From a virus: DNA of 34,659 nt. Position 1 is the first letter of the stretch; the number at the start of each line of letters is the position of its first letter. The notes under the pieces were generated by a model. The model was given only the letters and a program-made list of their open reading frames with translations, ran no database searches and was not told the origin of the DNA. Both the position numbers and the translations under genes were made by a program. The DNA lies in IMG/VR virus record IMGVR_UViG_3300022918_000227, positions 1-34,659 of that record; one strand, written 5' to 3'. Shown in pieces: positions 1 through 34,659 of this stretch.

Positions 1-549
1 CTATGCTGCAGGAACCTTCATCGCGTCGAAGGCAAAAATAACCTGAACGCCTTCTAATCCGTCGATTACTACGCGCTTGCCAGGAGCGTATGTGAACGAA
101 ATAGGAGTATTGACTTCCTTAGTACCGATGACCTCAACGTCGTCGATGATCGCCACCCTCTCGACGCTTACCGAGCCTGGCTGGGCGACGATCCTTCGCG
201 TAACTTCCCTGCCCATTTTCGACTTCAGATAACCAGTGAACTGCACGACTGAATTCACCTCGTGAATTTCATAGGTCAATTCAGTCAGGATGACAGCCTG
301 TTTGCAGGCAGTTCGACCGGGATTGCATTCAACCGCAGTTGATATAGGGAAAACACCTTCATATTGAATGTCTCCGGGTTGGCCATCTGCAGGCATCTCA
401 GTTCTCGGTAGGCCTGAGGCAGCGGGGTTATTCGCGTTCTTGGCACCCTGAAAAGTGATGGTATACGGGAGAATGTGAACCGGCTTATGCTCGATCGCGG
501 AACACGAAGCGAGCAATACAGCGCTAATCAGCAGCAAAATTTTATTCAT
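1..549 (-). CDS. putative lipoprotein, unknown function
   Basis: Encodes 182 residues. The N-terminus is a classic lipoprotein signal: a short basic start (MNK), a run of about 11 hydrophobic residues and a lipobox LLAS followed by Cys-16, so the mature protein should be lipid-anchored to a membrane, probably the outer one. The rest is soluble and rich in beta-forming stretches; I recognise no family. The start follows a good ribosome site (AGGAAGG) on the minus strand, and the stop codon is the first three bases of the window, so the gene is complete. It is separated from the methylase gene by about 130 bases and reads in the same direction. Its place at the far end of the prophage from the integrase is typical of a lysogenic-conversion gene, for example surface exclusion of other phages, but that role is inference. 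It could also be a host gene next to the attachment site. Confidence 0.7.
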   Translation of the reverse strand: MNKILLLISAVLLASCSAIEHKPVHILPYTITFQGAKNANNPAASGLPRTEMPADGQPGDIQYEGVFPISTAVECNPGRTACKQAVILTELTYEIHEVNSVVQFTGYLKSKMGREVTRRIVAQPGSVSVERVAIIDDVEVIGTKEVNTPISFTYAPGKRVVIDGLEGVQVIFAFDAMKVPAA

Positions 550-676
550 AAAGCCTTCCTAACCTCTCCAGTCCATAGTCCATAAAGCGTTGTCCACCGT
601 CCAATTCGGAGGAGCGCCAGTATTATGATATCACTCAAACGATACTTAGCCTCTGCACCACCAGCCGGCAATCCAG

Positions 677-1471
677 TCAGAATAATTGTCCCAGGGACGA
701 AGGCTCCCAACTTGTGATCACCAACTCGCCACTCGCTTCTGTTCCACTTCCTCGCGGGTTACCAACGCTGTAACGAATGTTCACCTCGTCGAAGTGAAAG
801 CCCTTGAACACCTCTCTAATGTCCGGGTGATCGTTGATGCTCACCATCACCTTGCCTTTACACCGGTGCATGAATTCCGCCATGCGCTCGTAATTTTCAA
901 ACGGGAAATCCACCCCATAGCCTGCAGTCTCCCAATATGGCGGATCCATATAGTGGAACGTGTGCGCACGGTCGTAGCGCTCGGCACATTCGAGCCAGGG
1001 CAGATTTTCGACATAAGTGCCTGACAGACGCTGCCATGCGGCTGAAAGGTTTTCTTCGATACGCAGCAAATTGATTGCAGGAGCCGTCGTAGCGGTACCG
1101 AAGCTCTGCCCGGTGACCTTTCCGGCGAAGGCATGATGCTGCAGGTAGAAGAACCGAGCAGCTCGCTGGATATCTGTGAGCGTTTCCGTTCGGGTCATCT
1201 TCTGCCACTCAAATATCTGGCGTGAGCTGAGCGCCCATTTGAACTGTCGCACGAACTCTTCGAGATGGTTTTGGACGACGCGATAGAGCGTAACCAGATC
1301 GCCATTAATGTCGTTCAGAACCTCCACGGGCGCGCCCTGCGGGCGAAGGAAATACAGGGCTGCCCCACCGGCAAAAACTTCGACGTAGCACTCATGGGGC
1401 GGAAACAACGGTATCAAGCGATCAGCCAAGCGGCGTTTGCCGCCCATCCATGGAATGATGGGAGAAGACAT
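677..1471 (-). CDS. dam: Dam-type DNA adenine-N6 methyltransferase (D12 class)
   Basis: A 264-residue D12-class methyltransferase that should transfer a methyl group from S-adenosylmethionine to the N6 of adenine in DNA, most likely within GATC as in the Dam family. Visible motifs in order: the N-terminal PWMGGKRRL (residues 7-15), the cofactor-binding FAGG (33-36), NDING (53-57), and the catalytic DPPYW (176-180). Length matches phage Dam enzymes. No restriction nuclease lies beside it, so it is an orphan methylase; phages use such enzymes to escape host restriction or to mark their own DNA. The ribosome site is weak (AAGG about nine bases before the ATG). A perfect LexA-type box lies 16-35 bases upstream of the start, so expression is probably induced by DNA damage. 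Family assignment is firm; target site and SOS control are inference. Confidence 0.92.
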   Translation of the reverse strand: MSSPIIPWMGGKRRLADRLIPLFPPHECYVEVFAGGAALYFLRPQGAPVEVLNDINGDLVTLYRVVQNHLEEFVRQFKWALSSRQIFEWQKMTRTETLTDIQRAARFFYLQHHAFAGKVTGQSFGTATTAPAINLLRIEENLSAAWQRLSGTYVENLPWLECAERYDRAHTFHYMDPPYWETAGYGVDFPFENYERMAEFMHRCKGKVMVSINDHPDIREVFKGFHFDEVNIRYSVGNPRGSGTEASGELVITSWEPSSLGQLF

Positions 1472-1486
1472 AAAAATAGGCCTTAA

Positions 1487-1506
1487 TACTGTATGAATAA
1501 ACAGTA
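1487..1506. promoter_or_regulatory. LexA (SOS) box upstream of the dam gene
   Basis: The sequence TACTGTATGAATAAACAGTA contains CTGT-N8-ACAG, the core recognised by gammaproteobacterial LexA, with the outer TA/TA flanks of the E. coli consensus also matched. It lies 16 bases upstream of the methylase ATG on the minus strand, where a bound repressor would block transcription. No convincing -35/-10 pair could be assigned. Confidence 0.8.
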
Positions 1507-1507
1507 C

Positions 1508-1533
1508 CCATCATACCTGTTTTTCTATGATGG
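1508..1533. repeat. inverted repeat upstream of dam
   Basis: CCATCATA (1508-1515) and TATGATGG (1526-1533) form a perfect 8-base inverted repeat around a 10-base spacer, immediately next to the LexA box. It contains a -10-like TATGAT on the minus strand. It could be a second operator at the dam promoter; no partner protein is evident. Confidence 0.4.
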
Positions 1534-1992
1534 CGATGCGCCTTTGTGCAATGTTTTAGAAACTTTAGAACCGCCTGTGAGCTCCGGCCACAAAGGCTTT
1601 GAGCCGACTAGGCACAGGCCAACCTTTGCTGCAATACAGGGGCAAATTTGATGCGGTCAGAATTTGAAAACCAAGCCAAAGCAAGGTTTTTCAATTTTTC
1701 ATCCAATGAAACCGGGGTACTGAGGGAATTACTTGAACTGGAAGCGTGTGATGGTCCAGTGCACCCTAATTGCAATTCGTCGCAATTTCTTGCACTCAGT
1801 GCAATTGCCAACCACCCCCTGAGGCCCGCAGCCGGCGTGGCCTGGAGCGTGTATTACACTACCCGCTACCTTTGCACTAAAAAGGGACACAAAGCCCGTC
1901 GGCGGGAGGGGGATAAGTGCTTTTCCAGGTGTTTTTTTGTTCCAGCATCGGATTTCTCCGCCATGCATCAGCCCGCCTTTTATCGGCGCACG
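1534..1992. other. intergenic stretch, no gene supported
   Basis: About 460 bases between the dam promoter and the promoter of the small-gene operon. A plus-strand open frame from 1648 runs into the following gene out of frame and lacks a good ribosome site; a minus-strand frame at 1608-1811 is no better. A short hairpin-like CCCG/CGGG sequence lies near 1890-1906. I see no RNA gene. Confidence 0.4.
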
Positions 1993-2036
1993 GTGACATT
2001 CACACTCGCGAGCCAATACACTGTCTATTCGTACAG
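1993..2036 (+). promoter_or_regulatory. promoter with overlapping LexA (SOS) box for the 2060-2816 operon
   Basis: GTGACA at 1993-1998 and TACACT at 2017-2022, 18 bases apart, make a plausible sigma-70 promoter. Overlapping the -10 and the expected start is ACACTGTCTATTCGTACAGT, with the LexA core CTGT-N8-ACAG at 2021-2036 inside a longer palindrome (ACACTGT/ACAGTGT). A bound LexA would exclude polymerase. The first gene starts 24 bases downstream, at 2060. Confidence 0.75.
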
Positions 2037-2059
2037 TGTTTCAGTGGAGGGTAACGGTT

Positions 2060-2302
2060 ATGGATGTGGTGACTTTGGAGAGGACAGCGGCGATCGCGAC
2101 ATGGAAGGTTTTGCTCAATGACCAGGTGGCCCTATTCCGCAACCCCGGCGCTCAGCATAAAACACTGCTGAGCAGCGCCCATACCCTCCATCGGTTCCAC
2201 CTGATCGACAGCGACGACCTGAGTGACCTCTTGGAACTGGCTGACGGGGCACTTGCATATGCTGTCGAAGCGCAGCTCGATCAGGTTGATCAGGAGCGGT
2301 GA
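2060..2302 (+). CDS. small protein, first gene of an SOS-controlled operon
   Basis: 80 residues, starting MDVVTLERTAAIATW; the ATG at 2060 is chosen over the upstream start at 2036 because GGAGGG lies at 2046-2051 and the upstream start falls inside the LexA box. The protein is mostly helical and acidic toward its C-terminus (LIDSDDLSDLLELADGALAY), with no cysteine pairs, membrane segment or obvious DNA-binding motif. I do not recognise the family; similar small helical proteins are common in Pseudomonas prophages. It is followed three bases later by the next gene, so the two are co-transcribed. Because the operon carries a LexA box, a damage-induced role such as antirepression or host takeover is possible, but nothing in the protein proves it. 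Confidence 0.7.
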   Translation: MDVVTLERTAAIATWKVLLNDQVALFRNPGAQHKTLLSSAHTLHRFHLIDSDDLSDLLELADGALAYAVEAQLDQVDQER

Positions 2303-2304
2303 GA

Positions 2305-2583
2305 ATGGCCTACATGACTTACAGCGGCCCAGCTGACGTTGTTTTGGTAGTCGGTGCTCAGCGGATTGATTTGCCAGGTCTGGCGATAAATCTGGGACAG
2401 ACCCACACCGCTACGTTTCGCTTGGGAATCCTACCCGATCACCCAGAGCGAGAGCGGTGTTCGTGGGTAGACGTTAACTTGCCAGATGGCAACAGCGAAT
2501 CAGGCGTGGTGACTTATACGGCCTATGGCATGCTGGTGTTCAAGACCCATGATGAATGGGGCATGCCCTGGAAGCAGTCATGA
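2305..2583 (+). CDS. small protein of unknown function
   Basis: 92 residues from the ATG at 2305, which has AGGAG at 2292-2296; a GTG at 2299 is an alternative that overlaps the previous stop. The protein looks beta-rich (VVLVVGAQRIDLPGLAINLGQ, later VVTYTAYGMLVF) with no membrane segment or known motif, and I cannot name the family. Its stop overlaps the next start as ATGA, so translation of the three small genes is coupled. It presumably works with its neighbours and shares their LexA control. Confidence 0.65.
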   Translation: MAYMTYSGPADVVLVVGAQRIDLPGLAINLGQTHTATFRLGILPDHPERERCSWVDVNLPDGNSESGVVTYTAYGMLVFKTHDEWGMPWKQS

Positions 2584-2816
2584 ACCTCCGCACGCTGGAA
2601 ATTGCCTCTGGGATCCGGGCTGAAGTCCTGAAAATCCTGTTAAGCATCGAAGCAGCTGAATCCATCCAGGCCATAAATATGACGAGCCACCGTGCGGAAG
2701 GGTTTGTACTGGGCTTGGAAACAGCAAGCGCCCTCAAAAAGGAGATCATAGAGATGCTCTACATCGGTTTTGAAGCTGCGACTCAGGACCGGCGTGCACA
2801 TTTACAGAAGTGGTGA
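2580..2816 (+). CDS. small helical protein of unknown function
   Basis: 78 residues starting MNLRTLEIASGIRAEV. The ATG at 2580 forms an ATGA overlap with the preceding stop and is preferred to the in-frame ATG at 2556. The sequence is predicted to be almost all helix (residues about 4-70: LEIASGIRAEVLKILLSIEA and ASALKKEIIEMLYIGFEAAT), without a recognised motif. It is the last gene of the three-gene, LexA-box operon; about 130 bases follow before the next gene. Confidence 0.65.
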   Translation: MNLRTLEIASGIRAEVLKILLSIEAAESIQAINMTSHRAEGFVLGLETASALKKEIIEMLYIGFEAATQDRRAHLQKW

Positions 2817-2947
2817 ATTTACATAATCGGCGGACACCGAGCGAGATTGAAGGCTCCACAGAACACATTTCCTCGCGTATAAATCTTAGCCGCTAGCTGT
2901 GTCAGCATGCATGCAAAAACTACAAGCCAAATCGGAAGGAACCAGAA

Positions 2948-3910
2948 ATGCCTTTTATGGATGTTAGGATCGACTTCTCAAGAGACTATCTAGATTCGGT
3001 CTATCAAAGTCTCAAGGCGGCAGGTTGGAAAGGAGACCGTGAAGACAAAGACATCGATATTGTATTTACAAATTTCAAACGTCGTCATGTCACGGCAAAA
3101 AAAAGAGACGTTTACATAAGTAGACACTTAAATTGCCCCAGAGAATTCCGCGATGCTTACAGAGCTATTATTGATAAAATTGAATCCGGCGATACAGTAA
3201 AACCCCATTTGAGCCGATTCCTAAAAAAACCAGATTTCAATGACCTATTCTTAAATGATTGGGGCATACATCACCTACACCTTAGCTTAGTTGAGGAAGA
3301 CGATGGATACTGCGAGCGAACAGGCCCGGTACTCCTGGTGAGGTTCGAAGAAAATTACGCATTGATTATTGATATTCGAATGCACGGAAGCGCGAATCTG
3401 TGGGTGCAGAAGGACATTCTGGACAATATTCGTATCAACTGGCCGGACTGGATGGACCGTTTCAGGGTTCGTGGGGCGGGAAGGCAAGATGATCTTAGCG
3501 AGTCTGAGCGCAAGAGGCTCAGGAGTGTGCGGATGAATACATGGGTCAAATTGTCCGACGGCAATTTATACGTGGGGCCAGGCATGGGGCTCACTACAGC
3601 TGGCACCTCAACACTAGCGACCATGAATGCTGATAAGGCCATGCATGTAATCAGAGAGACAGAAAAACAAATCAAGAATGACCCGACCTATTACAAGCGG
3701 GTATTCTGGGGCGACCTCGCTGCATGGCCATTTAGATTGGAGGTTAAACTTAGCTGCATTGGTGATAACTACTATGCTGTTGTTAAGCATTCTGGAACAG
3801 CAATGTCCGTGTATGCCCAATGGCCTGCAGTAAGTTCGGATGCACAGGTGTGCCATAGGCGCATTATGAGTTTTTCAGCATCCTCTATAGCCTCCATTTC
3901 GCAGCTCTAG
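2948..3910 (+). CDS. protein of unknown function, accessory (moron-like) gene
   Basis: 320 residues, start fixed by GGAAGGA at 2934-2940. A TATAAA near 2879 could be its own -10 box. The first 170 residues carry a distinctive pattern: a conserved-looking NDWGIHHLHLS (about residue 98), then RTGPVLLVRF, then YALIIDIRMHG and a Trp-rich stretch (NINWPDW-like). I have seen this WGIHHLHL...LL-F...IDI-HG layout in uncharacterised bacterial and prophage proteins but know no function; the paired histidines suggest a metal or nuclease site, which is inference. The second half is less distinctive. Base composition is clearly more AT-rich than the virion genes (runs of A and codons such as AAA, ATA, TTA), pointing to recent acquisition. 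It is convergent with the late operon, as expected for a moron such as a phage-exclusion or toxin gene. Confidence 0.75.
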   Translation: MPFMDVRIDFSRDYLDSVYQSLKAAGWKGDREDKDIDIVFTNFKRRHVTAKKRDVYISRHLNCPREFRDAYRAIIDKIESGDTVKPHLSRFLKKPDFNDLFLNDWGIHHLHLSLVEEDDGYCERTGPVLLVRFEENYALIIDIRMHGSANLWVQKDILDNIRINWPDWMDRFRVRGAGRQDDLSESERKRLRSVRMNTWVKLSDGNLYVGPGMGLTTAGTSTLATMNADKAMHVIRETEKQIKNDPTYYKRVFWGDLAAWPFRLEVKLSCIGDNYYAVVKHSGTAMSVYAQWPAVSSDAQVCHRRIMSFSASSIASISQL

Positions 3911-3919
3911 ATTTAAGCC

Positions 3920-4894
3920 TCAGGCAGTCACGCTTCCCAGCTCAGCTGACAGCAAGGCAGCTTTAGCGGCATCCGCTGTAAATGCAGCAGCGTTGACCGG
4001 CGGCTGGCCCACCTGTGGGTGAACATGCGCCGCTATCTGCGTGTTCATCTCCTGCAGCAGGTCCAGCGTGTCACACAGCACACGAAAAATGTTCACGCCT
4101 GCAGATCCGACGTGGTTTTTCGGTGCGATCAGTTGCTGGCTCATCCCCGCCACGCTACGGCGCAGGCCCGCGATCTTCTCCTGCATGTCGCCACCCACCG
4201 CCGCGTTGTGGGTCTTACCCACAACCAGGTTGAGGTCGCGCCCCGTCGCCTGGTGCATATCGTCGACGGCAGCGAGCGTGGCGGTACCGGCTGAATTGAG
4301 CTTGAGCGCGCCCAGGGCGTTGATCCGCTTGATACCCCCCACTTCCTCGGTGGAATGGTTCTCCACCTCCTGGACGTGGCTCTGGTACTTCTCGCTATTG
4401 CCCAGGGCTTCCACTTCGCGCTCCAGCGAATGGTCGCGGATCTTGCCATCTGTGAGGCGCAGCCAATTGCCGTCCGCGTCGACGCGCTGCTGCACGGCGT
4501 CACTGTGTTGCCACACTTGGTCACCCTTCGGCACCTTGGGAAGGCTCAGGCCATGCGGCAGGATCGTCTGGATGTAGGGCTTGCTGGGCGAGCCATACGC
4601 GAAGCACACCACCACTTGAGTGCCTTCCTGGGGAAACGCAAACATGCCCATCTCTTCACCACCCGAGGGCAGCGGCAGCGGCACACCGGTGAGCCTTGGC
4701 ACGGCAGGATCTGCTTCACCGTCCTGGCCAAGTACTTCGATGTCGACCGCGTAGCGCGGGCGGAAGTCGTCGCACATGGATGCGTCAGCGGGAGCGTCAG
4801 CCACCCCTACCACGCGGGCAAAGCGCGGCAAGTGGTAGCCGCCGGTGAGTTCAGGATAAAGGCGTTCTACGCTGCGCTTGATTGCGTCGTCCAT
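3920..4894 (-). CDS. baseplate spike protein (gpV/VgrG-like)
   Basis: 324 residues. The N-terminal half has the look of the OB-fold/gp5 region of phage baseplate assembly protein V and VgrG: RYAVDIEVLG, LPLPSGGEEMGMFAFPQEGTQVVVCFAYGSPSKPYI at about residues 48-108. The middle (130-240) is a chain of short repeating stretches typical of the spike beta-helix, and the C-terminal part contains HVHP, a possible metal site as found at P2-like spike tips. It should form the trimeric membrane-piercing tip at the centre of the baseplate. It is the last gene of the late operon, overlaps the hub gene by 28 bases and runs convergent with the unknown gene at 2948-3910. No terminator was seen in the nine bases between them. 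Confidence 0.8.
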   Translation of the reverse strand: MDDAIKRSVERLYPELTGGYHLPRFARVVGVADAPADASMCDDFRPRYAVDIEVLGQDGEADPAVPRLTGVPLPLPSGGEEMGMFAFPQEGTQVVVCFAYGSPSKPYIQTILPHGLSLPKVPKGDQVWQHSDAVQQRVDADGNWLRLTDGKIRDHSLEREVEALGNSEKYQSHVQEVENHSTEEVGGIKRINALGALKLNSAGTATLAAVDDMHQATGRDLNLVVGKTHNAAVGGDMQEKIAGLRRSVAGMSQQLIAPKNHVGSAGVNIFRVLCDTLDLLQEMNTQIAAHVHPQVGQPPVNAAAFTADAAKAALLSAELGSVTA

Positions 4895-5577
4895 CGGATG
4901 GCCATCTGTGTGCCGGCAAGCGTGACACTGGTGATCCGCTCGCCCTGGTTGATTGATGCACCTGGTCTCAACCCGGGTAGGGCCGAGACCATCGCGCTTT
5001 GATTGCCCTGGTAGCCGTCAAACAGGCTGACCGGCAGTTGCAGTGCTGGGCGAACGCCAAAGAAGCTGTCTGCCCAGGAACCCACAAATACTTCCCCGTC
5101 ACCCTGCTGCTGCCAGATAAAGTCAGGGATGCCGAACACGGTGCCCATGCTGTCCATGGCCTGATAGCCAGCTGCCAGGCTGTAGAAGTACGGGGCTTTA
5201 ACCTTGGTGTATGGCTGATCCGGGACACGGAAACGCAGCCCGGTTTTGCCGCTGATATCGGTCAGCACGGCGCGCAGGTCGACATGGCGCAGGTTCATTG
5301 GCATGGACTTGGCCAACACGGCGGCGACCTCTCGGCAGAACACGATCTGCTCCACGCCATTAGCCGCGGTGCATCGCTCGACGTAGCCAATGAAGTGCCG
5401 CTGCAGCGCGGATTCGTTGTAGCCGATGTCCAGTGTGACCAAACCGCTCACCTGGGCCCCGGCCTGAATGGTAAAAGTCGCCCGCCCGGGGCTTTTCAGG
5501 TCCAGGCGCACGTCGTCATTCACCAGGGGAACCACCACGCCGCCGATCGTCAGCACTTTATGCAGCTTCATGCTCAT
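4867..5577 (-). CDS. putative baseplate hub protein
   Basis: 236 residues, starting at an ATGA overlap with the gene before it. The first 90 residues (KVLTIGGVVVPLVNDDVRLDLKSPGRATF, then FIGYVERC) resemble the first barrel domain of phage hub proteins such as P2 gpD and T4 gp27. Residues 95-140 (RAVLTDISGKTGLRFRVPD) resemble the late-control/hub segment that contacts the spike. Directly followed by the spike gene, as in other contractile tails. It is shorter than P2 gpD (387 residues), so it would be a reduced HP1-type hub. Role assigned from sequence look and gene order, not from a search. Confidence 0.65.
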   Translation of the reverse strand: MSMKLHKVLTIGGVVVPLVNDDVRLDLKSPGRATFTIQAGAQVSGLVTLDIGYNESALQRHFIGYVERCTAANGVEQIVFCREVAAVLAKSMPMNLRHVDLRAVLTDISGKTGLRFRVPDQPYTKVKAPYFYSLAAGYQAMDSMGTVFGIPDFIWQQQGDGEVFVGSWADSFFGVRPALQLPVSLFDGYQGNQSAMVSALPGLRPGASINQGERITSVTLAGTQMAIRWTTQSSAA

Positions 5578-6110
5578 GAGGTCGGCCCCAGGTAGGTGTC
5601 AACTTTCTTGAGCAGGTTTTCAAAGCCGGTCAGCTCTTGCGGCGCGCTCGATCCATCACCGGGGCCGGCCACGCCGTCACCTGGTGCGGATTGCGACGTC
5701 ACCGGGTTGCCGGCGCGCCGGTTTTCGACCTTCTCCGGGTTCGACAGCTTCTCGGACAGCGTGAACTGGATGATCCATTGATTCAGGGTGTCGTCTTCCC
5801 GGGCGCTCACACCGTCGGTGAATTCCACCTGGCGGATGCCGAAGGCCTCGGCGGTGTCGTTGACGATCCGGTAGGTCGTCCGCTGGCCACCGCCTTGGGT
5901 GCTCTCGGCCAGACGCATTAGCGTGCGCAGGTTGGTCATGTCCTTGAAGGGAATATTCAACGAGACGGTGAGCGTCTTGGGCTTGAATCCCTTGTGCGAC
6001 GTCTCGGTTCCGCTGGTTTGCCCGGACATGTCGTCGCTTTCGATCTTGAGGTTACCCGTCACCTTCAGACGTTTGCCAATAATCTGTTCACCATTAAGCA
6101 GCAGAGTCAT
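5574..6110 (-). CDS. putative baseplate complex protein
   Basis: 178 residues from MTLLLNGEQIIGKRLKV; this ATG at 6110 forms an ATGA overlap with the preceding gene, so the longer frame starting at 6185 is rejected. The first 130 residues are beta-rich and contain a conserved-looking core (GFKPKTLTVSLNIPFKD, then TYRIVNDTAEAFGIRQVEFT) typical of small baseplate proteins of HP1/K139-type phages. A flexible Gly/Ser/Pro linker (residues about 135-158) precedes a short C-terminal helix. It lies between an unknown structural gene and the hub, all coupled by overlapping stops and starts. Baseplate membership is from context; the exact role is unknown. Confidence 0.6.
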   Translation of the reverse strand: MTLLLNGEQIIGKRLKVTGNLKIESDDMSGQTSGTETSHKGFKPKTLTVSLNIPFKDMTNLRTLMRLAESTQGGGQRTTYRIVNDTAEAFGIRQVEFTDGVSAREDDTLNQWIIQFTLSEKLSNPEKVENRRAGNPVTSQSAPGDGVAGPGDGSSAPQELTGFENLLKKVDTYLGPTS

Positions 6111-7033
6111 AGGCCCACCAGTTCGCGAACAAAGCTCAGCCCCTGCAGGGATCCGACCAGCATCACCCCGGACGACAGCACCCATTCATGCCCTGGCGCG
6201 TCGTCGCCCTGCAGCAGCTGGTCGCGCAGTTCGCTGGCATCCCCTGGACCCAGCAAACGGGACTGCATGCTGGTGTCGGGTGTGCCGCCGGCCAGCAGCT
6301 CTTTCAGCTCATTCAATTTCGAATCCTGCCCCACGGCCTGTTCGGCTTTGCGCTGGACTAGCTCGGCCAGGTCATCGAGCGGCGAACTGTCGGCGGCGTA
6401 GCTCTCCAGGCGGGCCAGTTGCCCGTTGATCGAGGCGCTGGCCTCTTTTAGAACGGTGCAACGCTCAAGCGGCAGATCCGCCCAGGGCGGCAGCGCTCCC
6501 ACCGTCGGCAATTCCCACTTCGAAGTGTCCAACTCGAACAGATGCTGGGCACGGCGTTCCGCCTTCTGCAGCTCGGCAATGGGCATCAAGGCGTTGAATT
6601 TAGACAGGACCCCGGCCATCTGGTCGAAGCGCGTGCCCAGGAACAAAATCACCAGGGCGTATTGCTCGCCAGTCGGGTGCGCCGGATCCGCGCTGTCCTG
6701 CAGTTTGTCGGCCAGTCGTTGCACCAGGTTCGGCGCTGACAGGAAACGCTGATAACCGGTGCCCTGCCCTACGCCGCTCTGGAACGGTGTGACTACAAAG
6801 CACTTGGGGATCTCGCCAAACTGGCCGTCCAGCGCGGCGCGCCCGCTGGCCACCACGCCTTTGACGGCCTCACCAATAAGGCTCAGATCCGTGGTGACCT
6901 GACCTGCAAGCGAGCCCAGGCGCTCGGACGCACTGTCGAGCTGGGCGGTGGCCATGTCCTTGGCCGCGCTCATTTGGTCCATCCAGGCGGTGGCTTCGGC
7001 AGGCCACTGCATGGTTACGGGTGTCCAGTTCAC
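6107..7033 (-). CDS. HP1-like tail region protein, unknown role
   Basis: 308 residues. The N-terminal 80 are helical with heptad-like spacing (AWMDQMSAAKDMATAQLDSA), followed by a stretch CFVVTPFQSGVGQGTGYQRFLS and a long helical region with the repeated pattern ALVILFLGTRFDQMAGVLSK. The C-terminus returns to helix and ends in hydrophobic residues. No enzyme motif. Gene order (after the tail fibre and its partner, before the baseplate complex and hub) matches uncharacterised structural proteins of HP1-type phages, so it is probably a baseplate or tail component. Start and stop overlap both neighbours by four bases. Confidence 0.6.
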   Translation of the reverse strand: MNWTPVTMQWPAEATAWMDQMSAAKDMATAQLDSASERLGSLAGQVTTDLSLIGEAVKGVVASGRAALDGQFGEIPKCFVVTPFQSGVGQGTGYQRFLSAPNLVQRLADKLQDSADPAHPTGEQYALVILFLGTRFDQMAGVLSKFNALMPIAELQKAERRAQHLFELDTSKWELPTVGALPPWADLPLERCTVLKEASASINGQLARLESYAADSSPLDDLAELVQRKAEQAVGQDSKLNELKELLAGGTPDTSMQSRLLGPGDASELRDQLLQGDDAPGHEWVLSSGVMLVGSLQGLSFVRELVGL

Positions 7034-7539
7034 TGCGCAGCATCCGTCACTTCGGCCAATGCGACCTGGTACGCCGTCATGAAGTCAGCCTGGATATTGA
7101 TACCCACCTGCAGCGCGGGCGTATCGGCGTTTTGGATAGCGTTAGTAACCACGCGCTCGGCACGAAAGCAGCCACGACGGTGAACGGCCAACGCCTTAGC
7201 GATCGGTTCCATTTGCTCCAGGTTCACCACTTCCCAACTGTTGTCCGCTTTCAAATCAGTATCCGGGATCAAGCCATTTTTCAGGTCGGCGTAGGCGATG
7301 TTCAGTTGCGCCTGGCTCTGGCGGTCAGTCAACAACCGCATGCCTCCCTCAAGTTCCAAGCCTCCCGTCTCGATCAGTAGCCGGTAGGTGGCCAGCTCGG
7401 CCAGCATCACCGGCTGATTCAGGCCCACCACGACCTGGTCAGCTGCTTGCTGGCTTTCGGCAGGAAACTCCGCCATGTAAGGCACGTCGGTGTTGCTGAC
7501 CATGACGCCGCCGTCAGTCATTGCATGGATGTAGTACAT
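7030..7539 (-). CDS. tail-fibre-associated protein with DUF4376-like domain
   Basis: 169 residues, starting MYYIHAMTDGGVMV. The middle (LLTDRQSQAQLNIAYADL, WEVVNLEQMEPIAKALAVHR, CFRAE) matches the pattern I associate with DUF4376 domains, which occur in small proteins encoded next to phage tail fibres and at the ends of fibre proteins. It lies ten bases after the fibre gene and is transcribed with it, so it is likely a fibre-attached part or a fibre assembly helper. Family assignment is from memory of the motif and not tested. Confidence 0.6.
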   Translation of the reverse strand: MYYIHAMTDGGVMVSNTDVPYMAEFPAESQQAADQVVVGLNQPVMLAELATYRLLIETGGLELEGGMRLLTDRQSQAQLNIAYADLKNGLIPDTDLKADNSWEVVNLEQMEPIAKALAVHRRGCFRAERVVTNAIQNADTPALQVGINIQADFMTAYQVALAEVTDAAQ

Positions 7540-7548
7540 ATGTACTCC

Positions 7549-9855
7549 TTACGAGATTCGCCACAGATCGTTCAAGTCGGTGCCGCCCAAAATTGCGGTG
7601 CCCGCGAACAGATACATTTCATCGTTGATCACCACGGCAGAGGCGTTTTCCCGGCCAGGTGCACCGTTGCCCAGCGCCGTCCAGCTGTTAGCCCCGGCGT
7701 CGTACACCCACAGGTCATTGCGGTAACGATCGCCGTTGTTTGGGGAAGCCCATTCGCCGCCGTAGATGTACATTTTCGAACCGATCGCCACTGCGACGTG
7801 GTTGTGTCGCTGTGAAGCCCCAACTCCGAGCTGCGTCCAGGTGTCGGTAGCGGGGTCGTAGTAGTACAGGTCGTTGAAGTAGCCCGCCCCACGGTTGCCA
7901 CCAAAGACGTACATCAGCCCATTCATGACTACAGCGGTATGGTCCATGCGCGAGTTGGTAGCGGCTTTGAGTTGCTTCCATTTTTTGGTAGCAGGGTCGT
8001 ACTCCCACAGATCCGGACAGTGACTACCGGTCGATCCGCCATAACCGCCGTACACGTAAAACTTGGAGCCGATGACCACCATTGATGCGTTGTAGACGCT
8101 AGGACCGACGGGCAACTCGCTCCAGGTGTTGAGCGCCGGGTCATAGACGTAGAAGGTGTTGGCGATGGTTGAACTCGACGACCCGGCCACGAATCCGTAG
8201 CCGCCCTGGACATACATTTTCCCGCCATAGGCGACGGCGCAGTGCCCCCAACGGCTTGCTGGGCCAGACGCGAGCTGCGCCCAGGCATTAGTGGCCGGAT
8301 CATAGACCCACAGATCCCCAACGAAACCGCCCGATCGATATTGCCCACCGAAGGTGTAGATCTTGCCGCCAATAGCCACCGAAGCATGGTTATAGCGCGG
8401 TGTCGCGCCGCCGTTCAGTTGGGTGAAGATGCCCTTCAACTGGTCGCTGGTGGTGAAACGAACCACTGGCGACCACTCGGTTTCGCCCAGGACACGACCC
8501 CTTTTTTTCATCCGGGCGTAGAACTGCGTGGCGTTGGCCAACGCGACTTCCGGCGTGTAGCTGACCAGTTGGCTGGTGCTCCAGCCACTGTCCAGGGCAA
8601 CGGTGGAAAAGTCAGCAAGCATCGAGACCTGCCAGCGACTGCCAATATGTTCGTCCGTGCCTCCGGACACGGCAAAGGCATCCGAGGTCAGGGTCTGCCG
8701 GGAGCTGACCTTCGTCTGACCGTCGGTTGGGTTGATGATCGCAGGCCGACGGATATACACCGCTGCTGTGTTGAACGAAGCCGAACCCCAGGCAGACGAC
8801 AAGGTTGCGCCGATCTGCATGGCCCGAGGGAAGTACTGCTTAGAAGGCTCCAGGTGATAGCCCGCATCACCGATGTTGAACGACGTCAGCTGTGTGGTAC
8901 TGGTGATGTCGAACACCAGGTCAGTAAATGCAGCGTTGCGTGACAGCTGCCAGCGGGTCTTAACGTGCGTATCGAAGCCAGCCGGAAAAACCGTGAAGGC
9001 CGAAATGGTCAGCGTGGGTTCGAAGGTGATGCCGGTTGCACCAGGTGCAGGCCCGACGATCGTCGGCTGCTGGATGGTGGCCGAGCCCAGCGGCACTTTG
9101 AGCGCCATTTTTGCCGCATCGCGCTGGACCTCGAGCGCTACCAGTCCCGCCGGCGCATCAGACGGAATAGTCAGGGTCAGGGTGTCAGCAGACAGTGCCA
9201 CGGTACCGACACTGGTGGTCGCCTTGTAGGTGCTAAACCGGTGGTAGTCCGTGATTTTGTAGGTGTTGGTCGTGCCCGGGTAAATCAATACCGGCCCGTC
9301 AAGACAGATCGAAACCGGCGGCGTGTAGTCGCTTTTGTTGAGCTTTTTTTCCAGCTCGGCACGAATGCCGGTCAGATCCGCCGCGATCTGGGTAAAGGTG
9401 TCCGTAAAGTCGAACTGCCAGGTGCTCGCCGGCACCTGGATACCGGTCAGTGCCTGTGCCCCGTTGTAATCCAGAATGATGTTGCGGGTCAGGTTGTTGC
9501 CGAACTGCAGCGGCGGGATTTCCTGGCGTTTCTGCTGCAGGGGCACATAGGCCGCGATCAACAACACCTGTTCGGTAGTTTCCAGGCCGATCCAGTTGAA
9601 GTCGAAATCCCCGACGGTGCTGTCCAGCATCAGGCTGTAAACCACCTTGTTGGGTGACAGATAGCCTTCGCGGGTCACATCTTTGCGATGCACGATCTGT
9701 TCGGCAGCGGGCAAGCCGGCACTGCGGTCGATCGGCAACGAGGTGTCGAGGCCTGGAATGTTGGCCAGGACGAAGCGCGCAACTGTCAGCACTTCCTGTT
9801 TGCTTTGTTTCAGAGCGATCAGGCTTTCGCCTGCAAGGGTAATACTGGCACCCAT
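7549..9855 (-). CDS. tail fibre with Kelch-repeat receptor-binding head
   Basis: 768 residues. Residues about 1-150 form the P2 gpH-type fibre N-terminus that attaches to the baseplate (the LAVGNL-type region is replaced by DVTREGYLSPNKVVYSLML and FDFNWIGLETTEQVLLIAAY). Residues about 270-465 hold two related Ig/fibronectin-like domains (IVGPAPGATGITFEPTLTIS and IINPTDGQTKVSSRQTLTSD start equivalent strands). Residues about 478-768 contain six Kelch repeats, each with a xxHxxVxxGxKxYxxGG core and a DLWxYDPATxxW strand, enough for a closed beta-propeller. Propellers bind sugars or proteins, so this is the likely host-recognition head. It follows the gpI-like tail protein and precedes its small partner, the usual fibre position. 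A Kelch head on a P2-type fibre is uncommon. Confidence 0.85.
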   Translation of the reverse strand: MGASITLAGESLIALKQSKQEVLTVARFVLANIPGLDTSLPIDRSAGLPAAEQIVHRKDVTREGYLSPNKVVYSLMLDSTVGDFDFNWIGLETTEQVLLIAAYVPLQQKRQEIPPLQFGNNLTRNIILDYNGAQALTGIQVPASTWQFDFTDTFTQIAADLTGIRAELEKKLNKSDYTPPVSICLDGPVLIYPGTTNTYKITDYHRFSTYKATTSVGTVALSADTLTLTIPSDAPAGLVALEVQRDAAKMALKVPLGSATIQQPTIVGPAPGATGITFEPTLTISAFTVFPAGFDTHVKTRWQLSRNAAFTDLVFDITSTTQLTSFNIGDAGYHLEPSKQYFPRAMQIGATLSSAWGSASFNTAAVYIRRPAIINPTDGQTKVSSRQTLTSDAFAVSGGTDEHIGSRWQVSMLADFSTVALDSGWSTSQLVSYTPEVALANATQFYARMKKRGRVLGETEWSPVVRFTTSDQLKGIFTQLNGGATPRYNHASVAIGGKIYTFGGQYRSGGFVGDLWVYDPATNAWAQLASGPASRWGHCAVAYGGKMYVQGGYGFVAGSSSSTIANTFYVYDPALNTWSELPVGPSVYNASMVVIGSKFYVYGGYGGSTGSHCPDLWEYDPATKKWKQLKAATNSRMDHTAVVMNGLMYVFGGNRGAGYFNDLYYYDPATDTWTQLGVGASQRHNHVAVAIGSKMYIYGGEWASPNNGDRYRNDLWVYDAGANSWTALGNGAPGRENASAVVINDEMYLFAGTAILGGTDLNDLWRIS

Positions 9856-9865
9856 GGGGATTCCT

Positions 9866-10465
9866 TTAGCGAGTGACCAGGGTCATGTGGTCGTGGTTGA
9901 ACTCGAAGCTGGCCAACTGCAGGCCGATCGTGTGGAAGTCGTCGAAGCGAGCGGTCAGCGTGGCGTGGTCGTGGCCGAATTCAGCGGCAACGAGGTCGAG
10001 GGTCAGTTCAGTGGTGCCCACCAGCTCGTAACGGCGGCAGGTGCGCCCGTACTGGTGGACGATGATGTCGATCAGCGTGGGGTTGTTCGAAAGCTGCTCG
10101 TCCGAGAAATACAGCTGGACGATGTCCCAGTCCCGGTCGGGCTGGCGTTCCTTGATCTTCACGTCACCGACGCCCAGGCGCTGCAGGATCCGGCGAAAGC
10201 CCGCCACGGATCCGGCGTCGACAGCGTTGACAAAGGCGTACTTCACACGCAGCCGGTACAGGCTTTCGGGCTCGCCGTTGTACCGGCTGATATCGCGCTG
10301 CCAGGCGAGCAGATCGAGCACCGACAGGTGGCACGTTTCCGGGTCCATCTGCAGCAGTGGCCAGCGCATCCAACTTTCGACAGACTCCCACCACGCCTGG
10401 GCGCTCGCCTTGAGCTTGGTGGCCTCTTCGCCGTCCAGCCAAAAAGGCAGTTCGAGTTTGATCAT
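9866..10465 (-). CDS. baseplate/tail protein I (gpI-like)
   Basis: 199 residues. The motif LLQMDPETCHLSVLDLLAWQRDI followed by a charged linker and VDAGSVAGFRRILQRLG is the pattern of tail protein I of P2- and HP1-type phages, which joins the baseplate wedge to the tail fibre. The position between the gpJ-like wedge protein and the fibre is exactly that of gene I. The C-terminal third is beta-rich with FGHDHATLTARFDDFHTIG. Overlaps the preceding gene by four bases. Confidence 0.75.
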   Translation of the reverse strand: MIKLELPFWLDGEEATKLKASAQAWWESVESWMRWPLLQMDPETCHLSVLDLLAWQRDISRYNGEPESLYRLRVKYAFVNAVDAGSVAGFRRILQRLGVGDVKIKERQPDRDWDIVQLYFSDEQLSNNPTLIDIIVHQYGRTCRRYELVGTTELTLDLVAAEFGHDHATLTARFDDFHTIGLQLASFEFNHDHMTLVTR

Positions 10466-11631
10466 GGGTACACCACTGCAAGCGTCTTCAGCCGAGGGAT
10501 GTCCAGCGCCGAGAGGATGTCGTCGTTAAAGAACTTCAGCGATTCGATGCCCGGGAATTGCTCGTGCAACTCCTCAGTCAGACGGCTAAACGAAAACCGC
10601 GACTGTGGCCAGGTCAGCGTCGGCGCGTAATCGCTGCCAGTGCTCTCCCGGAAAGCGGCTCGAACGAACAGCGCAATATTCGCCTTGAGGTCAGCCAGGC
10701 CCTGTTCGGTCTGGTTGGATTTGGGCCATACCTTGAGTTCAACACTGTGGAAGGTTTCAGGCATGGCCATGACCAGTAAGTCGTCACCGTGTCCGTGGTT
10801 GCCCTCGTCCATGATGCTGGCGTTGATTTGCACCAGGTAGCTGTCAGCCGGCACATCGGCCTGGAACAAAACATAGGCATTCGCGCTGCCGGGACCGCGT
10901 GGGGCCCCGTGCTCGAAGTACACGCCATTGGTCGATACGGCAGGGAACGCGGCAATCAACGCGCGGTAAACGGCGTCGGTGTGCCACTGGTTGACTGCGC
11001 TGAACTGGTTACGAGTGCGCAAGCGCAGATCCTCGTCCAGCTCGGCGTCCGAACCCGGGCTGGCCAGCCAGCCGTCGAGGTTCACCACCTGGACAACGCC
11101 CGGTACCGGCACGGGCAACACGGCGTAATAACCCGGGGCGAGGTTGAAGCCGCTACCCGCCTCGATCGCCATAGCCGGAACTGATACCTGTGACTCGCCT
11201 TCAGCAAAGCTGGCCAGCGCCGTGGTGACCAGCTCGTAAACGTTGCCGTTGATGGCGGGCGACTGAACGCGGGTCCCGATCGGGATCTCAAACGAACCCA
11301 CGGTCGTGGCTCGGCTGAATAGCAGCGTGCCGATCGCCTTGGTTGGGGCTTTGCGTTCGACGTTGACCGCCCAGGCCAGCATGTCTAACCAGGTGCCGCC
11401 GGCCGTCTTCACAAAGAAGTTGGGTAGCACGGTGTCACTGACGAAAGTCAGGATCCACAGCACCGGTTTGGTAACCAGCGCCGTGACCACCCGCCAGAAC
11501 GGCGAATACGCGCTGGTGTTGGCCAGCTTGCTGCCCTGGGCGGTGACTTCGGCTTCCCACGCTGCTTTGAGGCCCGCTTCGGTGGTCGGAATGCCGGAAT
11601 CAGCCAGCGCCTGCTTGAAGTCGACAGTCAT
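10462..11631 (-). CDS. baseplate J/gp47 family protein
   Basis: 389 residues of the baseplate J/gp47 family, which forms the wedges around the central hub of contractile tails. Recognisable stretches: LNTSAYSPFWRVVTALVTKP-like N-terminal region, AINGNVYELVTTALASFAEG at about residues 125-145, and LDGWLASPGSDAELDEDLRLR near residue 185-205, the usual gp47 signature GxDxExDExLR. The C-terminal part (YAPTLTWPQSRFSFSRLTEEL) is typical of the HP1 branch. Overlaps both neighbours by four bases within the tail operon. Confidence 0.85.
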   Translation of the reverse strand: MTVDFKQALADSGIPTTEAGLKAAWEAEVTAQGSKLANTSAYSPFWRVVTALVTKPVLWILTFVSDTVLPNFFVKTAGGTWLDMLAWAVNVERKAPTKAIGTLLFSRATTVGSFEIPIGTRVQSPAINGNVYELVTTALASFAEGESQVSVPAMAIEAGSGFNLAPGYYAVLPVPVPGVVQVVNLDGWLASPGSDAELDEDLRLRTRNQFSAVNQWHTDAVYRALIAAFPAVSTNGVYFEHGAPRGPGSANAYVLFQADVPADSYLVQINASIMDEGNHGHGDDLLVMAMPETFHSVELKVWPKSNQTEQGLADLKANIALFVRAAFRESTGSDYAPTLTWPQSRFSFSRLTEELHEQFPGIESLKFFNDDILSALDIPRLKTLAVVYP

Positions 11632-11945
11632 AGGGTCACCTGCAGGTTACCGAACTGCGACGTGGTGGCGGTCACCAGGTACTGCCCTGCAGAGACCTCT
11701 GTGATTTTGGCGGTACCGGGCACCAGACGAACGTCGTTTTCAACCAGCAGCTCCAGTTGCTGGATGCAGTCGCGCTGTTTAAGACGGTTGCGCTCGGCCA
11801 CCAGCGTCACCAGCAGACCGCTTTCGCGGATCATGTGGCCAATGTCCTGGGCAATGCAGGCCCGATCCTCTACAGGCAGCGGCTGACGGGACAGGTCTAG
11901 TGCCAGATCGTTTTCAGTGATCAGCAGATCGATGTATTCGCTCAT
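11628..11945 (-). CDS. DUF2590 family phage tail protein
   Basis: 105 residues beginning MSEYIDLLITENDLALD. The layout, N-terminal beta pair, a central helix AQDIGHMIRESGLLVTLVAE and C-terminal strands ending in GNLQVTL, matches DUF2590, a small protein found in HP1/K139-type phages between the tape measure and baseplate J genes and probably equivalent to the gp25/gpW wedge protein. It overlaps both neighbours by four bases. Function from context. Confidence 0.75.
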   Translation of the reverse strand: MSEYIDLLITENDLALDLSRQPLPVEDRACIAQDIGHMIRESGLLVTLVAERNRLKQRDCIQQLELLVENDVRLVPGTAKITEVSAGQYLVTATTSQFGNLQVTL

Positions 11946-13996
11946 CCGCTCACCGCCATGCTCATCATGTTTTCGATTTCTAGCGGCGTCATAGGCTTCG
12001 CCGTGTTGATGTTGATGGTGTCAACGTGGGTGCCCTTGTTCTGGGTCTGGTTGTTGGTGTTGTTCTGGATGCTGCGCAGCAAACCGCCCTGGGGCACGGC
12101 GGTTGCGCGTGTCGGGGCAATGCTCGCGGTGGTCGCTGCCATCTTCTGGCGCGCCTGCTCGGCCTGTTCCGTCGGCGCCGGTGCCATCACCAGCGGCGGG
12201 ACCGCTGACAAGGCAGGGCGAATCCCCGCCGGCAATTGGGCAGCCTGCAGCGCTCGATCTACTGCAGGCGTACTCGGCAACGGGGATTGACTACCTGGTG
12301 CAGCCGGCGCGATCGGGATCTGCGTTTCCATGCCTGGGATCTCCGGCGCTTTGGGCATGTCGCCAAAGGTCGTATCGATGTTCACGCCGGGGATCTTGTT
12401 CAGTAGCTGGATCAGGCCCTTGAGCGCGCTGCCAATCAGGGCGAACGGCGACACGTTGGTCAGCGCCCAGATAAAGGCGTCCCACACCGTGTTGGCCGAC
12501 GTTGTGACACCCACCATCTGCGATAGCCAATCGACAACCTGCAGTCCAAATGCGGCGACCTGCTGCATACCGACCCACAGGACGTTGAGCACTGCGCCAA
12601 ACACCCGGAGCAACAGCACGACGGGGGTCAACATGGCCACGATTGCCTGGAACCAGGCGGTGTCGCCAAAGGAAGCTTTCAGGCGGTCCCAGTAATAGAT
12701 CCCGACACCGATACCGATCACCAGGGCGGCGATCGCAATCACGATCAAAGTGATCGGGCTGGCCAACATCGACAACATGCCGATCACGCTACCGATAACC
12801 GTCAGCGCCCCGATCGCGACCACCAGTGCCAGAATGCCAAGGGTGACCATGGCGATCATGCGGGTCAGGTTCGGAAACAGCTGGGTCCAGCGGGTCAGCG
12901 TGCTGGCAATGCCGGTCAGCTTCTCCATCAGCGGGGCCAGCATGGGAATGAGCGCTTGGCCGAAAGCAATACGCAGCGCCTGGACGGCTGCGCCGAACTG
13001 CTGCCATGGGTCCACCATGGCCTTGGCCATCTTCTCGGCGTTCTCCAGCCCCCGCACTTTGCCCAGCTGCTCGAGGCCGTTTTTGAAGCGGTCGGTATCC
13101 TTGGCCAGGGCAGTGATCACCCGTGCCCCTTCCCCGCCAAAAGCCTCGGTCAGCTTTGTGCCGGCAGCGGCGCTGTTCAGATCGCCAAACTTGCCTTCCA
13201 GCTTGCTCAGGATGTCCGCCATCGGGATCAGCTGGCCGTTCTGGTCGGTGAATTTCATCTTGAGCTTTTCGGACGCTGCGCCGATGTTCTCGAAAAACGA
13301 CTTATACAAGCCGCCGGCGTCTCCGCCTTCCATGGTGCTGCTCAGGGTGCCGATCACCGCGAACTGCTCGGCGATATCGACACCGGCCGTATTGGCGATC
13401 TGACCCACTTCCTTGAAGGCATCCTTGAGCTGCGCACCGTCCGTGCGGAACAGTTGCGCCGCCAAAGCCGTCTGGCCGCCCAGCATTTCGACCCACTTGC
13501 TTTTGCCCATCTGGTCAGCGGACGTTTTGAACAGGTTGTACATGGTGCCCACGTAGGCACTCATGGTGTCGGCGTCAGATTTGGTGGCCTTGGCCAACAG
13601 GTTGCTGGTGTTGGTGAAGGTCGCCAGCTGGTCGCCGGTCAACCCCTTGATCGCGCCAGAAATGCTGTAGGCCGACGCCACAAAGTCGCGGGCGTTCTCG
13701 CCGTAAGCGACGGAGAATTCCAGCGATTTGCGGTTCAGGGCGTTCAATGCGTCCTCGGCAACGCCCAACGATCGGACGTCGCCCAGGGCGCGGTTCATTT
13801 CCAGCGCCGGTTCCAGTGATTCGGAGATGGCCACGCCCGCCCCCACCATGCCAGCCAGGCCCGTGCCCATCTTCATGATGTTCTGCTGGCCTTGGGTGGC
13901 CAAGTCGGTGAACTTGGTTTTCACCTTGCCCAAGGGCGCGCTGACCTTGTCGGTCAGACTGAGGATGAATGCCAAGCGGGCGCTGCGGTCAGCCAT
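11942..13996 (-). CDS. tail tape measure protein
   Basis: 684 residues; sets tail length by stretching through the tube during assembly. The N-terminal 350 residues are helical and carry the TMP core of phage tape measures (SLTDKVSAPLGKVKTKF, then ALGDVRSLGVAEDALNALN, then GGQTALAAQLFRTDGAQLKD). About residues 380-435 form several hydrophobic segments in a row (MIAMVTLGILALVVAIGAL, IVIAIAALVIGIGVGIYYW), usual for tape measures that cross the host membrane. The C-terminal 100 residues are Pro/Ala/Gln-rich and end in a short helix. It follows the frameshifted chaperone, the standard order. Comparatively short, so the tail should be of modest length. Confidence 0.9.
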   Translation of the reverse strand: MADRSARLAFILSLTDKVSAPLGKVKTKFTDLATQGQQNIMKMGTGLAGMVGAGVAISESLEPALEMNRALGDVRSLGVAEDALNALNRKSLEFSVAYGENARDFVASAYSISGAIKGLTGDQLATFTNTSNLLAKATKSDADTMSAYVGTMYNLFKTSADQMGKSKWVEMLGGQTALAAQLFRTDGAQLKDAFKEVGQIANTAGVDIAEQFAVIGTLSSTMEGGDAGGLYKSFFENIGAASEKLKMKFTDQNGQLIPMADILSKLEGKFGDLNSAAAGTKLTEAFGGEGARVITALAKDTDRFKNGLEQLGKVRGLENAEKMAKAMVDPWQQFGAAVQALRIAFGQALIPMLAPLMEKLTGIASTLTRWTQLFPNLTRMIAMVTLGILALVVAIGALTVIGSVIGMLSMLASPITLIVIAIAALVIGIGVGIYYWDRLKASFGDTAWFQAIVAMLTPVVLLLRVFGAVLNVLWVGMQQVAAFGLQVVDWLSQMVGVTTSANTVWDAFIWALTNVSPFALIGSALKGLIQLLNKIPGVNIDTTFGDMPKAPEIPGMETQIPIAPAAPGSQSPLPSTPAVDRALQAAQLPAGIRPALSAVPPLVMAPAPTEQAEQARQKMAATTASIAPTRATAVPQGGLLRSIQNNTNNQTQNKGTHVDTININTAKPMTPLEIENMMSMAVSG

Positions 13997-14002
13997 TGGG
14001 TT

Positions 14003-14457
14003 TTATCCGTTCAGCGCATAGGCGATGCCGTTTGCAACGGCGATCTCCATGCGTCTCCAGTGTTCGTCCTCCAGCCACTTGGCCAACCCCATGTTCTCGA
14101 TCGTGGGTTCGGCACCAGGTAGCCAGCGGGTCGTCATGGCCAGCAGCTGGCCAAGTCCGTCCTCGGTCAGTCGCTCTGCGTGCTCGAGGGCTTTTTTACG
14201 ACGAGGTCGATGTCCGGCGAGTACTCTTCAAGCAGCGCCCCGGCCACCTCCATCACGGTCGTCGGGTTTTCCAGAAACGGCTTCAGGGTGGCTTTTTCGA
14301 GCTGGTCGACGGTGGTCATCAACAGGTTCCGTGCCGGCGCAACCTTGTTGTTATTCGTGATGCTGTTGAAGTACTTGGTCACGTCCTGGGGGGTCATGCG
14401 GAAGGTGAATTCCTTGCCAGCAAATTCCATCGTGATGTCGCGGTTTACTTCGCTCAT
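14003..14457 (-). CDS. tail assembly chaperone, -1 frameshift long form
   Basis: Predicted 151-residue fusion product. Translation starts as in the short chaperone, slips back one base at A AAA AAG (14197-14191), and continues for 62 codons in the -1 frame to a TAA at 14003-14005. The extension begins ALEHAERLTEDGLGQL and ends YALNG; it is a sensible helical protein sequence that fills the otherwise empty space before the tape measure gene and has no good start of its own. Making a short and a long chaperone by frameshift is the rule for phage tails (lambda G/GT, P2 E/E'), and the long form recruits the tape measure protein. The slip site and both frames are seen directly; the slipping itself is inferred. 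Confidence 0.75.
14167..14457 (-). CDS. tail assembly chaperone, short form
   Basis: 96 residues: MSEVNRDITMEFAGKEFTFR, a helical middle, and a short tail after the slip site. It matches the small tail assembly chaperones of HP1-type phages, the counterpart of P2 gpE and lambda gpG, that keep the tape measure protein ready for tube polymerisation. It is encoded directly upstream of the tape measure gene. Most ribosomes would end at the TGA at 14167-14169; a fraction should shift at codon 88-89 to make the long form. Separated from the spanin gene by 39 bases. Confidence 0.8.
   Translation of the reverse strand: MSEVNRDITMEFAGKEFTFRMTPQDVTKYFNSITNNNKVAPARNLLMTTVDQLEKATLKPFLENPTTVMEVAGALLEEYSPDIDLVVKKPSSTQSD
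14191..14197 (-). other. -1 ribosomal frameshift slippery heptamer
   Basis: On the minus strand the bases read A AAA AAG in the reading frame of the chaperone (codons 87-89), the most efficient slip sequence in E. coli (as in dnaX). Downstream there is a possible CCTCG/CGAGG stem (14189-14185 with 14165-14161) and a perfect GGCCAG/CTGGCC hairpin at 14138-14152 that may help pausing. Confidence 0.75.
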
Positions 14458-14496
14458 GGTTCGTATCCGTAGGGGTTTTGGGTTTGAAAAAAGTGG

Positions 14497-15006
14497 TTAG
14501 GGTTTCGCCGGCGGTCGCTGGACCACCGTGCGGATGTAGTCCTGCAGGCCGAGCACCATCTGCCGGGTTAGGGCGAGCTGGCTTCGGAGGGTGAAATAAT
14601 CCGATCGAGCGTCAGCTGCGAGTTCGGCGGATCCAGCATCAGCCACGCTGCCGGTGCTGGTGGCACCAGGTACTGCGGAGGCGGTGGGGCAACTGGCTTT
14701 GATGAGCAGCCGCTTATCGCGAGCAGCAACATCACGCTGCAGAGCTTTGTTCTGATCGAGCGCATTGTTCAGCTCCAGGGTGTGTTTCAAGTCGTTTGCG
14801 TCACGGGCGGCCAGCATCTCGCCGGAGATCCGCGCCGCTTCGAGAAGGCCATCGCGCTCAGTGGTGACAGTGCCCAGATCGAGCACGGCGGCATCACGCT
14901 CGCCCCGTGCCTCGTCGCGCTGATCAGCGACGTAGTCAAAAAGGATGTACGCGGCCAGGCTGGCCAGCAGTAAGAACAGGGCAAGGCGCGGCAGTGAAAT
15001 AGTCAT
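14497..15006 (-). CDS. i-spanin (Rz-like lysis protein)
   Basis: 169 residues from the ATG at 15006, which overlaps the endolysin stop as ATGA; a GTG at 15015 is less likely. One N-terminal membrane segment (LPRLALFLLLASLAAYILF, about residues 5-24) is followed by a long charged coiled coil (DQRDEARGERDAAVLDLGTV onward) and a C-terminal helix, the standard inner-membrane spanin layout. Together with the nested Rz1 lipoprotein it should bridge the periplasm and fuse inner and outer membranes in the last step of lysis. Last gene of the lysis cassette holin-endolysin-Rz/Rz1. Confidence 0.85.
   Translation of the reverse strand: MTISLPRLALFLLLASLAAYILFDYVADQRDEARGERDAAVLDLGTVTTERDGLLEAARISGEMLAARDANDLKHTLELNNALDQNKALQRDVAARDKRLLIKASCPTASAVPGATSTGSVADAGSAELAADARSDYFTLRSQLALTRQMVLGLQDYIRTVVQRPPAKP
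14568..14765 (-). CDS. o-spanin (Rz1-like lipoprotein) nested inside Rz
   Basis: 65 residues, read in another frame and lying wholly inside the Rz gene. The start has its own ribosome site (GGAG at 14776-14773). The sequence is a textbook Rz1: signal peptide VMLLLAISG ending in a lipobox before Cys-20, then a short proline-rich mature part (KPVAPPPPQYLVPPAPAAW). It should sit as a lipoprotein in the inner leaflet of the outer membrane and pair with Rz. Nested Rz1 genes are known from lambda and P2 (lysC in lysB); automated annotation often misses them. Confidence 0.85.
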   Translation of the reverse strand: MRSIRTKLCSVMLLLAISGCSSKPVAPPPPQYLVPPAPAAWLMLDPPNSQLTLDRIISPSEASSP

Positions 15007-15527
15007 TTGGCGCACAGCTCCGCTTCTTTCAGCCGCCTGGCGAACAACCCGGGTACGAATTTCTTTTTGCCTTGGGCGTCGGTGACGTAGGACCAGACCG
15101 GCGAACCGTCAGGCGCACGGGCCAATGCCCTGCAGCCCTCTGCGATGCGGCCTGAATTGATCAGGCCCACGGCGCGACTGGCGCACGTCGAAGGCACCCC
15201 GACGTTGTGGCCATGGCTGCTCAGGGCGTCGAACGTGTTCTGCCCGATCGCTTGGTTCGTCAGGCAGTCAGCCAGGGCCAGTTGGCCTTTCTCGATCACC
15301 AACTGCTCTACCTCGGCGCAGCGCTCGTCAGACCAGTAGTCACCAACGATCACGGGATACGGGCTGGTGTGCTTGGTGATGCCCTTGCACACGGATGGCA
15401 GACCCCGGGCCAGCTTGTCGGCATATACGATGTTCTGGCCGTTGCCTTCCCACGTGCCCAGGAACAGCACCAATGACGAACTGCACAGCGTGATTGCGCC
15501 GGTAGCGATCTTCTGGCGCAGGTTCAT
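15003..15527 (-). CDS. endolysin, GH24 lysozyme with N-terminal signal-anchor
   Basis: 174 residues from the ATG at 15527 (ATGA overlap with the holin stop); a GTG at 15536 is possible. Residues about 6-26 are a weakly hydrophobic, Ser/Gly/Ala-rich segment (IATGAITLCSSSLVLFLGT) followed at once by the catalytic-type Glu in WEGN, then YAD and GIT, matching the Glu-Asp/Cys-Thr triad region of GH24 muramidases. The layout is that of the signal-anchor-release endolysin of phage 21: exported by Sec, held inactive in the membrane, freed when the membrane is depolarised, then cleaving the peptidoglycan glycan strand. Cys residues at 38-40, 60, 77 and 107 could form activating disulfides. Placed between the holin and the spanins. 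Confidence 0.85.
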   Translation of the reverse strand: MNLRQKIATGAITLCSSSLVLFLGTWEGNGQNIVYADKLARGLPSVCKGITKHTSPYPVIVGDYWSDERCAEVEQLVIEKGQLALADCLTNQAIGQNTFDALSSHGHNVGVPSTCASRAVGLINSGRIAEGCRALARAPDGSPVWSYVTDAQGKKKFVPGLFARRLKEAELCAK

Positions 15528-15859
15528 GGCAGCCACACCCGAAGCAATGCCGGCACTGCCATTTGCAGCACGCAGCCCGCGATTGTCAGGATGGTCAGCA
15601 GTCGGGTGACCTTCGACCCGATCTCATTGACCGCGACCGTCAGCTTCGCCTGGCCAGCGCCCAGCGCCTTGAGCTGAACGTCAGTGTTTCTGAATTGCTG
15701 CTCCAGCATCGAAACGCGCGTCGGTACGGTTTCGTGCCGGGTCGTTATATCGTCAAGCCGATGTTCGGCCACTGCCATTTGCTGCTCCAAACGCCCAAGG
15801 CGCTCGGGATCAGCGCCAAGGGTAGGACGCGACGGGGTTGGTCTTTGACCTCTGGTCAT
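15524..15859 (-). CDS. putative holin/lysis membrane protein (XhlA-like layout)
   Basis: 111 residues. A soluble charged N-terminal part with coiled-coil character (RLEQQMAVAEHRLDDITTRH to LGAGQAKLTVAVNEIGSKV, residues about 22-85) is followed by one C-terminal membrane segment (LLTILTIAGCVLQMAVPALL, about 88-107). This matches small lysis-associated membrane proteins of the hemolysin XhlA type. It sits directly before the endolysin, where HP1 and P2 have the holin, and overlaps both neighbours by four bases. A single C-terminal segment is unusual for a true holin, so it might be a holin accessory protein; no other holin candidate exists in the cassette. Confidence 0.6.
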   Translation of the reverse strand: MTRGQRPTPSRPTLGADPERLGRLEQQMAVAEHRLDDITTRHETVPTRVSMLEQQFRNTDVQLKALGAGQAKLTVAVNEIGSKVTRLLTILTIAGCVLQMAVPALLRVWLP

Positions 15860-16068
15860 CGGCGTTTTCCTTGCTCAACAAGCGTCTGGCAGGGTACGCA
15901 ACGCCGGATCCCGCCCAGCGCCTGGCGCTTTTCAGGGATCGGCTTGTTGCAGTCCTCGCAATGGGTGCGGCTTGGCCCGGACGGGCGCGCACAGGCCAGC
16001 TGCGCCGCGATAGCCTGGTCACGCTGCCGTTGCTCCAGCGCCTGGGCGCGATCGAACGGGCAAACCAT
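15856..16068 (-). CDS. TraR/DksA-type zinc-finger protein
   Basis: 70 residues with four cysteines spaced as C-x2-C (37, 40) and C-x2-C (57, 60), the zinc finger of the DksA/TraR family, preceded by a short helical region. Small TraR-like proteins in P2-type phages sit between tail and lysis genes, as here. Members bind in the RNA polymerase secondary channel and can alter host promoter choice without ppGpp, so a role in late host transcription is likely but not shown. The start overlaps the tube gene stop by one base; the stop overlaps the holin start. Confidence 0.8.
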   Translation of the reverse strand: MVCPFDRAQALEQRQRDQAIAAQLACARPSGPSRTHCEDCNKPIPEKRQALGGIRRCVPCQTLVEQGKRR

Positions 16069-16520
16069 CAGGTCAGGCCCTCGATTTCAGCAGCGTCCAG
16101 GTACGGCACGCCGTTGATCTTGATGAAGTCCGGGCTGGTGACGTCGTACGGCACTTTGTGGGTGTTCTTTGTGCCGCCCTTCGGGTCGATCGTCAGGATG
16201 TTGGAGAGGCGCAATTTGCAGCCGAAGGCCTCAATGCGTAGCTCTTCCTCGCCCGCCTTGGCGAAAAACACCGAGTCGAACGGCTCCAGGGAGCGAAAGC
16301 TGCCGGCAGTCTTCGCCGCTTCGATCAGCAGGTTGAAGTTCGTGGTGTCGAACTCCATTTCGCCTGCAGCAGCAACGTCACCTTCTACGTGGCCGTTTGG
16401 CACGCCCCGGGTTTGCGCCACGGCAGTGTTGTCAGTGATATCCAGGGTGCAAGCTTCGACGTGGACAGTCAGGTCGCCCAGGGTGATGTCGAAGTTCTTA
16501 CCGCCAATCTTTGCAGCCAT
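16068..16520 (-). CDS. DUF2597 family tail tube protein (HP1 type)
   Basis: 150 residues, starting MAAKIGGKNFDITLGDLTVH. The pattern (GEMEFDTTNFNLLIEAAKTA, then FFAKAGEEELRIEAFGCKLR, then HKVPYDVTSPDFIKINGVPY) matches DUF2597, the counterpart of P2 gpFII in HP1-type phages. It should polymerise into the rigid inner tube inside the sheath. It follows the sheath gene by six bases, the normal sheath-tube order. No unusual features. Confidence 0.8.
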   Translation of the reverse strand: MAAKIGGKNFDITLGDLTVHVEACTLDITDNTAVAQTRGVPNGHVEGDVAAAGEMEFDTTNFNLLIEAAKTAGSFRSLEPFDSVFFAKAGEEELRIEAFGCKLRLSNILTIDPKGGTKNTHKVPYDVTSPDFIKINGVPYLDAAEIEGLT

Positions 16521-16526
16521 GCGGGT

Positions 16527-17642
16527 TTACTCCGTAGCGGTGGTCGAAAGGTCCAGTGCGATGTTCGCGGTCAGGGCTTTCGGGCAGTTGAGGGGCTTGA
16601 CGCTGATGTAAACCTCGATCTCGGTTTTACTTTTCCAGGTCAAGACGATGGCGTTGTCTGCAGGCGACTCGATCTCACCCGGGAACACCTGGCCAGCGAA
16701 CGTCGTGGACTTGGCCATTGCTCGCAGCGGCGTCATGAAGAACGTTTTGTTGGTGGCCATGCTGTTCGCGCTGCTGTTCAGGCGGCGGTCAGCCACGCGG
16801 CGGATCAGCAGCGGGCGCACCCGGCGGGCGGCCTTGTCAACGATGCGCAGGTACTCGATCACCTGAAAGTCGCTGCCCGGGGCGTCGAGCATGTTGCCGT
16901 CACCCCAATAAACGCCCGGATAATCGGTGTAGGTCTGGCTGACGGAAAAACGCGACTTGTCCAGCTCGATGCGAACGGATCTATCCAAGGGCACGCCGTC
17001 TTTGTCCTGGGGGACCGGGCCAAGGCCCGCCACCGCGCCAGTGGCAACGCGCATCGGGCTGTCAGCAATACTCACAGCCGAGTTGGCCAGACGCCCCGCC
17101 AATACGCCCAAGTCGTTGCCGTGCAGCTGCGGCACACACAGGACACGAGGTGCTACGAGGCCTTCGGGGATCGCCTTCTGTTCAGCCAGGTAATCTGCCC
17201 AGGTCATGGTTGGTGCGATGCCTTCGGAGGCAGCAAGAACGAAGGCGCGACGGCCCATGCTGTTGTTTAGGCTCAACGCGGCGTCATGCATGGCTGACAG
17301 CTCGGCACCACTGGCCACCGCCGTGCAGATCACGATCGCCTCGAACGAGTAGTTCAGCTGCAGCGCTTTGGTCAGCGCCGTTTGCCAGGTGCCGTCGGCA
17401 GACAGCGGAGCGGCCAGACATGCCCAGTTCTCGCCGGCATTGAGGCGCGCAGCGGTGATTTGGGTTTTCAGGTCACTGGCCGGAATGCCCAGCATCACAT
17501 CCAGATCGCTGTCGCTGTTGAGGGCGAGCACCTGGCCCTGATTTTTGGAGCCGGTACCGATGAACAGGAAATATTTCTCAACCTCGGTCACAGCGCCCTG
17601 GCTGAGGTTGAGGTTGTTGACGCTGACTTGACCGAGTGCCAT
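16527..17642 (-). CDS. DUF2586 family contractile tail sheath protein
   Basis: 371 residues of the DUF2586 type, the HP1-branch sheath protein that surrounds the tube and contracts to drive DNA injection. Seen in the sequence: the N-terminal VNNLNLSQGAV, an alpha/beta middle with SFEAIVICTAVASG and AFVLAASEGI (about residues 100-150), the YPGVYWGDGNML region typical of sheath proteins (about 240), and a C-terminal beta domain ending IEVYISVKPLNCPKALTANI. Length fits the family (P2 gpFI is 396). It lies between the gpS-like protein and the tube gene. Presence of a sheath makes this a myovirus-type phage. Confidence 0.88.
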   Translation of the reverse strand: MALGQVSVNNLNLSQGAVTEVEKYFLFIGTGSKNQGQVLALNSDSDLDVMLGIPASDLKTQITAARLNAGENWACLAAPLSADGTWQTALTKALQLNYSFEAIVICTAVASGAELSAMHDAALSLNNSMGRRAFVLAASEGIAPTMTWADYLAEQKAIPEGLVAPRVLCVPQLHGNDLGVLAGRLANSAVSIADSPMRVATGAVAGLGPVPQDKDGVPLDRSVRIELDKSRFSVSQTYTDYPGVYWGDGNMLDAPGSDFQVIEYLRIVDKAARRVRPLLIRRVADRRLNSSANSMATNKTFFMTPLRAMAKSTTFAGQVFPGEIESPADNAIVLTWKSKTEIEVYISVKPLNCPKALTANIALDLSTTATE

Positions 17643-17654
17643 GTAGTGCCTCGC

Positions 17655-18335
17655 TTAGCGGGGTGAATTTAGGATTTGTTGCAGCACCAGGTTCACCAGC
17701 GCGCTGGTTTCTGATTCGGTGCCAGGGCCGAGGAACTGACGTTTCGGCAGGGTGATGTCCCAGCTTTGCGAACCAGATGTCTCGGGTTGTTCGTCGTCCA
17801 GGATGCGGATCAGCAGACCCGCCTTGGCGTAGTTCACGTGTTGCTGAATCCACGCCACGGACGGGCGTGAAAGTGTTTTCTTGCCAGCCTGGCGTGTTTT
17901 GAAACCGAGGCGGCGCAGGCGCTTGGCCTGCTTTTCAGTCGCGGCTAGCCCCTCGGGGACCTTGTTCCATTGGCGCATCTGCGCGGCGGTACGGCGCTCG
18001 GACACACCGTTGTGCTGCTGCGTAGCCACCCAACGGGTCAGCGCGTTGCGCCAGCCCAGTTCGGCTTCCTCTGAACTGACGCGGGTGACCTCGAGCAGCT
18101 TGCCCAGGCCGGCTTCCATCTTCTTTTTGCCCTTGGTCGGGCCTTTGCGCGGGGCGAACGGCGAACCGTCCAGGTTCTTCTGGTCGCGGATCCGCTGGCG
18201 ACTCATGCTGCGCACGCGCTTGGTCACGTTGTTGAGCAGACGCCGACGCAGTTGTGGGGGCAGATCCAGCAGTGCTAGTTGCTCCTCGGCACCCACCAGA
18301 CCGCGCACGTCGAGTTCGAACGTGCTACGCCCCAT
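17655..18335 (-). CDS. phage virion morphogenesis protein (gpS, tail completion)
   Basis: 226 residues of the phage virion morphogenesis family, the equivalent of P2 gpS, a tail completion protein needed for stable tail-head joining. Recognisable: LDLPPQLRRRLLNNVTKRVR near residue 22-42, RIRDQKNLDGSPFAPRKG near 48-65, and RQFLGPGTESETSALVNLVL near the C-terminus. It is longer than P2 gpS (150 residues) because of an inserted middle part. The start overlaps the gpR gene by 11 bases; the gap to the sheath gene is 12 bases. Confidence 0.85.
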   Translation of the reverse strand: MGRSTFELDVRGLVGAEEQLALLDLPPQLRRRLLNNVTKRVRSMSRQRIRDQKNLDGSPFAPRKGPTKGKKKMEAGLGKLLEVTRVSSEEAELGWRNALTRWVATQQHNGVSERRTAAQMRQWNKVPEGLAATEKQAKRLRRLGFKTRQAGKKTLSRPSVAWIQQHVNYAKAGLLIRILDDEQPETSGSQSWDITLPKRQFLGPGTESETSALVNLVLQQILNSPR

Positions 18336-18768
18336 GGCCGGTCACCTCGCCCTTCTCAGCGACCCACAGTTCGAACGGGACAAATGACCAGGTCTGACCA
18401 AAGGCGTGGATTTCGCCGTCCGGATCCTCGGTCAGATACTGCGGTTCGCTGAACTGCAGCTTGATGTCGATATCGGCCAGGTCGTTGTCGAGCATGGTTA
18501 CGTCGAAAATCGCGTTCGGCAGGCCGTCGCGGTCCTGGTCATTCGTCTCCAGCCAGCTGCCAACCAACGCCATAAGGCGTGCCGGATGATCCGCGAAGCG
18601 CTCAAGGACAATGGTCGCGCCGTAGTTCATGGCGCCCATGCGCATGCCGTCGACGTCAGGCTTCCAGATCAATTCCAGTTGCACCTGGTCCGACCAGCTG
18701 TCGAGCTGTTCGGTGGACACCAGCTGGCGTTCGATGAGGTAGGCGGTCAGCGCCTTCAGCTTGATCAC
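18325..18768 (-). CDS. tail completion protein R (gpR)
   Basis: 147 residues, starting MIKLKALTAYLIER. Its layout agrees with P2 gpR, which closes the top of the tail: the N-terminal helix, then LELIWKPDVDGMRMG-like beta region and NAIFDVTMLDNDLADIDIKL. The order L, R, S here matches P2 except that the P2 lysis genes (Y, K, lysABC) and gene X are missing between L and R; the lysis genes have moved to 14.5-15.9 kb, the HP1 arrangement. Overlaps gpL by four bases. Confidence 0.82.
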   Translation of the reverse strand: MIKLKALTAYLIERQLVSTEQLDSWSDQVQLELIWKPDVDGMRMGAMNYGATIVLERFADHPARLMALVGSWLETNDQDRDGLPNAIFDVTMLDNDLADIDIKLQFSEPQYLTEDPDGEIHAFGQTWSFVPFELWVAEKGEVTGHGA

Positions 18769-19226
18769 AGCAGTGCTGCCGTGATGCGGCCACGGCCCTG
18801 CAACGAACGAACAGCTGCTTGGCTAAAGGCGAGGAAGGTTTCCGAACGCTCCGGCAGTTCCTTGCCCGTGTTCTCGGCGCTCTCACGACGGGATACGGTG
18901 GCGAACTGGGTCAGCAGGCTGGCTTTGGCACGGGTGTAGACGGCACGCTTGTACAAAGCCACTTGATAGGTGCGCTCCGGCAGGACGGTGGTGTCTGCAG
19001 ACTCAACGCGTGACACTCCAGCGCCCTGCCATTGCGCTTTTTTCTTAGCCAGATCGGTGTTCACTTCGATCATGGCTGTGGTCAGCTCGGCAACCAGCAT
19101 GTCTACCAGGTACTCCGCCGGCAGGCGGCTAGCTTTCTGAAATTCGGTCACGGAGAGGTCCGGCCAAAAGCCGTCGTTCTCGATGTTCCGTTCCACAAAG
19201 GTGGTGGGGTTCCCGGAAAAGCTCAT
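18765..19226 (-). CDS. head completion/stabilisation protein (gpL)
   Basis: 153 residues resembling P2 gpL, the protein that closes the filled head and forms the connector to the tail. Seen: FWPDLSVTEFQKASRLPAEY, then VERALYKRAVYTRAKA-type helices near residues 85-105 (QVALYKRAVYTRAKASLLTQ) and RRESAENTGKELPERSE. Follows the small terminase gene after a gap of about 100 bases in which I see no gene. Overlaps gpR by four bases. Confidence 0.85.
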   Translation of the reverse strand: MSFSGNPTTFVERNIENDGFWPDLSVTEFQKASRLPAEYLVDMLVAELTTAMIEVNTDLAKKKAQWQGAGVSRVESADTTVLPERTYQVALYKRAVYTRAKASLLTQFATVSRRESAENTGKELPERSETFLAFSQAAVRSLQGRGRITAALL

Positions 19227-19326
19227 GCTGGGTGCTCAAATAGGGCAGGTAGCCGCTTCAGGCGATGCCGGACGGTCATAAATGACTTGGCTTGCCTTGG
19301 CAGTTCCCTGCGGGGGGGTGAGTCGG

Positions 19327-20148
19327 TTAATCGGTAGCGGCGGTTTCGCTGCTGTCGCTGTTATCGCCAGAGCTGCCTGCAGGATTCTGGTCTTCAGGAA
19401 CCTGCAGAACCTCGTCCAGCCGCGTGGCAATCTCTTCAGTCGATCCCGAGGCCTGGGCTTTCAGAAGCGCTTTACGAGCGCCGGCCAGACGGGTGCCTAC
19501 GCCGATGCTTTCGTACAGGGCTTCAGCGCGCTCGAAGTGCACGATCGCGGCGGTCCAGTCACGGCGGTCCATCGCCAGGAGGCCCAATTGCTTGTGGTAG
19601 CGGGCAGGGATCCGTTCGAACAGCTTCCACTCGCCATCAACCAAGTGCAGCAAGTTGGAGACGTAGGGTTCCGGACTGCGCTTGGCCTTGTATTCAGCTT
19701 CGGCCCAGTCGATGACCTCATCCGCCACAAACGTCTGGATGTTGCGGTTGAAACGCTCGGGCAGCTTCTGGTCCTGGCTCATGGCAAAGGCAGCCAGCTC
19801 CAGTCCCTTGGTGAACTGCACGGTGTCGAACAGCCAGATCAGCACGTAGACGAGCACAGGATTAGCGAAGTTGAGCCCCGATTCACGGTAGCGCTTCACG
19901 TAGTCCAGGTACTTGGGTAGCAACTCGTCACGCTTGAGCAACTGCCGCTGTTCGCGGCTGTCGATCGCGGCGATACGGTCCAAATCTACCTGCAGGCTTT
20001 GCTCCATCAGCTTGAGGTGCTTTTGGGCATTCGCAGGACTGGCCAGCGCTGTGTCAGCGGAATATGCCTTCGGAGTGGCACCGGCGACAGCAACTACGGC
20101 CAAGCCCTGGGCGAGAACGCGGCGCTTGTGCGCCAGTGCCAGGCTCAC
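19327..20148 (-). CDS. terminase small subunit (gpM)
   Basis: 273 residues matching P2 gpM, the small terminase subunit that recognises cos DNA and works with the large subunit to cut and start packaging. Typical stretches: AHKRRVLAQ, LKLMEQSLQVDLDRIAAIDS, KRDELLPKYLDYVKRYRESG (about residues 75-95), and ALVYVLIWLFDT-type helix NPVLVYVLIWLFDTVQFTKG (about 100-120). The last 30 residues are an acidic, Ser/Asp-rich tail. Its start overlaps the capsid stop by four bases, so capsid and terminase are translated together. Confidence 0.88.
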   Translation of the reverse strand: MSLALAHKRRVLAQGLAVVAVAGATPKAYSADTALASPANAQKHLKLMEQSLQVDLDRIAAIDSREQRQLLKRDELLPKYLDYVKRYRESGLNFANPVLVYVLIWLFDTVQFTKGLELAAFAMSQDQKLPERFNRNIQTFVADEVIDWAEAEYKAKRSPEPYVSNLLHLVDGEWKLFERIPARYHKQLGLLAMDRRDWTAAIVHFERAEALYESIGVGTRLAGARKALLKAQASGSTEEIATRLDEVLQVPEDQNPAGSSGDNSDSSETAATD

Positions 20149-21173
20149 GCTGCTTCCTCCAGGACTTCTACGTTTTCAATCAGGCCAACTTTTTCCAGCT
20201 GCTCGATCACATAGCCTTCGTTACGGCTGTTGTAATCCTCGACGCGGCTACGCTTCGGATTGTCGATGGTCTGCTTACGCCAGCTGCTGGCTTGAACATA
20301 GATCGACAGGTTGTCGAAGCTGGTCACCAGTACGGCATTGGCAGGGAAATAAGGCACGCTGAACGCTGGCAGGCCACCGTAGGTAGCGATCACCTGAGCC
20401 GATTCGATACGCTCTTTTTCAGTCGGGGTACTGCCCTGTTTCGAATAAAGCTTGGCCTTATCAGCGGCGAGCAAATCCGAACCGATGATGACGATCAGGT
20501 CACCGGCATCACGCAAGCGCTCGTCGACCAACTGTTTGGCGTCGTGCACCAGGGCGTCGAGGTTGGCATAGTCGCCGGTTGGGCCCATGGTGACCTTGCC
20601 AGCGACCTTACCTTCTTCCATGACCTGTTCCGGGGCTTTCTCGCGCAACTGCTGCAGCCAGCCCTTGTTAACGTCCTGAAGCATCGGGTATTCGGTCTTG
20701 TCGCTTTGGACCGCCGTTTTGATGCCATGAAAGCCGATCATGATGCGGTCCAGCGCGATCTGGCGTTGAACAGCAGCCGAGTACTTCGCGTGGAATTCCG
20801 GGAATTTCGCCCAGGCGTCGATCTTCGCGTAAGACAGGCTGACGTCGGATTCGGTGGACGACAGCTCGTAGGTGTCGTCATCCAGCGACGACGCATCGAC
20901 AGCTTCGCGATCGGTTGTCTTGGTGTTGGTACGGCCAGTTACTGGGCCGTTGGTGCCCAGGAACACCTTCTGACCTTTGATTTGGTCAACCAGGACGATG
21001 TTGATGCGTTCCAGGAAGTCGGCCTGGTGGGTGATCGCGTCGTTCAGCTCTTGGGCGACCGTCGGCTCGACGTTGAACATGCGGACAGCGGTATCAACAC
21101 CGTAGGTCTCGGCGATGGCCATCTGCAGCTGGGCGTACATTTTCGCCCCGTGATTGCTCAGCGAATACGCCAT
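20145..21173 (-). CDS. major capsid protein (gpN)
   Basis: 342 residues clearly related to P2 gpN: FNVEPTVAQELNDAITHQAD, FLERINIVLVDQIKGQKVFL, then DRIMIGFHGIKTAVQSD, YPMLQDVNKGWLQQLREKAP, GDYANLDALVHDAKQLVDER and the C-terminal PAFSVPYFPANAVLVTSFDN. It forms the icosahedral shell and is normally trimmed by the gpO protease. Length is close to P2 gpN (357). Starts two bases after the gpO stop. Confidence 0.93.
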   Translation of the reverse strand: MAYSLSNHGAKMYAQLQMAIAETYGVDTAVRMFNVEPTVAQELNDAITHQADFLERINIVLVDQIKGQKVFLGTNGPVTGRTNTKTTDREAVDASSLDDDTYELSSTESDVSLSYAKIDAWAKFPEFHAKYSAAVQRQIALDRIMIGFHGIKTAVQSDKTEYPMLQDVNKGWLQQLREKAPEQVMEEGKVAGKVTMGPTGDYANLDALVHDAKQLVDERLRDAGDLIVIIGSDLLAADKAKLYSKQGSTPTEKERIESAQVIATYGGLPAFSVPYFPANAVLVTSFDNLSIYVQASSWRKQTIDNPKRSRVEDYNSRNEGYVIEQLEKVGLIENVEVLEEAA

Positions 21174-21174
21174 G

Positions 21175-22119
21175 TCAGTACACCTTCTTCGGTTTGTCAG
21201 CGTCGCCGGCTGTGCGGCTGAACTGGCGGGCCTGTGGGGTGTTCATGGCTTCGCTGAACATTTTTTCGATGCGACCAAGACTGGTCAGCACTGCCTTGTT
21301 GTCAGGGACGCGGCGGCTAAGCTGCTTCTCTTCTTCGGCGGTGGTGATGATCTTGTCCACGGCGGTCTGAACGTCGGTGACGGCATCAGGGTCAGCTTCC
21401 GGTTCAACAGCGGCAAAGCTGTCGACCAGGGCTTGAATGCCTGCGGTCACCAGCAGTTGCTGTTCAACCAGGCCCTGTAGTGCCTTGGCTGTTGCTTCAT
21501 CCATTGGGGGTTTGCTCTCGGTAGGGGTGTCGGTCGACGGGGCCGCTTCCTGCTCGTCAACAGCGAAGCGTTTGAAGAATTGGGCCAGTGCGCCAAACAG
21601 GTTTTTGGCTTCGTTGTCTGTGCTCATTTCATTGAAATCCAGAGGGGTGGCGGCGCTGAGACGGCCAGGAGCCGTAGGGCGCTGAGCATTGCGGCTCGGG
21701 CCGGTCTGGGCGGTGAAGTAAAGTTCTTGCGTGCCGATGCTCGCTGGCTCATCTGTCACAGCCAGGCCGCCCAAATAGTTGCGGCCGGTGCCGGCGAAAT
21801 TCGGGCGGATCTCGATGCTGCCGAACAGCTTTTCGCCCAGGTCATTGAGGCGCAGCAGCTTGTCATTCGGGCGCAGCTTCGCCTCCAGGGCGATCTGGCC
21901 AGGCTTCAAATCCGAGGTGTCTTCGGATAGTCGCAGTGCATACACGGTCCCGTGTGTGCCGAACTCTCGCTCATGCTCGTACCAGATCGAGGCCGTGTAG
22001 AACGCGGTGTCATACGTTTCGGCAAGGTCGATCAATTCCTGGGGGTAGATCTCGCGGCCATCGACGGTGGGACCGCTGACAGCGACGCGCTTCCAGGATG
22101 AGACAAGGGATCGTGGCAT
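21175..22119 (-). CDS. capsid scaffolding protein and protease (gpO)
   Basis: 314 residues. The N-terminal 130 residues follow the P2 gpO protease: Asp-20 in TVDGRE, His-49 in WYEHER and Ser-101 in LFGSIEI line up with the Asp-19, His-48, Ser-107 triad known for P2 gpO, and GLAVTDEPASIGTQELYF closes the domain. The rest is a charged, helical scaffold arm (MNTPQARQFSRTAG near the end). It guides shell assembly and then cleaves itself and the capsid and portal proteins. First gene of the late minus-strand operon; the divergent terminase starts 162 bases away. Confidence 0.9.
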   Translation of the reverse strand: MPRSLVSSWKRVAVSGPTVDGREIYPQELIDLAETYDTAFYTASIWYEHEREFGTHGTVYALRLSEDTSDLKPGQIALEAKLRPNDKLLRLNDLGEKLFGSIEIRPNFAGTGRNYLGGLAVTDEPASIGTQELYFTAQTGPSRNAQRPTAPGRLSAATPLDFNEMSTDNEAKNLFGALAQFFKRFAVDEQEAAPSTDTPTESKPPMDEATAKALQGLVEQQLLVTAGIQALVDSFAAVEPEADPDAVTDVQTAVDKIITTAEEEKQLSRRVPDNKAVLTSLGRIEKMFSEAMNTPQARQFSRTAGDADKPKKVY

Positions 22120-22199
22120 GAGGGGGTGCGGCGCTCATCAGGTGATTGAGGCCTCACGATAGGGATGCACTGACCCGCCAACAAATTGTTTAAATCCTT

Positions 22200-22231
22200 G
22201 TTTGTCCGCTAGACGTGTATCGAGGACAAAC
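22200..22231. promoter_or_regulatory. inverted repeat in the divergent late promoter region
   Basis: GTTTGTCC (22200-22207) and GGACAAAC (22224-22231) form a perfect 8-base inverted repeat with a 16-base spacer between the divergent gpO and gpP genes. A further TTGTTT lies 14 bases to the left. P2-type Ogr/Delta activators bind TGT/ACA dyads upstream of late promoters at this spot, so this is a likely activator site for the zinc-finger protein at 25215. Confidence 0.5.
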
Positions 22232-22281
22232 GCGGATTTTCTCATCACGTTTTCCGCTTTTTCGCCGCATAGACTGCGGCC

Positions 22282-24354
22282 ATGCACTATTCAACCGAAG
22301 TTAAAGAAGCCGCTAAACGTCTATTTCTGCGCCGCTACCGGGCCAAGGAAATTCAGGCGCAACTAGGCCTGCCTCACGTTCGCATCGTTTACCACTGGAT
22401 CCGGCAGGGTAACTGGGACGACATGCTCACAGATGAAGAGCCGCTGACCGCATGCAGCCGGCGAATCACGTTGCTCCTGGAGAACGTCGGCACCCTGTCC
22501 AAGGATGACCTGAACGAGCTGGAGCGGCTTATCACCTTCCGAGAGCGCCTGCAGAAGCAATCGGCCAAGCCAGTGACGGCGGCAATTCCGGACGGCGGCG
22601 GCGACCAGGGCGAGGATGGCCAGCGCCGCGAGGGAAAGCAGAAGCCGCGCCGTGAGCGCGACGGGAAAAAGCGGGAAAAGAAGTCCAAGAACGATATCGA
22701 CCATCTGACCGAAGTAGATTTTCTGGACAAGTTCACGTCCAAGCTATTCGGCTATCAGAAAGAACTGTTTGCGGCCAAGCAAAACCCCCTGACCATGCGG
22801 ATCCGCAACATTCTCAAGTCGCGCCAGGTGGGTCTGACCTACTACTTCGCCGGCGAAGCATTCATGGACGCGGTGCTGACCGGTGACAACCAGGTGTTCC
22901 TTTCTGCCAGCCGCGCTCAGTCGGAGATCTTCCGCAGTTACATCATCGGTTTTGCAAAGGAATGGTTCGACATCGAGCTGACCGGCGACCCGATCATCCT
23001 GAGCAACGGCGCAAAGCTGCAGTTCATGAGCACCAACAGCAGCAGCGCCCAGGGCTACAGCGGCCACGTCTATGTCGATGAATATTTCTGGATCAGGGAC
23101 TTCCAGAAATTGAACAAGGTGGCGTCCGCCATGGCGACCCACCACAAGTGGCGCAAAACGTATTTCAGCACGCCCAGTGCGGTCTCCCATCCGGCCTATC
23201 CGTTCTGGACCGGTGAGTCGTTCCGCAATAGCAAGAGGCAGAAGAAAGCGGCGGCCGGCAAGGAATGGCCCACCGACAAAGCTTTCCAGGCAGGCGCACT
23301 GTGTCCGGACGGGCAATGGCGCAAGACGATCACCATCCTGGACGCCATCGCGGGCGGCTGCGACCTGTTCAACCTGGAGCAGCTGCAGCTGGAGTACGAC
23401 GATGACTCGTTCGATCAGCTGTTCATGTGCAAATTCATCGACAGCACCCAGGGCGCTTTCACCCTCAAGGATCTGGAGAAGTGCTATTCCGACCAGTCGC
23501 TGTGGACTGACTACGATCCCGAGGCCGACCGCCCCTTCGCCAACAGCCCCGTCTGGATCGGATACGACCCAAGCCGCACCCGCGACGACGCCAGCTGCGT
23601 GGTGGTCGCACCGCCCCTGGAACAGGGCGGCAAATTCCGCATCCTCGAAAAGCACTCTTGGCGCGGACAGTCGTTCACTTACCAGGCCGAGCAGATCGAG
23701 AAGCTGGTCGGTCGGTTCAACGTCCAGCACATCGGCATCGACACCACCGGCATCGGCTACGGCGTGTTTGACCTGGTGCGGGCGTTCTTCCCCCGCGTTA
23801 TGTCGATCCACTACAGCCTGGAAACCAAGAACATTTTGGTGCTCAAGGCCCAGGACACGATCCAGAAGGGGCGGATCGAATGGGACGCCGGCTCAAACGA
23901 CATCTCACAGGCCTTCCTGAGCATCAAGCGCGGCACCACAGGCAGCGGCCAAGTTACATACAGCGCTTCCAGAACAGACGCCAACGGCCATGCCGACGTG
24001 GCCTGGTCGATCATGCACGCGCTGCACTACGAACCACTGAATGTCGGCAGCCGTCGACGCAGCAAATACACACTTACCGGATCATCCCAGAATGTCCAAA
24101 CGCAAAAATCGCCGTCCAGCAAAGCCAGATCCACAGCAGCCAGCCGCTCCGCAGCAGCCTATGCGGATGTTCACCTTCGGCGCGCCGGAACCGGTGCTGC
24201 AGGACAGCCTCGGCCACTACATCGGCGTCACCGCCAGTCACGACGGTCGTCTGTATACGCCTCCGGTCTCCCGGATCGGGCTGGCAAAGCTGCTCAGGGC
24301 GAACGCGCACCACGGCGCGATTCCAGGATTCAAGCGCAACCTGCTGCTGCGTGA
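22282..24354 (+). CDS. terminase large subunit (gpP), with probable run-on C-terminus
   Basis: The open frame gives 690 residues. N-terminal helix-turn-helix (RAKEIQAQLGLPHVRIVYHW) is usual for gpP. Motor: SRQVGLTYYFAGEA (residues 180-193, the modified Walker A of P2 terminases) and YVDEYFW with Asp-266/Glu-267. Nuclease: GYDPS with Asp-429, GIDTTG with Asp-487. The enzyme cuts cos and pumps DNA into the head. The family length is about 590-610 residues, and the true portal start lies at codon 604; the remaining 87 codons read the portal gene in a wrong frame and have low-complexity Arg/Ala/Ser content. A stop codon seems to have been lost near 24060-24090, or there is a sequence error. The start lacks a clear ribosome site. 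Confidence 0.9.
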   Translation: MHYSTEVKEAAKRLFLRRYRAKEIQAQLGLPHVRIVYHWIRQGNWDDMLTDEEPLTACSRRITLLLENVGTLSKDDLNELERLITFRERLQKQSAKPVTAAIPDGGGDQGEDGQRREGKQKPRRERDGKKREKKSKNDIDHLTEVDFLDKFTSKLFGYQKELFAAKQNPLTMRIRNILKSRQVGLTYYFAGEAFMDAVLTGDNQVFLSASRAQSEIFRSYIIGFAKEWFDIELTGDPIILSNGAKLQFMSTNSSSAQGYSGHVYVDEYFWIRDFQKLNKVASAMATHHKWRKTYFSTPSAVSHPAYPFWTGESFRNSKRQKKAAAGKEWPTDKAFQAGALCPDGQWRKTITILDAIAGGCDLFNLEQLQLEYDDDSFDQLFMCKFIDSTQGAFTLKDLEKCYSDQSLWTDYDPEADRPFANSPVWIGYDPSRTRDDASCVVVAPPLEQGGKFRILEKHSWRGQSFTYQAEQIEKLVGRFNVQHIGIDTTGIGYGVFDLVRAFFPRVMSIHYSLETKNILVLKAQDTIQKGRIEWDAGSNDISQAFLSIKRGTTGSGQVTYSASRTDANGHADVAWSIMHALHYEPLNVGSRRRSKYTLTGSSQNVQTQKSPSSKARSTAASRSAAAYADVHLRRAGTGAAGQPRPLHRRHRQSRRSSVYASGLPDRAGKAAQGERAPRRDSRIQAQPAAA

Positions 24355-25135
24355 GCTAATCCCGTCCACCGGCATGTCGGAAACCACCATGAGCCACGCG
24401 GCTCTGGATTTTATGGTGTTTGGCGAGGCCTATCTGTACGGCGTGCCCAATATGTTCGGGCACATCCTGGAGCTGCAGCACCTGCCTGCCATCAACATGC
24501 GCGTCCGGCTGGACGGTGGATTTGTGCGCCTGCTCGATGACGGCAAAGAAGAGGCTTTCGAGGCCCACGAGATCGTGCACATCTTCAACTATGACGTGGA
24601 ACAGAACGTATACGGGGTCCCGGAGTACCTTGGCGGTATCCAGGCGCTGCTGCTCAACGAGGCCGCAACATTGTTCCGCCGGCGCTACTACAACAACGGT
24701 GCCCACGCCGGCTACATCTTCTACACCAATGACCCGAACCTGACCGAGGATGACGAGGACGAGCTGCGCTCCCAAATGGCATCGAGCAAGGGCGTGGGTA
24801 ACTTTCGCAGTATGTTCGTCAACATCCCAGGCGGTGCTGAGAAGGCCATTCAGATCATTCCCGTGGGGGATTTCCAGGCTAAGGACGAGCTGGAGAAGGT
24901 CAAGAACATCACCCGCAACGACATTATCGCGGCGTGGCGCATGAACCCCGCCCTTGCCGGGATCATCCCTGAGAACTCAGCCGGGTTCGGAGACATCGAG
25001 AAGATCGATCGCGTGTACACCAGCAACGAAATCCGGCCCATCTGTCAGCTGTTCAACAAAGCCAATGAAGTGCTGCGGGAAGACCGGCGATTCAGCTGGC
25101 GCAAAATCCCCGAAGCATCCGAAACCACTGGATAA
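24092..25135 (+). CDS. portal protein (gpQ)
   Basis: 347 residues from MSKRKNRRPAKP; the ATG at 24092 is chosen over 24041 because the family starts with this basic, Pro-rich region and P2 gpQ has 344 residues. Matching stretches: FTFGAPEPVLQ, HHGAIPGFKRNLLLREL, YGVPEYLGGIQALLLNEAAT, LFRRRYYNNGAHAGYIFYTN and GGAEKAIQIIPVGDFQAKDE. The dodecamer forms the vertex through which DNA enters and leaves the head. Its beginning lies inside the run-on part of the terminase frame, and its ribosome site is weak, so it may depend on coupling to terminase translation. Confidence 0.92.
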   Translation: MSKRKNRRPAKPDPQQPAAPQQPMRMFTFGAPEPVLQDSLGHYIGVTASHDGRLYTPPVSRIGLAKLLRANAHHGAIPGFKRNLLLRELIPSTGMSETTMSHAALDFMVFGEAYLYGVPNMFGHILELQHLPAINMRVRLDGGFVRLLDDGKEEAFEAHEIVHIFNYDVEQNVYGVPEYLGGIQALLLNEAATLFRRRYYNNGAHAGYIFYTNDPNLTEDDEDELRSQMASSKGVGNFRSMFVNIPGGAEKAIQIIPVGDFQAKDELEKVKNITRNDIIAAWRMNPALAGIIPENSAGFGDIEKIDRVYTSNEIRPICQLFNKANEVLREDRRFSWRKIPEASETTG

Positions 25136-25214
25136 AACAACATGTTTTCGGGGGCAAAAAACTACTAACCGTGGCAAAATGATGCCATGCAAAAAAAGGA
25201 TTACGGAGGGGTAC

Positions 25215-25475
25215 ATGCGCGTCTACTGCACGGTCTGCAATAGCAAAGGAAAAATCCGAACAACCAGGGAACAGACGAAACAGTTTTCCAAGCTGTATTG
25301 CCTGTGCCTGAACACGGAATGCAACCACACGTGGGTGGCACACCTGACTTTTTCGCACTCACTTACTGCGCCAGTTCGCACACTGGAGACCCTGCTGCTT
25401 GATCAGTTGCGGGACATGCCTGTGTCGCAACAACAGCAGTTGATCGCCCAACTGGGGATACAGCCTGGCATCTGA
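25215..25475 (+). CDS. ogr: Ogr/Delta-type zinc-finger late activator
   Basis: 86 residues from the ATG at 25215, which has GGAGGGG at 25205-25211. Cysteines at 5, 8, 30 and 37 (CTVC and CLNTEC) with the surrounding GKIRTTREQTKQFSKLYCLC and CNHTWVAHLTFSHSL are the signature of the Ogr/Delta family. These proteins bind upstream of P2-type late promoters and contact the RNA polymerase alpha subunit to switch on capsid, tail and lysis genes. In P2 ogr follows the tail genes; here it follows the portal. It is a little longer than P2 Ogr (72) owing to a C-terminal helix rich in Gln. Confidence 0.9.
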   Translation: MRVYCTVCNSKGKIRTTREQTKQFSKLYCLCLNTECNHTWVAHLTFSHSLTAPVRTLETLLLDQLRDMPVSQQQQLIAQLGIQPGI

Positions 25476-25546
25476 CCGGGAACGAACCAACCCCGGCCCC
25501 CCCGCGCGAACCCCCTTCCCTGTTTGATTTCACTCCCTCCACTACC

Positions 25547-25565
25547 ATGCCTGCTCCGCAGGCAT
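25547..25565. repeat. perfect hairpin downstream of ogr
   Basis: ATGCCTGC (25547-25554), loop TCC, GCAGGCAT (25558-25565). An 8-base-pair stem 70 bases after the ogr stop. It has no T-run on either strand, so it is not a standard intrinsic terminator, but it may end transcription or protect the 3' end of the message. Confidence 0.45.
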
Positions 25566-25928
25566 AGTAAGCCGCCCCCCGATATCGAATGTTGACCCAT
25601 CAAGCTGCGCGGCGGAACCCGCGCAGCGGCCGGTGGTCTGACAACCTCGCACCCAAAAATCTCAGCCGCGCCGCTCGATCGTGCCCGCGATCGCCGCTCG
25701 CAAATTTCGATTGCACCTCGGCGCGCCCGATTACCGCTTTTGACGCCCGCTGGATCCCCGGCACCGTGTGCCGGGTATCCAGAGCTGGGTGCAGGGCACT
25801 GCCCTGCCGCTGGTGCGGGCGCGCAGCCCGCGATCCTCTGGAGAATTGAGCGAAGCGAGCTGAGCCCTTGGGCGAAGGCATCATAATGTACCCAACACAC
25901 AAGGCCTGTGGACACCTCGGAAGCCTCT

Positions 25929-25965
25929 TTTTATACCCATCGGGGGTGCTGAGAGGGGTATAAAA
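25929..25965. repeat. AT-rich inverted repeat downstream of repA
   Basis: TTTTATACCC (25929-25938) and GGGTATAAAA (25956-25965), a perfect 10-base inverted repeat with a 17-base spacer, in an otherwise GC-rich stretch. The AT content and DnaA-box-like arm suit an unwinding or initiator-binding element; alternatively it is a pair of divergent TATA-like promoter elements. Confidence 0.5.
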
Positions 25966-26162
25966 TTCCATTTAATTCAAAGGCCTTCTGGTTGCCCCGC
26001 TCTCGCGCCGGCGACGCAGACAAATCGCGCTGTAAATCAGACGGATACATGGCGGATTGCCGCTATGGTGATGCGCGGCTGAAGGTTGGGTGCTGAGGTA
26101 GGGTGTTTTTTCGACTGCCAGACGTAGCCTGGCCTCGCAGGGGATGCGATCGCTTCGGGGGG

Positions 26163-27068
26163 TTAGGTGTCCTTCTTGACCTGGACGTTGCGCAGCAGGC
26201 GTGCCATGGCGTCGTTTACGCCACCAGGCCTGCTATCGGGCTCTTGGGGAGCCCTGGTACGACCAGGAGAGTTGCCCTGCTCTGGCATCTCTCCCTGACT
26301 GTGAGCCACCTTGCGTGCCTCACTACGTTCCCAGTTGGTACGTGACTGCTCGCGCCGCAGGGCCTCCAGGGATGCCTTCTCTTGGCGCGCCAGGCGAAGC
26401 CCACTGATGTCGCGCAGCTCCTTTTCACGCTTCTTCAGCGCTGCCTTCTTCGCCCTGAACCAAAGGTACCGCACGCCGAGGTCAGCAAAAAACTTCTCCG
26501 TGAATCGCACCAGGACACGGGTACGCACCAGGTTAAGTCCGGCTTCGTCCTTTTCGTCCAGGCGGATCTTCTCGACACGCCGGTACACATAGTCAGCCAG
26601 CTCCATGCTTTGCAGCAGGCGGTTGAAGGACGCTGCAGAGACGCCGCTGTCCTCTGCGACACCGCATTGGGTGTTCAGGAAGAACTGCCCACGTTCGACG
26701 TCAAGCCACCCCATAACGCCTGTGGCCAGATCGAGGCGCAACAGCATCTGCTCGGCAACCTTGGCCAGCGCATCGAATTTCTCGGAGCGTGTGCGGCGGC
26801 CGCCATGGATGGTGTCCAGATCGCGCAAGTAGGTGCCGCGCAGGTCGCCGATTTGGCTTAGGCGCTTAAACGCCATCCGCAGTAGGGGGTTTTTGAGCTG
26901 CTGGCCAGTGAGCCGGCGCGGAGCGGAATAACGCGGTGCTCGGGCAGGCGATCGCAAAGCCGCGTGGGGATCTTTCTTGTCGCGATGCACAGCAGTAGGC
27001 CGACCCTTTTTGGGGCCGGCCTTGCGGTCGCTCGTTCGCGAGTTGATGTCCTTATCCGGCTGATTCAC
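26163..27068 (-). CDS. repA: plasmid-type replication initiator (IncFII RepA-like)
   Basis: 301 residues from a GTG start five bases after the upstream stop. The basic N-terminus (RKAGPKKGRPTAVHRDKKD) is followed by a domain with the layout of IncFII-type RepA: AEQMLLRLDLATGVMGWLDV (105-124), a winged-helix-like GVAEDSGVSAASFNRLLQSM (136-155), RTRVLVRFTEKFFADLGVRY (182-201), and a long basic helix AKKAALKKREKEL (207-219). Such proteins bind the origin, usually downstream of and acting mostly on their own gene copy, and load host replication factors. That fits the structured region downstream. No tyrosine/HUH endonuclease motif of P2 gene A is present. It is co-transcribed with the Cro-like regulator. 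Assignment rests on recognised pattern; a remote relative in another winged-helix initiator family is possible. Confidence 0.6.
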   Translation of the reverse strand: MNQPDKDINSRTSDRKAGPKKGRPTAVHRDKKDPHAALRSPARAPRYSAPRRLTGQQLKNPLLRMAFKRLSQIGDLRGTYLRDLDTIHGGRRTRSEKFDALAKVAEQMLLRLDLATGVMGWLDVERGQFFLNTQCGVAEDSGVSAASFNRLLQSMELADYVYRRVEKIRLDEKDEAGLNLVRTRVLVRFTEKFFADLGVRYLWFRAKKAALKKREKELRDISGLRLARQEKASLEALRREQSRTNWERSEARKVAHSQGEMPEQGNSPGRTRAPQEPDSRPGGVNDAMARLLRNVQVKKDT

Positions 27069-27073
27069 AGGCG

Positions 27074-27697
27074 CTAGTTCACCTGGTGCAGGGTAGGTTT
27101 CTGATGCTGCTCAAGCAGCACGTCTTCGGCACGCGAGCGCAGTTCGCAGCAGCGCGCTTCCACCGACCGAAGCGTGTCGACGAAGTCAGGTAGCTTTGCG
27201 ACGTCCTGGAAGTCGATGTGACCGTCTGCAAGTATCTCGCTGCCCAGGACCACTGTGTCGCCTAACCTGGCGACAAGCAGACCGAACGCCCCTAGGGGGT
27301 TGCCGTCACCATCCTGCTCGCGAGCACCAGTCAACCCATGACGGCTGGCCAGTTCGTTGATGCAATCGTCTTTGAAGTCGCCATCAAGAGCGTCTACCCA
27401 TGCCTCTTCCAGCCAGCACGGCAGATCCACCTCACCGTTGAGCCAGCGGCCAACGCGCCGCAACCAGGCCCCTGATGCTCTGAGAAACGCCGGCGCGTCG
27501 TTGCCCTTGGCCAACTCGTCAAAATCGGGCACGTCCTTGCTCACAGCTTTGCCTGGGACGATCCGATGCAGATTGCTGCTCAGCAGCTGGGCAAAGTCGT
27601 CCTGGCTGAAACCCGTGCGCGCGATCATCTCAACGGCATGGGCCACCAGCACCTGGTCACGGGACGTGGACATCTGTCCTGAAGTGGACGTGTTCAT
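27074..27697 (-). CDS. early phage protein of unknown function
   Basis: 207 residues, starting at an ATGA overlap with the Cro-like gene. An N-terminal helical part (VLVAHAVEMIARTGFSQDDF) is followed by WLRRVGRWLNGEVDLPCWLE and EAWVDALDGDFKDDCINELA, a pattern seen in early proteins next to cro in Pseudomonas phages, then a region around GNPLGAFGLLVARLGDTVVL and a charged C-terminal helix with two cysteines. No known catalytic motif. Lying between cro and repA in one operon suggests a role in replication or early regulation (a CII-like or Rep helper protein); this is context only. Confidence 0.6.
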   Translation of the reverse strand: MNTSTSGQMSTSRDQVLVAHAVEMIARTGFSQDDFAQLLSSNLHRIVPGKAVSKDVPDFDELAKGNDAPAFLRASGAWLRRVGRWLNGEVDLPCWLEEAWVDALDGDFKDDCINELASRHGLTGAREQDGDGNPLGAFGLLVARLGDTVVLGSEILADGHIDFQDVAKLPDFVDTLRSVEARCCELRSRAEDVLLEQHQKPTLHQVN

Positions 27698-27924
27698 GCA
27701 GCACTACTGCTTTTAGGCTGCACTGGCTCTAGGTCATCTTGAGCATTTGAAGGGAATGGACGTACCTCTTGAGCAACACAGGAGCCATCAGTTTCTACTG
27801 ACACTTCAATGTTGCGGCGCGTTTTAAGAGCTTTAGCGATAGATGCGGGTTTGCAGCCTAAAGCCCGAGCAACGCGGGCTTGCCCGACCTTCCTGACAAA
27901 GTCACTCAGCGATATTTTTTCCAT
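27694..27924 (-). CDS. Cro-like small DNA-binding regulator
   Basis: 76 residues from the ATG at 27924 (a GTG at 27933 is less likely; AGG lies about nine bases before the ATG). The first 40 residues form a compact helix-turn-helix: LSDFVRKVGQARVARALGCK and PASIAKALKTRRNI, as in Cro proteins; the rest is a disordered acidic, Pro/Ser-rich tail. It faces the repressor gene across a 148-base operator region, the classic Cro position, and should favour the lytic state by blocking repressor synthesis. Its promoter overlaps operator O1. Confidence 0.8.
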   Translation of the reverse strand: MEKISLSDFVRKVGQARVARALGCKPASIAKALKTRRNIEVSVETDGSCVAQEVRPFPSNAQDDLEPVQPKSSSAA

Positions 27925-27955
27925 GGCGTACACCTAAGGGGCATTGAACGGCCAG

Positions 27956-27984
27956 ATATTAGCCCCCGGCATACTCTAAATCAA
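27956..27984 (-). promoter_or_regulatory. early lytic promoter of cro-repA
   Basis: On the minus strand TTGATT (27984-27979), a 17-base spacer and TAATAT (27961-27956). Good sigma-70 match with ideal spacing, 32 bases before the Cro start. Operator O1 overlaps its -10 and spacer. Confidence 0.7.
27959..27973. promoter_or_regulatory. repressor operator O1
   Basis: TTAGCCCCCGGCATA, imperfect palindrome with TTAGCC/GGCWTA arms. It overlaps the -10 box of the cro-repA promoter, starting three bases inside it. Same 15-base pattern as O2 and O3. Confidence 0.65.
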
Positions 27985-28047
27985 CATTTATATACCGTAG
28001 GCATCGATTATTTCATTCGATAGAACCCTTGGGTAAACCCTTATTTA

Positions 28048-28062
28048 TTAGCCTGCGGCTTA
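28048..28062. promoter_or_regulatory. repressor operator O2
   Basis: TTAGCCTGCGGCTTA, the core of a longer near-perfect palindrome at 28045-28065 with arms TTATTAGCC and GGCTTATAA. It overlaps the -10 box of the repressor's own promoter, so the repressor should limit its own synthesis. Confidence 0.7.
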
Positions 28063-28066
28063 TAAT
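28061..28066 (+). promoter_or_regulatory. -10 box of the repressor promoter (leaderless message)
   Basis: A perfect TATAAT ends seven bases before the ATG at 28073, so transcription should begin at or next to the start codon. There is no ribosome site. No good -35 box is visible, suggesting activation or a weak promoter. Confidence 0.6.
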
Positions 28067-28072
28067 CAGCAC

Positions 28073-28795
28073 ATGACCTATACGAAAAAACCACTTCCTG
28101 CTGACCTCATGGCTGAATGCCAAGCCGCTCACGCGCTATTCCTTGCGAAAAAGAACGGTCTCAAACTTAACCAGAGGAAAATCGCAGATGCCGCTGGTAT
28201 CACCCCTGCCTCGGTGAACCATTATCTGAAAGGTATCAACGCCTTGAACGCCAGGTTCGCATCGGTGCTCGCGAGGTTGATTGAAGAACCAGTCGAAAGC
28301 TTCAGTCCGCGCTTGGCGGCGGAAATAGCAGAGCTAGCAGGCACCACGGGCCATTCAAATGTGGGCCCCATGCTGCAGCCGTATCGCGAAGCCAAGGAGT
28401 ACCCGCTAATAACGTGGGTCGACGCTGGCCAAGGTATCGAGTCATCAGCCAGTTACCCGTCGGGCATCTCTGACGAATGGCTGAGCTCTACAGAAAACGC
28501 CGGTCCAAAGGGCTACTGGTTGAGGGTCAAGGGCAAGTCCATGACCTCTGACACCCATCCTACTTTTCCAGAAGGGACCCCGATACTGATTCGCCCAGAA
28601 GGCTTCGATATCATCAGCGGGAAATTCTATGTTGCCCGCAACACGGTCAGTGGTGAGACGACATTCAAGCAGTACGCGATGGACGCAGGTGTTGGTTACC
28701 TGGTGCCCCTAAATCCCAGCTATCAGCCTGTTTTATTGGACAACAATTGGGAAATTATCGGTCGCGCGATCGACGCCAAAATCACTGGTATGTAG
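28073..28795 (+). CDS. CI-type self-cleaving prophage repressor (S24 peptidase)
   Basis: 240 residues. N-terminal helix-turn-helix at about 32-56 (LNQRKIADAAGITPASVNHY). C-terminal S24/LexA-type domain: cleavage site Ala118-Gly119 in WVDAGQG, catalytic Ser-156 in GKSMT and Lys-199 in TTFKQ, spaced 43 residues apart as in lambda CI. It should keep the prophage silent by binding the TTAGCC operators and cut itself when RecA is activated by DNA damage. It lies divergent to cro-repA and convergent with the second early operon. The message is probably leaderless, as for lambda cI from its maintenance promoter. All catalytic residues are present, so direct SOS induction is expected. Confidence 0.93.
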   Translation: MTYTKKPLPADLMAECQAAHALFLAKKNGLKLNQRKIADAAGITPASVNHYLKGINALNARFASVLARLIEEPVESFSPRLAAEIAELAGTTGHSNVGPMLQPYREAKEYPLITWVDAGQGIESSASYPSGISDEWLSSTENAGPKGYWLRVKGKSMTSDTHPTFPEGTPILIRPEGFDIISGKFYVARNTVSGETTFKQYAMDAGVGYLVPLNPSYQPVLLDNNWEIIGRAIDAKITGM

Positions 28796-28799
28796 CGGC

Positions 28800-29015
28800 T
28801 TAACCAGTCGGGGCCGGCATCAACTCCGGCAACTGGTCGGGTTGGCCGCAACAGTTCCAAGCCATCACCGCCATGTGCGCGAACTTGTACCCGGCGCTGA
28901 TCGGTAGCACCGGGCAACGCGCCAGTGAGCAACTGACGTACCAGCTGGTGTCGCAATCCTGAGCCAGCTGGGCCGCTGATTTACACCAGGGGCACGGTTG
29001 CAGGTTATTGGCCAT
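28800..29015 (-). CDS. Lar-like restriction alleviation zinc protein
   Basis: 71 residues from MANNLQPCPWC; a longer frame from 29222 overlaps the upstream gene and is rejected. Cys-8/Cys-11 (PCPWC) and Cys-29/Cys-34, with a final AVMAWN, match the Lar family, small zinc-binding proteins of prophages (Rac Lar) that lessen type I restriction. It is the last gene of the early operon and converges with the repressor gene five bases away. Family match is by pattern; the anti-restriction effect here is inferred. Confidence 0.65.
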   Translation of the reverse strand: MANNLQPCPWCKSAAQLAQDCDTSWYVSCSLARCPVLPISAGYKFAHMAVMAWNCCGQPDQLPELMPAPTG

Positions 29016-29017
29016 GT

Positions 29018-29359
29018 TCACGGCGACGTTTGGGCCACAGGTGCCACCACCTTGATACGCGGATGAATTCCGACCTTGGCCAGGTGCATCAGGCGAAATG
29101 CGGCCTGCTTGATCACCAGGGCATCGACCGATTCCCCCGCTGCCTGACACTGCCCAATGGCCTGCTGGTGGGTCGCGTGGATGTCGGCACGCCACTGCTC
29201 TGCTTCGGCTTCCGTTATCCATTCAATCACCACCAAGGACTTGAGCAAGGCGCGCGCCTCGGCGTAGTAGCGGGCGCGGTATTCGTTGGTGTTCTGACGA
29301 GCCAGATCACTCATCGCCCCTTCCAGCTGGTGCAGCAGTTGTTCTCGATGGGTAAACAT
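29018..29359 (-). CDS. early phage protein of unknown function
   Basis: 113 residues, mostly helical, with MFTHREQLLHQLEGAMSDLA at the start and a Trp-containing middle (VVIEWITEAEAEQWRADI). The C-terminal part has AFRLMHLAKVGIHPRIKVVA. It ends two bases before the Lar-like gene, so the two are one transcript. No motif recognised, no membrane segment. A weak GGAA precedes the start. Probably a small host-interaction protein, but no function can be given. Confidence 0.6.
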   Translation of the reverse strand: MFTHREQLLHQLEGAMSDLARQNTNEYRARYYAEARALLKSLVVIEWITEAEAEQWRADIHATHQQAIGQCQAAGESVDALVIKQAAFRLMHLAKVGIHPRIKVVAPVAQTSP

Positions 29360-29425
29360 GTCGAATTCCAGTCAGGCGCCGCCCTTCCGATATCGGAAGA
29401 GGTGGCTCAGATTATCGAAGGGGGG

Positions 29426-29986
29426 TTAAGCGGATTTACGTTGCTCGAGCACTGCCTGGCGAGCGGCTTCGAACTCACTCGAAACAATCTCGGTAGCACC
29501 GTCGACCTGGTCGCCACCGTCTTTGAGCTGGAAGCCCAGGTGCAAATAGACGACCCCGGCGAACTCGAAAAACACTCCACCGCTCAGCCAGACGCTTCCC
29601 CAATCGATACCGATTGATTTCCAGACGTCGTCCTTACTGATGCGTGCCGGACAGTGCTCTTCCCACAACGCGACAAGGCGTTCGTGCTCAGCTTTGATCG
29701 CTGCCCTGGCTTCCTTGGTTGAACCCTTTTCGGGTTTTGGAGCGTTGCGCAGGGCGCGATATCCGTATTCATCTGGACGACGCCAGTGAGCGTCCAGCTC
29801 GCGGCTGTCGCTGATCTTTACGCCACCTACATAGTTGTCGCCGCCGGAGTACATCGGAGAGCCAGGGCCGCCGAATATGTCCTTTAGGTTCTCGCGCTTT
29901 ACGTCGAACTCGGCGCGATTGGCATCCCACACCTGGATGGCTGCGAGAACGGCTGGAGCGGTCGTTTTGTAAAAGTAGCTGCTCAT
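29426..29986 (-). CDS. early phage protein of unknown function
   Basis: 186 residues from MSSYFYKTTAPAVLAAIQVW. The ATG at 29986 has AAGGAG at 30000-29995 and an ATGA overlap with the preceding stop, so the longer frame from 30091 is rejected. The sequence is soluble, with Gly/Ser-rich FGGPGSPMYSGGDNYVGGVK near residue 40, aromatic-rich middle (IGIDWGSVWLSGGVFFEFAG) and a C-terminal helix. I recall similar proteins in Pseudomonas prophage early regions but no function. Operon context suggests early expression on induction. Confidence 0.6.
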   Translation of the reverse strand: MSSYFYKTTAPAVLAAIQVWDANRAEFDVKRENLKDIFGGPGSPMYSGGDNYVGGVKISDSRELDAHWRRPDEYGYRALRNAPKPEKGSTKEARAAIKAEHERLVALWEEHCPARISKDDVWKSIGIDWGSVWLSGGVFFEFAGVVYLHLGFQLKDGGDQVDGATEIVSSEFEAARQAVLEQRKSA

Positions 29987-30369
29987 GACCGCAACTCCTT
30001 CTGGCGCTCTATGTCGATCTGATCGTAGAGCTTGTCGACCTTTTTCTCCTTCACCTTCAACGCCTCGTAGCGTTTGAAATGGTCCGTCCACGCCTTGCCG
30101 TATGGTTCCATCAAATCAAGAAGACGGAGCTTTTCTTCTAAGCAAGTCGTCTCATTGACCTGGAGAGCAAGCCGGTCACGCTCGGCAAAATCAATCCCAT
30201 CACTCCACCTGCTTTCAGCTTCAAACGCCGCGACAAGGTCGGCGGATTGCTGTGACCATCGCATGTAAAGGATTTCGCTACGCTTGGGCAACTGAATAAA
30301 CTGAGTCCGAACCCAGGCTAGCAGTTCGTCCTTAGTCAGCTCGTCCAGGATATCTTTCTGGCGGGTCAT
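29983..30369 (-). CDS. early phage protein of unknown function, helical
   Basis: 128 residues, almost all predicted helix and highly charged, with a C-terminal stretch of Lys/Glu (KVKEKKVDKLYDQIDIERQK) likely to form a coiled coil. It starts and ends at ATGA overlaps with its neighbours, so it is firmly part of the early operon. No catalytic or DNA-binding motif recognised. Confidence 0.6.
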   Translation of the reverse strand: MTRQKDILDELTKDELLAWVRTQFIQLPKRSEILYMRWSQQSADLVAAFEAESRWSDGIDFAERDRLALQVNETTCLEEKLRLLDLMEPYGKAWTDHFKRYEALKVKEKKVDKLYDQIDIERQKELRS

Positions 30370-30632
30370 GGCGTCTTCACCTGATTAACACCTGGTGGTG
30401 CGCTGTGAACTACTATATGGCCCTGTCCGATCTTGAAGTTCTTGATCACTGCGATGCACACGTTCCAGGCCTCGCGTGCCACCGCTTCGCCCGCCTCCAC
30501 TACGTTGCCCTGGTCGTCGATAATTGCCAGACGCGCAGGTCGGCCATCCGCTGTGGTGAACTTGTAGCCGCTGGTGACGTTGGCAGCTATCCGGCCATTC
30601 TCCAGGGTGCCTGTCTCTGGGATACCAATCAT
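30366..30632 (-). CDS. small early phage protein of unknown function
   Basis: 88 residues from MIGIPETGTLENGRIAANVT. The ATG at 30632 overlaps the previous stop as ATGA; the longer frame from 30785 overlaps another gene and is basic and low-complexity, so rejected. Beta-rich (KFTTADGRPARLAIIDDQGN) then a helix with one Trp and one Cys, ending in strands (GHIVVHSAPPG). No known family. Confidence 0.6.
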   Translation of the reverse strand: MIGIPETGTLENGRIAANVTSGYKFTTADGRPARLAIIDDQGNVVEAGEAVAREAWNVCIAVIKNFKIGQGHIVVHSAPPGVNQVKTP

Positions 30633-30841
30633 GGCCGTGCTCCTTGTTCTACTGGGTCTGTGTATTTGTTTACGATCAGCGCGATGGTGTTTGCGTGCGA
30701 TGAGCGATCGATCTGGGCGCTGTCGATAGCGCGCCAGTTTTCGGACTGGATAGCGGAATCGATTTCCACGTTTGCGCTCCTCCAACCGGATACGCTGCGC
30801 GAGAGAAGTTGCCTGTCTTGCTCTGAAAATTCGAAAGTCAT
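30629..30841 (-). CDS. small early phage protein of unknown function
   Basis: 70 residues from MTFEFSEQDRQLLSRSVSGW. Two ATGs lie six bases apart; the ribosome site AGGAGG leaves only two bases before the first (30847) but eight before the second (30841), so the second is preferred. Helical, with no membrane segment and no motif. Overlaps the next gene by four bases and follows the membrane protein gene by 13 bases. Confidence 0.55.
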   Translation of the reverse strand: MTFEFSEQDRQLLSRSVSGWRSANVEIDSAIQSENWRAIDSAQIDRSSHANTIALIVNKYTDPVEQGARP

Positions 30842-30854
30842 AGTCATGCCCTCC

Positions 30855-31850
30855 TCAAGCGGTCACATAGCCGGCGGTGGTTTTTCGCAGTTCGCCCAGG
30901 TCGAGCGCTGCACGGAATAGCTTCATCGCTCGTCGATTCCCGACCCGAGCTGAAGCAGTGAAGTCACGCAGCGATATCGGCGTGCCTGGCTCTGCTTTTC
31001 GTGTGATGTCGAGCAACGTCTTCATCAACACCACGTCCGGTGATCCGAACAGGTCCTGCTGCTCGCCAGGTGTCAGTTGCTCGGGGGCTGTTGCCACTGT
31101 TGCCGTAACCGTTGCCAGCGTTGTCGAGGCCGTCGTCTCTGGCAACGAGGGTTCGGACAGGCTGCCGACGCGCAGTGCAGATCCAATCAGCGCGGGCACC
31201 GCTTCCAGAGCGATCGCAAACCCGGCACACAGTAATATCGCCAACAGCTCAGGCAGCCCAACAGACGCCGACGGTCTGGCCCGCAGTTCGGTCAGTTCTA
31301 CCGATGCCCGATCGAGCCGCTGGAACACCTGCTCACGCTGACCATCGATCCGTACCAGGGCAGACGATTCCAGCTCTTGCGCCTTGCTGACAATGCCGCG
31401 TTCGCGCAGTTGCCGTGCCTGATCCCCGATCGAGCGTGCGTCTTTGTGCAGGGACGCGAGCTGCCGTAGCCCATCGGACCTGACCGCCTGCAGATCAACC
31501 ATGCGTTGTTCGGTAACAGCTGCGTACCGCGCTTGGCCAGAAACGATGGACGTCAGTAGTCGGTCGTAGGTAGCCCAAGCTGATACCGCTGCCAACATCA
31601 GAGCCGAGATAATCATCAGGACCGCATAGGCACGTTTGCCTGCCGCCAACATGCCCAAAGCGATCGGCCAGGCGAGGTACTTGTATAAATCGAGCAGCAC
31701 CGCAGCAGCGGCGAACACAGCGGCCAGCAACGGGTCGGCAATCAGAGTCGACATGGCCATGCCAACAGATAGAGCGGTGACACTGGAAAGCGCTACTGCG
31801 ATGGCAAGCAACAACCAGCGAACCCGCTGGCAGATCAGGTGCTTAGGCAT
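30855..31850 (-). CDS. membrane protein with coiled coil and winged-helix-like tail
   Basis: 331 residues, start supported by GGGGGTGA. Hydrophobic segments at about 12-32, 38-70 (probably two) and 74-94, a charged coiled coil at 105-192 (KDARSIGDQARQLRERGIVS), another hydrophobic segment at 199-227, a Thr/Ala/Val-rich linker (238-258), and a C-terminal domain at 272-331 with the order of a winged helix: VLMKTLLDITRK, ISLRDFTASARVGNRRAMKL, then a GELRKTTAGYV hairpin. It could place a DNA-binding domain at the inner membrane and so tether phage DNA or sense a signal. I do not know its family. It lies in the repressor-controlled early operon after a small membrane protein. Confidence 0.65.
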   Translation of the reverse strand: MPKHLICQRVRWLLLAIAVALSSVTALSVGMAMSTLIADPLLAAVFAAAAVLLDLYKYLAWPIALGMLAAGKRAYAVLMIISALMLAAVSAWATYDRLLTSIVSGQARYAAVTEQRMVDLQAVRSDGLRQLASLHKDARSIGDQARQLRERGIVSKAQELESSALVRIDGQREQVFQRLDRASVELTELRARPSASVGLPELLAILLCAGFAIALEAVPALIGSALRVGSLSEPSLPETTASTTLATVTATVATAPEQLTPGEQQDLFGSPDVVLMKTLLDITRKAEPGTPISLRDFTASARVGNRRAMKLFRAALDLGELRKTTAGYVTA

Positions 31851-32049
31851 GGCTCACCCCCTGTTTGATCTGGCGGATCTGCGCATGCGCTGAGCACAGC
31901 GCGTCTCTCAATCTTTGGTTCTCGCTTTGCAGCGATGCGGTTGCAGCTGTCTGGCCAGACCTCCAGCCCATCCAGTAAGGCAGAGCCATGGCGATCACCT
32001 GGCAAACAGCCAGACCGGCCAATATCAAAAGGAGTTGAGCGGTAGTCAT
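31843..32049 (-). CDS. small membrane protein with coiled-coil tail
   Basis: 68 residues from MTTAQLLLILAGLAV; the ATG at 32049 overlaps the preceding stop as ATGA. One membrane segment (LLLILAGLAVCQVIAMALPYW, about residues 6-26) and a C-terminal helix with heptads (ASLQSENQRLRDALCSAHAQ). It overlaps the larger membrane protein gene by eight bases and may be its partner. It resembles spanin-like or Rz-like topology but lies far from the lysis genes, so a lysis role is unlikely. Confidence 0.6.
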   Translation of the reverse strand: MTTAQLLLILAGLAVCQVIAMALPYWMGWRSGQTAATASLQSENQRLRDALCSAHAQIRQIKQGVSHA

Positions 32050-32585
32050 TGCCACTCCTTGATTTGGCGCACTAGCTGGGAGAGCACTTCGTAACCCTGG
32101 TCAAGATCTGCGGGGAGCAGCGCCAGAGCCGTGATCCCGGCCCCACCCAACAAAAATCGAAAGTAAGTCTGGTCTGCATTACTGGCGGAGGCCGTGAGTA
32201 GCAGCCTGAGGTCGTGCATTCCGGATTGCGGCAACAGATAGAGTCCACGACGACCCGTCGCTGCATTGCGCAACAGATATTCCAGGTCTCGATCCAGAAT
32301 CGGCTGGGCCATCCGTTCGTAATGCAGGTTTGCCAGCTCTTCGACGAAGTGCTCGACTTTATGAGCCGTGTCGTCGAGAAGCCCAACGGTTAGCGTGTTG
32401 ACCGTCTCACCCAAACGGACCTGCACGGCAACTTCTGAACCGCATTGCTCAATCGTCAAATGGGCGTGAAGGAAGCTCGGTGCATAGTTGCAGATGAGAG
32501 AGAGAGGGAAAACGCCGTTTTGTTTGACGTACTCGGCCAGCTGCGCTTTGGCATCAAACGAAAGGCTAAAGGTGGGGCGATTCAT
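32046..32585 (-). CDS. early protein of unknown function, first gene behind the second lytic promoter
   Basis: 179 residues from MNRPTFSLSFDAKAQLAEYV; GGAGGT lies eight bases before the ATG at 32585, so the longer frame from 32645 is rejected. Mixed alpha/beta: residues 30-70 strands (LHAHLTIEQCGSEVAVQVRL), a helical middle (AHKVEHFVEELANLHYERMA), and a C-terminal part with GGAGITALALLPADLDQGYE. No motif recognised. As the gene next to a repressor-controlled promoter it should be among the first made on induction. Confidence 0.6.
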   Translation of the reverse strand: MNRPTFSLSFDAKAQLAEYVKQNGVFPLSLICNYAPSFLHAHLTIEQCGSEVAVQVRLGETVNTLTVGLLDDTAHKVEHFVEELANLHYERMAQPILDRDLEYLLRNAATGRRGLYLLPQSGMHDLRLLLTASASNADQTYFRFLLGGAGITALALLPADLDQGYEVLSQLVRQIKEWQ

Positions 32586-32645
32586 GCGGTGGACCTCCAT
32601 GGCAATCAGAGCAACACAAATCGTTGTCCTGACGTGATGGAGCAA

Positions 32646-32674
32646 ACGTTAGCCTAGGGCATACAATTAAGCAA
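32646..32674 (-). promoter_or_regulatory. second early lytic promoter
   Basis: On the minus strand TTGCTT (32674-32669), a 17-base spacer and TAACGT (32651-32646), about 60 bases before the start at 32585. Operator O3 overlaps the -10 in exactly the same way as O1 does at the cro promoter. Confidence 0.6.
32649..32663. promoter_or_regulatory. repressor operator O3
   Basis: TTAGCCTAGGGCATA, the same 15-base pattern as O1 and O2, starting three bases inside the -10 box. A weaker opposite-strand copy (TTAGCCCGGGGTTGC, 32685-32671) overlaps the -35, so two dimers might bind side by side. Confidence 0.6.
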
Positions 32675-32705
32675 CCCCGGGCTAACAAATACTATAAATG
32701 CACGG

Positions 32706-32975
32706 CTAGATATATGCCTGAGATAAATGTTGATTCGTCCACGTCAGCCCTACAGATCCACACTCCAAGCGAGTCACCCGCACGCTGTCCTCAACGTCCA
32801 GCTGGTCAAGCAAGCAATCCCAGTCTTCAAGCTTTTCATTAGATAACCTGGAGATAATCGTCCGCCTTCGCGTCTGCGCCGCCGAGCTGTTCACCTGACG
32901 GTGAATGCGGCGTGCAAGCTGCTCAAATGGCGTATGCAATTGCTCAAGACCACCGGAATAGACGCTGTGAGACAT
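32706..32975 (-). CDS. DUF1654-like small protein
   Basis: 89 residues from MSHSVYSGGLEQLHTPFEQL; AAGGAG lies about ten bases before the ATG at 32975, and the longer frame from 33005 is rejected because it would start inside the LexA-like box. The pattern ARRIHRQVNSSAAQTRRRTI, then RLSNEKLEDWDCLLDQL and GSVGLTW, matches DUF1654, a family I know from Pseudomonas genomes and phages, without known function. It stands alone between the integrase and the second early promoter, with its own LexA-like site, so it may be made after DNA damage even while the repressor is bound. An antirepressor-like role is possible but unproved. Confidence 0.7.
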   Translation of the reverse strand: MSHSVYSGGLEQLHTPFEQLARRIHRQVNSSAAQTRRRTIISRLSNEKLEDWDCLLDQLDVEDSVRVTRLECGSVGLTWTNQHLSQAYI

Positions 32976-32991
32976 AAACACTCCTTGCTTA

Positions 32992-33011
32992 TACTGTACG
33001 TACAACCAGTA
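32992..33011. promoter_or_regulatory. degenerate LexA-type box upstream of the DUF1654 gene
   Basis: TACTGTACGTACAACCAGTA: CTGT-N8-CCAG at 32994-33009 differs from the LexA core by one base, while the outer TACTG/CAGTA flanks are perfect. It lies 17 bases before the start codon on the minus strand, close to where the promoter should be. Confidence 0.5.
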
Positions 33012-33039
33012 TATGATAGCTTCTCGCCAGCCTACAAGA

Positions 33040-34659
33040 TCAGTCCCAGTCTTCGCTGGCCACCCATTCCCCCGATCGCCGGTTGATCTGCAGTAGCCTG
33101 TGTTGACCCGTGCGGGAGATCAGCTGCACATCTATAAACTTGCTCTTACGATCCTCGTCGCCCATCCCTCGCATATAAACGACGATCCGCTGGAATGTGT
33201 CCATGACTAACTGGCGCACCTTTTCTCTCGCACTGTAGTCGCCCGCATTGACTAGGGCAGCCAGCTCAACCCATTGTTCCTGCTGAGCTGGCTTACCTGA
33301 TCCCGAAGCCGCCGCCAGTTCATATTCAATGTTCGCGACGTTTTTTTCTGCCTCAAGCTGCTGCGCCTCAAGCTCACGAGCTTTGCGCACGAATGAGATC
33401 GGCGCGGGACCGTCCTCGTCGGCCATCAGCGCGGCTGTGACTCTTTCAAGCTGCTCCGAGATTTTCTGCACCGCCGCGCGGGCCCCCACTAGTTGATGGC
33501 GAAGGCCCTGCCCGTCGTCACCAACCTGCATCAGTCGCTGCAGGTTGAGTCGGTCAGAACAAAAGTTGAGCAGTGCCTTCTCGATCGGGACCACACTGCA
33601 CGATCCACCGGAACCACAACCCTCATTACGCCCATACGACACGCAATGTAGACGGCGATGGCCATCAGCGAGTGTGCCGTCAGCCCGGGCGCGGGTCATG
33701 TAGTTCTGCCCAATGATCGCGGTACCGCAATAGCCGCAATACGTCAGACCGATGCCAGTGATAATCCCTGGAATTTCACCTTTCATTCGCCGCCGTAATC
33801 GTTGGCCGCCCATGTGCTGGAGTTCGGCCCATTCTGTTTCCGACAACAGGCGCGGGTAGTAGTCCTCCAGAACAAACTCCTCACCATTGATGGTCAGGCT
33901 CTTAGCTCCTCGCAGGGCCTGGAGCTTGATCAGCCGGTATATCTGCAGTGTGGTAATTCCGACGTTGCTGTAGCTAAGCCCCTCGTCGTGCAGGATACGA
34001 ACCGCCCGGGCAGCCCCCATCCCCTCTAAATACAGCTGCAGGGCTCGACGTACAGTCGCAACCCGCTCAGGAATCAGTTCCCATTCGGTACCAGTCCATT
34101 TGAGCCACTGAGGATCTTTGCCGTTGCGGATCTGCCCACGATAGGTGCCAGCCTGCCAGGCTTCGCACAGCCGCCGGATCGAGGCCTTAACTCGCTTGCT
34201 CTTCGTGTCCGACTCTTCGTGAGCCCGGATCATGACCAGGAGCGAATACACAAGGTCCATCGGCTGGGCTTTCAAGCCGGCGCGGTTGTATTCACGGCCA
34301 TCACTGGCGGTTACAACGGTAATGCCGGCATTGATAATCTGCGCCAGCTGGGCTTGGGCCTGGATCGGTTCGGCACGACTCAACCGGTCCAACCCTTCTA
34401 CGACCAGGACAGAACCGGAAGCGATACGGCCTTCCTCGATCGCAACCAAGAAAACCCCGAGCGCTCCCTGGGTGATGTGACGTTGGTGATATGCCGATAG
34501 ACCTTCATCACGCATGGAGAGCGATTCGTCGAGCATCAAGCCTTTTTCAGCGGCCCACTTCTGGGCGTACTGCAACTGACGATCGGCACTACTGCCCGTG
34601 GACTGCCGAGGGTCTGAGAACCGCAAATAGCTGTATACTCGCGCACCGTTTTTAGCCAT
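33040..34659 (-). CDS. int: large serine recombinase (prophage integrase)
   Basis: 539 residues, complete: the ATG is the last codon of the window. Catalytic domain at 1-155: YLRFSDPRQSTGSSADRQ with Arg-13 and the nucleophile Ser-15, DEGLSAYHQ, and VVEGLDRLSR with Arg-92/Arg-95. A recombinase domain follows (about 185-275, ALQLYLEGMGAARAVRILHD), then a zinc ribbon with Cys-308, 311, 339 and 348, and a coiled-coil region (about 395-460, RKARELEAQQLEAEKNVANI). This is the layout of large serine integrases, which join attP and attB through a two-base crossover without needing host IHF, and need a separate directionality factor to excise. No such factor is recognised here; one of the small early proteins is a candidate. 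P2 and HP1 use tyrosine integrases, so this is a module exchange. Confidence 0.93.
   Translation of the reverse strand: MAKNGARVYSYLRFSDPRQSTGSSADRQLQYAQKWAAEKGLMLDESLSMRDEGLSAYHQRHITQGALGVFLVAIEEGRIASGSVLVVEGLDRLSRAEPIQAQAQLAQIINAGITVVTASDGREYNRAGLKAQPMDLVYSLLVMIRAHEESDTKSKRVKASIRRLCEAWQAGTYRGQIRNGKDPQWLKWTGTEWELIPERVATVRRALQLYLEGMGAARAVRILHDEGLSYSNVGITTLQIYRLIKLQALRGAKSLTINGEEFVLEDYYPRLLSETEWAELQHMGGQRLRRRMKGEIPGIITGIGLTYCGYCGTAIIGQNYMTRARADGTLADGHRRLHCVSYGRNEGCGSGGSCSVVPIEKALLNFCSDRLNLQRLMQVGDDGQGLRHQLVGARAAVQKISEQLERVTAALMADEDGPAPISFVRKARELEAQQLEAEKNVANIEYELAAASGSGKPAQQEQWVELAALVNAGDYSAREKVRQLVMDTFQRIVVYMRGMGDEDRKSKFIDVQLISRTGQHRLLQINRRSGEWVASEDWD

Follow-up and report, generated by a model that had tools for sequence, protein, structure and literature searches.

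Does the LexA repressor of the host directly control accessory genes of this prophage, separately from the repressor that the phage itself encodes? The question is raised by two LexA-type boxes on IMG/VR record IMGVR_UViG_3300022918_000227, one before a dam gene and the other at the promoter of three small genes on the opposite strand. The whole record of 34,659 bases was analysed and is referred to here as the window. Its gene families describe a contractile-tailed temperate phage, with matches to the tail sheath, baseplate, major head, scaffold/protease, terminase and portal families of PHROG and a serine recombinase at the right end. The loci closest to the one in the window are found in Pseudomonas, suggesting that the phage host is Pseudomonas as well.

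Two promoter boxes and the host LexA matrix

Candidate sites were scored with a LexA matrix whose only input was the set of boxes preceding recA and lexA in about 31 Pseudomonas genomes and which is therefore independent of the phage boxes. On this matrix, the host recA and lexA sites score 19.1-27.2 bits and a value of 25.3 bits is obtained for the LexA site annotated in coliphage 186, and the top score in a control of 60 shuffled windows was 17.9 bits. Box 1 (21.7 bits) and box 2 (19.4 bits) thus lie inside the range of the host operators and above the best shuffled score, and all other sites in the window reach at most 12.2 bits. The two boxes given in a preliminary description of this DNA are confirmed from the sequence at the positions stated there (Table 1). 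The pattern CTGT-N8-ACAG occurs three times in the whole window against 0.46 expected; the third exact copy, at 33834, lies inside the recombinase gene, receives no score from the host matrix, and was set aside as a chance match.

Box 1 is located 15 bp before the start of dam (ATG at 1471-1469 on the minus strand) and, read on that strand, 3 bp downstream of a TATGAT hexamer that two diverged relatives share. With this placement, box 1 would cover the transcription start of dam. The encoded protein has a DPPY motif beside its Pfam D12 domain and scores 99 with TIGR00571, below the cut-off of 115 for that family. The window contains 248 GATC sites, compared to 135 for equal base frequencies; they are not depleted, and there is thus no sign that the presumed Dam site is avoided.

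Box 2 overlaps the -10-like TACACT of the operon promoter, and the overlap claimed in the preliminary description is borne out. Genes 1-3 are tightly packed on the plus strand, and the best start of gene 1 is the ATG at 2060 with GGAGGG at 2046-2051. Upstream of the box lies a strongly conserved element, GTCGGCGGGAGGGGGATAAGTG, which is followed by T-runs and recurs in more than 120 viral stretches; an Rfam search of the window gave no match. The element resembles the cohesive end of P2, but the P2 cos site adjoins the portal gene whereas the element lies at the opposite end of the late gene block, and its reading as a cos site was rejected.

Table 1. Features of the dam/operon locus, the cI-cro region and the DUF1654 unit in the window (positions in bp).
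Feature	Position	Strand	Evidence and remarks
D12-class adenine DNA methyltransferase (Dam family)	677-1471	-	Pfam PF02086 1.1e-22; PHROG 56 7.6e-97
LexA-type box 1, TACTGTATGAATAAACAGTA	1487-1506		dam promoter; 21.7 bits on host LexA matrix
-10-like TATGAT of the putative dam promoter	1510-1515	-	sequence; GTATGAT directly upstream of the box also in relatives L041 and L300
Strongly conserved element, AAGCCCGTCGGCGGGAGGGGGATAAGTGC	1892-1920	+	in relatives, located about 96-133 bp before the LexA box
Sigma70-like promoter GTGACA-18-TACACT	1993-2022	+	-35 at 1993-1998, 18-bp spacer, -10 at 2017-2022
LexA-type box 2, CACTGTCTATTCGTACAGTG	2019-2038		operon promoter; CTGT-N8-ACAG at 2021-2036; 19.4 bits
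Gene 1, 80 aa	2060-2302	+	three-helix; PHROG 6137; operon member tied to LexA box
Gene 2, 92 aa	2305-2583	+	restricted to few close relatives
Gene 3, 78 aa	2580-2816	+	three-helix; RAEGFVLGLE motif; PHROG 36962; wider family, mostly without LexA box
PD-T4-7-like antiphage defence gene (predicted function)	2948-3910	+	PADLOC 2.9e-42; variable cargo slot, 3' of operon
Baseplate protein, last gene of tail operon	3920-4894	-	PHROG 4011 1e-136; convergent with putative SOS operon
Cro	27694-27933	-	Pfam Cro 1.5e-31
cI-cro intergenic region, putative CI/Cro operators	27957-28062		two TAGCC-NN-CGGC-N-TA repeats, unlike LexA boxes
CI repressor, HTH and S24 peptidase	28073-28795	+	Ala-Gly, GKSM and TFKQ motifs in sequence
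DUF1654 protein	32706-32975	-	Pfam PF07867 1.6e-16
Third LexA-type box, TACTGGTTGTACGTACAGTA (minus strand), CTGT-N8-CCAG	32992-33011		12.2 bits; 30/30 DUF1654 genes with box; box at PP_3901

Conservation of the boxes with dam and gene 1

Among 80 viral dam homologues with 87-89% identity, 69 have the box, located about 15 bp ahead of the start, and in about ten the upstream region is of another type that lacks a box. Homologues in host genomes are preceded by a box in 24 of 30 cases. As these genes are closely related, the raw count of 69/80 overstates the independent evidence and the better figure comes from eight dissimilar dam promoters, in which the core of the box is 100% conserved. Since about 14-20% of the homologues are without a box, SOS control of dam would be common but not universal. 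In another Pseudomonas genome (locus L300), a dam gene with 90% identity is divergent from gene 1 and both boxes are present.

All 20 viral gene-1 loci with available upstream DNA have TACTG[T/G]-N8-ACAG or differ from it by one base among the first positions, and a box is located upstream of 26 of the 30 homologues in host genomes. In order not to select loci by gene 1, 74 prophage loci were picked via an unrelated conserved 22-mer upstream. The box is present in 25 of the 28 loci with gene 1 and in 1 of the 46 without it (Fisher p = 2e-15), compared to a background rate of 0.008 sites per 350 bp. For a set of 32 gene-1 promoters that differ from one another, identity is 98% at the CTGT/ACAG positions and 28-34% in the flanks; over both footprints, the values are 98-100% for the core and 28-42% for the flanks. 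At one further locus (L321), the spacing between the conserved element and a LexA-type box is the usual one, but the box is followed by a small ORF resembling a membrane protein instead of gene 1.

Gene 1 has matches in 76 of 399 genomes but none in the isolated-phage records searched, and apart from its PHROG of unknown function it has no Pfam match and belongs to no named family. Structure models of genes 1 and 3 are confident three-helix folds (pLDDT 92.8 and 96.3, respectively), for which a structure search returned no significant match. Homology of gene 1 to gene 3 or to PP_3901, a Pseudomonas putida prophage protein discussed below, was rejected on comparison. The gene 3 family is preceded by a LexA box at 9 of 79 loci.

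The fit to the host matrix, the overlap with promoters and the conservation upstream support the view, put forward in the preliminary description, that dam and the small-protein operon are under LexA-type control. From these features we infer that LexA binds the boxes and that the genes behind them are SOS-induced, and we assign a probability of roughly 0.85 to direct control of both.

Phage repressor, DUF1654 gene and rival explanations

The CI repressor in the window retains an S24 peptidase domain and the Ala-Gly site; hence, it should be cleaved directly, probably with the help of RecA. The TAGCC-NN-CGGC-N-TA repeats that may serve CI and Cro occur in the window only as the two copies between cI and cro. 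A homologue of this CI was detected in none of 18 phage records with gene 1, some of which may be fragments, and it is present in one phage record that has no gene 1. The occurrence of gene 1 is thus not tied to that of this repressor, which speaks against a role as dedicated antirepressor. The preliminary description had also held that control of the two units is separate from the phage repressor, and the confinement of the CI-type repeats and the occurrence of the boxes in phages without a detected CI homologue support this view.

A third LexA-type box, which the preliminary description had missed, lies upstream of a gene for a DUF1654 protein. It is a CCAG variant and its own score of 12.2 bits is not significant. 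It is nevertheless credited because the DUF1654 genes sampled in Pseudomonas have a LexA-type box in 30 of 30 cases. One member of the family has a reported role: PP_3901 of P. putida is described as regulated by LexA1/LexA2 and as required for the induction of prophage genes upon DNA damage, according to the account in PMC4595014, which cites Abella 2007. An exact search of the sampled Pseudomonas genomes for a PP_3901 primer gave no match, and the gene was located through a viral contig carrying all four published primers. PP_3901 is a DUF1654 protein (1.7e-32), and its box, TACTGTCTATGCATACAGTA, scores 22.2 bits. It shares with the window gene the domain, the LexA box and the setting in a Pseudomonas prophage (that of P. 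putida KT2440). The two proteins are 34% identical over 67 aa, and the induction role is reported in that account for PP_3901 only. The odds that the window DUF1654 protein acts as an inducer are about even, and among the genes of this phage it is the likeliest candidate for a LexA-controlled inducer. These results assign PP_3901 to DUF1654 and suggest SOS regulation as a general trait of DUF1654 genes.

Could the boxes be something other than LexA sites? The exact copy at 33834 is evidently a chance match and might recommend chance in intergenic DNA for the others too. However, the 590-bp interval between dam and the operon holds two copies of the pattern against 0.017 expected, the association with gene 1 is highly significant, and the conservation of the core over diverged flanks already excludes chance; the probability left to this explanation is negligible. 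The boxes could instead be operators of a phage-encoded repressor that merely look like LexA sites. Phage CI and LexA have the S24 fold in common, and dyads of comparable length occur among phage operators. A different repeat occupies the cI-cro region and is found nowhere else in the window, though, and the boxes fit a matrix of host recA and lexA sites, recur in phages in which the window CI was not found and resemble those at DUF1654 genes across Pseudomonas genomes, which makes phage operators very improbable.

A rival of a different kind concerns what the operon does. Its small proteins might function in the manner of Tum (186) or GftA (Gifsy), LexA-controlled small proteins that set off lysis by binding the repressor of the phage. 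The anatomy is shared, with a LexA box over the -10, small proteins and a nearly universal link of gene 1 to LexA, and the LexA-controlled operon of Gifsy likewise consists of three small genes (PMC3121763). On the other hand, the window CI has its S24 domain with the motifs in place, its homologue occurs in a phage lacking gene 1 and in none of the gene-1 records, gene 1 shows no similarity to DinI/Tum (no Pfam match) and has an all-helical model, and a gene from the family of a known LexA-controlled inducer lies elsewhere in the phage. Antirepression by the three small genes, which the preliminary description had considered, is not supported by these features or by the low frequency of boxes before gene 3, and we regard it as unlikely.

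Variable cargo, a predicted SOS regulon and known systems

Gene 1 and the last baseplate gene converge in most relatives, where a gene for a 98-aa partner replaces genes 2-3 and variable cargo follows. This cargo includes PDC-S20/KAP NTPase, Apea-like HEPN, PD-T7-4/DUF4145 and HNH-like proteins, and defence hotspots are known from P2-like prophages (PMC9519451). The similarity between gene 3 and the 98-aa partner is not significant. In Pseudomonas phage Medea1 (L485 1043-1373), the partner gene is found outside the usual place of gene 1 and has its own strong LexA-type box (21.0 bits), and in phage pAN (L484) the 98-aa gene follows a gene for an SOS response-associated peptidase and has no box.

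The operon of the window might read through into the PD-T4-7-like gene, so that DNA damage would also raise antiphage defence. Both are on the same strand with a gap of 131 bp, in which no terminator-like or sigma70-like site was found on the plus strand by a scan covering one promoter type. The SOS operon of 186 ends with orf97, whose annotation states that its expression from a plasmid blocks infection by 186. At the loci read, the cargo has the orientation of the operon in about two thirds of cases and lies on the opposite strand in about one third (L290, L294, L300, L301, L015); SOS control of the cargo is thus possible but not required, and we consider read-through a tentative addition that is somewhat doubtful. 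More speculative is the proposal that gene 1 defines a widespread class of Pseudomonas prophage proteins dedicated to the SOS response, encoded by a LexA-controlled leader before a variable, often antiphage slot, and that DNA damage would coordinate induction, adenine methylation and antiphage defence in a single prophage SOS regulon.

The reading we favour, direct LexA control, describes a prophage with two repression circuits, in which the lytic genes would be under its own cleavable CI and the accessory units under host LexA. At least three units, namely dam, the gene1-gene2-gene3 operon and the DUF1654 gene, would be held directly by the E. coli-type LexA1 of the host at boxes in their promoters. 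Upon DNA damage, active RecA would lead to the cleavage of both LexA and CI, and the accessory units would be switched on together with CI cleavage and not through it. They would fire in every damaged lysogen at the LexA threshold, even if CI cleavage is incomplete. As for the most likely roles, the DUF1654 protein may, like PP_3901, help to start prophage gene expression, Dam may methylate adenines of replicating phage DNA, and the small helical protein of gene 1 may target the damaged host or influence the decision to induce. That Dam acts on the phage DNA is a roughly balanced proposition, and the methylase may also protect DNA. The prediction follows that DNA damage switches on adenine methylation in such Pseudomonas lysogens; the literature searched held no paper describing SOS control of a prophage dam. 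For the common, uncharacterised family of gene 1, the model offers functions that can be tested.

Single prophage genes under LexA are already known from tum of 186, from Gifsy and from PP_3901. Here, one prophage would contain three separately controlled units, and the families of gene 1 and of the prophage dam have boxes across many phages. One close parallel is the SOS operon of coliphage 186 (p95-tum-orf97), likewise from a temperate phage with P2-type head genes and with a LexA site that overlaps the -10. In the window phage, however, no Tum/DinI homologue was detected, the operon adjoins the last baseplate gene whereas that of 186 lies between A and the right genome end, dam and the DUF1654 gene appear to be further, separate LexA-controlled units, and CI looks cleavable. 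The dinI-gftA-irsA operons of Gifsy are likewise prophage operons in which one LexA box precedes three small genes (PMC3121763), but the Gifsy repressors are not cleaved and require an antirepressor, and a sequence relationship to gene 1 was not detected. Direct use of host LexA at phage promoters is also described for CTXphi (PMC5963079) and GIL01 (PMC4551915). There, LexA controls core phage genes, whereas in the phage described here it would control accessory genes and leave the core to CI.
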